From positions 372,001-436,000 of the forward strand of contig NZ_CP107020.1 in the NCBI RefSeq assembly GCF_025725725.1: 64,000 bases of DNA, read 5' to 3'. Below are positions 1 through 64,000 of this stretch, in pieces (position 1 is the first letter of the stretch; each line of letters begins with the position of its first letter). Below the pieces are notes generated by a model. That model had not been told where the DNA came from. It worked only from the letters and a program-made list of their open reading frames with translations, and made no database searches. The DNA comes from Brachybacterium huguangmaarense. GTDB lineage: Bacteria > Actinomycetota > Actinomycetes > Actinomycetales > Dermabacteraceae. The translations under genes and the position numbers were made by a program.

Positions 1-817
1 CGTCCTCGCCCGCCAGGGGGGCGAGCGCCTCGGGGTCGTCGGCGACGTCGGCGCGCACGTGGCGGGCCTCGACCTCCAGGCGGGTCCCGGGACGGTTGGC
101 GCTCAGCGACGCGTCGATCGCGAAGGAGCCGTTCGCGAGGCGGGGCAGGATCCGCAGGGAGCGGATGGAGGTGGCGGGCACGCCCTCGAGCCACACGGTC
201 TGCCAGATTCCGGTGGTGCGCGTGTAGTGGCAGTGGGTGTTGGCGAACCACGTGGCCTGCTTGCCGCGGGCCTGGGCCGCGTCGCGGGGGTCACGGGCGC
301 GCACCACGAGGGTGACGCTCTGCCCCGGCGCCGCGATGCCGGTGAGGTCGGCCGTGAACGGCGTGAAGCCGCCGCGGTGGCGCGCCACCTCGATGCCGTC
401 GGCCCACACGGTCGCATCCTGGTCGACCGCTCCGAAGTGGACGAGCGGGCACAGGCCCTCCCAGTCGGCGGGGATCTCGATCGTGCGGCGGTACCAGACG
501 GCCTCGAGGAAGTCGGTGTCGCCGATGCCCGAGAGCTCGGACTCGGGGGCGAAGGGCACCGTGATGGTGCCCGCGAGCTCGCGCTCGCACAGACCGCGCT
601 CGATGCCCGTGTCGGACCGGTCGATCTCGAACTCCCACGTGCCGTTGAGGTTCAGCCAGGTCTCACGCCACAGCTGGGGCCGGGGGTGCTCGGGTCGGGG
701 CACGTCCGTCGCCGAGGACAGGGGCGGCTCGAGCACGGCCGCGAGCGCATCGGCCCGCGCGGCGAGGCGGGTGAGCGGGGCCGGGAGATCGGCGGGCGAA
801 GCGGGAGAGGGGGACAC
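1..817 (-). CDS. Glycoside hydrolase family 2 enzyme, N-terminal part (cut by window edge)
   Basis: The visible 272 codons read as the N-terminal sugar-binding beta-sandwich of a GH2 enzyme (beta-galactosidase, beta-glucuronidase or beta-mannosidase type). Recognisable stretches are LNLNGTWEFE near residue 50, VWYRRTIEIP near residue 100, DATVWADGIEVARHRGGFTPF near residue 130 and TGIWQTVWLEGV near residue 200. The catalytic barrel lies outside the window, so the sugar specificity cannot be told. The start is a GTG at 817, chosen because GAGGAG stands 6-10 bases before it. The gene lies downstream of and on the same strand as the LacI gene, opposite an ABC sugar importer, so it probably hydrolyses the sugar brought in by that importer. 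Family assignment is firm; the substrate is unknown. Confidence 0.85.
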   Translation of the reverse strand, partial: MSPSPASPADLPAPLTRLAARADALAAVLEPPLSSATDVPRPEHPRPQLWRETWLNLNGTWEFEIDRSDTGIERGLCERELAGTITVPFAPESELSGIGDTDFLEAVWYRRTIEIPADWEGLCPLVHFGAVDQDATVWADGIEVARHRGGFTPFTADLTGIAAPGQSVTLVVRARDPRDAAQARGKQATWFANTHCHYTRTTGIWQTVWLEGVPATSIRSLRILPRLANGSFAIDASLSANRPGTRLEVEARHVRADVADDPEALAPLAGED

Positions 818-879
818 GAGGGCTCCTCGTCATCGGGGATCATCGGGTTCGCGGGCGAGGACGCCCACGCGACGTCGCC

Positions 880-908
880 ATTCCATCGCACTCGCGAAGG
901 AATTTCAA
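880..908 (-). promoter_or_regulatory. Promoter of the GH2 gene
   Basis: On the minus strand TTGAAA (908-903) is followed after 17 bases by TGGAAT (885-880). The same -10 hexamer and the same 17-base spacing occur in the promoter of the ABC importer at 2305. Just downstream (minus strand) lies GCGACGTCGC, a perfect ACGT-centred palindrome that could be an operator. An ATTCC/GGAAT inverted repeat also brackets the spacer. Prediction from sequence only. Confidence 0.5.
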
Positions 909-991
909 CGTGGGAATATCGGCGGTGCGATCTCGGGGCAGGGATCGGCGGGTCGCGCACCGGCGATGGGGCACACCGAGTGCGGGGGTGT

Positions 992-1074
992 GACAAGAGC
1001 GGAGGCATGACAAGAGCGGAGGTACGACGGTAGCTGGGAGCGCGACAAGAGCGGAGGTGGGACGAGAGCGCGGC
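992..1074. repeat. 17-bp-spaced iterons between lacI and the GH2 gene
   Basis: The 14-mer GACAAGAGCGGAGG is present exactly at 992-1005, 1009-1022 and 1044-1057, with a degenerate fourth copy (GACGAGAGCGCGGC) at 1061-1074. Start-to-start distances are 17, 35 and 17, so the array keeps a 17-bp phase with one degenerate position in the middle. It fills much of the 336-bp gap (818-1153) between the end of lacI and the GH2 promoter. No gene is seen in this gap. Confidence 0.8.
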
Positions 1075-1153
1075 ACGATGGGGCGGCGCCCCGGGCGGAA
1101 CGCCGCACGCAGAGCACGACGGGGGCGCCGACGCCGCTCGACGCCTTCGCCCG

Positions 1154-2197
1154 TCACCGGCGGGCCGACCCGGCCGAGACCGAGGACCCGCGCACCTGCA
1201 GCCTGTGCGGCACGACGATCTCGTGCGCGGCCACGCCGACCCGATCGCCCGCCGTCGGCATGACGCCCATGGCGGCGTCGAGCGCCGCGGACACGAGCGC
1301 CTCGAGATCGGGCGCGATCGAGCTGAGCGAGGGGACCGCGTAGGCGCTCTCGGGCAGGTCATCCCATCCGACGACCGCGACCTCGTCGGGGACGGCCCTG
1401 CCGTGCTCGCGCAGCGCGGCGAGCGCGCCGATGCCGAGCAGGTCGTTGGCGGCGACGATCGCGTCGAAGGCCAGGCCGCCGTCGATCGCCTCGGCGACGA
1501 CAGCACGACCCGTCGCCCGGTCCCACACGTCGGCCCGGCGGATCAGGCTCGGATCCAGCTCGATGCCGGCATAGCGGCAGGCGGCCCTGAAGCCCGCGAG
1601 CCGCTCGGCGCCGGTCGAGCGCTGGCCCTCCTCCGCCCCGAGGAACAGGGGCCGCGAGCGTCCGCCGTCGACGAGGTGGCGCACCACGTCGACCGCGCTG
1701 CCGGCATTGTCGATCGCGACGTGGAACACGTTCTCACCAGCGGGGACGGCTTCCCCCAGGAGCACCAGCGGGGTCGCGGCCGACAGGCCCACGAGGTCCG
1801 AGGGCTCGAGGGCCATGGGCGAGAGGATGACGGCGTCGACGGGCCGGGCCGTACGCCCCACGAGGTGGTCTCGCTCGACCTCGCGATCGCCGAGGGAGAG
1901 CTCGACGCTCACGGTGTAGCCGCGCTCGCCCGCGGCCTTCTGGATGCGCTCGGCGAGGATCGCGAAGTAGGGGTTGGCGAGCTCGGGCAGGACGAGGGCG
2001 ATGGTGCGGGTCGAGCCGCCACGCAGGTCCCGGCCCACATGGTTGGGCACGTAGCCCAGCTCGTCGATCGCGCCACGCACGCGCTCGGCGGTCTCGGGGC
2101 GCACGACCGGCCGCTCGTTGACCACGTTGGAGACGGTCTTCCAGGAGACCCCGGCGCGCGCGGCGACGTCCTTGATGCTCACGCGCCGCTGCGCCAT
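1154..2197 (-). CDS. LacI-family transcriptional regulator
   Basis: A 347-residue LacI/GalR repressor. Residues 5-27 (VSIKDVAARAGVSWKTVSNV) are the DNA-binding helix-turn-helix and hinge start, and the rest is a periplasmic-binding-protein-like effector domain, including RTIALVLPELANPYFAILAE near residue 64 and AIVAANDLLGIGAL near residue 250. The length is normal for the family. The start ATG at 2197 begins MAQRRVSIKDV; a longer frame upstream has no family match. A TACCCT -10 element lies at 2234-2229. It is divergent from the ABC importer and upstream of the GH2 gene, so it is the likely local repressor of both, with the sugar or a derivative as inducer. The operator candidate is the dyad at 2333-2344. 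Confidence 0.92.
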   Translation of the reverse strand: MAQRRVSIKDVAARAGVSWKTVSNVVNERPVVRPETAERVRGAIDELGYVPNHVGRDLRGGSTRTIALVLPELANPYFAILAERIQKAAGERGYTVSVELSLGDREVERDHLVGRTARPVDAVILSPMALEPSDLVGLSAATPLVLLGEAVPAGENVFHVAIDNAGSAVDVVRHLVDGGRSRPLFLGAEEGQRSTGAERLAGFRAACRYAGIELDPSLIRRADVWDRATGRAVVAEAIDGGLAFDAIVAANDLLGIGALAALREHGRAVPDEVAVVGWDDLPESAYAVPSLSSIAPDLEALVSAALDAAMGVMPTAGDRVGVAAHEIVVPHRLQVRGSSVSAGSARR

Positions 2198-2304
2198 CCG
2201 CCCCGCCCTCCGTCGTGCCGTCCCGACCAGGGTAGACGCTTGCCCCGCGCGGCCGCTCGGGTGTCCCGCCGTGGATCCGCGCCCCGCCCGTCGTTCCGGA
2301 ACGC

Positions 2305-2344
2305 TTGACCGTCGCGCGGCGACGTGGTGGAATCTCACGTGAGA
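2305..2344 (+). promoter_or_regulatory. Importer promoter with LacI-type operator
   Basis: TTGACC at 2305-2310, a 17-base spacer and TGGAAT at 2328-2333 form a good promoter for the ABC importer. Starting on the last base of the -10, TCTCACGTGAGA (2333-2344) is a perfect 12-bp palindrome covering the predicted transcription start. LacI-family operators are palindromes with a central CG, so repression by the adjacent LacI protein is the simplest reading. Confidence 0.65.
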
Positions 2345-2415
2345 ACCCGCTGTGGTCCACATCTCCTCCGAATCCCTTCGATCCCGGTCATCGTCGACCC
2401 GGAAGGACGCGCGTG

Positions 2416-3783
2416 ATGACGCGACGCAGAACTTTCCCTCCCTCCGCCCCGCCCGGCGGCCTCCCCGTGCTCGGCCCCTCCGCGAGCCGCCTCGTCTCCC
2501 GTCGCACCCTGCTCGGGCTCGCCGCGACCGGCGCCGCTGCGACCGCCCTCGCGGGATGCGGCTCCTCGAGCGGTCGGGGCGCCTCCACCGTGAGCGTGTG
2601 GGACCTGTTCTCCGGGGCGGACGGCGCGAACATGCGCGGCATGATCGCCGACGTCGAGAAGGCTGTCCCCGGGCTGCACGTGGACGCCACCACCCTGGCC
2701 TGGGGCAATCCGTACTACACCAAGCTCGCGATGGCGTCGTCGTCCCAGGCCCCGCCGGACACGGCGATCATGCACGTCTCCCGGATGCCGGGCTACGCGC
2801 CAGGGGGCCTCCTGCAGCCCTACGACCTGGATCTGCTCGCCGACGTCGGCATCACCTCCGACGACTTCACCGAGGCCCTGTGGACGAGCTGCACGTACGA
2901 CGACCACCTGTTCGCGCTCCCCCTCGACACGCATCCGTTCATCGCGTTCTTCAACCGGGACATCGCCGAGAAGGCCCGTGTGCTCGCCCCGGACGGGACG
3001 ATCGCGATCAACTCGCCGGAGGCCATGAAGGAGGTCGGCACGAAGCTCGCCGAGGTCACCGGGAACCAGGGCATCGCCTTCGGCTTCCTGCTCGACACCG
3101 CCCAGGCCTGGCGCCTGTTCTGGGGTCTGTTCCACCAGACGGGCGGGCAGTACGAGATCGAGGTGGGCAAGAAGGCGGCGCTCGACATCGACGGCGCCGC
3201 CGCGGTCATCGACGCGGTGCACTCCTGGATGGACGGCACCTGCATGGCGCCGGATGCCGACTACGGAGGTGCCCTCTCGTCGTTCAACGCCGGGCGCACC
3301 GGCATGATCCTGTCCGGCGAGTGGGAGCTCGGCGGGTTCAAGGACGCCGTCCCCGCTCTCGACGCCATGCCGATGCCGACGATGTTCGGAACCCCCGCCA
3401 ACTACGCCGACTCCCACACCTATGTGCTGCCGACCCAGCGCTCGACGAGCGACGAGCACCGTCGGGCCATCTACGAGTTCCTCGCCGCGATGCTGCACGA
3501 GGGCGGCCAGTGGGGCACGGCCGGGCACATCCCCGCCTATCTGCCCTCCCAGGAGACCGAGACCTACAAGGACCTCCAGCCGCAGAACCACTACGCCGAC
3601 GCCGCCGAGACCGTGGTCTTCGACCCGCCGGTGTGGTTCGCGGGCGCGGGCACCGACTTCCAGAACCGCATGTGCCAGCAGCTCATCGAGGGCTTCCGCG
3701 GCAACGTCGAGCCCCAGCGCTGCGCCCAGAACCTGGTCGACGTGCTCGACGACTTCCTGACCAGCCCCGACCCCACCGCCTGA
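2416..3783 (+). CDS. ABC sugar transporter, substrate-binding lipoprotein
   Basis: A 455-residue extracellular solute-binding protein (family 1, MalE-like) that would capture a sugar outside the cell and hand it to the two permeases downstream. The N-terminus has a twin-arginine pair (SRRTLLGLAATG, residues 28-39) followed by a lipobox LAGC with the lipidated Cys at residue 48, so it may leave through Tat and be anchored as a lipoprotein. The mature part includes ALPLDTHPFIAFFNRD near residue 175. The start ATG at 2416 has GGAAGGA upstream; a GTG one codon earlier is possible. No ATPase gene accompanies the operon, as is usual for such CUT1 systems, which share an MsiK-type ATPase in actinobacteria. 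Confidence 0.92.
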   Translation: MTRRRTFPPSAPPGGLPVLGPSASRLVSRRTLLGLAATGAAATALAGCGSSSGRGASTVSVWDLFSGADGANMRGMIADVEKAVPGLHVDATTLAWGNPYYTKLAMASSSQAPPDTAIMHVSRMPGYAPGGLLQPYDLDLLADVGITSDDFTEALWTSCTYDDHLFALPLDTHPFIAFFNRDIAEKARVLAPDGTIAINSPEAMKEVGTKLAEVTGNQGIAFGFLLDTAQAWRLFWGLFHQTGGQYEIEVGKKAALDIDGAAAVIDAVHSWMDGTCMAPDADYGGALSSFNAGRTGMILSGEWELGGFKDAVPALDAMPMPTMFGTPANYADSHTYVLPTQRSTSDEHRRAIYEFLAAMLHEGGQWGTAGHIPAYLPSQETETYKDLQPQNHYADAAETVVFDPPVWFAGAGTDFQNRMCQQLIEGFRGNVEPQRCAQNLVDVLDDFLTSPDPTA

Positions 3784-3795
3784 GGAGGTACCCCG

Positions 3796-4677
3796 ATGCG
3801 CACGCGCACACCCGCCGCCTCCCGCGGCGCCGTCTGGTTCACCGTCCCCTATCTCGCCGTCTTCGCCCTGTTCCTGATCTGGCCCATCGTCTACGGGATC
3901 TGGATGTCGATCACCGATCAGTCGCTCGCCGCCACGCGCGTGCGCGTCCTCGGCCTGGCCAACTATCTCGAGGCGCTCACCGACCCCGACGTGTGGTCGA
4001 GCCTGGGCACCACGGTCGTGTTCACCGTCATGTCCTCGGTCCCGCTCGTGATCCTGTCGTTCCTCCTGGCCTACCTCGTCTCGACGGGGCTGCCGGGGCA
4101 GTGGCTGTGGCGCCTGGCGTTCTTCGCGCCCTACCTGCTGCCGGTCTCGGTGGTCACCGGCATCTGGGGCATGGTCTACGCCAACGACTTCGGCCTGCTC
4201 AACGGCCTGCTGCTCCACCTGGGGCTCGACCAGATCCCGTGGCTGTCGGACAAGCACGTCGCCATGTGGTCGATCGCGCTCGTCACCGTGTGGTGGACGG
4301 TCGGCTTCAACTTCCTGCTCTACCTCTCGGCCCTGCAGGCGATCCCCGACCACGTCTACGAGGCCGCGCAGATCGACGGCGCCGGCCCCCTCCGGCGCCT
4401 GTGGTCGGTCACGCTGCCCCTCATGCGGCCTACGACCGTCCTGATCGTGCTGCTGCAGCTGCTCGCGTCGATGAAGGTGTTCGACCAGGTCTTCCTGCTG
4501 ACGACCGGCGGTCCCGACGGGGCCACCCGGGTGATCCTGCAGTACATCTATGACGTCGGCTTCAGCGGGTACCGCGTGGGCTACGCGGCGTCCGTGTCCT
4601 ACCTGTTCTTCGCCCTGATCGTGGTGCTGTCGCTGGCCCAGGTGGCCATCACGCGGCGCCTGTCGAAGGAGTCCTGA
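3796..4677 (+). CDS. ABC sugar permease, MalF type
   Basis: A 293-residue inner-membrane permease with six predicted membrane segments; the first is FTVPYLAVFALFLIWPIVYG near residue 15. The EAA loop that docks the ATPase is seen at about residues 189-208 (EAAQIDGAGPLRRLWSVTLP). The start ATG has a strong AGGAGG 8 bases upstream and lies 12 bases after the binding-protein stop. Together with the next gene it forms the heterodimeric channel of a CUT1 sugar importer. Confidence 0.93.
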   Translation: MRTRTPAASRGAVWFTVPYLAVFALFLIWPIVYGIWMSITDQSLAATRVRVLGLANYLEALTDPDVWSSLGTTVVFTVMSSVPLVILSFLLAYLVSTGLPGQWLWRLAFFAPYLLPVSVVTGIWGMVYANDFGLLNGLLLHLGLDQIPWLSDKHVAMWSIALVTVWWTVGFNFLLYLSALQAIPDHVYEAAQIDGAGPLRRLWSVTLPLMRPTTVLIVLLQLLASMKVFDQVFLLTTGGPDGATRVILQYIYDVGFSGYRVGYAASVSYLFFALIVVLSLAQVAITRRLSKES

Positions 4678-4678
4678 G

Positions 4679-5635
4679 ATGTCCCAGACAGCCGTCACCG
4701 CGCCGGCCGACCCCGCCGCCGTGCACCCCTCCGCCCTCCCCTCGACCCGGCGGGCGCGCCGGGCCTCGGGCGCGGCCGACAACGCGCGGATGCGCTCGCT
4801 GACGCTGGGCCGCGGTCCCGTCATCCGCACCGTCGCGATGATCGCGCTGATCGTCGCCGCCGTGCTGTGGGCGGCGCCCCTCGTGTTCTCGGTCGCCGTG
4901 TCGCTCAAGACGGAGGGCGACGCCTCGGCCGCTCCCCTGCGGTTCTGGCCCGAGCACGGCTGGACGCTCGCGAACTACGCGGACGTGCTGCGCGCCGGCG
5001 ACATCCCGCGCTGGATCACGAACTCGGTGATCGTCTCGGTGATCGTCACCGCGCTCACCCTGCTGGTGTCGGCGCCCGCGGCCTACGCCTTCTCGCGTCA
5101 CCGCTTCCGCGCGCGGGGCCTGCTGTTCGGGCTCACCATCGCCGCCATCATGGTGCCGCCGCAGATCCTCATCGTGCCGCTGTTCGAGCAGATGAAGGTG
5201 CTGCACCTGTCCGACACCCTCGCGGGCGTCGCGCTCCCCCAGGTGGTCGCCCCGCTCATGGTCATCGTGCTGAAGAACTTCTTCGACCAGATTCCCGCCG
5301 AGCTCGAGGAGGCCGCACGCATCGACGGCGCCTCGAACCTGCGGATCCTCACCTCCGTGATCCTGCCACTGTCGCGGTCCATCCTCGTGGCGGTCGGGAT
5401 CTTCGTGTTCATCGGCGCCTGGAACAACTTCCTGTGGCCGTTCATCGTGACCAACTCGCCGGACCTGATGACGATCCCCGTGGGCCTGGGCACCGTCAAG
5501 AACGCCTACGGCGTCCAGTACGCCCAGACGATGGCGGGCGCCGTGATCGGCGCGCTGCCGCTGCTCATCGTGTTCGTCCTGTTCCAGCGCCACATCGTGC
5601 GCGGCTTCGCCACGACCGGGCTCGGCGGCCAGTGA
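4679..5635 (+). CDS. ABC sugar permease, MalG type
   Basis: A 318-residue second permease subunit. A polar N-terminal tail of about 45 residues precedes the first membrane segment (VAMIALIVAAVLWAAPLVFS). The EAA loop reads EEAARIDGASNLRILTSVIL at about residue 210. Its ATG lies one base after the stop of the MalF-type gene, so the two are translationally coupled. It ends the operon and is followed at once by a strong hairpin. The substrate is unknown; the GH2 neighbour suggests a beta-linked oligosaccharide. Confidence 0.93.
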   Translation: MSQTAVTAPADPAAVHPSALPSTRRARRASGAADNARMRSLTLGRGPVIRTVAMIALIVAAVLWAAPLVFSVAVSLKTEGDASAAPLRFWPEHGWTLANYADVLRAGDIPRWITNSVIVSVIVTALTLLVSAPAAYAFSRHRFRARGLLFGLTIAAIMVPPQILIVPLFEQMKVLHLSDTLAGVALPQVVAPLMVIVLKNFFDQIPAELEEAARIDGASNLRILTSVILPLSRSILVAVGIFVFIGAWNNFLWPFIVTNSPDLMTIPVGLGTVKNAYGVQYAQTMAGAVIGALPLLIVFVLFQRHIVRGFATTGLGGQ

Positions 5636-5638
5636 GCG

Positions 5639-5669
5639 GATCGGCGCGACGACCGCCGTCGCGCCGATC
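5639..5669 (+). terminator. Hairpin terminator of the sugar importer operon
   Basis: GATCGGCGCGAC (5639-5650) pairs perfectly with GTCGCGCCGATC (5658-5669) across a 7-base loop, three bases after the stop codon. No T-run follows, as is common in high-GC actinobacteria. Confidence 0.7.
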
Positions 5670-6021
5670 GCGAGCCGTCGCAGCGCCCACGACACGAGCC
5701 GGCGCGGGAGCCCGAGAGGCGCCCGCGCCGCCTCACGCCGAGATCGGTCACATCGCGCGCCGCCCCGCTTCCCACCGCGACCTGCGACGACGTACCGTGG
5801 CACGCGACGGTCGCCGTCGAATCTCACCGCGACGACCTGCCGCGTGATCCTCCGCCGCGACGCGCCTCTGCGCGAGCGGCACGCCCCCGGGCCCTCGCAC
5901 CAGCTGCGCACGGGCCCTCCCGGATCCCGTCGGCCGCGCCCCCTCTCGCGCCGCTCCGCCATGGTCGGCCGCGCGATGACCGCGACCCGGTGAGCCCGCC
6001 TGCATGAAGGACAGCTTTCCC
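5670..6021. other. 352-bp gap upstream of the helicase gene
   Basis: No convincing coding frame is seen here on either strand. It probably holds the promoter and a long 5' leader of the DEAD-box helicase. No clear -35/-10 pair or riboswitch could be recognised. Confidence 0.4.
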
Positions 6022-7590
6022 ATGACCACCTCCGGTTTCGCACGTCTCGGCGTGCCCCAGAATCTCATCGACGCCCTCGCTCCGCAGGGCATCACCTCCC
6101 CCACCCCGATCCAGGAGGCGACGCTCCCGGACTCGCTCGCCGGCCGCGACGTGCTCGGCCGCGGGCGCACGGGCTCCGGCAAGACCTACGCGTTCCTGCT
6201 GCCCGTCGTCGCGCGCCTGGTCGCCGAGAACCGCCGCCCGGCCGCGCGCCGGCCGCGCGCCCTGATCCTCGCGCCGACCCGTGAGCTCGCCGCGCAGATC
6301 GGCCACTCCCTCGAGCCGCTCGCCCAGGCCTCCCGCCTGCGCACCGCCGTCGTGTTCGGCGGCGTGGGACAGAAGCCGCAGGTCGACGCGCTCGAGCGCG
6401 GTGTCGACGTGCTCATCGCCTGCCCCGGTCGTCTGCTCGACCTCATGGGCCAGGGCTTCGCCGACCTCTCCGGCGTGAGCGTCACGGTGCTCGACGAGGC
6501 CGACCACATGGCCGACATGGGCTTCCTGCCGATGGTCCGCCGGATCCTCGACAAGACCCCCCAGCGCGGCCAGCGCATGCTGTTCTCCGCGACGCTCGAC
6601 GAGGGCGTGGGCAAGATCGTCAAGCAGTACCTGCACTCCCCCGTCACCCACGAGGCGGATCCCGCAACCTCGCCCGTCGGCACGATGACGCATCACGTGC
6701 TCGAGGTCTCGCCCGACGACCGCTTCGACGTGCTCAAGGACCTGGCGTCCGCGCCGGGCCGCACGATCATGTTCACGCGCACCAAGCACGGCGCCAAGAA
6801 GCTCGCCAAGAAGCTCGTCTCGAGCGGCGTCGACGCGGTCGAGCTGCACGGCAACCTCTCCCAGGGCGCCCGCACGCGCAACCTCGACGCCTTCGAGCAC
6901 GGCTCGGCGACGACGATGGTCTCGACCGACATCGCGGCGCGCGGCATCCACGTCGACCACGTCGCCCTCGTCGTGCACGCCGACCCGCCCGTCGAGCACA
7001 AGGCCTACCTGCACCGCTCGGGCCGTACCGCGCGCGCCGGCGAGTCCGGCACCGTGGTCACCGTGCAGACGCCCGATCAGCGCGGCGATGTCGCGGGCCT
7101 CATGCGCGCCGCCAAGATCCGTCCGCACTCCCACGCGCACGTCACGACCACCTCGCCCGTGCTCCAGGAGCTCGCTCCCGGCGAGCGCGTGGTGGGCCCG
7201 GTGCCGGATCGCACCCTCGCCCAGCAGACCTCCGGCGGACGCGGCGGCCAGGGCCGCCGCAGCTCCGGCGGCCGCGGCCAGGGCGGTCACGGGCAGGGCG
7301 CCCGGGGCCAGGGCGGCGAGACCCGCGGCGGGCAGTCCTCGCGAGGACGCGGCGGTCAGTCGGGGCGCTCGGGCGACGGCTCGCAGCAGGGCTCCGGCCG
7401 TCCGGCACGCGGAGGCCGCGGCGCCGAGCGCACGGGCTCCGGCCGGTCTGGCGGCGGCCGTTCCGGCGGGTCGGGCCGCTCGCGCGGCGGCTCGGGCTCG
7501 ACCACCAGCTACTCGACCTCGTCCTCGGGCTCGACCGGGAACGCGGTGGGCGCGGGCCTCGCGGCCTTCTCGTCCCGTCGCGGCCGCTGA
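6022..7590 (+). CDS. DEAD-box RNA helicase, RhlE-like, with Gly/Arg/Ser-rich tail
   Basis: A 522-residue ATP-dependent RNA helicase. All core motifs are visible: Q motif (GITSPTPIQEATLP, near 20-35), Walker A GRTGSGKT near 48, PTRELAAQ near 87, DEAD near 160, FSATL near 190 and HRSGRTARAG near 330. From about residue 390 the protein is a low-complexity tail rich in Gly, Arg, Ser and Gln, typical of helicases that bind structured RNA nonspecifically. The start at 6022 (MTTSGF) is preferred over the ATG at 6004 because AAGGA lies 10 bases before it. Members of this family unwind rRNA or mRNA during cold adaptation and ribosome assembly; that role is inferred from the family. Confidence 0.92.
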   Translation: MTTSGFARLGVPQNLIDALAPQGITSPTPIQEATLPDSLAGRDVLGRGRTGSGKTYAFLLPVVARLVAENRRPAARRPRALILAPTRELAAQIGHSLEPLAQASRLRTAVVFGGVGQKPQVDALERGVDVLIACPGRLLDLMGQGFADLSGVSVTVLDEADHMADMGFLPMVRRILDKTPQRGQRMLFSATLDEGVGKIVKQYLHSPVTHEADPATSPVGTMTHHVLEVSPDDRFDVLKDLASAPGRTIMFTRTKHGAKKLAKKLVSSGVDAVELHGNLSQGARTRNLDAFEHGSATTMVSTDIAARGIHVDHVALVVHADPPVEHKAYLHRSGRTARAGESGTVVTVQTPDQRGDVAGLMRAAKIRPHSHAHVTTTSPVLQELAPGERVVGPVPDRTLAQQTSGGRGGQGRRSSGGRGQGGHGQGARGQGGETRGGQSSRGRGGQSGRSGDGSQQGSGRPARGGRGAERTGSGRSGGGRSGGSGRSRGGSGSTTSYSTSSSGSTGNAVGAGLAAFSSRRGR

Positions 7591-7611
7591 TCGCGCGCCG
7601 ACCGCCCCTTC

Positions 7612-7655
7612 TGCCGGAAGCCCCGGTCGCCTCGCGGCGGCCGGGGCTTCCGGCA
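7612..7655 (+). terminator. Hairpin terminator of the helicase gene
   Basis: TGCCGGAAGCCCCGG (7612-7626) pairs perfectly with CCGGGGCTTCCGGCA (7641-7655): a 15-bp stem with a 14-base loop, 21 bases after the stop codon. Confidence 0.75.
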
Positions 7656-7710
7656 CGAGAGGCGGGGCTCGGTCCGCGGGCGGCCTCGGCCACCCGCACA
7701 GGCGCGAGAG

Positions 7711-7760
7711 GACACGAGAAGACACGAGAAGACACGAGAAGACACGAGAAGACACGAGAG
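7711..7760. repeat. Five tandem copies of a 10-bp unit before the rhodanese gene
   Basis: GACACGAGAA is repeated four times (7711-7750), followed by GACACGAGAG (7751-7760), with a degenerate unit (GGCGCGAGAG) just before. The last unit supplies the AGAGGA ribosome-binding site of the next gene, so unit number may shift promoter-to-start spacing. Confidence 0.9.
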
Positions 7761-7769
7761 GATGTGCGC

Positions 7770-8171
7770 ATGACCCGCAGCATCGCCGACGTCCTCGCCG
7801 CCGCCCGTCACGGGGTCGAGCGCGTGCACCCGGACCGGCTCGCCGAGCACCAGGCACGCGGCGCCTGGGTGGTCGACCTGCGCACGCCGTGGACACGGGA
7901 CACCGAGGGCCATCTGCCCGGCGCGATCGTCGTCGAGCCCACCGTGTTCCTGTGGCGCCTGGACCCTCAGAGCCCCAGCCGGATGGCGGACGGGCCGGGA
8001 TACGACGACGAGGTGGTCGTCCTGTGCAACGAGGGCTATTTGTCCTCGCTCGCCGCGCGGGACCTGCGCGAGCTCGGCTTCACCCGTGCCACGGACCTCG
8101 ACGGCGGCTTCCGTGCGTGGGCGGCATCCGGGCATGCCGTGCAGGCCGAGCCCTCGCGCTACGTGACCTGA
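7770..8171 (+). CDS. Rhodanese-like domain protein
   Basis: A 133-residue single-domain rhodanese (sulfurtransferase fold). Seen are VVDLRTPWTRDTEGHLPGAIVVEP near residue 30, the active-site loop LCNEGYLSSLAA with Cys near residue 86, and the closing DLDGGFRAWAASG near residue 110. The loop CNEGYLSS differs from the classic CxxGxR, so transfer of sulfane sulfur is likely but not certain. The start is ATG 7770, with AGAGGA seven bases upstream; a GTG at 7764 is in frame. It is a single-gene unit between a helicase terminator and a large palindrome. Confidence 0.85.
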   Translation: MTRSIADVLAAARHGVERVHPDRLAEHQARGAWVVDLRTPWTRDTEGHLPGAIVVEPTVFLWRLDPQSPSRMADGPGYDDEVVVLCNEGYLSSLAARDLRELGFTRATDLDGGFRAWAASGHAVQAEPSRYVT

Positions 8172-8216
8172 GCCGCCGCGGGGTCGCGCCTCGACCTCCG
8201 CATCCCTGTCATGGAC

Positions 8217-8270
8217 GGGACGATGGTGATGTGCTGTGGCGATATCGCCAGAGCACCTCACCAGCGTCCC
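8217..8270. promoter_or_regulatory. 54-bp near-perfect palindrome before the metal-sensor operon
   Basis: The stretch reads the same on both strands over 27 base pairs with three mismatches (8223/8264, 8230/8257, 8236/8251). The core TGGCGATATCGCCA (8237-8250) is perfect. It lies 45 bp after the rhodanese stop and 290 bp before the ArsR start. It could be a bidirectional terminator or a large operator for a dimer-of-dimers regulator. The uninterrupted centre (no loop) favours a DNA-binding site over an RNA hairpin. Confidence 0.7.
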
Positions 8271-8559
8271 CTCCGCGACCACCGTGCCGGGATCACCCCG
8301 TGCGAGAGGTGCTGGGCGCCGTCCCGCCGGGCCCCCGCACGCCCCCAGCCCCCGGTCCGACCGTGCTCGGCGCCGCGCCGCCGGCCCCGCGCCGACCTCC
8401 CCGCCGCGGTCCTGTCCCCGTCGCGAGCCGACCCGCCGCCCCACCAGGCTTCCGGCACCCGGCCCTCCTCGCGGACATCCCCGTCCCGACCGCGAGATCC
8501 GCCACGTCCGACACTTCGTCGATTGCGCAAGTGAGAAATGGTGTGGAACCGTCGTCCCC
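8271..8559. other. Gap before arsR with a TTGCGCAA dyad
   Basis: About 290 bp without a supported gene. Close to the ArsR start a perfect 8-bp dyad TTGCGCAA (8523-8530) sits in an AT-richer patch (8518-8547). That is a plausible promoter/operator position for an ArsR/SmtB-type repressor. The remainder is C-rich and unremarkable. Confidence 0.4.
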
Positions 8560-9090
8560 ATGACCACCGTGCCTCGTGACCCCGAGCGGCCCCCAGTGAC
8601 GTCCGCCGCGCGGGCCGCGGCCGTTCCTGCTGCGGGCGATCCGGAGCCCACCGAGCCCCAGCTGTCGTCGGCGGCGGATACCTTCGCCCTGCTCGCGAGC
8701 CCTGCCCGGCTCCACCTGGTCTGGCTGATGGTGCGCGGGCGCCATGACGTCGGCACCCTCGCCGAGCGCGTGGGCCTGAGCCTGCCCACCACGAGCCAGC
8801 ACCTGAGCCGGCTGCGCCTGGCCGGCATCGTCTCGGCGACCCGCGAGGGTCGGCACAGCTACTACGCCGTCGAGGACCCCCACGTGGTGGGCCTCGTCGA
8901 GCAGATCTTCGAGCACATCGCCCCGGACGGCACCCTCGCCCCCGATCCCACACCGGACAGTAGCCGCGCACCGGACGGCTGGCCCACCCCGGATGATCGG
9001 GCCACCCCGGACGGTCGCCCCGGCGCACCCGGCAGCCCGGCGGCCGACGCCGCGTCCCGACCCTTCCCCTCCTCCCACCCCGAGGCCTGA
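8560..9090 (+). CDS. ArsR/SmtB-family metal-responsive repressor
   Basis: A 176-residue winged-helix repressor. The helix-turn-helix is VGTLAERVGLSLPTTSQHLSRL (about 65-86), followed by a wing (REGRHSYYAVED). There is no Cys, which excludes arsenic-type Cys sensing. The last helix reads DPHVVGLVEQIFEH: Asp-x-His with a second His 11 residues later. That matches three of the four alpha-5 ligands of CzrA-like zinc/cobalt sensors; the fourth His is replaced by Pro. Long disordered N- and C-terminal tails (about 45 and 55 residues, the latter with PDG/TPD repeats) are unusual. The start ATG 8560 has only a weak ribosome site. It precedes a CDF exporter by 3 bp, so it probably represses that exporter until metal binds. 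Confidence 0.88.
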   Translation: MTTVPRDPERPPVTSAARAAAVPAAGDPEPTEPQLSSAADTFALLASPARLHLVWLMVRGRHDVGTLAERVGLSLPTTSQHLSRLRLAGIVSATREGRHSYYAVEDPHVVGLVEQIFEHIAPDGTLAPDPTPDSSRAPDGWPTPDDRATPDGRPGAPGSPAADAASRPFPSSHPEA

Positions 9091-9093
9091 GCC

Positions 9094-10143
9094 ATGACCC
9101 AGAACCCCGAACCCGACGTCACCGGCGAGCCCGCCGACAATCCCAAGGCGCCGGCCGTGCGCCGCGCGACCGCGACCTCGGTCGACCTCACCAAGTTCGC
9201 GTGGCTCTCGATCGCCGCGGCGATCGCGACGATCGCCCTCAAGACGGGGGCATGGGCGATGACCGGGTCCGTCGGCCTCCTGTCCGACGCCGCCGAGTCC
9301 ACGGTCAACCTCGTCGCCGCCGTCGTCGCGCTCATCGCCCTGCGGGTCGCCGCCAAGCCCGCGACGGACCAGTTCCTGTACGGCCGCGCCAAGGCCGAGT
9401 ACTTCTCCGCCGCGGTCGAGGGCGCGATGATCTTCGTCGCGGCGGCCGTCATCCTGGTCACGGCCGTCGAGCGCTTCGTGCATCCGCAGCCGCTCGAGAA
9501 CGTCGGTATCGGTCTGCTGATCTCGGTCGTCGCCTCGATCGTCAACGGGGTGGTCGCCGCCGTGCTGCTGCGCGCCGGGCGGCGCCACCGCTCCATCACC
9601 CTGCGCGCCGACGGCCGGCACCTGCTGACCGACGTGTGGACGTCCGTCGGCGTGCTCGTCGGCGTCGGGCTCGTGTGGGCCACGGGCTGGGAGCGTCTGG
9701 ACGCGGTCGTCGCGTTCGCCGTCGGGATCAACATCATCGTGACCGGCATCCGCCTCATCAGCGAGTCCGTCGGCGGTCTGCTCGACAAGGTCCTGCCCGA
9801 GGAGGACAACGCCGTCATCACCCAGATCCTGCGCCGCCGGACCGACGGCACCGTGACCTTCCACGGGCTCCAGACCCGGGAGGCCGGCCAGCAGAAGTTC
9901 ATGAACGTGCATGTGCTCGTGCCCGACGAGTGGACCGTCAAGCAGGGGCACGACTACATCGACGAGCTCGAGGCCGAGCTGATCGAAGCCCTGCCCGGCC
10001 TGACCGTCGCGACGCATCTCGAGCCGATCTCCGACCCCCTCTCGTACGCGGACATCCCCTCGGCGCAGATCCCGATCCACGACGTCGCCGAGCACGACTC
10101 CTCGCGGCCGCCGCGCCGCGGCACGACGCCGCCGACCCCCTGA
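9094..10143 (+). CDS. CDF-family divalent cation exporter
   Basis: A 349-residue cation diffusion facilitator that would export Zn(II), Co(II), Fe(II) or a similar ion from the cytoplasm by proton antiport. Six membrane segments span residues about 30-220. TM2 carries SDAAESTVN, the form of the metal site seen in a subgroup of CDF proteins, and TM5 carries the classic HxxxD (HLLTD, about 175-179). The C-terminal cytosolic metal-binding domain follows (FHGLQTREAGQQKFMNVHVLV near 250). It is co-transcribed with the ArsR sensor three bases upstream; GAGG lies about 9 bases before the ATG. Confidence 0.9.
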   Translation: MTQNPEPDVTGEPADNPKAPAVRRATATSVDLTKFAWLSIAAAIATIALKTGAWAMTGSVGLLSDAAESTVNLVAAVVALIALRVAAKPATDQFLYGRAKAEYFSAAVEGAMIFVAAAVILVTAVERFVHPQPLENVGIGLLISVVASIVNGVVAAVLLRAGRRHRSITLRADGRHLLTDVWTSVGVLVGVGLVWATGWERLDAVVAFAVGINIIVTGIRLISESVGGLLDKVLPEEDNAVITQILRRRTDGTVTFHGLQTREAGQQKFMNVHVLVPDEWTVKQGHDYIDELEAELIEALPGLTVATHLEPISDPLSYADIPSAQIPIHDVAEHDSSRPPRRGTTPPTP

Positions 10144-10262
10144 GGCGCGCTGCCGCCACACCCGTCGCCCGCGTCGATCCGGCGATCTCGGATGTCGGCT
10201 CCGTGGCTACGCTGGGCCATGGGGCGTGATCGCGGGTCGATCCGCCCCGAGGGAGGTCGTCC

Positions 10263-11819
10263 ATGGAGCATCGCGCCGACACCGTCTCGCGCGGACGCGC
10301 CGCCGGGTCCGGGCTGATCGCCGCCTGGTGCCTCGTCGCCGTCGCCGAGCCCCTCGCCCTCGCCTTCTCCGCCGCCTCGGCCCCGTTCGTGGCGGTCGGG
10401 GAGGCGTTCATCGACCTGATCCCGCCGGGTCTCAAGGACGCGGTGGTCGACCTGTTCGGGACCTACGACAAGCCGGTGCTGTTCGGCGCGATGGCCCTCG
10501 TCTACAGCGCGGCGGCGCTCGGGATCGGTCTGCTCGGCCGCCGGTCCCTCGCGCTCGCGGCCTCCCTGCTCGCCGTCCTCGGCCTCGTCGCGGCCCTCGC
10601 CGTGCTCTCCCGGTCCCACACCACCGTGCTCGACCTGGTGCCCACGGCCGTCGGCACGGCGATCGGGGTGGGCGCCCTGATCCTGCTGCTGCGTCTGGCC
10701 GTGGACGTGCCGCCGGGCGAGGCGGAGGACGACGGCCTCGCGATCGACGCCCGGCGTCGTCGCTTCCTCGTGGCGGCGTTGACGACCGGCGCGCTCGCCG
10801 TGGCCGTCGGCGTGCTCGGCCGCGCGGCGGCCGGGGCGCGAGCGGCCGCGGAGGTGGCGCGCACGCTCTTCGCGGTGCCCGCTCCCGCGGTGCCCGCCCC
10901 GCCGATCCCCGCGGCCGCACAGGTGGATCTCGCCGGGATGCCGCCGTTCCTCACCCCGGCCGCCGACTTCTACCGCATCGACACCGCCCTCGCGGTCCCG
11001 CGCATCGATGCGCGCACATGGTCGCTGCGGGTCACCGGCCTCGTCGAGCACGAGCTGCAGATCGGGATCGACGAGCTGCTCGCGGAGCCCATGACCGAGG
11101 CGCACGTGACCCTGACCTGCGTGTCCAACCCCGTCGGCGGGGATCTCGCGGGCAATGCGACCTGGACCGGCGTGCCCGTCCGCACGCTGCTCGAGCGCGC
11201 CGGGGTGCGCGCGGGGGCCGACATGGTGCTCTCGCGGTCCGTCGACGGGTTCACGGCGTCGACCCCGCTCGAGGCGCTGACCGACGAGCGGGCGGCGCTG
11301 CTCGCGGTGGGGATGAACGGCCGGCCGCTGCCGCTCGAGCACGGCTACCCGGTGCGCATGGTGGTGACGGGACTGTACGGCTACGTGTCGGCGACCAAGT
11401 GGCTCGAGGAGCTCAGGGTCACCCGGTTCGCGGACGAGACGGCGTACTGGACCGACCGCGGCTGGTCCGAGCGCGGGCCCATCAAGATCGCCTCCCGGAT
11501 CGACGTGCCGCGGCCGTCGGCGCGTGTGGGGGCGGGGACCGTGGAGCTCGGCGGGACCGCCTGGGCGCAGCAGCGCGGCATCGCCCGGGTCGAGGTGCGC
11601 GTCGACGACGGCCCCTGGCAGGACGCGCAGCTCGGCGCGAGCGCCGGGGACGACTGCTGGCGGCAGTGGTCGTTCACGTGGGAGGGTGCGAGCTCCGGGG
11701 AGCACCGGGCGACCGTGCGCGCGACCGGCGGCGACGGCGAGGAGCAGACGCCCGACCGCGCCGATCCGGTGCCCGACGGGGCGAGCGGCTGGCACTCGAT
11801 CACGTTCCGCGTCGCGTGA
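10263..11819 (+). CDS. Membrane-anchored molybdopterin oxidoreductase (sulfite-oxidase fold)
   Basis: A 518-residue protein in two parts. Residues about 15-190 hold four or five hydrophobic segments. Residues about 225-400 are an oxidoreductase molybdopterin-binding domain, with the presumed Mo-ligating Cys 286 in VTLTCVSNPVGGDLAG. Residues about 405-518 resemble the Mo-cofactor dimerisation domain (VELGGTAWAQQRGIARVEVR). Relatives oxidise or reduce small oxo-compounds such as sulfite or sulfoxides; the substrate here is unknown. There is no separate Tat peptide, although an RRRRFLVAA-like patch occurs near residue 163. GGGAGG precedes the ATG, and TACGCT at 10208-10213 is a plausible -10. 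It appears monocistronic. Confidence 0.88.
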   Translation: MEHRADTVSRGRAAGSGLIAAWCLVAVAEPLALAFSAASAPFVAVGEAFIDLIPPGLKDAVVDLFGTYDKPVLFGAMALVYSAAALGIGLLGRRSLALAASLLAVLGLVAALAVLSRSHTTVLDLVPTAVGTAIGVGALILLLRLAVDVPPGEAEDDGLAIDARRRRFLVAALTTGALAVAVGVLGRAAAGARAAAEVARTLFAVPAPAVPAPPIPAAAQVDLAGMPPFLTPAADFYRIDTALAVPRIDARTWSLRVTGLVEHELQIGIDELLAEPMTEAHVTLTCVSNPVGGDLAGNATWTGVPVRTLLERAGVRAGADMVLSRSVDGFTASTPLEALTDERAALLAVGMNGRPLPLEHGYPVRMVVTGLYGYVSATKWLEELRVTRFADETAYWTDRGWSERGPIKIASRIDVPRPSARVGAGTVELGGTAWAQQRGIARVEVRVDDGPWQDAQLGASAGDDCWRQWSFTWEGASSGEHRATVRATGGDGEEQTPDRADPVPDGASGWHSITFRVA

Positions 11820-11935
11820 GCCCGCGCGCACCCGGCGCGGCCGGCGACCGAGGAGTGGGCGCGACGGCTACGCCCTGAGCGGACCCGCAGGCCCGTCCCG
11901 GCCGCGGGACCGGCCCCGGTCATAGGGTCGTGAGC

Positions 11936-12967
11936 ATGAGCTCGCGCCCCGATACCCCGCACGTCCCCCTGTCGATCCTCGATCTGGTCCCCATGTCCGA
12001 GGGCATGTCGATGCGCGAGGCGATCGCCGCGTCGATGGAGGGGGCCAAGGCCGCGGACCGTCTCGGGTACGAGCGCTACTGGTTCGCCGAGCACCACAAC
12101 ACCCACAACCTCGCCTCGTCCTCGACCGCGCTCCTGATCGACCGGGCCGCGTCGATGACCGAGCGGATCCGCGTCGGATCGGGCGGCGTCATGCTCCCCA
12201 ACCACGCGCCGCTGCGGGTCGCCGAGGACTTCGGCACCTTGATCCAGTTCCACGGGGACCGGATCGACCTGGGGCTCGGCCGCGCGCCGGGCACCGATCC
12301 GGTGACCGCGCAGTTCCTGGCGCGCACCTCCGCCGAGCCGAGCGCGTTCATCGACGCGGTCGAGCAGATCACCCTGTGGTCGGCCGACGCCCCGCCCGAG
12401 GGGCTGCGCGTGGCCGCCGATGTCGCGGCCGGGACCCGCATCCCGATGTGGGTGCTGGGCTCGACGGTCAACGGCGCGCAGCTCGCCGCGCAGCTCGGCA
12501 TGCCGTTCTCGGTCGCCTCCCACTTCGCGCCGTTCCAGCACCTGCAGGCCCTCGACCAGTACCGCCGCGCCTTCAACGCCGAGGCGGACACCGCCCAGGT
12601 CGCCGCACCGCACACGATGGTGGGCGTGAACCTTGTGATCGCCGACACCGACGAGGAGGCCGAGCGCCAGTACTCGACGCTCCTGCAGATGTTCGGGGGC
12701 GTCCTGACCGGGCGGCGCCAGGCGATCCAGCCGCCGTGCACGCGCGAGGAGCTCGAGCGCACGCTGCCCGAGGCGCTCCTGCGCCAGGCGGAGTCGGCGC
12801 TCCAGGTCCGGGCCGTCGGCTCCCCTGCGACCGTGGTCGAGGAGCTCGAGCGGATCGTGCGCAGCACCAAGGCCGACGAGCTCATCCTGACGGCCTACTC
12901 CTTCGACCCGGCCGTCCGCATCCGTGGGCTCGAGCTGCTGGCCGCCGCCTGGGGCACGCTGCGCTGA
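11936..12967 (+). CDS. LLM-class flavin-dependent oxidoreductase
   Basis: A 343-residue luciferase-like monooxygenase of the FMN/F420 TIM-barrel family. Typical segments are SILDLVPMSEG near residue 12, RYWFAEHHNTHNLASSSTALLI near 45, VGSGGVMLPNHAPLRVAEDF near 80 and DLGLGRAPGTDP near 110. The physiological substrate is unknown. The -10 element TAGGGT (11923-11928) ends seven bases before the ATG at 11936, so the transcript is predicted to be leaderless and that ATG is preferred to the in-frame GTG at 11930. Confidence 0.9.
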   Translation: MSSRPDTPHVPLSILDLVPMSEGMSMREAIAASMEGAKAADRLGYERYWFAEHHNTHNLASSSTALLIDRAASMTERIRVGSGGVMLPNHAPLRVAEDFGTLIQFHGDRIDLGLGRAPGTDPVTAQFLARTSAEPSAFIDAVEQITLWSADAPPEGLRVAADVAAGTRIPMWVLGSTVNGAQLAAQLGMPFSVASHFAPFQHLQALDQYRRAFNAEADTAQVAAPHTMVGVNLVIADTDEEAERQYSTLLQMFGGVLTGRRQAIQPPCTREELERTLPEALLRQAESALQVRAVGSPATVVEELERIVRSTKADELILTAYSFDPAVRIRGLELLAAAWGTLR

Positions 12968-13027
12968 TCGGGTCTGTCCGACGAGACGGGACGGGGGCGC
13001 TCGTGCGCGCCGCGGGATAATGGCGGT

Positions 13028-13867
13028 GTGAACCCCCTCGTGCTCCAGTCCGACTTCGGTCTCGACGACGGCGCCGTGAGCGCCATGTACGGGGTGGCGG
13101 TGGGCGTCGAGCCACGGCTGCGCATCCACGACGTCACCCACAACATCCCGCCGTACGACATCTGGGAGGCCTCCTACCGCCTCGCCCAGGTGGTCTCGTA
13201 CTGGCCCACGGGCACCGTGTTCGTCTCGGTCGTGGACCCCGGGGTCGGCTCGGACCGGCTGTCCGTGGTCGCGCGCACCGCGACCGGGCATCTCGTGGTG
13301 ACGCCCGACAACGGCACCCTGACGCACCTGCACGCGATCTTCGGCATCACCGAGCTGCGCGAGATCGACGAGACCACGAACCGCCGCGAGGGCTCCGAGC
13401 ACTCCTACACCTTCCACGGCCGGGACATCTACGCCTTCACGGGGGCGCGGCTCGCCTCCGGCGCGATCGACTACGAGCAGGTGGGGCCCGTACTCCCCCT
13501 GGATCGTCTGGTCTCCCTGCACGTCGACGAGCCGCGCCTCGTCGACGGGACCGTCCGCGGCACGATCGACGCGCTCGACGTGCGCTACGGGTCCCTGTGG
13601 ACGTCGATCCCGCGGGAGCTGTTCCTCGAGCTCGGCGTGTCCCACGGCGATCGCATGCAGCTGCGCGTGACCCGCAACGACCGGGTCGTGCACTCCAACC
13701 AGATGCGCTTCGTGCCCAGCTTCGCGGCCGTCGAGCTCGGCGAGTCCCTGCTGTACGTCAACTCGCTCGACCGCATGGCCGTGGCGATCAACCGCGGCAG
13801 CTATGCGCGGGCCTTCGACCTGGGCACGGGCAACGGCTGGAAGGTCGCCCTCGGCCTCGTCGTCTGA
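13028..13867 (+). CDS. SAM hydroxide adenosyltransferase (SAM hydrolase, DUF62 family)
   Basis: A 279-residue protein of the SAM-dependent chlorinase/fluorinase superfamily; most bacterial members hydrolyse S-adenosylmethionine to adenosine and methionine. Matching features are QSDFGLDDGAVSAMYGV near residue 7, DVTHNIPPYDIWEASYRLAQV near 38, VSVVDPGVGSDR near 66, TPDNGTLTHL near 92 and FHGRDIYA near 130, plus the C-terminal beta-barrel. GATAAT (13016-13021) lies six bases before the GTG start, predicting a leaderless message. The next genes form a complete ECF transporter 55 bp downstream, so the enzyme may process the vitamin or nucleoside-like cargo, or its breakdown. Confidence 0.9.
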   Translation: MNPLVLQSDFGLDDGAVSAMYGVAVGVEPRLRIHDVTHNIPPYDIWEASYRLAQVVSYWPTGTVFVSVVDPGVGSDRLSVVARTATGHLVVTPDNGTLTHLHAIFGITELREIDETTNRREGSEHSYTFHGRDIYAFTGARLASGAIDYEQVGPVLPLDRLVSLHVDEPRLVDGTVRGTIDALDVRYGSLWTSIPRELFLELGVSHGDRMQLRVTRNDRVVHSNQMRFVPSFAAVELGESLLYVNSLDRMAVAINRGSYARAFDLGTGNGWKVALGLVV

Positions 13868-13922
13868 GCCCCGCCCCGCCGGCCCGTTCGTGCCCGTCCC
13901 CGTTCTCGAGTCTGGAGTCCTC

Positions 13923-14477
13923 ATGGCCCGTCACACCTCACCCGTCGTCCAGGTCGTCGCCATCGGCATCGGCGCTGCGCTCTTCTTCGTGCTGGGGCGC
14001 TTCGCCTCGATCCCCACCCCGATCCCCAACACGACCATCAACATCCAGTACGCGATCCTCGCCGTCTTCGCCGTCCTGTACGGACCGCTCGCGGGGCTGC
14101 TGATCGGGATCATCGGCCACGTCCTCATCGACGCGACGGGCTTCGGCATCTGGGTCTCGTGGGAGGCCGCCTCGGCCGTGTTCGGGCTCGTCGTGGGGCT
14201 CGTCATGCTGCGCAACCGGATCCACGAGGGCGAGTTCCCCGTCTCGACGGCGGTGCGCTTCAACGTCGCCGTCGTCGTGGGCCACGCGATCGCATGGCTG
14301 CTCATCGCCCCGCTCGGCGACATCCTGATCTACGGCGAGCCCGCCGACAAGGTCTTCACCCAGGGGGTCTTCGCCTTCGTCTCCAACGCCCTGACGGCCG
14401 GGATCCTGGGGACGATCATCCTGGCCATCTACGCCCGCACGCGCACCCGCACCGGCTCGCTCACGGTCGAGCCGTGA
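13923..14477 (+). CDS. ECF transporter substrate-binding (S) component, UPF0397 type
   Basis: A 184-residue membrane protein with about five hydrophobic segments. The pattern VVAIGIGAALFFVLGRF near residue 10, IPTPIPNTTINIQYAILAVF near 30, then LYGPLAGLLIGIIGHVLIDATG near 50 is that of UPF0397/ECF S components. These capture a small vitamin-like molecule in the membrane. Substrate names such as riboflavin have been attached to relatives, but the neighbouring SAM hydrolase makes an adenosine- or methionine-derived cargo equally possible. The ATG start at 13923 follows GGAGTCCTC. Its stop overlaps the ATPase start (GTGA). Confidence 0.85.
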   Translation: MARHTSPVVQVVAIGIGAALFFVLGRFASIPTPIPNTTINIQYAILAVFAVLYGPLAGLLIGIIGHVLIDATGFGIWVSWEAASAVFGLVVGLVMLRNRIHEGEFPVSTAVRFNVAVVVGHAIAWLLIAPLGDILIYGEPADKVFTQGVFAFVSNALTAGILGTIILAIYARTRTRTGSLTVEP

Positions 14478-16303
14478 CGTCCCCTGCGCCGGGAGCCGCC
14501 GCGGGCGCGTCCGCCGACGGACGCGAGGTCCTCATCGAGCTGTCCGGCTACTCCTTCCAGTACCGGGCGCAGGCGGTGCCCACGCTGCACGACATCGACC
14601 TCGTGGTCCGGCGCGGGGAGAAGATCGCGATCGTCGGCGCCTCGGGCTCGGGGAAGTCGACGCTGCTCGCGGCGATCAACGGGCTCGTGCCCCACCATCA
14701 CCGCGGCACGTCGACGGGCACGGTGCGCGTCGCGGGCCTCGACCCCGCGAGCGTGCCGCTCGTGGAGACCGCGCGCCGGGTGGGGACCGTGCTGCAGGAC
14801 ACGAGCGGCCAGTTCGTGGGTCTCACGGTCGCCGAGGACATCGCCTTCAGCCTCGAGAACCAGCAGCTGCCGCATGCCGAGATGCCCGCGCGCGTCACGG
14901 CGGCGGCCGCCGCCGCCGGCATCGCGGACCATCTGGACAGGGCCCCGCAGGATCTCTCGGGTGGCCAGAAGCAGCGCGTCGCGATCGCCGGCGTGCTGGT
15001 CGACGAGGTCGACGTGCTCGTCTTCGACGAGCCGCTCGCGATGCTCGACCCCGCCTCGGGCCGCGCGGCGATCGAGTTGATCGACACGCTGCACCGCGAC
15101 CGCGGCGTGACGGTCGTGATCGTCGAGCATCGGCTCGAGGACGTCCTGCACCGCGACGTCGACCGAATCGTGCTCATGGACGCGGGCCGCATCGTCGCCG
15201 ACTGCGGGCCCGACGAGCTCGTCGCCTCGGGGCTGCTCGAACAGCACGGCATCCGGCCGCCGCTGCACGTCGCCGCGCTGCGCTACGCAGGAGCGCCCGT
15301 CACGGCCGACCAGGCCCCCGCGCGCGCCGAGCGGATCGACCTCGCGGAGGAGCAGGTCGCCGCCGTCCGCGCCTGGGTCGCCCGAGCGCCCCGGCGGCCG
15401 GGCGCCGAGGAGCTGCCCGCGGCCCCGGCCCTCGACCTCCAGGACGTCGGCTGCGTGATCGAGCGTCCGGGCGACGAGCCCGACGTACGAGCCCTGGAGG
15501 GCGTGAGCGCCCGCATCCGCCGCGGCGAGATGGTCGGGATCATCGGGTCCAACGGCGCCGGGAAGTCGACCCTCGCGCGGGTGATCTGCGGGTTCGAGCG
15601 CAACTCCGAGGGCACCGTGCTGATCGACGGGGCCGACGCCGGGACCTGGCCGCTCGCCGAGCGCGGGGAGCACGTCGGCTTCGTCCTGCAAGAGCCCGGC
15701 CAGATGATCTCCCGCCCCCTGATCGCCGAGGAGATCGCCCTCGGGCTGCGCGCCCGCGGTCTCGACGCCGAGGAGATCGCCCGCCGCACCGAGCGCGTGC
15801 TCGAGATCTGCGGGCTGCGGCCGTTCCGCTCGTGGCCCGTCTCCGCGCTCAGCCACGGCCAGAAGAAGCGCCTGACGATCGCGTCGGTGCTCGCCCTCGA
15901 GCCCGACGTGCTGATCCTCGACGAGCCGACCGCGGGACAGGACTTCGCGCACTACACCGAGTTCATGGACTTCCTGCGCTCGGTCAACGCGCACGGCACG
16001 ACCGTCCTGCTCATCACCCATGACATGCATCTGGCGCTCGAGTACACCGATCGGGTGCTCGTGGTGTCCGGCGGGCGCCTGCTCGCCGATGCGCATCCGG
16101 CCGACGTCCTGACCGACGACGGGATCACCTCCCGTGCCGACCTCGTGACCACGGGCCTGTACACGCTCGCCCAGCGCTGCGGCCTGGCCGACGCCTCGGC
16201 TCTCGTGCGGCGCTTCGTGGACGTGGACCGTGCGGCGCGCGCCATCGCGTCGCCGGGCGAGGCCGCGGGCGTCGCCTCGACGGCGGGGAGGAGCGAGGGA
16301 TGA
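14474..16303 (+). CDS. Fused double ECF transporter ATPase (EcfA-EcfA')
   Basis: A 609-residue protein with two ABC ATPase domains in one chain. Domain 1 has Walker A GASGSGKST near 55, signature LSGGQKQR near 160 and Walker B VLVFDEPLAMLD near 178. Domain 2 has Walker A GSNGAGKST near 358, a degenerate signature LSHGQKKR near 459 and Walker B VLILDEPTAGQD near 478. The asymmetry in the signature motif is typical of heterodimeric EcfA pairs. The start is the GTG at 14474, overlapping the S-component stop; the end overlaps the T component by ATGA. It powers the cassette in the cytoplasm. Confidence 0.92.
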   Translation: MTSPAPGAAAGASADGREVLIELSGYSFQYRAQAVPTLHDIDLVVRRGEKIAIVGASGSGKSTLLAAINGLVPHHHRGTSTGTVRVAGLDPASVPLVETARRVGTVLQDTSGQFVGLTVAEDIAFSLENQQLPHAEMPARVTAAAAAAGIADHLDRAPQDLSGGQKQRVAIAGVLVDEVDVLVFDEPLAMLDPASGRAAIELIDTLHRDRGVTVVIVEHRLEDVLHRDVDRIVLMDAGRIVADCGPDELVASGLLEQHGIRPPLHVAALRYAGAPVTADQAPARAERIDLAEEQVAAVRAWVARAPRRPGAEELPAAPALDLQDVGCVIERPGDEPDVRALEGVSARIRRGEMVGIIGSNGAGKSTLARVICGFERNSEGTVLIDGADAGTWPLAERGEHVGFVLQEPGQMISRPLIAEEIALGLRARGLDAEEIARRTERVLEICGLRPFRSWPVSALSHGQKKRLTIASVLALEPDVLILDEPTAGQDFAHYTEFMDFLRSVNAHGTTVLLITHDMHLALEYTDRVLVVSGGRLLADAHPADVLTDDGITSRADLVTTGLYTLAQRCGLADASALVRRFVDVDRAARAIASPGEAAGVASTAGRSEG

Positions 16304-17130
16304 GCGCGCCCGTGCTCGGGTACATCGATCGGCCCGGCTGGCTGCACACGCTCACGGGCACCGCGAAGCTCGTGCTCGTCGTCGGCGTGGTGGTGGGCGC
16401 GATGATCGGCTTCGACCCGCGCTATCTCGTGGCGCTCGCCGTGCTGTCGGTCGTGCTGTGGGTGGCCTCGCGCGTGCGGCTGCGCGACCTCGCGGTCGTG
16501 CTGTCCATCGTCGGCGCCTTCATGGTGCTCAACAACGTGCTGATCTTCCTGTTCGCCCCGGGCTACGGGAGCGACCTGTTCGGCACCCGGCACGTGCTCG
16601 TCCACGGGCCGTGGCGGTGGGATCTCACGAGCGAGCAGCTCTACTACCAGCTGCTCGTGACGCTCAAGTACGTCGCCGTCCTGCCGAGCGTCCTGCTGTT
16701 CATCGCGACCACCCGACCCCCGGAGTTCGCCTCCTCGCTCAACCGGGTGGGCGTGCCGTACCGGTTCGCCTACGCCGTCTCCCTCGCGCTGCGGTACATC
16801 CCGGACGTCCAGCGGGACTTCCGCACCATCTCCCACGCCCAGCAGGCGCGCGGCCTGGACACCTCCTCGCGCGCGGCGCTGGCCACACGCGTCAGGAATC
16901 TGGTGTCCGTGCTGATGCCGCTCCTGCTCGGGGCGCTCGACCGCATCGAGACGGTCTCGGCCGCGATGGAGCTGCGGGGTTTCGGCCGGGGACGCCGCCG
17001 CACGTGGTACGACCAGCGCCCTCTGCGGGCGCGCGATGCGGCCGTGATGGCGCTCGCGGTCGTCCTGGTCGTCGTGCCGATCCTGCTGCTCGCGGTCGAC
17101 GGCGGACGCTACTGGAACATCTTCGTCTGA
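16300..17130 (+). CDS. ECF transporter transmembrane (T) component
   Basis: A 276-residue energy-coupling EcfT/CbiQ-like protein with about five membrane helices. The coupling motifs are AQQARGLD near residue 183 and a second Ala-Met-Glu-Leu-Arg-Gly box (AAMELRGFGRG) near 224; both match the Ala-Arg-Gly signatures that dock the ATPases. It begins inside the stop codon of the ATPase gene (ATGA), completing the S-AA-T operon. Confidence 0.92.
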   Translation: MSAPVLGYIDRPGWLHTLTGTAKLVLVVGVVVGAMIGFDPRYLVALAVLSVVLWVASRVRLRDLAVVLSIVGAFMVLNNVLIFLFAPGYGSDLFGTRHVLVHGPWRWDLTSEQLYYQLLVTLKYVAVLPSVLLFIATTRPPEFASSLNRVGVPYRFAYAVSLALRYIPDVQRDFRTISHAQQARGLDTSSRAALATRVRNLVSVLMPLLLGALDRIETVSAAMELRGFGRGRRRTWYDQRPLRARDAAVMALAVVLVVVPILLLAVDGGRYWNIFV

Positions 17131-17270
17131 GCCGCGGGCCCGCGGGGGCGGGGATCGCGGAGAGGCGCGGAGGGGTGCAGCGGGGCCCGGAGGGGCGCGG
17201 CTCGCCTGCGGAGCCCTGGTCTCACCCTCTCCGATCGGGCAGGACTGGGCAGGACGTGGGCGCACCCCGC

Positions 17271-17454
17271 CCCCACCTCACCGAGCGCCACCACACGAGT
17301 CATAACCAGCCCGATAGGTGCCGCCACATGACACTCGCCGGGCAAGACCATCGCGCAGCCTGACAGGACCAGGTTCCTCCATCCCCACCTCACCGAGCGC
17401 CACGCCACGAGTCATACCCGGCCCGATAGGTGCCGCCACGTGGCACTCGCCGGG
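17271..17454. repeat. Two 72-bp direct repeats in a convergent gap
   Basis: Positions 17271-17342 and 17383-17454 are about 90% identical. Each runs from CCCCACCTCACCGAGCGCCA to CACTCGCCGGG and contains a small dyad (copy 2: GTGCC then GCCACGTGGC). They lie between the ECF operon end and the groEL terminator, in a 500-bp gap (17131-17629) with no supported gene. Translated on the minus strand both give similar short peptides, but without a start site or domain; I take them as noncoding dispersed repeats. Confidence 0.8.
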
Positions 17455-17553
17455 TCGGGTCACCACGGGGAGCCGCCCACGCGCCAGCCGGCAGAGCCCG
17501 CACCACGCACCACGCACCAGCACCACGCACCAGCGCCCCCGGCCGACAGACGG

Positions 17554-17591
17554 ACGGGCCCCGCGCGCCAGAGGTGGCGCGCGGGGCCCGT
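17554..17591 (-). terminator. groEL terminator
   Basis: ACGGGCCCCGCGCGCC (17554-17569) pairs perfectly with GGCGCGCGGGGCCCGT (17576-17591): a 16-bp stem with a 6-base loop, 38 bp past the groEL stop. A second small hairpin (GATCAGCC/GGCTGATC, 17611-17631) overlaps the stop codon itself. Confidence 0.8.
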
Positions 17592-17629
17592 CTCGCTCGG
17601 AGGAGCGACGGATCAGCCATGGGGGCTGA

Positions 17630-19489
<1,860 letters not shown>

Positions 19490-19492
19490 ATC

Positions 19493-19523
19493 ATCATAAG
19501 CACTCACCGCCGGAGAGTGCTAA
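19493..19523 (-). promoter_or_regulatory. CIRCE element, distal, overlapping the groEL -10
   Basis: TAAGCACTC (19497-19505), nine bases, GAGTGCTAA (19515-19523) differs from consensus CIRCE at one position. On the minus strand the -10 element TATGAT occupies 19498-19493, so HrcA bound here would block RNA polymerase directly. Its centre is 34 bp from that of the proximal copy. The leader from here to the groEL ATG is about 220 nt. Confidence 0.92.
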
Positions 19524-19783
19524 CGGTCGGCGCACCGAGCGTGCTCGCCGTGGGCGAACACGCGCCGATCGGTCGGTGCGCCGCTTCCCCGCCCTGGAGT
19601 TAGGCAGGTGCAGCCACTCGGACGCCGAGAGCCCCGGACCCGTTCCCATGAGCTCGCTCGCGCCCGGTGCCCGCCCGCGGACCGTGAGCCGACGGCGAGG
19701 GTCCGCAACCGGGCTCGCCGCAGCCGGGCTCATCCTCCCGACGAGGCCGAGCGAGGATCGCGGCCCGCGGGCGGGCGGCCTGG

Positions 19784-20359
19784 TCAGTCCTGCGGGCTCT
19801 CGACCGCGACGAAGGTGATGCGCGCGTCGTACTCGTCGGACTGCTGCGCCCCGTCGAGACCGACCTCCTGGGCGAGCTGGTTCGCGCTCGCGGCGTCCGC
19901 CTCGTCGCGATAGAACACGACGGCCTGCTCCTGACGGCTGTCGGCGGTGCTGATGTCGACCTTGGTCCAGCCCTTGGAGGTGAGCTCGTCGCGCCACTCC
20001 CCGGCCATGCCGTTCTGGCCGCCGGCGTTGACCACGAGCACCGGGGTGTCGCGGCTGACCTCCTGGGCGGGCGTCGACGCGCCGCCGCCGTCGGATGCGC
20101 CGGGCGACTGCTGCTCGACGGGCGCCGAGGCCGTCGAGGTCGCGGCCGGGGCGTCGCCGCCGTTGTCGCGCCCCATCCCGCCGATCACGAACAGCAGGAC
20201 GAGCAGGGTCAGCACGGCGGCCGCGATGATGATGACGTACAGCAGGTTCTGACGCCAGAACGACTCCTCGGCGCGGTGGGCGCCGTGGAACGACGTCGTC
20301 TCCGCCTCGCGGTCGAACTGGTCCGGGGCGTACGGGTAGTCAGGGTGAGGATCAGCCAC
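19784..20359 (-). CDS. LytR C-terminal domain membrane protein
   Basis: A 191-residue bitopic protein: about 38 cytoplasmic residues, one membrane helix ([20 protein letters not shown], about 40-59), an Ala/Ser/Gly-rich linker and an extracellular LytR_C domain ([20 protein letters not shown] near 103, [12 protein letters not shown] near 126). LytR_C domains are attached to cell-envelope proteins; the exact role is unknown. TTTAAT at 20372-20367 lies seven bases before a GTG at 20359, so I take that leaderless GTG as the start rather than the ATG three codons earlier. DUF3263 and LytR_C genes near groEL2 are also found in Mycobacterium tuberculosis. Confidence 0.82.
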
Positions 20360-20438
20360 GAGCCCCATTAAACCCGGCCGGAGCCGTCGATGCCCGGAGC
20401 ACACGCGCGAAAGGCCGCAGGTGAGGGCGGTAGGAGGC

Positions 20439-20705
20439 TCAGGCCACGCGCCCCGACCCGGCGGGACCCTCGGACTGCGCGCTCGTGCGGCGCCCTCGCA
20501 GGCGGTGGACGAGGGCGGGCGCCTCCTCGAGGGCAGCGGGCTCGTCGAGCAGCGCGTTCAGACGCACGAAGTACGCGGTCGGGCTCATCCCGAACTCCTC
20601 GCGGATCATGCGCTCCTTGGCGCCGACGTAGCGGAAGGTGCGGCCCTCGAGCGCGAGGATGCGCCGGTCCTGGTCGGACAGGGGCGTGCGCGCGGACGAG
20701 GTCAT
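20439..20705 (-). CDS. DUF3263 family small protein
   Basis: An 88-residue protein beginning [20 protein letters not shown], with a compact helical core ([22 protein letters not shown], about 28-49) of the DUF3263 type, which resembles a DNA-binding helix-turn-helix. No function is established. TAGCGT ends seven bases before the ATG (predicted leaderless). It is followed after 79 bp by the LytR_C gene and is divergent from ung. Confidence 0.85.
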
Positions 20706-20786
20706 GGCATCGACGCTAGGGAGGGGCGCCGCCCGGGGGTCGGAGGCGCGCCGTGCTCCCGGCGTGTCGCGTGGAACACTGAGGTC

Positions 20787-21464
20787 ATGCCCGCACCGCT
20801 TGCCGACATCATCGCGCCCGACTGGGCCGCCGCCCTCGCCCCCGTGGAGGGGAGGATCCACGAGATGGGCGACTTCCTGCGCCGGGAGACGGAGGACGGG
20901 CGCGGCTACCTCCCTGCGGGCGCGAACGTGCTGCGGGCCTTCACCCGGCCGCTCGCCGACGTCCGGGTGCTCGTCGTCGGGCAGGACCCCTATCCCACCC
21001 CCGGTCACCCGATCGGGCTCTCCTTCGCGGTCGAGTCGCACGTGCGCCCGCTCCCCCGGTCGCTCGCGAACATCTACACGGAGCTGCAGGACGATCTTGG
21101 CATCGCACCCGCTCCCCACGGCGACCTCACCGCGTGGCAGGACCAGGGCGTGCTGCTGCTCAACAGGGTGCTCACGGTGCGGCCGGGCGCGCCGGCCTCG
21201 CATCGTGGCAAGGGCTGGGAGCTCGTCACCGAGACCGCGATCCGCGCGCTCGTCGAGCGCGGCGGCCCGCTCGTGGCGATCCTGTGGGGCCGGGACGCCC
21301 AGTCGCTCCAGCCGATGCTCGGCGACACGCCGTGCATCACGAGCCCGCACCCCTCGCCCCTGTCGGCCTCGCGCGGCTTCTTCGGCTCGCGCCCGTTCTC
21401 CCGCGCCAACGAGCTGCTCGAGAGGCAGGGCGGCACCGCGATCGACTGGCGCATCGAGCGCTGA
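20787..21464 (+). CDS. ung: Uracil-DNA glycosylase, family 1
   Basis: A 225-residue DNA repair enzyme that removes uracil from DNA. The catalytic water-activating loop [16 protein letters not shown] holds Asp 67, LLLNRVLTV follows, and the Leu-intercalation loop [19 protein letters not shown] contains the catalytic His. AACACT ends six bases before the ATG, so the message is predicted leaderless. A strong hairpin follows the stop. Confidence 0.95.
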
Positions 21465-21511
21465 GGACGGCGCGCGGGCGAGCGTGCGCCGCGCCCGACG
21501 AGCACGCGCAG

Positions 21512-21543
21512 GGCCACGCGCCTCGCCGCGGCGACGCGTGGCC
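21512..21543 (+). terminator. ung terminator
   Basis: GGCCACGCG (21512-21520) pairs with CGCGTGGCC (21535-21543), and the enclosed TCGCCGCGGCGA is itself palindromic, giving a compact stem 48 bp after the ung stop. Confidence 0.65.
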
Positions 21544-21814
21544 GCGCTATGACCGCCGTGCGCGGGAGCTCAAGCCCCACCGCGGCCCCGCGGCGGACTG
21601 TGCCCACGCGATGTCGGCCCGTGGATGGGCACTCGGGCCTCACCGCGAGCGCACACCGACGATGAGCACCGACGCTGCGCCCCCTGGCGGACCGTGACCG
21701 CGACACCGCGGTCCGCACGCGGGCACGGGCACACACGCGGACCGCGGACCACGGGCACGGGCGTGGGCACGGGCGTGGGCGCGGGCACGGGCCACGGGCG
21801 CGGCTGCCGGCCGC
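21544..21814. repeat. Gap with GGGCACGGGC-type low-complexity repeat
   Basis: This 270-bp gap between two convergent genes has no supported gene. From about 21718 to 21805 it consists of imperfect GGGCACGGGC / GGGCGTGGGC / CGCGGACC units, similar in style to the repeats at 62746-62856. Confidence 0.6.
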
Positions 21815-22834
21815 TCAGCCCTCGGCCTTGCCGATCCTCCAGTAGCCCATGAACGCGACCTGGCGGCGGTCCACCCCCACCTCCCGCACGAGGTAGCGGC
21901 GCAGCGCCTTGACCACGCCGGCCTCCCCCGCGATCCACGCGTAGAAGCGGCGGGCGTCGTCGGCCTCGCCCTCGGCGGCGGGCCCGCTCGCGTGGGCGGC
22001 CGCAGTGAGGCGGTGCGGGACCTCCCACAGGATGGTCGTGTCGATGTCGATCTCCTCGAGCTCCGCGTCCTGGGCCGTTCCGGACGTCGCGGCGCCGTGA
22101 CCCCAGTCCTCTCCCGCGGCCTCGCGGGTGCGCACGACCTCGTGCACGGCGTCCTCGAGGCGCGATCCGACCGTCGCGTCGCCGCGCACGAGCCAGCGCA
22201 CGTCGAGCCCGGCCGGAGCCGTCACGGGCTGGACGTCCTCGGCCCGCGGCACCTCGAGCAGCGCGCAGCCCGTCGCCTCGGGCGGCAGGGAGCCGAGGAT
22301 CGAGACGATCGCGGGGACCGCGGTCTCGTCACCGGCCAGCAGCAGGTCCCGTGAGGAACCGGGCTCGAACTCGATGCCGCCGGTGTCGCCCGTGAACTCG
22401 CGGTGCGGGCCGAGGATGTGCAGACGGTCGCCGACCGCCGCATGCTGCGCCCAGGCGGCGGCCGGGCCGCTGTGTCCGTCCGCGTCGGTGTGCAGCACGA
22501 GGTCCACGTCGAGCTCGCGCTCCGCGTCGCGCCACGCTCGCACGGTGTACGTGCGCATCGCCCCGCGCTCGGCCTCGGGGACCTGCAGCCACTCCTTGTA
22601 CCAGGACATGCCCGGCTCGGTCGCGCGGTCCACGAGCCCGGGGAGGTCGAAGCGCTCGTCCTCGCCGACGCCCGCAGGCGGGATCACGAGCTTCAGGCGC
22701 ATGTCGAGGGCAGGACCTGCGATGCCGAAATCGGCCATGCCGGGGCCGCCGAAGGTGATGCGCCGGAAGGTGGGGCCGAGGTCCTGGATGCGCAGGACCT
22801 CCCCGTCCAGACAGGTGACAGAGCTGCGTGCCAC
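21815..22834 (-). CDS. Siderophore-interacting protein (flavin ferric reductase)
   Basis: A 339-residue SIP-family enzyme. Such proteins use FAD and NAD(P)H to reduce ferric iron in siderophores that have entered the cytoplasm. Seen are the FAD-binding barrel start FRRITFGGPGM near residue 23, the flavin motif MRTYTVRAW near 91, GDRLHILGPHREF near 130, LLLAGDETAVPAIVSIL near 158 and the C-terminal RRFYAWIAGEAGVVKALRRY followed by GYWRIGKAEG. The GTG start is fixed by GAGGAG four bases upstream. A DtxR/IdeR-type box lies 37 bp before the start, so it is probably induced by iron starvation. Confidence 0.93.
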   Translation of the reverse strand: MARSSVTCLDGEVLRIQDLGPTFRRITFGGPGMADFGIAGPALDMRLKLVIPPAGVGEDERFDLPGLVDRATEPGMSWYKEWLQVPEAERGAMRTYTVRAWRDAERELDVDLVLHTDADGHSGPAAAWAQHAAVGDRLHILGPHREFTGDTGGIEFEPGSSRDLLLAGDETAVPAIVSILGSLPPEATGCALLEVPRAEDVQPVTAPAGLDVRWLVRGDATVGSRLEDAVHEVVRTREAAGEDWGHGAATSGTAQDAELEEIDIDTTILWEVPHRLTAAAHASGPAAEGEADDARRFYAWIAGEAGVVKALRRYLVREVGVDRRQVAFMGYWRIGKAEG

Positions 22835-22870
22835 GGAACTCCTCGTGATGGTGGGGACCCGGCGGGACGG

Positions 22871-22892
22871 CCAGGTAAGGCCGACCTTACCA
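22871..22892 (-). promoter_or_regulatory. DtxR/IdeR-type iron box
   Basis: AGGTAAGGCCGACCTTACC (22873-22891) is a dyad with GGTAAGG/CCTTACC arms around CCGA. It closely matches the known DtxR consensus TTAGGTTAGGCTAACCTAA. Position and spacing fit iron repression of the siderophore-interacting protein. Confidence 0.85.
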
Positions 22893-22991
22893 GCGCGGGT
22901 CGCGGGGGCAGCGCCCTCGGCGGGGTGAGCCGCGCCCCATCGGGCGCCGTGCCGCGGCACGCTCGCGAGTCGCCGCCCGGCCGTGACGACG

Positions 22992-23058
22992 CCGCTCCGG
23001 ACCGACTCGTCTCGCCGCATGCGCGAGCGGTCCGGAGCGGGCAGGGCTGATCTAGGCT
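22992..23058 (+). promoter_or_regulatory. treS promoter region with inverted repeat
   Basis: CCGCTCCGGACC (22992-23003) and GGTCCGGAGCGG (23029-23040) are perfect inverted arms 25 bp apart. They are followed by a TAGGCT -10 element at 23053-23058. The arms straddle the expected -35 zone, so they may be an operator, perhaps for the TetR protein at the end of the operon. Confidence 0.5.
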
Positions 23059-23095
23059 GGGACGCGTCCGCCGACCTCTGAGAAGGAGCCCGCCC

Positions 23096-24891
<1,796 letters not shown>

Positions 24892-24895
<4 letters not shown>

Positions 24896-25680
24896 GCCCC
24901 ACCCGCCGCGACGGGGCCGCTCCCGCCCCTCGCGGCGGAGCCCGGCCTGCGCTGAGGCCCTACGACGACTCCCTGCGCGACGAGCTCGTCGCGGCCGCGA
25001 CGGCCGCCCTCACCGACGGCGGCCCCGCGGCCCTGAGCGTGCGGGCCCTCGCCCGGGACGCCGGGACCTCGACGCAGGCCGTGTACTCCCTCTTCGGCGG
25101 CAAGGAGGGGCTGCTCGACGCGGTGCTCGCGGAGGGGTTCGCCCAGCTCGGCATCGCGCTGGCCTCGGTCGCGCCCGACCCGGATCCGCTGCGGGCCCTC
25201 GCCGATCTGGGGCGCGCCTACCGCGCCTGGGCGCACGAGAGCCCGTCGCTCTACGTGGCGATGTTCGCCCCGCGCGGGCGCGGCATCGACGTGGGCGGCC
25301 TGCGGGGCGGACGCGACGGCTCGCGCGTGCGGGCCCAGGAGCCCTCGGCGGTGCTCGCCGCGGCGATCGACGGCATGCTCGGGCCCATCCGCGAGCAGGC
25401 GGTCCGCGTGGTCGAGCAGGACCGGGTGCACGATCCCTCGTCGGCACGGGCGCGCACCCGCGCCGAGGCGATCGCGCACGCCGGATGGGCCGGCGTGCAC
25501 GGCTGGGTGCAGCTCGAGCAGCTCCGTCTGCGCCCGCTCGAGCAGCTCCGTCTGCGCCCGGGCTCGGGCGACGGCACCGCGCCGGCCGAGGCGGGCGGCG
25601 CATCTCCCGGGGCGGGCGAACGCGCCTTCGAGGCCTACCTCCGCGCGCTCGTGACGGCCGTCGGCACCGGGATCGGCTGA
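24892..25680 (+). CDS. TetR-family transcriptional regulator
   Basis: A 262-residue TetR-type regulator. The helix-turn-helix ALSVRALARDAGTSTQAVYS spans about residues 46-65, and the C-terminal part resembles TetR_C domains that sense small ligands (YRAWAHESPSLYVAMFAPR near 110). It starts inside the treS stop codon, so the two are translated together; a regulator coupled to trehalose synthase is not a standard pairing. Residues about 208-223 are an exact duplication of LEQLRLRP, caused by a 24-bp tandem repeat, and precede a flexible Gly/Ala-rich linker. Confidence 0.88.
25513..25560 (+). repeat. 24-bp tandem duplication inside the TetR gene
   Basis: Positions 25513-25536 and 25537-25560 are identical. 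The 24-bp unit keeps the frame and doubles the peptide LEQLRLRP. Exact identity points to a recent event. Confidence 0.95.
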
Positions 25681-25706
25681 GTCCGCGGGCAGCCGCCCGC
25701 GGTCGG

Positions 25707-27221
25707 TCAGCCGCCCGAGGCGCCGCCCGTGTCCGAGGCGCCGCCGGCATCGGAGGCCCCCGGGAGCGGAGAGCCCTTCTCCCCGAACAGCCGCTGGCCG
25801 AACATGGTGTCGGAGGGCCCCACGCCCGGCAGGATCGCGAACAGGCCGCTCGCGACGTGCTGGAGGTACTCGGTCATCGCGTCGGACCGCGTCATGCGGG
25901 TGAGGATCGGGTAGAAGCCCGCCCGCGGGTCCCGCACGAAGGCCTGGAAGAACAGGCCCGCCCGGATCTGGCCCAGGGAGTCGCTGCCCTCGGTGTAGTT
26001 GTAGCCGCGCCGCAGCATGCGGTGGCCGTCGTTGTTCTCGGGCGAGACGATGCGGATGTGCGCGTCCACGGGGATCGCCTCCGCCCCGCCGTCGCGGGCG
26101 GTGTAGTCGGGGGCCGTGAACTCGTCGTCGGAGCTCGTCGGGTCGGCGACCGAGAGCGGCGCCCCGTAGCGCTTGTCGCGTCCGGTGATCTGCTCCTGCT
26201 CGATCAGGCGCAGCCGGTCCCACGACTCCAGGCGCATCCGGATCTTGCGGATCGCGAGGTAGGTGCCGCCCGCGAGCCAGTCGCCGCCCTCGTCGCCCTC
26301 CTGGACCCACAGGTGGGAGTCGAGCTCGGCGGCGCCGTCCTCGGCCTTGACATTGATGGTGCCGTCCTTGAAGCCGAACAGGTTGCGCGGGGTCTCCTGC
26401 CCCGTCGACGTCGAGGAGGTGCGCCCCTGTCCCACCTGGGTCCAGCGCAGGGCGACGGTGCCCATGCCGATGCGGGTGAGGTTGCGGATGGCGTGCACGG
26501 CCACCTGGGCGTCGTCGGCGCACGCCTGGATCACGAGGTCGCCGTCGGACTGCTCGGCCTGCAGCGCCTCGTTGGCGAACCGCGGCATGCCCTCGTCCAG
26601 GACGCCCGTCGAGCGGGCGGCGAGGCCGAAGCGGTCGACGCCGTCCGCGGTCGTGAACAGCGTCGGCCCCACGCCGACGGTGATCGTGAGGGAGCTGGGC
26701 GGGTAGCCCCAGGTCTCGCCCGTGTCGGTGGGCGCCGCCTGCGGGTTGGCCAACGGCTCGCCGCCGACGAGCTCACCGGCGCACATCTGCTGGGCCGCGA
26801 CGCACCAGTCGCCCATGAGCGAGCGCAGGCGCTCGAGATCGTCGGTCGTGACGTCGAAGGCGGCCGTGAAGAGGTAGTCCTGGGCGGGCGTCGTGATGCC
26901 CTGCTGATGGTCGCCGCGGAAAGGATAGGTGCCCTCGAGCAGCTCGTCCTTCGCGCTCGCGCCGCCTCCGGTCAGACGCGAGGCCCCGTAGCCGAGGGCC
27001 CCGCCGGCCAGGAGCGAGGCGCCGGCGGCTCCGAACAGGCCCCGGCGACCGATGCCGCGCGAGCGTGCCGCCCCGTGCTCGTCCTCGCCGCGGCTCTTCG
27101 CGCCGCCGGCTCCCGCGCGGGCTCCGCTGGGCCGAGCGCCGCCGCCCGTGGGGTCCCCGCCGGATGCCCCTGCGGGGGCCGCCTCGCCGGAGGTGCGGTG
27201 CTCGTCGTGCGTGTCAGCCAT
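25707..27221 (-). CDS. efeB: EfeB-type DyP peroxidase (iron uptake)
   Basis: A 504-residue haem peroxidase of the DyP family, exported by Tat: RRGLFGAAGASLLAGGALGY lies near residue 58, after a long Gly/Ala-rich N-terminal tail. The family signature FGFKDGTINV (GxxDG, near residue 280) and the haem-side AHIRIVSPENNDGHRMLRRG near 390 are present. In EfeUOB systems it assists ferrous/haem iron uptake outside the membrane. The ATG at 27221 is preferred over the adjoining ATG at 27224 because GGGAG is then four bases away. The C-terminus ends in a GASDAGGASDTGGASGG tail also seen in the DsbA-like protein at 29989. Last gene of efeUOB. Confidence 0.93.
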   Translation of the reverse strand: MADTHDEHRTSGEAAPAGASGGDPTGGGARPSGARAGAGGAKSRGEDEHGAARSRGIGRRGLFGAAGASLLAGGALGYGASRLTGGGASAKDELLEGTYPFRGDHQQGITTPAQDYLFTAAFDVTTDDLERLRSLMGDWCVAAQQMCAGELVGGEPLANPQAAPTDTGETWGYPPSSLTITVGVGPTLFTTADGVDRFGLAARSTGVLDEGMPRFANEALQAEQSDGDLVIQACADDAQVAVHAIRNLTRIGMGTVALRWTQVGQGRTSSTSTGQETPRNLFGFKDGTINVKAEDGAAELDSHLWVQEGDEGGDWLAGGTYLAIRKIRMRLESWDRLRLIEQEQITGRDKRYGAPLSVADPTSSDDEFTAPDYTARDGGAEAIPVDAHIRIVSPENNDGHRMLRRGYNYTEGSDSLGQIRAGLFFQAFVRDPRAGFYPILTRMTRSDAMTEYLQHVASGLFAILPGVGPSDTMFGQRLFGEKGSPLPGASDAGGASDTGGASGG

Positions 27222-27286
27222 CATGCTCCCTGCTCAGGAGGCGGTGCGGCCGGTGCCGGGAGCCCGGCCGCACCGTCTCGTCCACC

Positions 27287-28627
27287 TCAGTGGAGGATCG
27301 TCCCGGCGATCTTCGACAGCGACTCGGACAGGGCGTTGACCTTCGTGGAGATCTCCCGCTGCTGCTCGGTGTAGTCGGCGTCGGTCGGCGCCTCGCCGGC
27401 GTCCTTCTGGACCGCGGCGATCGTCGAGTAGTCCACGAACTTCGGGCCGCCGTCCGGGGTGGTCCCGTCCTTGTACTTGTCGAGCTCGGTCTGGACGTCC
27501 GAGAACTGCTGGTCGATCGTCGAGGCGAGGTCGGCGTCGGCGTTCTCGACCAGCTTCTGCACGTTGCCGTAGGCCACCTGGGCGCCTTCGACGTTGGCCT
27601 GGAAGTCGTCGAGGTCGGTGTGGGAGAAGGTGTCCTCCTCGCCCACGATCTTGCCCGTCGCGACCTCGTTCATGAGGGCGCTCGCCCCGTTGACGACATC
27701 GGTGAGCTGGACCGCGAACTTCCCGCTCGCGCCCTCGATGTTGCCGTAGACGAGGTCGTAGAGCTTCTGGGTGTTCTCGTTGAGGTTGTCGGCCGCGGCG
27801 TGGCGCGCGGCGTCGTCGGCGAAGCGGAACGCGGGGTCGGCGCTGAACAGGTCGGCCTCGATGCGGTGCCAGCCGGTCCACTGGGCGAGCACCGTCGGGT
27901 CGGTCACGGCCGTGCCGGCATCGGCGGCGAGGTCCTGGATGCGCAGGTCGAGGGCCACGTCGAGATCGCCGGCCTCCTTGATGCCGAAGGCCTCCGCGGT
28001 GGGCTCGATGCGCTCGTAGAACCGGCGACCCTGCGAGAACAGGGACTTGGCGGTGTCCGTGTCGCCCGAGACGTAGGCCTCGGTGAACTGCTGGGTCGCG
28101 GTCACCTGCTGGCCCACCTGGTCCTTGATGTAGGCCGTGTAGTTGGTGACCGCGTCGTCCTCGAGCTTCTTGGTGTCCTCGTCGATCGCGACGGCCTCGC
28201 CCGGGGTGACGGTGATCTTCGTGAGGCCCACGAGATCGCCGACCATGTTGGGCTTGCACGCGGCGTAGTACTCGCCCTCCTCGAGGGCGGTCGTCAGCTC
28301 GACCGAGGTGCCGGGGCCGATGTTCTCCTGCTCGGAGATGATGCGCAGCTTGTCCGAGGCGAGGATCTCGAACTCGTTGGGCGAGGTGCCCTTGTTGGTG
28401 ACCTTGAAGGTGACCTGCCCGGCGGGGAACGACGTGCTCGAGAGGTCACACGCGTCGTCGCTGATGCTGACCGTGACGGGCCCGCCGGCGGCCTGGGTCC
28501 CGCCGCCGTCCGAGGAGCCGGACGAGGAGGGGTTGTCGGTGCAGCCGGCGAGGCCGACGGCCGCCAGGACGGTCGCGGACAGGGCGCCGGTGCGCAGCAC
28601 GGCGCGGCGGTCGGGAAGGGCGGTCAT
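27287..28627 (-). CDS. efeO: EfeO iron-uptake lipoprotein (cupredoxin + imelysin)
   Basis: A 446-residue secreted protein. The signal peptide ends in the lipobox GLAGC (Cys 28). A cupredoxin-like domain (about 45-150, with EYYAACKPNMVGDL near 115) is followed by an M75/imelysin domain with the conserved HxxE (GWHRIEADLF near 245). EfeO binds iron extracellularly and passes it to EfeU. It lies between efeU and efeB with short gaps (82 and 65 bp), consistent with one operon. Confidence 0.95.
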   Translation of the reverse strand: MTALPDRRAVLRTGALSATVLAAVGLAGCTDNPSSSGSSDGGGTQAAGGPVTVSISDDACDLSSTSFPAGQVTFKVTNKGTSPNEFEILASDKLRIISEQENIGPGTSVELTTALEEGEYYAACKPNMVGDLVGLTKITVTPGEAVAIDEDTKKLEDDAVTNYTAYIKDQVGQQVTATQQFTEAYVSGDTDTAKSLFSQGRRFYERIEPTAEAFGIKEAGDLDVALDLRIQDLAADAGTAVTDPTVLAQWTGWHRIEADLFSADPAFRFADDAARHAAADNLNENTQKLYDLVYGNIEGASGKFAVQLTDVVNGASALMNEVATGKIVGEEDTFSHTDLDDFQANVEGAQVAYGNVQKLVENADADLASTIDQQFSDVQTELDKYKDGTTPDGGPKFVDYSTIAAVQKDAGEAPTDADYTEQQREISTKVNALSESLSKIAGTILH

Positions 28628-28709
28628 GAGGTGCTCCTGAGGTGTCGTGCGGAAAGGGACGGGGCGACGAGGGGCGCGCCGGCGCCGGACGGCCGGCGCG
28701 GCGGCGGGG

Positions 28710-29597
28710 TCAGGCGCCGAGGGAGGCGCGCGGGGCGCTCTCGACCGGCGAGCTCGCGGTCCGGGGCCGCGCGGTGCGCGTGCGCAGGACGAAGAGGATC
28801 GCGACGGGGATGAAGTAGACGAGCCAGCCGACGGTCTGCAGCACGGTCGGCTGCGCGTTGACCTGGAACATCGCGTTGCCGATCGTGTAGAGCCAGTAGA
28901 CGGGCGACTGGGAGGTGCCGATCAGCGCGGAGTAGTCCCACGCGTGGTGGCCCCAGCCCGGCAGGACCGAGGCCTCCTGGAGGTCGCCGATCCCGTAGGC
29001 CGTGATGCCGGCGGCCACGAGGATCAGGAACGCGCCCGTCCAGGTGAAGAACACGCCCAGGTTCAGCCGCAGCGCGCCGCGGTAGATGAGCAGGCCGAGC
29101 ACGATCGCGACGGCGAAGCCGACGACGATGCCGGCGGTGGTGGCCCAGATGCTGTTCTCGATCGAGGACTTGACGGTGGCCCAGATGATGAGCGCCGTCT
29201 CGATGCCCTCGCGGCCGACGGCGACCATCGCGATGACCACGACGCCCCAGCCGCTGCCGCTGCGCCGCAGCGACTTGTCGAGCTCGGACTCGAGCTGGCC
29301 CTTCATCGAGCGGGCGTGCTTGGACATCCAGAAGATCATCCCGGTGGTCAGAGCGACCGCGACGAGCGAGAGGCAACCGCCGAGGATCTCCTGGGCCTGG
29401 AAGGTGAGGGTCTTGGGCCCCCACGTGAGGATCACGCCGAGCGCGAGCGGGATGCAGACGGCGATCCCGACGCCCGCCCACAGCTTGGGCAGCACGTCGC
29501 GGCGTCCGACCTTGACGAGGTAGGCGACGAGGATGCCGACGACGAGCGAGGCCTCGAGACCTTCGCGCATGGCGATCAGCAGGTTGGGAAAGAACAT
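28710..29597 (-). CDS. efeU: EfeU iron permease (FTR1 family)
   Basis: A 295-residue membrane protein with seven predicted helices. The two iron-binding REGLE-type motifs are seen: MREGLEASLVVGI near residue 10 and VGREGIETALIIW near residue 127. It moves iron across the membrane together with EfeO and EfeB. The start ATG has GGAGA five bases upstream. A DtxR-like box lies about 135 bp before the start. Confidence 0.96.
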   Translation of the reverse strand: MFFPNLLIAMREGLEASLVVGILVAYLVKVGRRDVLPKLWAGVGIAVCIPLALGVILTWGPKTLTFQAQEILGGCLSLVAVALTTGMIFWMSKHARSMKGQLESELDKSLRRSGSGWGVVVIAMVAVGREGIETALIIWATVKSSIENSIWATTAGIVVGFAVAIVLGLLIYRGALRLNLGVFFTWTGAFLILVAAGITAYGIGDLQEASVLPGWGHHAWDYSALIGTSQSPVYWLYTIGNAMFQVNAQPTVLQTVGWLVYFIPVAILFVLRTRTARPRTASSPVESAPRASLGA

Positions 29598-29730
29598 CGC
29601 GTCTCCGGCGCAGCGGGTGCCGGGTCGCCCGGGGGCGTTCGGCGCGGGACCGGCCTGCCCGTGGACGGAGACCGGCCCGCCCGATCCCGGGCGGGGCTCA
29701 GCAGGAGGCCCGGTTGGGCCGCTCCCTCAC

Positions 29731-29749
29731 TAAGGTAAGGCGCGCCTCA
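29731..29749 (-). promoter_or_regulatory. DtxR/IdeR-type iron box of efeUOB
   Basis: TAAGGTAAGGCGCGCCTCA matches 13 of 19 positions of the DtxR consensus, and its AAGGTAAGGC half resembles the box at 22871. One arm is weaker. Its location upstream of efeU fits iron-dependent repression. Confidence 0.7.
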
Positions 29750-29839
29750 ACGGCTTGTCCATCGTGTCCTTGGCCATGACGGTGCAGGTGAGAGCGTCGA
29801 CGGGGATGAACGTCCCGACGGCGGCTCGGGATCGGACAG

Positions 29840-29911
29840 AGCTGGAGACGGGAATCGAACCCGCAACCTACGGTTTACAAGACCGTTGCGCTACCGTTGC
29901 GCCACTCCAGC
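29840..29911 (-). tRNA. tRNA-Thr (anticodon TGT)
   Basis: A 72-nt cloverleaf. The acceptor arms are GCTGGAG/CTCCAGC (29911-29905 with 29847-29841), the anticodon loop is CTTGTAA with TGT at 29879-29877, and the T arm contains GGTTCGATTCC. The 3' CCA is not encoded. It is a single tRNA between the efe promoter region and the DsbA-like gene. Confidence 0.95.
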
Positions 29912-29988
29912 GGGCGGGGAGGATCCCCGCGCGGACCCGTGGCGCGAGCCTGCGGCCCGGCCGTCGATCCTCGGCGATTGTACGGGGC

Positions 29989-30798
29989 TCAGCTGCCGCC
30001 GTCGGAGGCGCCGCCCGCGTCCGAGGCGCTCGAGCCGCCGGCCGCGGCCACCGCGGAGGCGAGCGAGCCGGGCGTGGACCAGTCCGTGAACGGCGTGCCG
30101 TCGATGAGCACGTACGGGGTGCCGTTCGTGTCCGTCTTCTTCGCCTCGCCCTCGACGACCTCGTGCAGCCATGAGGCGTGCGTCTTGTCGGTGATGCACT
30201 GGCCGACCGTGTCGGAGGCGCCGGCCTGGGTCGCGTAGTCGGTGAGCTGGGCGTTGGTCAGCCCTGCCGAGCCCTCGGCGGGCTGGTTGTCGAACAGCAG
30301 GTCCGAGAAGGCCCAGAAGTTCTCGGGGTCGTCGTCCCAGACGCACGCGGCCGCGTTCGCCGCCCGCGTCGAGTAGTCGCCCGTGCTCGAGTTCCCGTCG
30401 AGGAACGTGCGGGTGTGCACGTGCAGGGTGATCTCGTCGTTCTGGATCATCGAGTCGAGGTCGTCGCCGTTGATCTGGTGGAACTGGCCGCACACGGGGC
30501 ACATGTAGTCGAGGTACAGGTCCACGACGGGCTTGTCCTTCCGGGCGCCGATCTCGTAGGACGAGGCGTCGGCGGCCATGCCCGTGGGGGCCGTCACCGG
30601 GCCGGCGGGCCGGGTGCTCTGGTAGATCCAGTAGCCGATCCCGAACACGACCACGAGCGCGACGACGGTGATCACGGAGATCACCCCGGTGCGGATGCGC
30701 TTCTGGCGCCGCAGCTCGGCCTGCCGTTGGCGGCGCAGCTCCTCACGCTGCGCCTCGCGGCGCTCCTGTGCTGAGCTGGACGATCCGGACGGCGCCAT
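29989..30798 (-). CDS. DsbA-like thiol:disulfide protein, membrane-anchored
   Basis: A 269-residue protein: a charged N-terminal coil rich in Arg/Glu (about 10-38), one membrane helix (TGVISVITVVALVVVFGIGYW, about 38-58), then an extracellular thioredoxin-fold domain with the active site CPVCGQF near residue 98 and the cis-Pro region NGTPYVLIDG near 223. It probably oxidises or isomerises secreted proteins. GGGAG lies six bases before the ATG. The C-terminus is an ASDAGGASDGGS tail like that of EfeB. Confidence 0.9.
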   Translation of the reverse strand: MAPSGSSSSAQERREAQREELRRQRQAELRRQKRIRTGVISVITVVALVVVFGIGYWIYQSTRPAGPVTAPTGMAADASSYEIGARKDKPVVDLYLDYMCPVCGQFHQINGDDLDSMIQNDEITLHVHTRTFLDGNSSTGDYSTRAANAAACVWDDDPENFWAFSDLLFDNQPAEGSAGLTNAQLTDYATQAGASDTVGQCITDKTHASWLHEVVEGEAKKTDTNGTPYVLIDGTPFTDWSTPGSLASAVAAAGGSSASDAGGASDGGS

Positions 30799-30987
30799 GA
30801 AGTCTCCCGGGGTGCTGCGCGTGCGATGGACAGGGTGCCGCAAGGCGGCGCGCACAGTCTACGGGGACGTCCCTGAGCGTCCCCGTGGCGCGGGCGCCAT
30901 CGCGCCTCGCCGCCAGGGTGGACGTCGGGCGAGAGAGCCGGGCAGGTCGCCACGGTGGGGCGTCGCGGCGTGGCCCCACGCCGTCGC

Positions 30988-31026
30988 GTCACGCCCTGGC
31001 GTCACGCCCTGGCGTCACGCCCTGGC
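30988..31026. repeat. Three tandem 13-bp units
   Basis: GTCACGCCCTGGC is repeated exactly three times without spacers in the 428-bp gap (30799-31226) between the kinase end and the DsbA-like start. No gene is supported in this gap. Confidence 0.9.
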
Positions 31027-31042
31027 GTCGCGCCGTCACCGT

Positions 31043-31105
31043 CATCGGGATCGCCTTTTCGGGCGGAATTCCTCGAGAATTCCGCCCGAAAAGGCGATCT
31101 CGATG
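31043..31105 (-). terminator. Very long perfect inverted repeat after the kinase gene
   Basis: Positions 31049-31070 and 31078-31099 are perfectly complementary (22 bp) around the 7-base loop CCTCGAG. Five more pairs outside one mismatch extend the stem to 31043/31105. It lies 122 bp downstream of the kinase stop. It is longer and more AT-mixed (CTTTTCGGGCGGAATT) than the other terminators here, so a mobile REP/MITE origin is possible. Confidence 0.6.
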
Positions 31106-31226
31106 CGCAGGCGGGGAGGACCGACGGCGCCCGAACGTGCGTTCTCGATGGGCAGGCGGGGCAGCGCGTGATGTGCAGGTGCGAACAGCGTGCAGACGGC
31201 GGGGAGCGCCCGACGCGCTCGGGTCC

Positions 31227-33494
31227 TCACGCCCTCCAGGGCAGCAGCTCGTCCAGCCGCGGCCACGAGAAGAAGGGGATGTAGTCGACCTCTCCGCCGC
31301 GCGCGAGCGCGGTCGCGATCACGGCGCCCAGCAGCAGCACGAGCAGACCGCCGACCACGAGCGCCCACACGCGGTCCGGCGCGGCGGCGTCGAGCATCCG
31401 GTGGGCGCCGTCGCGCGTGGTGCGCCCGCCGATGCCGAACCAGGTCAGCAGCAGCGTCACGGCGACGGCGCCGGCGTAGAGCGCCGAGGCGGGCAGGTCC
31501 GTCGCGAGCACGTAGTGGCAGACGGCGTCGACGCTCACGGCGAGCAGCGCGCCCAGGATGAGCGGGAACAGCGCCGTCAGGGCGATCTCGACGAGTCCGA
31601 GCGCGAAGCGCGGGAGCGAGGCGAAGCCGGCCCCCCAGGCCGCCCCGGTCCCCTTGCCCCGCGCCCGGCCCGCGGCGACCGTGCGGTGTGAGCGCTCCCA
31701 GGTGCGGCTGAGGGCGCCGAGGACCAGGAGCAGGACGAGAGAGACGTAGGGCGCGACGGCGGCGAGCGCCACGAGCACCGCGTGGCCGAGCCAGACGAGC
31801 AGGGGGCGTCGCGGCGGCGGCACGGGCAGCGCGTAGCCGCCCGGCGCGAGCGGCTGGCCGCCCGGCCCGTAGCCGTAGGGCGCGGGCTGCGGCGTCAGGG
31901 TGGGGTTCGGGGCCACCGCGGGCGCCGGGGAGCGGACGTCCTGGGGCGGATAGCCCTGGGGCGACGGCTGGTAGCCGGGCGCGGCGGGCGCGAAGGCCTC
32001 GGGAGCCCGGCGGACGGGGCCGGGATCGGCGCCATACGGCGGAGGCATGTCGTCACGGATCGCGGGCATCACGCGGGTGTCGGCCCGGACGGGCGGGATG
32101 ACCTCGGTCGCGGGCCCGTCGGCCCCCACCACGGGGAACGCCTCGGTACGGTCTGCCCGGCCCGCCCGCTCCGTGCGCTCGTCCCGCGCGTCGCCCCCGC
32201 GCGCATCGCCGCCGACGGCCGGCAGCACCTGGGTGCGATCGGGATCCGCGGCGGGAAGGGCCTGGGTCGCCTCGGCATCGGAGGCGGACGGGGCGACGTG
32301 CGGGAGCGCCCGGGTGGCGTCGGCGTCGACGACCGGGAGGGCCTGGGTCGCCGCGGCATCGGAGGCGGGCAGGGCCTGGGTGGCGTCCGCATCGGAGACC
32401 GGGAGGGCCTGCGTGGCGTCCGCCTCGCGACGCGGGAGCGCCTCGGTGGCCTCGCCGCCGCGCAGCGCCTGGGTCGCGTCCGCGTCCCCTGCGGCGCCCG
32501 CCGCGAAGGCCGCGGTGGGGGCGCCGGCGACGGGGAGCGCCTGGGTGCGGTCCGGGTCGCCCGCCGCGAGCGCCTCGGTCGGACCGGGATCGTCGAAGCG
32601 CTCGAGGTCGATGCCCTCGAGCCGCGCGAGCAGGTCGGCGGGGTCCTCGCGCCGCTGGGGATCGGCGCGCAGGGCGTCGCGCAGCCACCCGGCGAGCTCG
32701 GTCGGGAGGCCGTCGACGTCGAGCTCGCCGCGGTCGGCCCGGAAGAAGACGATCTCCGCGCGCCCGGATCCGAAGGGCTCGCGGCCGGTCGCGGCGAAGG
32801 CGAGCACGGCGGCCCACGACCACCAGTCCGAGGCGGTCGAGGTGATGTTGGTGCGCGCCACCTCGGGGTCGAGGTAGGCGGCGGTCCCCATCACGAGCCC
32901 CGTGGAGGTCAGGCGGGACTGCTCGGCGGCCTGGGCGATGCCGAAGTCGATGATGACGGGGTCGAGCCCGGGCCCGTCGGGGTCGTACTGCGTGAGGTCC
33001 TCCACTTGGGCGCGGCGCAGCAGGATGTTGGAGGGCTTGAGGTCGCGGTGCACGATGCCGGCGGCATGGATGTCGCGCAGGGTCTCCCCCAGCACGATCC
33101 CGATCTCGCGGACCGCCTCGGGATGCAGGGCGCCGTGCTCGCGCACCGCGTCCTCGAGGGTCGGGCCGGGCACGAAGTCCGTGACCACGAAGGCCTCGGG
33201 CGACTCGAGCTCGGCGTCCAGGACGCGCACGATGTTCTCGTGGCGCACGCGCTGCTGGGCCGCGACCTCGCGCTCGAGGCGCTCGCGGGCACGGGGGTCG
33301 TCCGCGATCTCGGGGCGCAGGAGCTTGATGGCGACGTCACGGCCGTCGGCGTCGCGCGCACGGTAGACGATGCCCATGCCGCCCGCGCCGATCCGGGAGA
33401 TCACCTCGTACCCGGACTCCTCGGCGAGCATGCGCAGGCGGGGATCGCGCTGGACGGCGCGCGCGGGCGAAGACGAGGAGGACGGTTCCGTCAT
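31227..33494 (-). CDS. Ser/Thr protein kinase with TQxLP repeat array and C-terminal membrane domain
   Basis: A 755-residue Hanks-type kinase. The catalytic domain (about 30-300) is complete: RIGAGGMGIVYRA glycine loop, VAIKLL lysine, HRDLKPSN near 148 and DFGIAQ. Residues about 301-470 are a linker with some 14 copies of a motif like DADATQALP (variants TEALP, TRALP, TQVLP, TEAFP, TEVIP, TRVMP). A Pro/Gln/Tyr-rich stretch follows, then four or five membrane helices (about 565-745). There are no PASTA domains. The repeats look like kinase target sites: Thr, Gln at +1, hydrophobic at +3, acid at -2, also the pT-x-x-hydrophobic form bound by FHA domains. TAGCAT ends seven bases before the ATG at 33494 (leaderless). 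It is divergent from the copper operon. Confidence 0.93.
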   Translation of the reverse strand: MTEPSSSSSPARAVQRDPRLRMLAEESGYEVISRIGAGGMGIVYRARDADGRDVAIKLLRPEIADDPRARERLEREVAAQQRVRHENIVRVLDAELESPEAFVVTDFVPGPTLEDAVREHGALHPEAVREIGIVLGETLRDIHAAGIVHRDLKPSNILLRRAQVEDLTQYDPDGPGLDPVIIDFGIAQAAEQSRLTSTGLVMGTAAYLDPEVARTNITSTASDWWSWAAVLAFAATGREPFGSGRAEIVFFRADRGELDVDGLPTELAGWLRDALRADPQRREDPADLLARLEGIDLERFDDPGPTEALAAGDPDRTQALPVAGAPTAAFAAGAAGDADATQALRGGEATEALPRREADATQALPVSDADATQALPASDAAATQALPVVDADATRALPHVAPSASDAEATQALPAADPDRTQVLPAVGGDARGGDARDERTERAGRADRTEAFPVVGADGPATEVIPPVRADTRVMPAIRDDMPPPYGADPGPVRRAPEAFAPAAPGYQPSPQGYPPQDVRSPAPAVAPNPTLTPQPAPYGYGPGGQPLAPGGYALPVPPPRRPLLVWLGHAVLVALAAVAPYVSLVLLLVLGALSRTWERSHRTVAAGRARGKGTGAAWGAGFASLPRFALGLVEIALTALFPLILGALLAVSVDAVCHYVLATDLPASALYAGAVAVTLLLTWFGIGGRTTRDGAHRMLDAAAPDRVWALVVGGLLVLLLGAVIATALARGGEVDYIPFFSWPRLDELLPWRA

Positions 33495-33551
33495 GCTCGT
33501 CATGCTAGACGGGGCATCGTCACGGGGAGTCCGTCCACGGTCGGACCCCGC

Positions 33552-33580
33552 TTGCCCCCTATACCCCCTAGGGGTATTGT
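33552..33580 (+). promoter_or_regulatory. Copper promoter with CsoR-type box
   Basis: TTGCCC (33552-33557), a 17-base spacer and TATTGT (33575-33580) form a promoter whose spacer is filled by ATACCCCCTAGGGGTAT (33561-33577), the G/C-tract dyad characteristic of CsoR copper-sensor operators. No csoR gene lies in the window, so the regulator would act from elsewhere. Confidence 0.75.
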
Positions 33581-33635
33581 CGTCGTCGATGGCGACCGGA
33601 GCCCCGGCCACCCACGGACGATCCAGGAGGACCTC

Positions 33636-33860
33636 ATGACCACGAGCACCTACGGCATCACCGGCCTCACCTGCGGGCACTGCGCGAGCGCCGTCACCGA
33701 GGAGGTCTCGGAGATCGACGGGGTCACCGAGGCGAACGTCGAGCTGGTCGCGGGCGGCACCTCGTCGCTCACCGTCACCTCCGCCGCACCTCTCGCGCGC
33801 GAGGATCTGGTCGCGGCGATCGCCGAGGCCGGAGAGGCCTACGAGCTCGCCGATGACTGA
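33636..33860 (+). CDS. copZ: Copper chaperone CopZ-like (HMA domain)
   Basis: A 74-residue heavy-metal-associated domain with the Cu(I) site GLTCGHCAS near residue 10 and the ferredoxin-like fold pattern ending [14 protein letters not shown]. It delivers Cu(I) to the ATPase encoded next; the two genes overlap by 8 bases. GGAGGA precedes the ATG at 33636. Confidence 0.93.
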
Positions 33861-36180
33861 CACCCTGCACCGCCCCGCCGGGGCCCCGGGCGAGCAGCCC
33901 GCGACCGGAACCCGCCGCGTCGATCTCGACGTGTCGGGCATGACGTGCGCGAGCTGCGTCGCGCGCGTCGAGAAGAAGCTGCGCCGCGAGGGCGCGACCG
34001 AGGCGGCGGTGAACCTCGCGCTCGAGCGGGCCACCGTCGTGGTCGACGCCGACGGACCGACCGACGAGCAGCTCGTCGCGGCCGTCGAGAAGGGCGGCTA
34101 CGGCGCCCGGGTGCGCGACGACGCGGCGCAGCTCGCCCCGGGCGTCGATCCGGGCGCCGACAGCGCCGCGCGCGCCGACGCCGAGCAGCACGACGCCCTG
34201 CGCCGCACCCTCGTCTCGGCCGCCTTCAGCGTGCCGATCGTCGTGCTGTCGATGATCCCGCCGCTGCAGTTCCCCGGCTGGCAGTGGGTCGTGCTCGTCC
34301 TGGCCACGCCGGTCGTCGTGTACTGCGCGTGGCCCTTCCACCGGGCCGCCGCGATCAACCTCCGCCACGGCGGCACCACCATGGACACCCTCGTCTCGCT
34401 CGGGGTGTCGGCCGCCTATCTGTGGTCCCTCTGGGCGCTGCTGTTCGGGGGCGCCGGCATGATCGGCATGCGGATGGACTTCTCGCTCACGCCCGCGCTC
34501 GCGGGCGGGCACCACGAGGTCTACTTCGAGTCCGCCGCGGTGGTCACGACCCTGATCCTGCTGGGGCGGTGGGCGCAGGCCCGCGCCGTGCACCGTTCGG
34601 CCGAGGCGCTGCGCGCGCTCATCGACCTCGGAGCCAAGGACGCCACGATCCTCGATCTGGACCCCGACGGCCGCACGGTCGAGCGCACCGTGCCGATCGG
34701 GCAGGTGCGCGTCGGCGATGTCTTCGTCGTCCGGCCGGGCGAGAAGATCGCGACCGACGGCGTCGTCGTCGCCGGCTCGAGCGCCGTGGACCGCTCGATG
34801 CTCACGGGCGAGAGCATGCCCGAGGAGGTCACGGTCGGGGACGACGTCGCCGGAGCGACGGTCAACGCCGACGGGCGCCTCGAGGTGCGGGCGACGCACG
34901 TCGGCGCCGACACCCAGTTGGCGCACATCGCGCGGCTCGTCGAGCACGCCCAGACCTCCAAGGCGCCCGTGCAGCGCCTCGTCGACCGCATCAGCTCGGT
35001 ATTCGTGCCGATCGTGATCGTGCTCGCGATCCTCACCCTCGTCGGCTGGCTCGTCACCGGGCACGGGGCCGAGCAGGCGTTCACGGCCGCCGTCGCGGTG
35101 CTGATCATCGCGTGCCCGTGCGCCCTGGGCCTGGCCACCCCCACCGCGATCATGGTGGGGACGGGCCGCGGGGCGGAGCTGGGCGTGCTGATCCGCTCGG
35201 CCGAGGCCCTCGAGGCCACCCGGGAGGTGCGCACGATCGTGCTCGACAAGACGGGCACCCTGACCACCGGGACCATGGCGGTCGAGTCCGTGACCGTGCT
35301 CGACGACGCCCGGCGCGCCGAGGTCCTGGCCCTCGCCGCCGCCGTCGAGCGCGGCAGCGAGCACCCGATCGCGCGGGCCGTCCTCGACGCCGCCGAGGCG
35401 GACGACGCCGCGGCCGGGCGTCTGCGCGCGCTCACGGCCACCGAGACCACCGCCCAGGCCGGGGCCGGCGTGCGGGCCCAGGTGGACGACGGCGCCGCGG
35501 TGCGCGCCGTCGAGGTGCGCCGGGCCGACGAGACCGACGCCCTCCCCCGACGCCTCGCGGACGCGGTCGCCGCGGCCGGGCGCACGGGGTCGACGGTGTG
35601 CACGGTGCTCGTGGACGGGGTCGTGAGCGGCGTGATCGCCCTCGGCGACACGGTCCGGCCCGAGACCCCGGCCGCCCTCGACGCGCTGCGCGCCTTGGGC
35701 ATCCGCCCGGTGCTCGCGACCGGGGACTCCCCCGCCGCCGCGCGGGCCGTCGCCGCCGAGCTCGGCATCGAGGAGGTCCACGCGCGCGTCACGCCCGAGG
35801 ACAAGCTGCACCTGGTCGAGACGTTGCAGCGTGAGGGCACGGGGCAGGTCGCGATGGCCGGGGACGGCATCAACGACACCGCGGCCCTCGCCCGCGCCGA
35901 CCTCGGCATCGCCATGGGCTCGGGCACGGACGCGGCCATGGCCAGCGGCGACATCGTGGCCTCCGACGGCTCGATCGCGAGCGTGCCGACCGCGATCCGT
36001 CTGGCCCGCGCGACCCTGCGCACGATCCGCTGGAACCTGTTCTGGGCGTTCGTCTACAACGTGATCGCGATCCCGCTCGCGATGCTGGGGCTGCTGGGCC
36101 CCCTCGTGGCGGGCGCCGCCATGGCGTTCTCGAGCGTGTTCGTCGTGAGCAACTCGCTGCGCCTGCGCCGCTTCCGCTGA
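33853..36180 (+). CDS. copA: Copper-exporting P1B-type ATPase
   Basis: A 775-residue heavy-metal ATPase. It has an N-terminal HMA domain with GMTCASC near residue 31 and eight membrane segments. The intramembrane metal site CPC is near residue 421 ([14 protein letters not shown]), the phosphorylated Asp of DKTGTLTTG near 465, an SEHPIA motif near 505 and the hinge [10 protein letters not shown] near 670. CPC with an HMA indicates Cu(I) export. It overlaps copZ and ends at a strong hairpin. Confidence 0.96.
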
Positions 36181-36188
36181 GCCGCGCC

Positions 36189-36217
36189 GCGCACCGGGCG
36201 CCGCACGCCCGGTGCGC
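36189..36217 (+). terminator. copA terminator
   Basis: GCGCACCGGGCG (36189-36200) pairs perfectly with CGCCCGGTGCGC (36206-36217) over a 5-base loop, eight bases after the stop. Confidence 0.8.
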
Positions 36218-36360
36218 GGCAGGACTCCCGGTGCACGGCGGGCACGCCGATGCACGGTGGGCACAGGCGAGATCCCCGCCACCACTGTGCGAGGATCGGG
36301 ACTGCCGCTCCCGGGCGCACGCCCCGGAGATGTACGTTCCGCACCTTCGAGGGGATCGCC

Positions 36361-37038
36361 ATGCGCAGCAACCTGTTCGACGCCAGCAACCGGGAGAAGC
36401 AGACCACGGACCGGTGGACCCTGCAGTCCCCCAAGCTCCTGCGCTGCGCGCTGACTCCGCAGTCCCCCGAGATCATCGCCTCGGCGGGCGCCATGGTCGC
36501 CTACCAGGGCCAGATGGACTTCTCCTACCAGGGCTCGGGCGGCGGGATGAAGCTGCTCAAGAAGATGGCGACGGGCGAGGGCGCGAACATGATGCGCACG
36601 CGCGGCAACGGCGAGGTGTTCTACGCCCGCCGCGCCCACGACATCTTCCTGCTGCAGCTCGAGGGCGACGCGCTCACCCTCAACACCTCGAACATGCTCG
36701 CCTTCGACGCCTCGATCCAGTGGGACATCCGTTCCCTGGGCGGCGCGGGCATCATGGCCGGCGGCCTGTTCAACCTGCTGCTGCAGGGCCACGGCATGGT
36801 CGCCGTGACCTCCGATGGGCCGCCCATGCTGCTGGACTGCTCGCAGCAGCCCACCTACGTCGACCCGCAGGCCGCGGTGTGCTGGTCCGCGAACCTGCAG
36901 CCGCAGCTCAAGAACGACTTCAAGTTCGGTTCCCTCATCGGTCGCGGCTCCGGCGAGTCGTTCCAGCTGGCCTTCCACGGCCCCGGCTTCGTCGTGGTCC
37001 AGCCGTCCGAGGGCCTGCCCACGGGACAGGCCGGCTGA
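36361..37038 (+). CDS. AIM24 family protein
   Basis: A 225-residue beta-rich protein of the AIM24/TRAP-like family. Recognisable parts are LRCALTPQSPEIIASAGAMVAYQG near residue 25, FYARRAHDIFLLQLEGDALT near 87 and the closing PGFVVVQPSEGLP. No enzymatic motif and no signal peptide are seen; the function of bacterial members is unknown. The ATG at 36361 has GAGGGGA upstream and is preferred to longer frames. It appears to be a single-gene unit. Confidence 0.85.
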   Translation: MRSNLFDASNREKQTTDRWTLQSPKLLRCALTPQSPEIIASAGAMVAYQGQMDFSYQGSGGGMKLLKKMATGEGANMMRTRGNGEVFYARRAHDIFLLQLEGDALTLNTSNMLAFDASIQWDIRSLGGAGIMAGGLFNLLLQGHGMVAVTSDGPPMLLDCSQQPTYVDPQAAVCWSANLQPQLKNDFKFGSLIGRGSGESFQLAFHGPGFVVVQPSEGLPTGQAG

Positions 37039-37165
37039 GGCGCGGGCGAGGCGCTCAGCCGCCGCCCCGACGGCCCGGCGCCCGGTCCCCGACCGAGCTC
37101 GAGCCGGGCACCCGGGACCTCGATCCCCCACGCGCTCGCGGGCCACGACCTAGACTTCTGGGGTC

Positions 37166-37288
37166 ATGAAGCCCGGCGCGCCGACGCGCCCTGGAGGCTC
37201 CGACCCTTGTGATCGTGCCCGCGCGGCGGCTTCGTGCGTCCCTCGCCCCTGCCCTTACGGGCCCGTCGAAAGCCGCTTCCTCCCATGA
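37166..37288 (+). CDS. Possible 40-codon leader ORF coupled to the FNT gene
   Basis: An ATG at 37166 lies nine bases after a TAGACT -10 element (37151-37156) and opens 40 codons starting MKPGAPTRPGGSDPCDRARA, with three Cys. Its TGA (37286-37288) overlaps the ATG of the channel gene as ATGA. The channel gene has no ribosome-binding site of its own, which suggests it is translated by coupling. There is no homology I recognise; it may be fortuitous. Confidence 0.35.
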   Translation: MKPGAPTRPGGSDPCDRARAAASCVPRPCPYGPVESRFLP

Positions 37289-38214
37289 CTGACCTCTCCT
37301 CCAAACTCGTCATCCCCACCCCGGCCGCCATGGCCGCGGCGACGGAGGACGCGATGCTCGCCAAGGCCACCAAGCCCTGGTTCGAGATGTTCCTGCTGTC
37401 CCTGACCGGCGGCGCGTTCATCGCGCTGGGCTTCATCTTCTTCGTGACCTCGCAGCAGGGCCTCGGCGCCCCCTTCCCGGTCGGCCCGGCCAAGGTGCTC
37501 GGCGGCGTCGTCTTCAGCGTCGGCCTGATGCTCGTGGTCGTGTCAGGCTCGGACCTGTTCACCGGCACCACGATGACCGTGATGCCGCTGCTGTCCAAGC
37601 GCCTCGGCGCCGGTCGCTGGCTCGGCCACTGGGTCGTGTCGCTCGTCGGCAACTTCATCGGCTCCGTCGTGGTCGCCCTGCTCGTGCTGTGGGCCGGCAC
37701 CCCGTCGTCCAACAAGAGCGCCTGGGGCCTGGTGGTCCTCAACGCCACGCTCGGCAAGGTCACGCTGACCTGGGGCCACGCGTTCTTCCTCGCCATCCTC
37801 GCCAACTTCGCCGTGTGCCTCGCGGTGTGGATGGCGAACTCCGGCCGCTCCACCGCCGACAAGATCCTCGCGATCGTCGGCCCCATCGCCCTGTTCGTGG
37901 CGAGCGGCTTCGAGCACTCCGTGGCCAACATGTTCATGCTGCCGATGGGCTGGCTCGTCAAGAACTTCGCGCCCGACTCCTTCTGGCAGGGCGAGGCGAT
38001 CACGAAGGCCGGCGTGACGCTGGAGACCTTCGCCGCCATCACGCCCGGCGCGATCGTGTTCGACAACCTGATCCCGGTCATCCTGGGCAACATCGTCGGC
38101 GGCGCGGTCTTCGTGGGCGTCTACTTCTGGGCCTGCTACATCCGCCCGGCCCGCAAGGCGGCCGCCGAGGCCCCGGCCGCGGTGGCCGACACCGAGGCGA
38201 CGCCCGGCCGCTGA
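37285..38214 (+). CDS. Formate/nitrite transporter (FNT) family channel
   Basis: A 309-residue membrane protein with six predicted helices. The FNT hallmarks are visible: GGAFIALGFIFFV near residue 40, SGSDLFTGTTMTVM near 85, WGHAFFLAILANFAVCLAVWMA near 165, SGFEHSVANMFMLPMGW near 210 and NLIPVILGNIVGGAVFVGVYFW near 262. It conducts formate, nitrite or a related small anion; the context does not decide which. No Shine-Dalgarno is seen before the ATG at 37285. Confidence 0.92.
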   Translation: MTDLSSKLVIPTPAAMAAATEDAMLAKATKPWFEMFLLSLTGGAFIALGFIFFVTSQQGLGAPFPVGPAKVLGGVVFSVGLMLVVVSGSDLFTGTTMTVMPLLSKRLGAGRWLGHWVVSLVGNFIGSVVVALLVLWAGTPSSNKSAWGLVVLNATLGKVTLTWGHAFFLAILANFAVCLAVWMANSGRSTADKILAIVGPIALFVASGFEHSVANMFMLPMGWLVKNFAPDSFWQGEAITKAGVTLETFAAITPGAIVFDNLIPVILGNIVGGAVFVGVYFWACYIRPARKAAAEAPAAVADTEATPGR

Positions 38215-38677
38215 GCGGCGAGCGCACCCGACCCCTCGCGATGAGCCCGCTCGCGGACCGCAGATCGCCGATCACGGTCCACGGGCGGGCTCGTCCGTGC
38301 CATCCTCACCACCGTCGATCCCGCGGGCCGCGCCCCTCTGCGCGCTCGTCCCTGCGTACCACGCCCCGTCCGCATCGTCGCCCCTCGTCGTGCTCCTGGC
38401 GGGTCCTGCCGCGGGCGGGAAGCACCGCCCCCGCCCCTCCACCCCGCTCTCCTCGCGCTCCCCATCCTTCACGTGACCCTCACCGCGTCCGTCGCCCGCG
38501 ACCGGCTCCTGCGGCAATTTCGCGTATAGGCTGGGACGTAATTCCGCGTCCGGACCCAGGCCCCGGCACCGAGCAGCGCGCCGCGTGCGCCGCAGCCGGC
38601 CGTCGCCTCGGACCGGGCGCGTGACCATGCCGCCATCGGCGCCGGGACCCTCGGCGCCCAGAACAACCCGAGGTGAG
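38215..38677. other. Gap with the promoter of the NADP reductase gene
   Basis: A 460-bp region without a supported gene. TATAGGCT (38525-38532) is a clear extended -10 element, giving a 5' leader of about 140 nt for the reductase gene. The remaining sequence is C-rich with no recognised structure. Confidence 0.5.
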
Positions 38678-40147
38678 ATGTTCTCCCCCCAGCCGTTCCG
38701 ACTTGCCGTCATCGGAGCCGGGCCCGCCGGCGTCTACGCCGCCGAGACCCTCGCACGCACGCCGGAGGTGAAGTCCGGCGAGCTCGAGGTCGAGTGCGAC
38801 ATCTTCGACGCGCTCCCCACACCCTTCGGCCTCATCCGCTACGGCGTCGCGCCCGACCACCCGCGCATCAAGGGCATCATCACGGCCCTGCACCGGATCC
38901 TCGGCCGCGGCGACATCCGCTTCATCGGCGACGTCGAGTTCGGGACCGACCTGACCTTCGAGGAGCTGCACGAGCGCTACGACGCGGTCATCTTCGCGAC
39001 CGGCGCGCTCAAGGACGCCGATCTCGACGTCCCCGGCATCGACCTCGAGGGCTCCTTCGGCGCCGCGGACTTCGTGGCGTGGTACGACGGGAACCCCGAC
39101 TACCCGCGCACGTGGCCGCTCACGGCCGAGCACGTCGCGATGATCGGCAACGGCAACGTCGCCCTCGACGCCGCCCGCATGCTCTCGAAGTCGGCCGACG
39201 AGCTGCTGCGCACCGAGATCCCCGCCAACGTGTACGAGGGGCTCCAGGACGCGGCTACGACCGATGTGCACGTGTTCGGGCGTCGCGGTCCGGCGCAGAC
39301 CAAGTTCTCCCCGCTCGAGACCCGCGAGCTGGCCCATCCGCGCGGCGTCCAGATCGTGCTGGACCCGCGCGACTTCGAGCAGATCACCGACGCCGAGCGC
39401 GAGGTCATCCGCGCCGACAAGCGCACCGACCAGATCTTCGCGACCTTCGAGGGCTGGCTCGCCGAGCAGCAGCGCCGCGAGGCCGCCGGCGATGAGCCCA
39501 CCGACGCGCACGGCGGGCCCGTGCAGCGCCGCCTCCACCTGCACTTCTGGCACCGGCCCGTCGAGGTCCTCGGCGAGGACGGCACGGTCGTCGGCATGCG
39601 TTTCGAGCGCACCCGGCTCGACGACGGCGGGGCCCTGGTGGGCACCGGCGAGATGGTCGACTACGACCTCGGCGCCGTGTACCGCGCCGTCGGCTACCAC
39701 GGCTCCGAGCTGCCCGGCGTGCCCTACGATCCGCGCCGCGGCGTCATCACGAACGAGGCCGGCCGCGTGACCCGCGGCGTCGGCGAGCCCATCCCCGGCG
39801 TGTACGCCAACGGCTGGATCAAGCGCGGCCCGGTGGGTCTGATCGGCGCGACCAAGTCCGACGCCGTCGAGACGATCAGCTCGCTCATGACCGACATCAA
39901 GGACGGCGTGCTCACGCCGGCCGTCGACCGCGACGCGGACTCGGTGCTGCGCCTGCTGGACGACAAGGGCGTCGCCTACACGACGTGGGACGGGTGGATG
40001 GCGCTCGACGCGCACGAAGTGGCCCGCGGGGCCGCCGCGACCGATGCCGACGGCGAGCCCCGCCCCCGCATCAAGGTCGTCGAGCGCGAGGACATGGTGC
40101 AGGTGGCCCGCGACGGCATGAAGGAGACCGCCGACAGCAGGAGCTGA
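38678..40147 (+). CDS. Ferredoxin/adrenodoxin-type NADP+ reductase (FprA-like)
   Basis: A 489-residue flavoenzyme moving electrons between NADPH and a ferredoxin. It has the FAD dinucleotide fold VIGAGPAGVYAAETL near residue 10, DALPTPFGLIRYGVAPDHPR near 40, the NADP fold GNGNVALDAARM near 155, RRGPAQTKFSPLE near 202 and the C-terminal GWIKRGPVGLIGATKSDA. The ATG at 38678 has GAGGTGAG just upstream. No ferredoxin gene is adjacent. Confidence 0.93.
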   Translation: MFSPQPFRLAVIGAGPAGVYAAETLARTPEVKSGELEVECDIFDALPTPFGLIRYGVAPDHPRIKGIITALHRILGRGDIRFIGDVEFGTDLTFEELHERYDAVIFATGALKDADLDVPGIDLEGSFGAADFVAWYDGNPDYPRTWPLTAEHVAMIGNGNVALDAARMLSKSADELLRTEIPANVYEGLQDAATTDVHVFGRRGPAQTKFSPLETRELAHPRGVQIVLDPRDFEQITDAEREVIRADKRTDQIFATFEGWLAEQQRREAAGDEPTDAHGGPVQRRLHLHFWHRPVEVLGEDGTVVGMRFERTRLDDGGALVGTGEMVDYDLGAVYRAVGYHGSELPGVPYDPRRGVITNEAGRVTRGVGEPIPGVYANGWIKRGPVGLIGATKSDAVETISSLMTDIKDGVLTPAVDRDADSVLRLLDDKGVAYTTWDGWMALDAHEVARGAAATDADGEPRPRIKVVEREDMVQVARDGMKETADSRS

Positions 40148-40208
40148 CACCGCAGTCGCGACCCCCGGGCCGGGGCGTCCGGGCATCGGGGCCGGATCGG
40201 ATCGCCGC

Positions 40209-42519
40209 TCAGCGCTGCTCGCGAGCGGCGATCACGAGCGCCACGACCATCGCGACCACGACGGCGGGGATCGGCATCGCCCAGAACCATCGGGGGTCGT
40301 ACGCGCCCGGCGTCAGCAGCTGCGGGAACGACCATGCGGACGCCACGGTGCCGACGGAACACGAGACCGCCACCGTCAGGATCCACGCCGTCGCGTGCGG
40401 GAGGACCACGCGCACACGCTGCCAGCGCGAGGGGGCGAAGAGCTCGACGGCCTCGCGCAGGGGACGCTGGTGCGCGGCGAGCATGAGCGACGACAGGATG
40501 GCCACGGCCAGGGTTGCGAGGGCTGCGAACGCGCTGTACGTGAAGGCCGTCGTGGTCTGCTGGAGCCGATCGGTGGAGTTGCTCTCCGAGACGAACGCGT
40601 AGCCGCTCCGGGTCAGCACATCGGAGCGGAAATCGTTGCGTTCATCGTCCGGAAACACGGTGAAGTCGGGAATGTAGACCTCGACGCCCTGATCGGAGGG
40701 CACGATGCCGATCGCAGCGGCGTCGGCCGAGTCCGCCGGGAGGATGACAGCAGGGAGCACGTTCCCGCCGATGGCGGAGGAGCGGTGCGCGACGGTGAGT
40801 TCACCCGTCGACTGCACACGACCGTTCGCCGGTTCGAAGAAGACGATGGGCACGGAGGTCACGCCGGGCGGAACCAGGACCGTGCTGACCGTCCCCGCGA
40901 GGTCGGAGCCGGGACCGGATGACGGCGCAAAGGCGATGAGCTGTAGATAGCCTTCAGATTCAGCGTCCTGGCCCGAGCCCACCGCACTCGCGAAGCACGC
41001 GATGTCCTCCGGGGTGGTCGCTCGTGCTTGCGCCGCCGAGTCGTCGGGCCAGCGGAGGACGATGCCTTCCCTCATGATGTCGGGATATGTGGCCCGGAGG
41101 TAGGCGACGTCCTGCGAGGTCAGGTACTCCACATCGAGGAACCCGGCGTGCGGGTCGAGGGTCTTCTGGGAGGTGACGTCCGCGACGAGCCCTGCGGAGC
41201 CAAAGCTCGTGATCAGGCACAGCAGCGCGGCCGAGGCGAGGGGGACGAGGTGGGCCGGGCTCGCCGGGAAAGCAGCACGCTGATGGATCGGCGTGGAGCG
41301 CAGCCACGGGAGCCGCAGGACGAACAGGGGAAGCGTGAGGGCGAGGAGCGCGAAGCCGAAGAAGTGTCCGTCGAGCAGCACCTGCGCGAGACGGACGGCG
41401 ATGAGGGCAAGGGCGAGCACCACCCCCGCCCCGGCTGCGACGCACGTCCATCGGCGAGCACGCCTGGACAGCACGACCTCCTGGGCGACCGGAGACTGGA
41501 GCCGTCGCCGGGTCGCGAGGACCAGAGTGCAGGCGAGCGCGAGAACGTATATCCGAGCACGAATGCGGCGGCGATCGCGGGCCCGCCCCAGTGCAGGGTG
41601 CCGATGCCCAGGGCGATGCCGACGGCGGCGCCGAGCACCGGCAGCGCGAGGAGCGCGCCGGCGGCGGTGACGAGCGCTCCCCCGGCCGACTGACCGGCGC
41701 CTTCGAGCGCCTCGCGCACCGGGCCGAGTCTCGTGACGACCACGCTGAGCACGCCCGCCGGGGCGGCTGCGGCGAGCACGAAGGCGAAGAGCTCGATCGG
41801 GCGCAGGGCACCCAACACCCTGCTCTGGGCTTCGCGTCGCGCTCTGTCCTCGGCCTGGTCGCGGGTGACGATGTGCAGGTTCGCGGACTGCACGTCGGCC
41901 TGCAGGGTGCCATCGGTGGCAGCCGGGTTGGTGTCACCCACCCAGGCCTGGGCGCGCTCTCCCACGTCGTCGGCGCGCGAGACCGCGACGGCCAGGACCT
42001 CGTCCCGCGCCGCAGGGTTCACGGTGATGCCGGTGACGGTGTACGGGGCGTGGCCGAGCTCGGCGTCCATCGCATCGAGCACGACCTCGCCTCCGACGCT
42101 CGCGCCGAGCTGCTACGCCGTGGCTGTCGAGAGGGAGACCTCGCCCGGCGCGGCAGGGCGACGCCCCTGGATCACCTGTCCGAACCGGGAGGCACCCGAG
42201 AGCTCACGCACGGTCCCGGTCGTGGCGCGACCCCCGTCCACGGAGCCGATCGCCCCATGCGCCGTGACCACGGCCGTGAACTCACCCGTGTCCGTCCCGC
42301 CCTCGAAGACGGCCCGGCTGGCGTCGTCCCCGCCGCCGAACTGATAGCCATAGTCGCCGAAGGTCGAGGCAGCCCCGTCCTCGACGGCGTCCAGATACCG
42401 CTGCGAGCCGCCCAGCAGGAGGAAGGAGCCCAAGGAGAGGACAGCTGTCATGAGCAGCAGGAGCACCGCGGTGCCCGGGGCGTTGCGGGCAGCACCGAGC
42501 GCGACGCGGGTGCGGATGC

Positions 42520-42523
<4 letters not shown>
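40209..42523 (-). pseudogene. FtsX-like ABC permease, broken by an amber codon and a frameshift
   Basis: The coding sequence starts at ATG 42523 (MSIRTRVALGAARN), overlapping the ATPase stop as ATGA. After LSTATA an in-frame TAG (42115-42113) interrupts it; the same frame then continues QLGASVGGEVVLDAMDAEL. Near 41545-41552 the frame must shift from AFVLGY to VLALACTLVLATRRR: the site GGATATAC looks like a TA dinucleotide duplication (or one lost base). The remainder runs to 40209 with membrane segments. Reassembled, it would be about 770 residues with FtsX domains at both ends, an exporter-type permease. Two independent lesions suggest a true pseudogene rather than one sequencing error. Confidence 0.8.
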
Positions 42524-43224
<701 letters not shown>

Positions 43225-43298
43225 GGCCCAGCTCCCTCGATGCGGCCACGGAGCCGAACGCTCCCGGTGAGGGGATGCGACTCACTCCCGACGGGGCA

Positions 43299-43338
43299 GT
43301 GATCGGCGAGCGCATCGTTCGATGCACCCGCCGATCAC
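43299..43338 (-). terminator. Nested inverted repeat between nmrA-like and ABC genes
   Basis: GTGATCGGCG (43299-43308) pairs with CGCCGATCAC (43329-43338), and inside it GCATCG (43312-43317) pairs with CGATGC (43320-43325). The two stems are separated by symmetrical 3-base internal loops. It lies 136-bp intergenic, downstream (minus strand) of the ABC ATPase's upstream neighbour. It could be that neighbour's terminator or an operator for the ABC operon. Confidence 0.55.
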
Positions 43339-43360
43339 CGGTCCATGCCCCGCGGCGCGG

Positions 43361-44212
<852 letters not shown>

Positions 44213-44386
44213 GGCAGGACTCCTCAGAGGTCGTGGTGTGCGGCGGCGCCCCTCGGAGCACCGCCCCAACTGTGTGAATATTGAACTACCGCGACCCCGG
44301 CAGATCTTCCGCTTCCCACGAACTGTGACGCAGCCCTCGCCGCCCGGCGGCGGCAGCGGGCCGTGCCCGCGGCGACGCCGCCCCCG

Positions 44387-45598
44387 TCAGCGGCGGATGC
44401 CGGCCAGGAAGTCCGCGATGCGGTCGACGGCGTCCTCGAGCATCTCGACGGGCGGGAGCGTCACCAGGCGGAAATGGTCCGGCGTCGGGAAGTTGAACCC
44501 GGTCCCGTGCGTGATCAGCAGGCGCTTGGTGCGCAGCAGGTCGTAGGCGAACTGCTCGTCGTTGTCGATCCTGTACATCTCGCGGTCCAGCCGCGGGAAC
44601 ATGTAGAGCGCCCCCTCGGCCTTCTCGACGGTGACGCCCGGGATCGCCATGAGGCCCTCGTAGGCCACGTCGCGCTGCTCGCGGAGGCGCCCGCCCGGCA
44701 GCACGAGGTCGTCGATGGTCTGGTAGCCGCCGAGGGCGGTCGCGACCACGTGCTGGGCGGGCACGTTCGGGCACAGGCGCATGTTCGAGAGCACGTCGAG
44801 GCCCTCGATGAAGCTCGCGGCGTCCTCCTTGGGCCCGTAGAGCGCCATCCACCCCGCACGGAAGCCCGCCACCCGGTACGCCTTGGACAGACCGTTGTAG
44901 GTGATGGTCAGCAGGTCGGGCGCGAGCGAGGCGATCGGCGTGTGCACGGCGTCGTCGTAGAGGATCTTGTCGTAGATCTCGTCGGCCAGGATCAGCAGGC
45001 CGTGCTTGCGCGCGACCTCGACGATCTCCCGCAGCACGTGCTCGGGATAGACCGCCCCGGTGGGGTTGTTGGGGTTGATGACGACGATCGCCTTGGTGCG
45101 CTCGGTGACCTTGTCGGCGATGTCCGACACGTCGGGCCACCAGTGCTGCTCCTCGTCGCAGCGGTAATGCACGGCCCGGCCGCCCGCGAGCGAGACGGAC
45201 GCCGTCCACAGGGGGTAGTCGGGCGAGGGCACGAGCACCTCGTCGCCGTCGTCGACGAGCGCCTGGCACGTCATCTGGATCAGCTCGCTCACCCCGTTGC
45301 CGAGGTAGATGTCGTCGAGCTGCATGTCGGGCATGTTGCGGGTCTGGTAGTACTGCGCGACCGCGCGCCGCGCCGCCGGGATGCCCTTGGACTCGGAGTA
45401 GCCCTGGGCGGTGGGCAGCTGCTTGATCATGTCGACGAGGATCTCGTCGGGGGCCTCGAAGCCGAACGGCGCCGGGTTGCCGATGTTCAGCTTGATGATC
45501 TTGTGCCCCTCGGCCTCCATGCGGGCGGCCTCGGCGGGGACCGGTCCTCGGATCTCGTAGCAGACGTCGCGCAGCTTCGAGGACTGGGTGAGGATCAT
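44387..45598 (-). CDS. alaA: PLP-dependent aminotransferase, AlaA type
   Basis: A 403-residue class I/II aminotransferase. It opens LRDVCYEIRGPVPAEAARME, which is the AlaA/AlaT (alanine transaminase) signature, followed by KLNIGNPAPFGFEAPDE, INPNNPTGAVY near 173 and the PLP lysine in GLSKAYRVAGFRAGW near 237. It interconverts alanine and pyruvate with 2-oxoglutarate/glutamate. The start ATG has AGGAG upstream, and TACCCT upstream serves as -10. It appears monocistronic. Confidence 0.92.
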   Translation of the reverse strand: MILTQSSKLRDVCYEIRGPVPAEAARMEAEGHKIIKLNIGNPAPFGFEAPDEILVDMIKQLPTAQGYSESKGIPAARRAVAQYYQTRNMPDMQLDDIYLGNGVSELIQMTCQALVDDGDEVLVPSPDYPLWTASVSLAGGRAVHYRCDEEQHWWPDVSDIADKVTERTKAIVVINPNNPTGAVYPEHVLREIVEVARKHGLLILADEIYDKILYDDAVHTPIASLAPDLLTITYNGLSKAYRVAGFRAGWMALYGPKEDAASFIEGLDVLSNMRLCPNVPAQHVVATALGGYQTIDDLVLPGGRLREQRDVAYEGLMAIPGVTVEKAEGALYMFPRLDREMYRIDNDEQFAYDLLRTKRLLITHGTGFNFPTPDHFRLVTLPPVEMLEDAVDRIADFLAGIRR

Positions 45599-45724
45599 GA
45601 GGGGTCTCCTGCCGTGAGGTAAGCGGTCAGGGTATCGCTGCGGTCCTCCGCGGCGGATGCCCGTCCACGCCCTCGCGCTCCGCGGCAGGGCCCGGGCGAG
45701 ACTGCGACAACTCCGGACATGGTC

Positions 45725-45768
45725 TTGACGCGGCGAGGGTCACCTATTATTTTCTGCTCAGAAGTAAA
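45725..45768 (+). promoter_or_regulatory. Promoter/operator of the alpha-galactoside operon
   Basis: TTGACG (45725-45730) and TATTAT (45745-45750, 14-base spacing) or TTATTT (45747-45752, 16-base spacing) could form the promoter. Overlapping the -10 is an AT-rich dyad, TTATTTTCTG (45747-45756), CT, CAGAAGTAAA (45759-45768), with a perfect TTCTG/CAGAA core. It resembles the T-rich/A-rich operators of ROK repressors such as NagC/Mlc, and a ROK gene closes this gene cluster at 52843. Confidence 0.6.
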
Positions 45769-45914
45769 CCTGATCGCCCGCCTGCCCCGCCTCGCGGCGC
45801 GGAGGCAACGATGCCCCGCACGCGGGCTCCATGCGTGCGAACCTCCTCCGCGAAACCCCACGTCGGATGTCCCGGGCCACGCCCCTCGACGCACGACCGA
45901 CGGAAAGGACAACG

Positions 45915-46835
45915 ATGTCTGCAGCGACAAGCGCCAGAGCCCGGGGCGACGTCCCGGGACCACGGCGCCACCGGGACGACACCAAGCTCGCCCTGCTCTT
46001 CATCCTCCCGGCGGGCATCGGCCTGCTGGTCTTCCTCATCTGGCCGCTCATCACCGGCATCTACTACTCGTTCACCGAGTACACGACGCTCACCCCGCCG
46101 AAGTGGATCGGCCTGGCCAACTACCGCGAGCTGATCGCCGACCCGGTCTTCTGGAAGAGCCTCCTGGTCACGCTCGAGTACGTGGTCATCAACATCGCGG
46201 TGCAGACCATCGTGGCCCTCGTGATCGCGGTGCTCATGCAGCGCCTGACCAAGTCCACCTGGCTGCGCTCCCTGGTGCTCACCCCGTACCTCGTCTCCAA
46301 CGTGGTCGCGGCGATCGTGTTCCTGTGGATCCTCGACACCCAGGTCGGCATCGGCAACATCTTCCTGCAGTGGCTGGGCTTCGACCCGGTCTCCTTCTGG
46401 TCCTCCGAGACCTGGGTGATCCCGACGGTCGCCCTCGTCAACGTGTGGCGCCACGTCGGCTACACGGCGCTCCTGCTGTTCGCGGGCCTGCAGTCGATCC
46501 CCGAGTCGATGTACGAGGCGGGCCGCACCTCGGGTGCGGGCGAGATCCAGATGTTCCGCCACATCACCCTGCCCCTGCTGCGCCCGATCCTGGCGCTCGT
46601 GCTGATCATGACGATCATCGGCAGCTTCCAGGTGTTCGACACGATCTCCGTGACGACGCAGGGCGGCCCCGCGGACGCCTCCAAGGTGCTGCAGATGTAC
46701 ATCTACCAGAACGCCTTCGGCGAGTACGACTTCGGCTACGCCTCAGCCCTCTCGGTGGCGCTGCTGATCATCCTCATGACCGTCTCCTTCGTGCAGTACC
46801 GGCTGAGCAACGCCGGCGAGTCGGACCTGGACTGA
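45915..46835 (+). CDS. ABC sugar permease, MalF type (alpha-galactoside)
   Basis: A 306-residue permease with six helices, first ALLFILPAGIGLLVFLIWPL near residue 32. The ATPase-docking loop reads EAGRTSGAGEIQMFRHITLP near 198 and starts with Glu-Ala-Gly in place of Glu-Ala-Ala. The ATG at 45915 has GAAAGGA upstream; a longer frame from 45831 lacks a ribosome site. First gene of an operon ending in an alpha-galactosidase. Confidence 0.93.
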   Translation: MSAATSARARGDVPGPRRHRDDTKLALLFILPAGIGLLVFLIWPLITGIYYSFTEYTTLTPPKWIGLANYRELIADPVFWKSLLVTLEYVVINIAVQTIVALVIAVLMQRLTKSTWLRSLVLTPYLVSNVVAAIVFLWILDTQVGIGNIFLQWLGFDPVSFWSSETWVIPTVALVNVWRHVGYTALLLFAGLQSIPESMYEAGRTSGAGEIQMFRHITLPLLRPILALVLIMTIIGSFQVFDTISVTTQGGPADASKVLQMYIYQNAFGEYDFGYASALSVALLIILMTVSFVQYRLSNAGESDLD

Positions 46836-46850
46836 GAGGAGGAGCCCGAC

Positions 46851-47801
46851 ATGACCACAGCATCAGCTCCCGTGAGCACCGCCCCGTCCTCGAGCACGAC
46901 CGAGGACGCTCCGCGTCGTCACCGCAAGCCCTTCTCGTGGGGCCGCCTGGTGGCATGGATCGTGATGATCGTCTTCCTGTTCATCACCGTCTTCCCCTTC
47001 TACTGGATGCTGCGCACCGCGCTGTCCAGCAACAACGCCCTGGCCACCGACCCGTCGAGCCTCCTGCCCGTGGGCTGGAACCTGGGCGGCTTCGAGCGCG
47101 TCTTCGGCCTCCAGGACGTCGAGGAGGCGGTGTCCCAAGGTGGCTCCGGCGCCTCGATCAACTTCTGGCGCTACCTGCTCAACTCGGTGGTCGTGGCCAC
47201 CACCATCACGATCGTGCAGACGTTCTCGTGCGCGATGGCCGCCTACGCCTTCTCCCGTCTGCGCTGGCGCGGACGCGAGGCCGTGTTCCTCGTGTTCCTG
47301 GGCGCGATGATGATCCCGACGATCTTCACGCTGCTCCCGAACTTCATCCTGATCAAGAACCTGCACCTGGTGGACACGCTGCTCGGGATCATGCTCCCGA
47401 CGCTGCTCATCTCCCCGTTCGCGATCTTCTTCCTGCGGCAGTTCTTCAACAACATCTCCCGCGAGGTGGAGGAGGCCGCGATGATCGACGGCGCCGGGAA
47501 GGTGCGTGTGTTCTTCACGCTCATCATCCCGATGTCGACGGCCCCGATGTTCACCCTCGCGCTGCTGACGTACATGACGTCGTGGAACGAGTACTTCTGG
47601 TCGCTCATGGTCTCCTACACGGATTCCTCGCGCGTGCTCACCGTGGCCCTGGGGGTGTTCCGCGCGCAGTCGCCGGGCACGGGCCCCGACTGGTCGGGCC
47701 TGATGGCGGCGACCCTGGTCGCGGCCGCCCCCATGCTGATCCTCTTCGCCTTCTTCGCGAAGAAGATCGTCAACTCCATCGGCTTCTCCGGGATCAAGTG
47801 A
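46851..47801 (+). CDS. ABC sugar permease, MalG type (alpha-galactoside)
   Basis: A 316-residue permease with six helices; the EAA loop EEAAMIDGAGKVRVFFTLII is near residue 207. GAGGAGGAG precedes the ATG at 46851, 15 bp after the preceding stop. It pairs with the MalF-type subunit; no ATPase gene is included in the operon. Confidence 0.93.
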   Translation: MTTASAPVSTAPSSSTTEDAPRRHRKPFSWGRLVAWIVMIVFLFITVFPFYWMLRTALSSNNALATDPSSLLPVGWNLGGFERVFGLQDVEEAVSQGGSGASINFWRYLLNSVVVATTITIVQTFSCAMAAYAFSRLRWRGREAVFLVFLGAMMIPTIFTLLPNFILIKNLHLVDTLLGIMLPTLLISPFAIFFLRQFFNNISREVEEAAMIDGAGKVRVFFTLIIPMSTAPMFTLALLTYMTSWNEYFWSLMVSYTDSSRVLTVALGVFRAQSPGTGPDWSGLMAATLVAAAPMLILFAFFAKKIVNSIGFSGIK

Positions 47802-47811
47802 GGTACCGACG

Positions 47812-49209
47812 ATGAGAAACTCGACATCCCCCACCCCGTCCGCCGGGGCTCCCCGGCGGCTGTCCCGGCGCACCCTGCTGGGATCGTCCGCCGCGGCGGT
47901 CGGCGCGGCCGCGGCGGCCACCACGCTCAGCGCGTGCGGCGGCGGCTCGGCCAGCGGCAAGGTCCAGCTCGACTACTGGCTGTGGGACGCCAACCAGCTC
48001 CCGGCCTACGCGCAGGCGATCGACCTGTTCATGGAGCGCAACCCCGACATCGACGTGCGCATCACCCAGATGGGCTGGGACGACTACTGGACCAAGCTCA
48101 CCGCGGGCTTCGTCGCGGAGGCCGGCCCGGACGTGTTCACCGACCATCTCGGCCGCTACCCCGAGTTCGTCAAGCTCCAGGTGATCTCGCCGCTCGACGA
48201 CTTCGAGCCGATCGCCGAGATCCCGGACGACCAGTTCAAGGAGGGCCTGCAGGATCTCTGGACGGGCTCCGACGGCAAGAAGTACGGGGTCCCCAAGGAC
48301 TACGACACGATAGCGATCTTCTACGACAAGGCGCTCCTGTCGGAGGCCGGCGTCGCCCCCGAGGATCTCGACGCCCTCGACTGGAACCCGCAGGACGGGG
48401 GCTCGTACGAGAAGATGCTCGCCCACCTCACGGTCGACAAGAACGGCAAGCGCGGCGACGAGGCGGGCTTCGACCCGAAGGCGATCAAGACCTACGGCAT
48501 GGCCGCCGATCCGTCGATCGACTACGTCGGCCAGTCCTCGTGGTCCGGCTTCGCGTTCTCGACGGGGTGGACGTTCACCAACGAGCGCACGTGGGGCACC
48601 GCCTTCAACTACGACGACCCGAAGTTCCAGGAGACCGTCGACTGGTACTTCGGCCTCGTCGACAAGGGGTTCCTCGCGCCGTTCGGCACCTTCGGCGACT
48701 CGAGCCCCAAGCAGTCCCAGCTGCAGGCCCACTCGGCGGCGCTCGCCCTGGACGGCTCGTGGATGATCAGCACGTACCGCAACCTCGCGGACGTGGATCT
48801 GGGCATCACGTCGCTGCCGTCGGGCCCGATCGGCACGCCGATGTCGATGTTCAACGGCCTCGGCGACTCGATGTCCATCCAGTCCGAGCACAAGGAGGAG
48901 GCGGCGCGGCTGATCGCGTTCCTCGGCTCGAACGACTCCCAGGAGATCATCGGCGGCCGCACGGTCGTGTTCCCCGCCTCGGACGCGGGCACCGACGCCG
49001 CGGTCGCGGCGTACAAGAAGAAGGGCCTGGACGTCACGCCCTTCACCGACCGGGTGGACAAGGGCGAGACGGGACTGTATCCGCTCGTCGAGCACGCGGC
49101 CGAGATCTCCTCGATCATGCAGAGCGCCTTCGACCGCCTCTGGATGCGACAGATCCAGGCCTCGGACTTCACGTCCTTCAACGACAGGGTCAACGCCCTG
49201 TTCACGTGA
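47812..49209 (+). CDS. ABC sugar-binding lipoprotein (alpha-galactoside)
   Basis: A 465-residue solute-binding protein. The N-terminus shows RRLSRRTLLGSSAAAV (twin arginine, residues 14-29) and the lipobox LSAC (Cys 43). The mature domain includes NPDIDVRITQMGWDDYWTKL near 78, AGPDVFTDHLGRYPEFVKL near 104 and YGVPKDYDTIAIFYDKALL near 159. The start lies 10 bp after the second permease. The binding protein comes last here, the reverse of the order in the first sugar operon. Confidence 0.92.
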   Translation: MRNSTSPTPSAGAPRRLSRRTLLGSSAAAVGAAAAATTLSACGGGSASGKVQLDYWLWDANQLPAYAQAIDLFMERNPDIDVRITQMGWDDYWTKLTAGFVAEAGPDVFTDHLGRYPEFVKLQVISPLDDFEPIAEIPDDQFKEGLQDLWTGSDGKKYGVPKDYDTIAIFYDKALLSEAGVAPEDLDALDWNPQDGGSYEKMLAHLTVDKNGKRGDEAGFDPKAIKTYGMAADPSIDYVGQSSWSGFAFSTGWTFTNERTWGTAFNYDDPKFQETVDWYFGLVDKGFLAPFGTFGDSSPKQSQLQAHSAALALDGSWMISTYRNLADVDLGITSLPSGPIGTPMSMFNGLGDSMSIQSEHKEEAARLIAFLGSNDSQEIIGGRTVVFPASDAGTDAAVAAYKKKGLDVTPFTDRVDKGETGLYPLVEHAAEISSIMQSAFDRLWMRQIQASDFTSFNDRVNALFT

Positions 49210-49227
49210 CGCCGAGCCCGCGCGGCT

Positions 49228-49257
49228 GGCCGGCGACGCCTCGAGGCGTCGCCGGCC
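49228..49257 (+). terminator. Hairpin between binding protein and alpha-galactosidase genes
   Basis: GGCCGGCGACGCC (49228-49240) pairs perfectly with GGCGTCGCCGGCC (49245-49257) around TCGA. In mid-operon position it may terminate part of the transcripts or protect the transporter mRNA 3' end. Confidence 0.65.
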
Positions 49258-49375
49258 CGCCGTCGTCCGACCACCCCTCGCCGCGCCGGGTAGATCCGGT
49301 GCGGCCTCCCTCGTCCGCACGGGCGCATCACCCCGCGCCCGCGCACCACCCCCGACCCTGAGATCCGGAGTCCCG

Positions 49376-51589
49376 ATGTCCTCGACCCCCACCGCCCTCC
49401 CCCTCGTCCACCTGAGCACCGCCGGTGTCTCGATCGTGCTCGACGCGACCGACGGCCGCATCCCCGCCGTGCTCCACTGGGGGCGCGCCCTCGGGCCGCT
49501 CTCGGCCGGTGACGCCGCCGCGCTGTCGCTCCTGACCGTCCCGAGCGTGCCCACCAACGCGATGGACGACCCGCTGCGGGTGGGCCTCCTGCCCCAGCTC
49601 GGCGACGGCTGGCTCGGCACGCCCGGCCTGGTCGGCTCGCGCGAGGACGGCTCGGGCTTCGCACCGCGCCTGGCCGTGCGCTCCGTGACGGTCGAGGGCG
49701 AGTCCGTCACCGGGGACCCCGCCGCCGATGAGCTCGTCGAGGCGGGCGCGGCCAGGGTCGTCTTCGAGCTCGCCGACGAGGAGCTGGGCCTCGGCGCCCG
49801 CCTCGTGGTCGAGCTCCTGGCCTCGGGCATCGTGCGCGCCCGCGCCCACGTCACCAACACCGGTGCCGACGCGTACACGGTCGAGTCCCTGACCGTGGCG
49901 CTCCCGGTCCCCCTCGAGGCGGACGAGGTGCTCGACTTCGCGGGGCGCTGGGGCAAGGAGCGGACGCCGCAGCGCACTCGCCTGACGGTCGGCACGCATC
50001 TGCGCGAGAACCGCCGCGGGCGCACCGGCGCCGACTCCGCCTACCTCCTGCACGTCGGGCGCCCGGGCTTCGACTTCCGCGCGGGCGAGGTGTGGGCCGT
50101 GCACACGGCGTTCTCGGGCAACCACCGCCACCTCGCCGAGCGCTCCTCCCTCGGCGCCCAGATCCTCGGCGGCGGCGAGCTCCTGCTGCCGCACGAGGGG
50201 CGCCTCGCCGCGGGCGAGACCTACCAGGGCCCGTGGGTCTACGGCGCCTACTCCCCCGCCGGCCTCGACCCGATCGCCCAGGCCTTCCACCGCACCCTGC
50301 GCGCCCGACCCGGCCACGTCGACACCGCCCGCCCGGTCACGCTCAACGTGTGGGAGGCGGTCTACTTCGACCACGACCTCGCGCGTCTCACCGACCTCGC
50401 CGACATCGCGGCGCACCTCGGCGTCGAGCGCTACGTGCTCGACGACGGCTGGTTCGGCTCGCGCCGCGACGACTTCTCCGGCCTCGGCGACTGGGAGGTC
50501 TCCCCCGACGTCTGGCCGCACGGCCTGACCCCGCTCGTCGACCACGTGACGGGCCTGGGCATGCAGTTCGGGCTGTGGTTCGAGCCCGAGATGGTCAGCG
50601 CCGACTCCGACGTGGCCCGCGCGCACCCCGAGTGGATCATGGCCCCGTCCGCCGATCGTCTCCCCCGCGAGTCCCGCCACCAGCAGGTGCTCAACCTGTC
50701 GATCCCCGAGGCGTGGCAGCACGTGCACGACCAGATGCACGCGATCCTGTCCGCGTACGACATCGCGTACATCAAGTGGGACCACAACCGCGACCTGATC
50801 GAGTCCGCGACGCGGGCCACGGGCGCCGCCGCGACCCACGCCCAGACCCTCGCCACCTACCGGCTCATGGACACGCTCAAGGCGGAGCACCCGGGTCTCG
50901 AGATCGAGTCGTGCGCCTCGGGCGGCGCCCGGGTGGACCTCGAGGTGCTCGACCACAGCGACCGTGTGTGGGTCTCGGACTGCATCGACCCCCTCGAGCG
51001 CCAGCAGATGAACCGGTGGACCGCGCAGCTCATCCCGCTCGAGCTGATGGGCAGCCACATCGCCTCGGGGCGCTCGCACACGACGACGCGGCTGCACTCC
51101 CTCGCCTTCCGTGCGGCGACCGCGCTGTTCGGCCACCTCGGCATCGAGTGGGACCTGACCCAGGCGAGCGAGACGGAGCTGACGGAGCTGTCCCGGTGGA
51201 TCGCGCTCTATAAGGAGCAGCGGGAGCTGCTGTTCACGGGCGACCTCGTGCGCGACGGGGAAGTCGACGACGCGCTGTGGCTGACCGGGGTGGTCGCGGG
51301 CGATCGCTCGCGGGCGCTGTACGAGGTCGCGTGCGTGACGTCGTCGGATCTCGCCGTCGTCGGGCGGATCCGCTTCCCCGGTCTCGATCCCGAGCGGCGC
51401 TACCGGATCGAGCCCGTCGTCATCGGGGACCCGGCCCGCGTCCACGAGTCCCCCGCGTGGTCGGCCGGCGAGGCGATCACCCGCGGGATCGAGGCCTCCG
51501 GGGCGATCCTGACGCAGGTGGGGTTCGCCGCACCCCAGATGTCGCCCGAGTCCTCCCGGGTCTACGCGCTCACCGCCATCGACCGCTGA
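49376..51589 (+). CDS. Alpha-galactosidase, GH36 family
   Basis: A 737-residue retaining alpha-galactosidase of the bacterial GH36 type, without signal peptide, so cytoplasmic. It has an N-terminal beta-sandwich (about 1-310), a TIM barrel (VERYVLDDGWFGSRRDDF near 351, GLWFEPEMVS near 396) and a C-terminal beta domain. The predicted nucleophile is Asp 469 in YIKWDHN and the acid/base Asp 535 in VSDCIDPLER. It releases galactose from raffinose, melibiose or stachyose, which fixes the likely cargo of the upstream ABC importer. The ATG follows a GATCCGGAG ribosome site. Confidence 0.95.
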   Translation: MSSTPTALPLVHLSTAGVSIVLDATDGRIPAVLHWGRALGPLSAGDAAALSLLTVPSVPTNAMDDPLRVGLLPQLGDGWLGTPGLVGSREDGSGFAPRLAVRSVTVEGESVTGDPAADELVEAGAARVVFELADEELGLGARLVVELLASGIVRARAHVTNTGADAYTVESLTVALPVPLEADEVLDFAGRWGKERTPQRTRLTVGTHLRENRRGRTGADSAYLLHVGRPGFDFRAGEVWAVHTAFSGNHRHLAERSSLGAQILGGGELLLPHEGRLAAGETYQGPWVYGAYSPAGLDPIAQAFHRTLRARPGHVDTARPVTLNVWEAVYFDHDLARLTDLADIAAHLGVERYVLDDGWFGSRRDDFSGLGDWEVSPDVWPHGLTPLVDHVTGLGMQFGLWFEPEMVSADSDVARAHPEWIMAPSADRLPRESRHQQVLNLSIPEAWQHVHDQMHAILSAYDIAYIKWDHNRDLIESATRATGAAATHAQTLATYRLMDTLKAEHPGLEIESCASGGARVDLEVLDHSDRVWVSDCIDPLERQQMNRWTAQLIPLELMGSHIASGRSHTTTRLHSLAFRAATALFGHLGIEWDLTQASETELTELSRWIALYKEQRELLFTGDLVRDGEVDDALWLTGVVAGDRSRALYEVACVTSSDLAVVGRIRFPGLDPERRYRIEPVVIGDPARVHESPAWSAGEAITRGIEASGAILTQVGFAAPQMSPESSRVYALTAIDR

Positions 51590-51648
51590 CGGCCGGAGGC
51601 GAGGGCTCGGGGTTCGGGGAGAGTGCTCGGGCTCGGGGCTAGGGGTCA

Positions 51649-51774
51649 GGGTTCGAGGTTCGAGGTTCGGGCTCGGGGCTCAGGGCTCAGGGCTCAGGGC
51701 TCAGGCTCTGGGTTCGAGGTTCGAGGTTCGAGTTCGAGGTTCGAGGTTCGAGGTTCGAGGTTCGAGGTTCGAGG
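51649..51774. repeat. Array of 8-bp GGTTCGAG and GGCTCAGG units
   Basis: GGTTCGAG (or GGTTCGGG) is repeated at 51649-51670 and, almost uninterrupted, at 51711-51774, with GGCTCAGGG units between. At least ten copies occur. It starts about 60 bp after the alpha-galactosidase stop. No gene is seen in the whole 51590-52842 gap. Confidence 0.9.
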
Positions 51775-51852
51775 AGAGTGTTCAGAGCGGGGCTCGAGGG
51801 CTCCAAGGAGAGGACGCAGGAGGGTGCCGTGGGCAGGGAGCTGGGCCCCGAG

Positions 51853-51950
51853 GCCCGGCAGGACGCCGACGGCGAGCGCCGGGGCCGGGGCCGGGGCAGG
51901 GCGCCCGGCAGGATGTTGACGGTGAGCGGCGGGGTCCGGCCCCGGCAGGA
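51853..51950. repeat. Degenerate ~40-50-bp direct repeats starting GCCCGGCAGGA
   Basis: GCCCGGCAGGA occurs at 51853, 51903 and (as CCCCGGCAGGA) 51940. The first two copies share about 36 bp with GACGG(C/T)GAGCG and GGGG(C/T)C, so they are diverged duplications. Confidence 0.65.
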
Positions 51951-52023
51951 CACCGGCCACCGCGCACTCCGATGCGGCCCACAGCTCGTCTCCCCGTTCC
52001 AGCCCTCGGTCACCCCGCCACTT

Positions 52024-52125
52024 CTGCGTTCTGGCTGCCTGGCGCCTGCGATGGCGGCCAGAACGCAGACCTCGATGCGGGAGGGCGGCCCTTACGCAGA
52101 ACTCGATGCAGGAGGGCGCCAGGCA
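52024..52125. repeat. Two interleaved inverted repeats
   Basis: CTGCGTTCTGGC (52024-52035) is inverted at 52057-52068, and the adjoining TGCCTGGCGCC (52036-52046) is inverted at 52115-52125. Short CTCGATGC(A/G)GGAGGGCG direct repeats lie within. The arrangement could come from a decayed mobile element or a structured RNA. Confidence 0.7.
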
Positions 52126-52287
52126 CACGGGATCCAGGGCGGATGGCGGCTTCGCGCGAAGTTCCCGTGCCGGATGGGAGCGCGACCCGGGCGCGAGCGT
52201 CCTACGGGAGAGGGCAAGCCAGGCGCGAGGTGCGAGGCGGCCCCCTCCGCGCGGCCCCCGCCGCGGCCCCTCGACGGTCAGGCTTCG

Positions 52288-52840
52288 TCGAGGCGCGCGC
52301 TTACGTCGGTAACCTGCCCCATTCCGACGTGAACGTGCCCCTCGATGCGCGACAGCGACGTCACCGTGACAGTGGCCGCGAGAGCAACCTCCCCGCACGC
52401 AGCCAGCAGCTCCACCCCGATCATCGACACGCGGCTGCACTCCCGACCCCTGACGTTGCCGCGACCCCCTGCTCATGCTCAGAGACTCGCTGCCGACACG
52501 ACATCGAGGCGCACGTTCGCGTCGGTAACCTGCCTCGTTCCGACGTGAACGTGCCTGTCGATGCGCGATAGCGACGTCACCGTGACAGTCGCCGCGAGAG
52601 CACGGCGGGCGCGCGCATGAGTGGACGGCCGATCCTGATCGTCGGCGACGCGAACGGAGGGTTCGCCGTGCCACGGCGACCGCCACGCAGAGCTCGTCGC
52701 GACAGCTGCCCCGGGGGCGTCATGTGGCTGTGCCCCGCACCGCCGACACTGCTGCGACCCCACGGCTCATGTTCTGAGGCCCGGGGCAGGCACGACATCG
52801 ACCAGCACGTTCGCGTCGCCATCGCGTCGCTGGACGCCTT
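52288..52840. repeat. Three diverged ~100-bp direct repeats
   Basis: Copies at 52288-52386 and 52504-52601 are about 85% identical (offset 216 bp). A partial third copy lies near 52789-52820, together with a matching flank (52456-52524 against 52750-52819). On the minus strand the copies share the peptide pattern ATVTVTSLSRI..HVHVG..QVTD...RLD ending in a stop, so they may be remnants of a repeated or duplicated gene end. No complete gene remains. Confidence 0.75.
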
Positions 52841-52842
52841 CG

Positions 52843-53988
52843 TCAGCCGTCGCCGCGGATGAAGGAGCGGATCGCGATGGCGGCCGCTCCGCGCGCCCAC
52901 TCGTCGAAGTCGACGGACAGCTTGCGCAGCGGCAGATCACGCTGCTCGTCGGGGAGCAGCGCGCGCAGCGTCTCCTCGAAACCGGACCCGGGCACGGCGA
53001 GCAGCGGCGCATCCTCGCCACCGACGATGACGGCCCCTGGATCGGCCACCGCCACGAGCGTGGCGATGGCGACCGCGACGGCGCTCGCGGTGTCCCGCAC
53101 GACCTCGAGCGCCCTCTGATCACCCGTCCGGGCGATCGCGAGGAGCTCCGGGATCCCGTCGCGCGGCCCGAGCACTCCGCACCGGCGTGCACGAGCGAGC
53201 ACCTGCTCCGTCTGCGCGGCCTCGCCGAGCGTCGTGGGGGCCCCGTCGGCGAAGCGCGTGGGCAGCACCTCGGTCACCCCGGCGCGATGCCCGATGCCGG
53301 TCATGACCTGCCCCTCGTGGATGGTGCCGACCGCCACACCGGCGCCGATGGTCACGGCCCCGAGCGTGCGCACGCTGCGCCCCAGGCCGAACCAGGCGAT
53401 GCCCAGCAGGAGCGCCGCGATGTCGTTGGCCACGGTCACGGGCACCTCGAGCGCATCCTCGAGCACGCTGCCGAGGTCCACGGGCTCCGACCAGCCCAGA
53501 AGACGGGAGCGCAGCGCCCGGCGGCCGTCCGGGACCACCGCACCCAGGCTCACCCCCACGCCGGCGACCCGCGGATGCGCACGCAGCAGGGCGCCGGCGA
53601 GGTCCAGGATGGCCGCGATCACGACGTCCGGGTCGGAGGTCGCGAGCGTCTCCGACAGGTCCTCGTGGACCACCCCGCGCACGGTCGTGACGGCCGCGTA
53701 GACGCTGTCGGCCGTGACCTTCACCCCGATGAACCGGGCATGGTCCTCGTCGACGTCGAGCGGCTCCTGCGGGCGCCCCTTGGGCTGCGGCACCGGCGCC
53801 AGCTCGCGCAGGAGGGAGTCGTCGAGCAGGGCCCGCGTCACGCGCGTGAGGGTGGGCCCCGACAGCTCCAGACGCGCCGCGAGCTCGGTCCGCGGGCGCG
53901 GCCCGAAACGCACGATGTCCTCGTACACCGCGCGCGCGGTGTCCGTGGCCGGGCCGACGACCGCCGTCCCCCGTGTGTCTGGGCGCAT
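52843..53988 (-). CDS. ROK-family transcriptional regulator lacking the zinc motif
   Basis: A 381-residue protein with an N-terminal winged helix (TELAARLELSGPTLTRVTRALLD, about 33-55) and a ROK sugar-kinase fold: VAGVGVSLGAVVPDGR near 140, VTVANDIAALLLG near 183 and GAVTIGAGVAVGTIHEG near 207. The ROK hallmark CxCGxxGCxE is absent; the segment after GIGHRAG has no cysteines there. So it may be a purely regulatory paralogue without zinc-supported sugar phosphorylation. TACTCT ends six bases before the ATG (predicted leaderless). It likely controls the alpha-galactoside operon 7 kb away, through the dyad at 45747-45768. Confidence 0.85.
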   Translation of the reverse strand: MRPDTRGTAVVGPATDTARAVYEDIVRFGPRPRTELAARLELSGPTLTRVTRALLDDSLLRELAPVPQPKGRPQEPLDVDEDHARFIGVKVTADSVYAAVTTVRGVVHEDLSETLATSDPDVVIAAILDLAGALLRAHPRVAGVGVSLGAVVPDGRRALRSRLLGWSEPVDLGSVLEDALEVPVTVANDIAALLLGIAWFGLGRSVRTLGAVTIGAGVAVGTIHEGQVMTGIGHRAGVTEVLPTRFADGAPTTLGEAAQTEQVLARARRCGVLGPRDGIPELLAIARTGDQRALEVVRDTASAVAVAIATLVAVADPGAVIVGGEDAPLLAVPGSGFEETLRALLPDEQRDLPLRKLSVDFDEWARGAAAIAIRSFIRGDG

Positions 53989-54110
53989 CGGCTCAGAGTA
54001 GCGGCACGATCGGGCAGGGCCCGGGGCCCTTCGGCGCGGCAGGCATCGGTCGTCCACATCTCCGTGGCGCGCCCGGCGGCAGCGGGGCGCCCGCCGCTAG
54101 GGTGAATCCC

Positions 54111-54800
54111 ATGGACACCGCCGCCCCTGCCAGCGCCGATCGCACCCTCTACACGGCCTACGAGCTGGACTTCATGCTGTCCCTGCGCCCGTCGGCCGCG
54201 GGCGACATGACGCGGGAGCAGCTGGGGCTGCAGGGAGCGCCCGACGAGGCGGCCGAGTACGTGACCGCGGCCGTGACGTCCGGGCTGCAGGCCCGCGGCA
54301 AGGTGGACCACGCCCCCGACGGCCACTGGGCGCTCGGCGAGGAGGCGCAGGTGATCGGCACCGCCCTGACCGCGGCCGACCGCTGGCTCGGATTCGCCCT
54401 CGCCGAGGGCCGGGCGATGCGCATGGCGTTCGTCGTCAAGGCCGGAGCCGCGGTGCTGATGCTGGTCCAGGACGAGCTGGACACGTTCGCGGTCTCGGCC
54501 ATCGACGACCCTCAGGACGTGCCGCGCTCGGTCGCGACCATCGCCCGCTCGTTCCTGTCCGACGGCCCGGGGCGCACCGTCTCGCTGCGGCGCACCGACG
54601 CGCTCGATCCCGCGCGGACCGCCGCGGCGATGCTGCACGTCGAGGACGACGGCGCCTGGCAGGTGGGCCACGAGCCCGTCACCGACGAGGGCGTGCTCAC
54701 CGTGTCCCCGCTCAGGCCCGACCGGATCGAGACCGTGATCGACCGGCTGTGGAGCGAGGGCGTGAGCACGGGCGAGCCCGCCGCGCTCACCGAGGGCTGA
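54111..54800 (+). CDS. Hypothetical protein, possibly EspG-like
   Basis: A 229-residue soluble protein with no signal peptide or membrane helix. It starts MDTAAPASADRTLYTAYELD. The order of features (ELDFMLSL near 20, ALTAADRWLGFALAEGRAMRMAF near 85, AVLMLVQDELDTFAVSAID near 112, then SDGPGRTVSLRR near 150) faintly resembles EspG-type ESX accessory proteins. I see no diagnostic motif, and no ESX genes are nearby. TAGGGT (54098-54103) ends seven bases before the ATG (leaderless). It is divergent from the ROK gene. Confidence 0.75.
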   Translation: MDTAAPASADRTLYTAYELDFMLSLRPSAAGDMTREQLGLQGAPDEAAEYVTAAVTSGLQARGKVDHAPDGHWALGEEAQVIGTALTAADRWLGFALAEGRAMRMAFVVKAGAAVLMLVQDELDTFAVSAIDDPQDVPRSVATIARSFLSDGPGRTVSLRRTDALDPARTAAAMLHVEDDGAWQVGHEPVTDEGVLTVSPLRPDRIETVIDRLWSEGVSTGEPAALTEG

Positions 54801-54814
54801 GCCCCGCGTCCCGT

Positions 54815-54907
54815 CGGGCCGCTGTCGGTCGAGCCGGCTGTCAGCCGGGCCGCTGTCCATGGGGCGGCTGTCAGCCGGGCCGCTGTCAGTGCAGCCGGGC
54901 CGCTGTC
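54815..54907. repeat. Four copies of CGGGCCGCTGTC
   Basis: Exact copies begin at 54815, 54846, 54876 and 54896, with related GGCTGTCAGCC units between. The last copy overlaps the stop codon of the XRE gene, so its C-terminal codons (RVQRAG) are next to or within the array. Confidence 0.85.
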
Positions 54908-55760
54908 AGCCGGCCCGCTGCACGCGCGGCTCGGCCGCGTACCACTCGTCGAAGCGCGCGATCGCCGCGGAGGTCTGCTCGTCCACGGGCGTGATGGGCG
55001 TGAAGCGCACGCCGGGCGCGCCGTCGAGCCACATCGCCCCGAAGCGCAGCCGCAGCAGGCCGGCCTGCGGGTGCCGGAACTCCCGGGTCCAGCGATCGGT
55101 GCGCTGCACGTCGCCGGCCGCCCAGATCCGCCGGAAGTCCGGCGACTCGCGCTCGAGCCGCGCGATGAGGTCGTGCCAGGTCGGGTCGTCGAGGTGGGAG
55201 GGCAGGTGGGAGCGGAAGCGCCGCACCACGCTCAGCCGCAGCGCCTCGAGCTCGGAGCCGTACGCCTCCTCCCACGCCGGGTCGAGGAAGACGTTGATCA
55301 GGCAGTTGACGCGCGAGCCCTGCGTCGCGTCGGCGATGAGGAAGCGATAGGAGCGGTTGTAGGCGAGCACGTCGAAGCGCGCCGTCTGGAAGCAGGCCGG
55401 CAGCGGCAGCAGGCGGTCGAGCAGCTCGAGGTGGTCCTCCGTGATCATCGTGCAGCGGCTCACCGTCGCCGGCGGCGTGACGCCCGCCAGGGTGAACAGG
55501 TGCATCGACTCGTCGGGCGTCATGCGCAGCGTCTCCGCGATCGAGCTCAGCACGGACTGCGAGGGGTTGATGTCGCGGCCCTGCTCGAGCCACGTGTACC
55601 AGGTGACCCCGACGCCTGCCGCCTGGGCCACCTCCTCGCGGCGCAGACCGGGGGTGCGCCGCCGGCCGCCCGCGGGCAGCTGGAGGTCCTCCGGCCGCAG
55701 CCGGTCCCGACGCGTGCGCAGGAAGGTGCCGAGCTCGCGGCGGCGGGTCACGGACGACAT
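54906..55760 (-). CDS. XRE-family regulator with MmyB-like sensor domain
   Basis: A 284-residue regulator. Residues about 10-80 form the helix-turn-helix (LRREEVAQAAGVGVTWYTWLEQG). The rest is an MmyB-like ligand-binding domain with FDVLAYNRSYRFLI near 125 and DPTWHDLIARLERESPDFRRIW near 186. Such proteins usually control a neighbouring oxidoreductase or exporter, and here an MFS exporter is divergently transcribed. The ATG at 55760 (MSSVTRRREL) has GAGG close upstream. Confidence 0.9.
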   Translation of the reverse strand: MSSVTRRRELGTFLRTRRDRLRPEDLQLPAGGRRRTPGLRREEVAQAAGVGVTWYTWLEQGRDINPSQSVLSSIAETLRMTPDESMHLFTLAGVTPPATVSRCTMITEDHLELLDRLLPLPACFQTARFDVLAYNRSYRFLIADATQGSRVNCLINVFLDPAWEEAYGSELEALRLSVVRRFRSHLPSHLDDPTWHDLIARLERESPDFRRIWAAGDVQRTDRWTREFRHPQAGLLRLRFGAMWLDGAPGVRFTPITPVDEQTSAAIARFDEWYAAEPRVQRAG

Positions 55761-55871
55761 CCTCGTATCCTCCACCCCCGTGCAGGACGGCGCACGCTCT
55801 GCCCCTGGTGGCACGGATACCAGGATCATCACGGTCTGGTCCCTGGATGACATCACGTCTTGGCTGGGTCC

Positions 55872-57407
55872 ATGACCCCGCATGCCCCCGGCGACCTCGC
55901 CTGCCCTCCTCCCACCCCGGCGCCCCACGCGACCACCGTGCCGAGCGCCGCCCCGTCCCAGCCGGCGAGTGCCGCGCCCGGCGGCCGCACCGACGGCGTC
56001 CGTCTGCGCCCCTGGGGCGTCGTCGCCCTGCTCATCGGCATGTTCTCCTCGACGTACGTCTTCTCCTCGATGAACGTGGCCCTGCCGGACATCGGCGCCG
56101 ATCTGGGCGCCGACGCCGGCCAGCTCAAGCTCGTGATGGGCGCCTATGCGACCGCGCTCGCAGTGTGCGTGGTCCCCGCCGGCCGCCTCGGCGACCGCCA
56201 TGGCCGGCGTCGGCTGATCATCGCGGGCCTCACGGCCACCCTCGTGCTCGCGGTCGTGGCGGGCCTGGCCACCGACGCGTGGACGCTCGTCGTCCTGCGC
56301 ACCCTGCTCGGCGTGAGCGTCGCCCTGTATCTCCCGCAACTGCTGAGCGTGATCCAGGTGTGCACGACGGGCCCGGCCCGGGCCCGTCTCGTCTCCGCCT
56401 ACGCCGCCGCGGGCGGCCTGGGCACCGCCGCCGGCCAGGTGATCGGCGGCGCCCTCCTCCGGGCCGACCTGTTCGGGGCCGGCTGGCGCTCCCTGCTCTG
56501 GCTGCTGGCCCTGCTCGCCGCCGTCGCGCTCACCGGCGCGATCACGCTCCCGGGATCGCGCGGCGCCGACTCCGGGCGCGGCGACGGGGCCGGGGTGTCG
56601 GTCCTCGCCCTCGCGATCGCGAGCCTGCTCGTGCCCGCGAGCCTCGGCCCGACGTCCGGATGGCCGCTGTGGACGATCCTCGCGCTGGTCGCCGCGCCCC
56701 TCCTGCTCGTGGGGTTCTGGCAGGTCGAGCGACGCATCGAGCGAGCACGAGGGCTTCCGCTGGTGCCGCCGGCGGTGCTGCGCGAGCCCGCCGTCTGCAA
56801 GGGGCTGGCCGTGGCAGGGCTCTTCTTCGCGGGCTTCTCGGCGTTCATGTACGAGTACGCCCTCGTCAGCCAGGGGGCGTGGCACGAGACCGCATGGGCG
56901 TCGGGACTGTCCCTGCTGCCGTTCTCGCTCGCCTTCGTCGTGGGGTCCCTCGCGGTGGGCCGTGGCCGCGACGCCCTGGGCTCGAACGCCCGCGTGATGA
57001 TGGCGGGCACCCTCGCGCAGATCGCCGCCCTCGGCGCGGTCGCGGCGATCCTCACGCTCTCGCCGCACGAGCCCTCCGGGTGGCTGCTCCAGCCCGTCCT
57101 GCTCGTGCTCGGCTGGGCCCAGGCATGGGTGTACGGGCCGCTGCTCGGCACCGTGATGGACGGCGTGCCCGCACGGGTCGCCGGCCTGACCGGAGGCCTG
57201 TTCTCGATGGCCCAGCAGACCGCGCTCGGCCTCGGGGTCGCCCTCTACGGCGCCGTCCTGACCGGCCTGCAGAGCGCCGGCGCGACGCAGCAGACCGCCA
57301 TGGCCGGGAGCATCGCCCTGAACGTCGTGAGCGCGCTCGGCGTGCTGGCGCTCGTGCGCTCCCTCGACGGCGGCCTGCGGGCGCCTCGGCGGCCCCGCGT
57401 ACAGTGA
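55872..57407 (+). CDS. MFS drug exporter, DHA2-like
   Basis: A 511-residue major-facilitator protein with about 12-14 helices. It has motif A GRLGDRHGRRR (about 101-111), GVSVALYLPQLLSVIQ near 153 and the mid-protein helices LLVPASLGPTSGWPLW typical of the 14-helix DHA2 type. It probably expels a toxic organic compound by proton antiport. ATG 55872 is used; an upstream in-frame TTG at 55860 is possible. The 111-bp divergent region contains CCAGG/CCTGG-like sequences (55821-55850) that may bind the XRE protein. Confidence 0.9.
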   Translation: MTPHAPGDLACPPPTPAPHATTVPSAAPSQPASAAPGGRTDGVRLRPWGVVALLIGMFSSTYVFSSMNVALPDIGADLGADAGQLKLVMGAYATALAVCVVPAGRLGDRHGRRRLIIAGLTATLVLAVVAGLATDAWTLVVLRTLLGVSVALYLPQLLSVIQVCTTGPARARLVSAYAAAGGLGTAAGQVIGGALLRADLFGAGWRSLLWLLALLAAVALTGAITLPGSRGADSGRGDGAGVSVLALAIASLLVPASLGPTSGWPLWTILALVAAPLLLVGFWQVERRIERARGLPLVPPAVLREPAVCKGLAVAGLFFAGFSAFMYEYALVSQGAWHETAWASGLSLLPFSLAFVVGSLAVGRGRDALGSNARVMMAGTLAQIAALGAVAAILTLSPHEPSGWLLQPVLLVLGWAQAWVYGPLLGTVMDGVPARVAGLTGGLFSMAQQTALGLGVALYGAVLTGLQSAGATQQTAMAGSIALNVVSALGVLALVRSLDGGLRAPRRPRVQ

Positions 57408-57412
57408 TGAAG

Positions 57413-58036
57413 ATGTCCACCCCGCGTTTCCGCCGCCCTGCCTCCCTGTCCCTCGCCGACCAGGATCTGCTGCCCGGAGAGCCCGATCCCGCGACCTCGA
57501 CCGACCTCGCGCACCGCAGCGCCGAGGCGCTCGTGGCCCAGGTCCGGCAGAGCGCCGACGACGAGGTCGTGCGCCGGGTCGTGGCCCTCGCACAGACCGA
57601 GGGGCTCGACGATCTCGCGGCGCTGTGGTCGACCTCCCCCGCGGGCACCCTGCCCGGCGCGCTCTGGCGCCTCTACGTGCTGCACGCATGGGTCCAGCGG
57701 GACCCGGAGGACGTCGTGCGCCGCTACCGCGAGGGCTCCCGCACCGTGCCGGGGCTGCGCTACCTGGCCGGGCTCTCGGAGCCCCCGGACGTGCCCTCGG
57801 TGCGTCGCACCCTCGACCAGATCCTGCGCGGCGCCTTCACGGGAGACCTCGCGATGGCGCTCGGACGGGCCGCCGCCGTGCTCATGCTCGTCTCCTACGG
57901 CACCGCCCACCTGGCCGACGCCGAGCCCGATCCGCGGCGGCAGGGCGAGCTGACCGGCGAGGCCGGCCGTCTGCTGTCCACGGGTGAGGAGCTCGCCGTG
58001 GCCGCACGCCTCGAAGAGGCCGGAGACCTCTCCTGA
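57413..58036 (+). CDS. Conserved-looking hypothetical protein
   Basis: A 207-residue, mostly helical, soluble protein beginning MSTPRFRRPASLSLADQDLL. Landmarks are SAEALVAQVRQSADDEVVRRV near 43, LAALWSTSPAGTLPGALWRLY near 70 and RRYREGSRTVPGLRYLAGL near 103. No catalytic motif is visible and I do not recognise a family with confidence. TACAGT overlaps the MFS stop and ends seven bases before the ATG at 57413, so it likely has its own leaderless transcript. Confidence 0.8.
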   Translation: MSTPRFRRPASLSLADQDLLPGEPDPATSTDLAHRSAEALVAQVRQSADDEVVRRVVALAQTEGLDDLAALWSTSPAGTLPGALWRLYVLHAWVQRDPEDVVRRYREGSRTVPGLRYLAGLSEPPDVPSVRRTLDQILRGAFTGDLAMALGRAAAVLMLVSYGTAHLADAEPDPRRQGELTGEAGRLLSTGEELAVAARLEEAGDLS

Positions 58037-58239
58037 CCTGGCACGACGCCCGTCTGCGCGACGGATCACAGCGCTCGGGACGACAGCGCCCGTCGTCGTG
58101 TCCTACAGTGGACGGAGCGTCGGGCCGCGGTTGCCCCGGGCTCCACTCATCGCCGCTTCGAGCGGCCTTCGCGCCGACAGGCGCATCCCGGTCCGGCGCG
58201 CCTCCCTCCTCCGCCCGGTCGAACCCCTGGAGTGTCGGC

Positions 58240-58860
58240 GTGCGACTGTTCCCGCGACGGTATGAGAAGCCGCTGTTCGACCTCTTCGGCGACATCGCCC
58301 AGCTCCTCGAGAGCGGCGCCGAGTCCCTGGCCCGCACGCTGGGCGAGGACCCCGAGGAGCGGGCCCGCACGGCCACCCAGCTGCACGAGCAGTCCGCCGA
58401 CGCCGTCGCGCTGTCCCGTCGTATCGCCAACCGTCTCGCGGCGGCCCTCATCACACCCTTCGAGGCCGAGGTCCTGCACGCCCTCGCGCTCGGCATGAGT
58501 GACGCGCTCGACGCGATGGAGCGGGCCGCCGACCTGACCGTGCGCTTCGAGCTCGGCTCGGTCCCCCATCCGCTGCTCGAGACCGCCGAGCTGATCGCGC
58601 GGGCCGCCGAGATCACGGTCGAGGCCACGTGGCATCTGAGCGACACCGACGAACTCCGCGAGTTCTCCGCCGCGATGCGGCGCCTGGACACGCATGCCGA
58701 GCGTCTGCTGCGCGGCGTGCTCACCGACCTGTACGCGAGCACCGAGTCGGCCGGGACGATGCTGCGCACGCGCGAGGTCGCCTTCGAGCTGCGCCGGGTG
58801 CTCGAGAAGTTCGAGCAGGTCGCGCGCACCGCGGACCTGCTGCGCATCAAGGACTCGTGA
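58240..58860 (+). CDS. DUF47 (PhoU-like) partner of the Pit transporter
   Basis: A 206-residue all-helical protein beginning with GTG and reading VRLFPRRYEKPLFDLFGDIA. Its heptad-like helices (DALDAMERAADLTVRFELG near 89) are those of the DUF47/PhoU-like family that accompanies Pit carriers. It probably tunes phosphate uptake. A TACAGT -10 (58103-58108) gives a leader of about 125 nt. It overlaps the transporter gene by GTGA. Confidence 0.9.
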   Translation: MRLFPRRYEKPLFDLFGDIAQLLESGAESLARTLGEDPEERARTATQLHEQSADAVALSRRIANRLAAALITPFEAEVLHALALGMSDALDAMERAADLTVRFELGSVPHPLLETAELIARAAEITVEATWHLSDTDELREFSAAMRRLDTHAERLLRGVLTDLYASTESAGTMLRTREVAFELRRVLEKFEQVARTADLLRIKDS

Positions 58861-59870
58861 GCGTGCCCGACACCGGCCTCGTGGCCCTCGCGGGCCTGGC
58901 GATCGTGCTGGCCTACGTCAACGGCCTCCACGATGCGTCGAACGCGGTGTCGACGTCGATCGCGACCCGGACGCTCTCGGAGCGGGCGGCGCTCGCGATG
59001 GCGGCGGTGCTCAACCTGCTGGGCGCGCTCCTCGGGATCGGCCTGCTGGCCTGGACGGTGCCCGTCGCGCTCGGCCTGCTCGGGGTGAGCACGGAGGGTG
59101 CGGGCCCCGCCTCGCCCGTGCGGGTCGTGCTCGGCGCCGCCGTCGTCGCGACGATCGTGTGGGACCTCGTCACGTGGTGGCGGGGCATGCCGTCCTCGAC
59201 CTGGCACGCCATGTACGGCGCGACCGCCGGTGCGGCGCTCGTGCTCGGGCTCCCGGTGCCGTGGGCCGGCGAGGTGGTGCTCGTGGTCGCCTCGATCATC
59301 GTCTCGCCGCTGCTGGGCGGCGTGATCGCCTTCGCCCTGGTGGTCGTGCTGGGGCGCCTCACCTCCCGCTGGGGTCTGCGCACCCGCCATCTGCGGGTCG
59401 CGCAGACGGTCTCGGCGGGCGCGGTCGCGGCGGGTCACGGCCTGCACGACTCGCGCCTGCCGATGGCCGTGCTCGCGGTCGCGGTCGCGACCGGTTCGCC
59501 GCATCCGAGCACGGCGTGGTGGTACGTGCTCGCGGTCGCGGTCGCCGTCGCCCTCGCCGCCGGCACCTTCGCTGGCGGGCACCGGATCATCCGCACGCTC
59601 GCGACGCGCCTGACCGACCTGTCGACCGCCCAGGGTCTGGCCGCCGAGACCGCGGCCGCCGCCGTCCTGTACGCGACGACGATCGGCGTGGGCGCCCCGA
59701 TCTCGACCTCCCACACGGTCACGGCCGGGATCGTGTCCTCGGGCATGGCGGTCAACCATCGGGCGGTGCGCTGGCCCGTCGCCGGCCGCATCGTGGTGAC
59801 GTGGGTGCTGACGCCGTGCGTCGCCGGGCTCCTCGGGGCCCTCGGCGCGCTCGTGCTCGGCGCCCTCTGA
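58857..59870 (+). CDS. Low-affinity inorganic phosphate transporter (Pit family)
   Basis: A 337-residue membrane carrier with about ten helices. The two inverted Pit repeats are marked by YVNGLHDASNAVSTSIATR near residue 20 and GHGLHDSRLPMAVLAVAVA near 189 (the second lacks the usual N of NDAQ). It would symport metal-phosphate or proton-phosphate. The GTG start overlaps the DUF47 stop; AAGGA lies four bases upstream. Confidence 0.92.
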   Translation: MSVPDTGLVALAGLAIVLAYVNGLHDASNAVSTSIATRTLSERAALAMAAVLNLLGALLGIGLLAWTVPVALGLLGVSTEGAGPASPVRVVLGAAVVATIVWDLVTWWRGMPSSTWHAMYGATAGAALVLGLPVPWAGEVVLVVASIIVSPLLGGVIAFALVVVLGRLTSRWGLRTRHLRVAQTVSAGAVAAGHGLHDSRLPMAVLAVAVATGSPHPSTAWWYVLAVAVAVALAAGTFAGGHRIIRTLATRLTDLSTAQGLAAETAAAAVLYATTIGVGAPISTSHTVTAGIVSSGMAVNHRAVRWPVAGRIVVTWVLTPCVAGLLGALGALVLGAL

Positions 59871-60013
59871 CCGGCGCAGGGACGGGGTCTCGGCCGCCGT
59901 CCAGCGGCCCTCGCTATCCTGGCCGCGCTCCGACCGGCGGGGGATCCGGCTGCCCTGCCCGCCCGATCCGCCGTCCGGCGCCCGCCCCCACGTCCTGCTC
60001 CCCAGGAGGCTTC

Positions 60014-60850
60014 GTGTCCGACGACCGCTCCGGCTCCTCGCGCCCCCGGCCCAGCTACGGGCTGCCCGGGCCCAGCTCCACGCCGTCGGCACCGGGCTCC
60101 TCGCGTCCCGTCTACGGGCTGCCCGGCCAGACGCCGTCGGCCCCTGCGCCGGACGGCTGGGAGCACGGGGCGCAGGCCCCTCCCGTCCACCCCGCCGGAC
60201 CGTCCACGACGGGCTCCGACCCCTGGTCGGGTCCCGCCCCCGCGGGCGTGGCGGGCCTCGGGGAGCCCGGGTCGCCGTCGAGTCCTCCCCCGTGGGGTGC
60301 TGCGCCGACCGGGCCCACCCCCATGCCCTCCCGTGGGCGCCGGGGACTCGTCCAGCTGCTGGTGGGCATCGCGTGCTTCCTGCTGGGCGGGATCGCCCTC
60401 GTCGTCGGCGTCGTCATGGCCTTCGGCTCGGTCGTGGGCGCCGTGACCGACGGCCCGCAGGCCTTCGGCGGGCCGAGCGGGAGCATCGACGCCGCGGGCG
60501 GCCACATGTACCTGGTCCTCGTCCCGGAGGCGCAGGCCGACGCCGCGACGTGCACCGCGGACGCGACCGACGACTCCGTCGTCGACGTCACGCCCGCCTC
60601 CGGCACCGTCGACTTCGCCGACGGCTCGGGCACCTACCGGCAGATGCTCGGCGTCTGGGCCCATGAGGACACGACCATCACGATCACGTGCGAGGGCGCC
60701 GACGCGTCGTACGTCGGCCCGGTCTCGCCGACCCGGCTGCTCCTGCCCCTCGCGATCGGCGTGATCGGCGGCCTCCTGCTGGGTGTGCTCGGCCTGATCC
60801 TCGTGATCGTCGGGATCGTGCGGCTGCGCCGGAGCTCGCGCATGCGCTGA
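60014..60850 (+). CDS. Proline-rich membrane protein of unknown function
   Basis: A 278-residue protein: about 100 disordered residues rich in Pro/Gly/Ser with a repeated YGLPG(P/Q), then a helix (LLVGIACFLLGGIALVVGVVM, about 115-135), an extracellular domain of about 95 residues with two Cys (DAATCTADATDD and TITITCEGAD, possibly a disulfide), and a final helix before a basic tail. GTG 60014 has AGGAGG upstream. No family recognised. Confidence 0.82.
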   Translation: MSDDRSGSSRPRPSYGLPGPSSTPSAPGSSRPVYGLPGQTPSAPAPDGWEHGAQAPPVHPAGPSTTGSDPWSGPAPAGVAGLGEPGSPSSPPPWGAAPTGPTPMPSRGRRGLVQLLVGIACFLLGGIALVVGVVMAFGSVVGAVTDGPQAFGGPSGSIDAAGGHMYLVLVPEAQADAATCTADATDDSVVDVTPASGTVDFADGSGTYRQMLGVWAHEDTTITITCEGADASYVGPVSPTRLLLPLAIGVIGGLLLGVLGLILVIVGIVRLRRSSRMR

Positions 60851-60951
60851 CCGTCCGGCGCCCATCTCACGGCGACGACCGTGCTCGCTCGGCGGCGCGC
60901 GCCCGCCGTAGAGTGGGGCCACGTTCACCGTCGATCCGAGGAGAAGCTCGC

Positions 60952-62589
<1,638 letters not shown>

Positions 62590-62623
62590 TCCGCCCGCTC
62601 GTGGCGGTCGGAGCCGCATCGTC

Positions 62624-62655
62624 GACGTCCCGCTCGTCCTCGCGAGCGGGACGTC
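62624..62655 (+). terminator. pgm terminator
   Basis: GACGTCCCGCTCG (62624-62636) pairs perfectly with CGAGCGGGACGTC (62643-62655) over a 6-base loop, 35 bp after the pgm stop. Confidence 0.8.
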
Positions 62656-62692
62656 ACGTCCCGGGCGGCCCACCCGCGCCCCGCCCGAGCGC

Positions 62693-62710
62693 GGGGGGGG
62701 GGGGGGGGGG
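62693..62710. repeat. Run of 18 G
   Basis: An uninterrupted tract of 18 guanines lies in the 551-bp gap between pgm and the secreted Ser/Thr-rich protein. Such a tract is prone to slippage and, if transcribed, to G-quadruplex formation; it may also be an assembly artefact in length. Confidence 0.9.
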
Positions 62711-62745
62711 TGCTTCGGGCGCCCTCAGGGCACCGCAGCACGGGC

Positions 62746-62856
62746 GTGTGCCCGCGCGCGGACCGACCTGTGCCTGCGCGCGGACCGACGTGTGAACGTG
62801 TGCGGACCGGCGTGTGCCTGCGTGCGGACCGTGTCCGCGCCGCCACGGTCCGCACG
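62746..62856. repeat. Four 22-bp tandem units ending in a hairpin
   Basis: Units related to GTGTGCCTGCGCGCGGACCG begin at 62746, 62768, 62790 and 62812. The last unit runs into an inverted repeat, CGTGCGGACCGTG (62821-62833) and CACGGTCCGCACG (62844-62856), a perfect 13-bp stem with a 10-base loop. Confidence 0.85.
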
Positions 62857-63022
62857 TGGGCACGGGCGCACGGGCGCTACCCGGCGTGCCGCCTACCCCC
62901 TGCCGACCTCCCCCGGCCCGGAACGTGAGGCACATCACAGTGTCGCGCGTGGCGTCGTCCACATCCCCTTGCGCTCCAGGGCGATCGCCGGGACGCTGGT
63001 CTGGAAAGGTCAAGAGATGGCA

Positions 63023-63125
63023 AGGTAGGCTTCAAGCCGCGTAATTCGAGACCGCCGTCGTCCAGACTGGATGGCGATCCCGCCTTCACTTGGCCCTGCG
63101 CAGTTGGGGGACTGCGCCCACCTAC
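63023..63125 (+). promoter_or_regulatory. Structured leader upstream of the Ser/Thr-rich protein gene
   Basis: Several short helices can be drawn: GTAGG (63025-63029) with CCTAC (63121-63125) as a closing stem, GGCTTCAAGCC, TCCAGACTGGA (63061-63071), GGCGATCCCGCC (63073-63084) and GCGCAGT/ACTGCGC (63098-63117). The ribosome site follows at 63131. The layout is that of a multi-branched regulatory RNA (riboswitch or attenuator), but I cannot assign a class. Confidence 0.35.
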
Positions 63126-63140
63126 GAGGAAGGAGAATGC

Positions 63141-64000
63141 ATGCGACGCCCGTTGACCGCTGTCACCGCTGCCGCGACCGCATCACTCGCCGGCCTCGTC
63201 CTCGCCGCCTCTCCCGTCGCCTTCGCCGACGGCGAGGAGGGCCACGACGCCACGTCCACCAGCGACGCCCAGACGTCGTCGAGCGAGACCACCGCCGACG
63301 GTTCGTCCTCCGGGGCGACGGACACCTCCTCGAGCACCACCACCGGGACGACGGAGTCCTCGACGTCCACGCGCACGCCTGTCGAACGACGGCACTGCTC
63401 GCACCACCCACGGCACCGCCACTGCCCCTCGCCGAGCACGACGACGCCGGTCGAGGAGAGCTCCTCCCCCGCCGCCACCGAGACGACGACGAGCGAGGCG
63501 CCCACCACGGAGGCGCCGACGGAGACGTCGGCCCCGGCGACGCCCACCGAGCCCTCCACGGCGACCGACCCGCCCGTCGAGACGACGAGCTCCGCACCGC
63601 CGGTCGAGCCGTCCTCATCTGCGCCCTCGCAGGGCTCGACCTCGACCGCCGGCACCCCGAGCACCACCGACTCCGGGTCGGAGACGCCGACCGAGTCGAC
63701 GAGCTCGGCCCCGCCGACCGAGTCCACGGGCTCGACCCCGCCCACGGAGTCCAGCAGCTCCGCGCCGCCCACGGAGTCCAGCAGCTCCGCGCCGCCCACC
63801 GAGCCGAGCGAGACGACGTCGCCGAGCAGCACGGGCACGCCGTCGGACTCCCCCACGGAGACCTCGTCCGCGACGCCCACGGAGCGTCCGACGACCTCGA
63901 GCCCCAGCACCACCTCGAGCCCCAGCACCACCTCGAGTCCCAGCACCACCTCGAGCGCGCCGAGGACCTCGTCGCCCTCGACGACGAGCGCCGCCCCGCC
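63141..64000 (+). CDS. Secreted Ser/Thr/Pro-rich surface protein (3' end outside window)
   Basis: The first 286 codons of a longer protein. Residues 1-29 are a signal peptide (RRPLTAVTAAATASLAGLVLAASPVAFA, cut before Asp 30). The mature part is almost entirely Ser, Thr, Pro, Glu and Ala. It includes two identical 9-residue units TESSSSAPP encoded by 27-bp repeats (63744-63797) and three SSPSTT units encoded by 18-bp repeats (63897-63950). A Cys/His-rich island (RRHCSHHPRHRHC, about 82-94) interrupts it. Such stalks are typically glycosylated and wall-associated. AGGAG lies five bases before the ATG. Any C-terminal anchor is not visible. Confidence 0.82.
   Translation, partial: MRRPLTAVTAAATASLAGLVLAASPVAFADGEEGHDATSTSDAQTSSSETTADGSSSGATDTSSSTTTGTTESSTSTRTPVERRHCSHHPRHRHCPSPSTTTPVEESSSPAATETTTSEAPTTEAPTETSAPATPTEPSTATDPPVETTSSAPPVEPSSSAPSQGSTSTAGTPSTTDSGSETPTESTSSAPPTESTGSTPPTESSSSAPPTESSSSAPPTEPSETTSPSSTGTPSDSPTETSSATPTERPTTSSPSTTSSPSTTSSPSTTSSAPRTSSPSTTSAAP

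Follow-up and report, generated by a model that had tools for sequence, protein, structure and literature searches.

The disordered juxtamembrane linker of a polytopic Hanks kinase in Brachybacterium huguangmaarense carries a long run of threonine motifs, and we think it somewhat probable that this linker acts as a multivalent phospho-Thr strip read by FHA proteins. As read from sequence, the motif, its restriction to Thr, the rule of a hydrophobic residue at +3, its conservation, its variation in copy number and its sharing with PknA and PknB are all clear; phosphorylation, an FHA reader and a scaffold role for the linker are what we infer from them. The window referred to here is the whole stretch of 64,000 nucleotides that was analyzed, in which the kinase (the window kinase) and its parts lie as follows:

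31227..33494, minus strand: membrane Ser/Thr protein kinase gene, 755 aa (translation; Pfam Pkinase 2e-39)
32583..33410, minus strand: catalytic domain, about residues 29-304 (Pfam Pkinase; alignment)
31812..32582, minus strand: linker, residues 305-561, Ala/Pro-rich and predicted to be unstructured (linker cuts; model)
32067..32579, minus strand: array of 13 T-[QER]-x-[LIVMF] motifs, residues 306-476 (motif count)
31230..31811, minus strand: C-terminal membrane domain, residues 562-755 (hydrophobicity; low-confidence model)

The window kinase has a Hanks kinase domain complete with its catalytic residues. The Pfam Pkinase match (2e-39) covers residues 29-245; Lys57, HRDLKPxN and DFG are invariant in a 10-row alignment, with K57, D151, N156 and D183 unchanged in all ten kinase rows and Thr196/Ser197/Thr198 of the activation loop equally invariant. 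The C-terminal domain (residues 562-755) contains four hydrophobic stretches and gave no match in a Pfam scan. An AlphaFold model of the protein (mean pLDDT 47.6, pTM 0.31) was used for helix positions and the unstructured linker only; it places about five long helices, at low confidence, in residues 564-731 and leaves residues 305-563 almost without structure (pLDDT <50), most linker blocks having a pLDDT of ~25-35. The gene was matched in all 38 Brachybacterium genomes searched. The score against NF033483 (Stk1/PknB) is 182.7 bits, below the curated cut-off of 450, and that against AfsK (NF053615) is 184.8 bits, below a cut-off of 1300, in a match spanning residues 15-440. An anti-phage defense kinase would be expected to match beyond the generic kinase domain and to occur patchily on mobile DNA. 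PADLOC matches (PD-T4-6, MAD6), for which no cut-offs are given, are mostly confined to the kinase domain, a few of them extending to residues 357-460, and the gene matches in all 38 genomes of the genus. The Pfam scan found no PASTA repeats in the window kinase, which agrees with an earlier suggestion that the array is built into this protein instead of PASTA sensing; for the organism the suggestion does not carry over, however, as the genome encodes an adjacent PknA and PknB and a second PASTA kinase, making two PASTA kinases apart from the window kinase.

A sequence-only reading of this DNA had described about 14 Thr-x-x-hydrophobic motifs between the catalytic and membrane domains, and the gene coordinates, the number and the position all hold. 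The array (residues 306-476) lies between the Pkinase match and the hydrophobic C-terminus, and it has 13 copies of T-[QER]-x-[LIVMF], or 14 in the linker if any T-x-x-[LIVMF] is counted. The 13 are at residues 306, 317, 341, 350, 361, 372, 383, 394, 410, 421, 450, 463 and 473, separated by 11, 24, 9, 11, 11, 11, 11, 16, 11, 29, 13 and 10 residues. By comparison, 1000 residue-shuffled versions of the linker gave a mean of 0.36 motifs and a maximum of 3. The acid at -2 to which the same reading drew attention is present in 9 of the 13 motifs (by reading), but it is a lineage trait: the most enriched acid position across the genus is -3, where Glu is 3.1-fold enriched (all Thr, 26 linkers). A 15-base pattern for T[EQ][AV][LIVM]P has 25 matches in the organism's own genome versus 3 for the reversed pattern, of which seven are in the window array, one in PknB, one in a frame with an LRV_2 domain, and the other 16 in candidate frames with a single copy each. 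The LRV_2 frame (L190, own genome 822794-826808; 556 aa) has one hydrophobic segment, a weak DUF6636 match and a low-complexity stretch with TQAM, TDVLP and TEVLP, and is possibly another carrier of the motif.

Across Brachybacterium we cut 34 complete linkers, leaving out five rows of four genomes (G013, G027, G029 and G032, the last in two pieces) in which the match was in pieces or the linker was incomplete. The sequence-only reading would have been refuted by repeats conserved in no relative with the same kinase; motifs are present in all 34 linkers, so this check does not refute it. Together these contain 200 T-motifs against 12.1 in shuffles, and the Ser version occurs 5 times against 7.1 expected, that is, at the chance level. 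Copies per linker range from 3 to 13 with a median of 6, the window kinase having the most (n = 34). The position of the hydrophobic residue is precise: 200 of the 226 T[EQR] dipeptides have one at exactly +3, and the corresponding counts at +1, +2, +4, +5 and +6 are 0, 52, 7, 74 and 102. More generally, LIVMF is found at +3 of 269 of 480 linker Thr but of only 14 of 278 linker Ser. Among the 200 motifs, the +1 residue is E (138), Q (35) or R (27); A (121) and V (36) are commonest at +2; +3 is L (141), I (29), M (18) or F (12), with Val absent; +4 is Pro in 136; and 150 have an acid among the six residues upstream.

Pairwise comparison indicates that the threonine motif is kept by evolution while the linker sequence around it drifts. 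In 18 pairwise linker alignments the motif Thr is kept in 94 of 97 cases and the +3 hydrophobic residue also in 94 of 97, versus 71 of 158 for other linker Thr and 49 of 165 for linker Ser; identity is 0.87 in motifs and 0.57 in spacers. Because the rows share ancestry and the pairs reuse genomes, and are not independent, these ratios overstate the independent evidence for conservation. They bear on a rival account of the array, namely that the linker is neutral low-complexity sequence that grew as a minisatellite and that the motifs are passengers of tandem duplication. Five of the window motifs (350-394) are indeed at 11-residue spacing and form a 33-base tandem repeat (76% matches), the others being irregular, and copy number does range from 3 to 13. 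Against this, third codon positions vary between units of the window array while the residues stay, which shows that the array is not only a run of fresh copies; other species retain the motif with irregular spacing, and PknA and PknB have isolated copies of it, one or two each. We consider neutral growth highly improbable, and reject it as the sole cause, since motif residues are kept as spacers and third codon positions drift.

The recurrence in PknA and PknB deserves a closer look. The linker of the window organism's PknB has TTVL, TQVLP and TQLIP, and the PknB linkers of the genus (28 loci) contain 53 T[EQRT]x[LIVMF] versus 6.7 expected. This count started from 30 loci, two of them without a PknB linker (L223, L230), and the 28 include the window's own locus (L203) and L217, whose linkers were cut to 5 and 16 residues. 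By reading, TTVL or TTIL is found in all 26 full PknB linkers and TEALP in 21 of the 26. In PknA, TRTAAMP is found in 28 of 29 proteins (30 loci, one of which gave no PknA). The genus thus has ~1 copy of the motif core in PknA, ~2 in PknB and 3-13 in the window kinase family, and as PknA and PknB carry the same core, the motif looks like a currency shared by these kinases and multiplied in the window kinase. A core common to three kinases could also be a linear motif, T-x-[AV]-L-P, that works without phosphorylation by binding a partner which the three kinases have in common, such as a divisome protein or the phosphatase. The frequent Pro at +4, which belongs to neither a kinase nor an FHA rule, would favor such a motif. 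Yet the retention of Thr in 94 of 97 comparisons points to the Thr hydroxyl and the +3 residue and not to the whole core, and relatives keep only the T-x-x-hydrophobic spacing in different flanks (TSVIPP, TMAV), making this explanation distinctly improbable.

To return to the phospho-Thr strip, the pattern of Thr only, a hydrophobic residue at +3 and acids upstream would fit phosphorylation and FHA binding. FHA domains strictly need pThr, and pTxx[I/L/V] is one of their two motif classes, according to PMC8786283, which agrees with the FHA preference that the sequence-only reading had invoked. The linkers are of this T-x-x-[ILV] type, with Thr and not Ser. Counting against a docking strip are the Pro at +4, which lies outside the FHA rule, and the absence at +3 of the Val that the rule allows. 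The likeness to mycobacterial kinase targets that had also been claimed is partial. In M. tuberculosis, the sites lost on depletion of PknA prefer acidic residues at -1 and from -3 to -6, Pro at -1 and at +2, Leu/Val at +3 and a basic residue at +4 (PMC7164672). The motif here shares the upstream acids and the hydrophobic +3, but the Pro at +2 and basic +4 are missing, +2 being mostly Ala/Val and +4 mostly Pro.

Candidate readers exist in the same genome, which encodes five FHA domains, one of them in a protein with FhaA_N (5.7e-34). This FhaA and a small FHA protein are ~4-5 kb from pknA; we call the small protein FhaB-like, presuming so from its position and size. Co-occurrence of FHA proteins with the kinase, proposed earlier as a check, turned out not to discriminate: FhaA is found in 40 of 40 genomes with the kinase and in 18 of 20 without it, and being near-universal it makes co-occurrence compatible with docking and not evidence for it. 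Linkage of kinase and FHA genes, which would support such a system and is not strictly part of its definition, was not seen in the 23 loci examined outside the genus (tblastn with the five FHA proteins of the own genome). With FhaA near-universal and no FHA gene linked in those loci, the FHA reader is a putative one. The docking-platform interpretation therefore keeps its sequence side (Thr-specific, hydrophobic at +3, acids mostly upstream, conserved), and phosphorylation, the kinase responsible and the FHA partner are its conjectural side.

The same evidence could be explained by multisite autophosphorylation in which the repeats act on the kinase itself, whether as a substrate-like tail with an autoinhibitory effect, as a counter or timer or by switching electrostatics at the membrane, with no dedicated FHA reader. 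Hanks kinases accept Ser too, and a kinase preference does not readily explain why the Ser version should be at chance (5 versus 7.1); it also leaves the recurrence of the same core in PknA and PknB unexplained. On the other side, upstream acids and a hydrophobic +3 are favored by kinases no less than by FHA domains. Juxtamembrane phosphorylation sites of PknA and PknB are known in mycobacteria (PMC4389566), and phosphorylation of the StkP linker is important for division in a bacterium that lacks FHA domains, where linker mutants change seven Thr (PMC12077195). We regard autophosphorylation without a reader as rather unlikely.

The kinase family is not confined to Brachybacterium. Searched with a profile of its membrane domain, the order has members in 222 of 297 genomes, representing 73 of 94 genera; of 197 genomes sampled from the class, 38 have one, 7 of these being of the order. 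Sixty relatives outside the genus were fetched, of which 56 have a readable kinase frame (four loci were left out). The 56 linkers contain 79 T[EQR]x[LIVMF] versus 10.4 expected and 7 of the Ser version versus 8.7 expected. A hydrophobic residue is found at +3 of 42% of 481 Thr but 12% of 409 Ser (background 14%); +2 is also enriched outside the genus (34% of Thr), which counts against the docking-strip reading. Individual linkers have their own versions of the repeat: five TSVIPP in one (L154), eight T[SAR]A[LVIM] in another, five of them before Pro (L147), three TQVVP in a third (L142), and five TEVL plus two TEALP in a different genus of the window organism's family (L127). A locus from another order of the class (L242) has four DRTMAV[DE] linker repeats, with the T-x-x-hydrophobic spacing in different letters.

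A tree built from 110 kinase domains requires eight changes of the state "three or more T.[AVM][LIVM]P", seven of them forced by well-supported branches; some are threshold effects inside Brachybacterium, where G011 scores 2, G012 scores 1 and their close relative G034 scores 3. From these sequences, multi-copy linkers appear to have arisen or vanished several times across the order. Outside Brachybacterium, 29 of 77 rows are without any T.[AVM][LIVM]P, and hence the family does not always have the proposed docking strip, many copies being optional.

The gene that follows the kinase is a conserved neighbor in the order. The neighbors discussed here are:

29989..30798, minus strand: DsbA/MdbA-like protein with an N-terminal hydrophobic segment and a Thioredoxin_4 domain with CPVC (Pfam 7.2e-19; PDB 4k6x 4e-20)
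33636..36180, plus strand: CopZ-like frame 33636-33860 (by reading) and copper P-type ATPase 33853-36180 (Pfam/family matches)
36250..37038, plus strand: AIM24-family protein, divergent neighbor of the kinase (Pfam; region comparison)

The DsbA-like gene is the next on the strand, downstream of the kinase. Its closest solved relatives are 4k6x (disulfide oxidoreductase), 4ihu (DsbG) and 5c00 (MdbA), the first two of which we take to be M. tuberculosis proteins. The protein has the Thioredoxin_4 domain and CxxC of a DsbA/MdbA oxidoreductase, and a disulfide-forming activity is predicted. One other Thioredoxin_4 match was found in the genome, and the CxxC is kept in all 35 DsbA-like neighbors. 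The gene follows the kinase in 14 of 14 genus regions examined, in all 21 of the 23 outer loci that are long enough to tell (20 close, one, L025, at ~3 kb), and lies ≤3 kb away in 6 of another 9 genomes from the order; it was not within 3 kb of the kinase in any of 11 genomes outside the order. Of the order's 44 testable loci, 41 have the pairing, at up to ~3 kb, many of these loci being close kin. This gene order suggests that the kinase may be tied to the extracytoplasmic thiol state, the DsbA-like protein being a possible input module. Between the kinase gene's end and the DsbA-like gene lies a 13-base tandem repeat (30959-31034, 5.8 copies).

On the other side, the AIM24 gene is divergent from the kinase in 13 of 14 genus regions examined and was not detected in the kinase neighborhood in 23 loci from outside the genus. 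In the window, the kinase and AIM24 genes are separated by the CopZ-like/copper ATPase pair, which does not belong to the kinase system. In 13 relatives with AIM24 nearby, the AIM24 start is <1 kb from the kinase match (by coordinates), for which reason the copper pair looks inserted in the window lineage.

If the linker is a phospho-Thr strip, the window kinase, or PknA/PknB in trans, would phosphorylate Thr of the T-[EQ]-[AV]-[LI]-P repeats, and FHA proteins, most likely FhaA and/or the FhaB-like protein, would bind the phosphorylated repeats. With the same core in 1, ~2 and 3-13 copies, PknA, PknB and the window kinase would be competitors of different valency for one set of readers, and the window kinase would gather the most reader molecules at the membrane. 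The DsbA-like neighbor suggests the extracytoplasmic thiol state as a possible input signal. Carried to its limit, this would be a graded valency code, in which PknA, PknB and an order-wide polytopic kinase share a phospho-Thr/FHA motif, a DsbA-like thiol sensor switches the third kinase as a multivalent hub (possibly a condensate), and repeat number has been repeatedly tuned in evolution. As a whole such a code is quite unlikely, but if true, the hub would draw FHA readers either to the cell-wall kinases or away from them.

Docking of FHA proteins on the phosphorylated linker of a kinase is a known principle. The multiplication of the motif, the ladder of copies across three kinases and the DsbA-like neighbor seem to be new as far as we have seen, and no paper on the kinase family or on such an array was found in the open-access literature. 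The natural series of ~1, 2 and 3-13 copies in one genus offers a test of whether reader recruitment scales with valency, tandem phospho-peptides copied from the array are a possible tool for finding readers, and the conserved pairing with a DsbA-like gene gives a first guess at the input signal of the kinase family.

Juxtamembrane recruitment of FhaA by PknB is reportedly traced to Roumestand 2011. The closest known system is this PknB-FhaA docking of mycobacteria, in which the juxtamembrane part of a membrane Hanks kinase recruits FhaA once its linker is phosphorylated (PMC6180346 and PMC12077195). The window kinase is likewise a membrane Hanks kinase with a juxtamembrane linker, but its family is a separate one, in which the membrane domain is polytopic and PASTA repeats are missing, and it has up to 13 motif copies where PknB of the genus has about two. 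From the PASTA family NF033483 (Stk1/PknB), with which it shares the kinase domain (182.7 bits), it is set apart by a score below the cut-off and by the lack of PASTA repeats. Juxtamembrane phosphorylation of bacterial kinases is known and its role is poorly understood, according to PMC12077195. In StkP of pneumococcus, as in the window kinase, Thr residues lie in a flexible kinase linker, and those of StkP are phosphorylated with a role in division; unlike the window kinase, StkP is a PASTA kinase, its organism is without FHA domains and no repeated motif was seen in the part of that source available. CwlM-FhaA is another case of phospho-Thr docking on FhaA, in which a second site strengthens binding; CwlM differs in being a substrate and not a kinase, and its FHA peptide is not of the T-[EQ]-[AV]-L-P kind (both from the available portion of PMC6180346).
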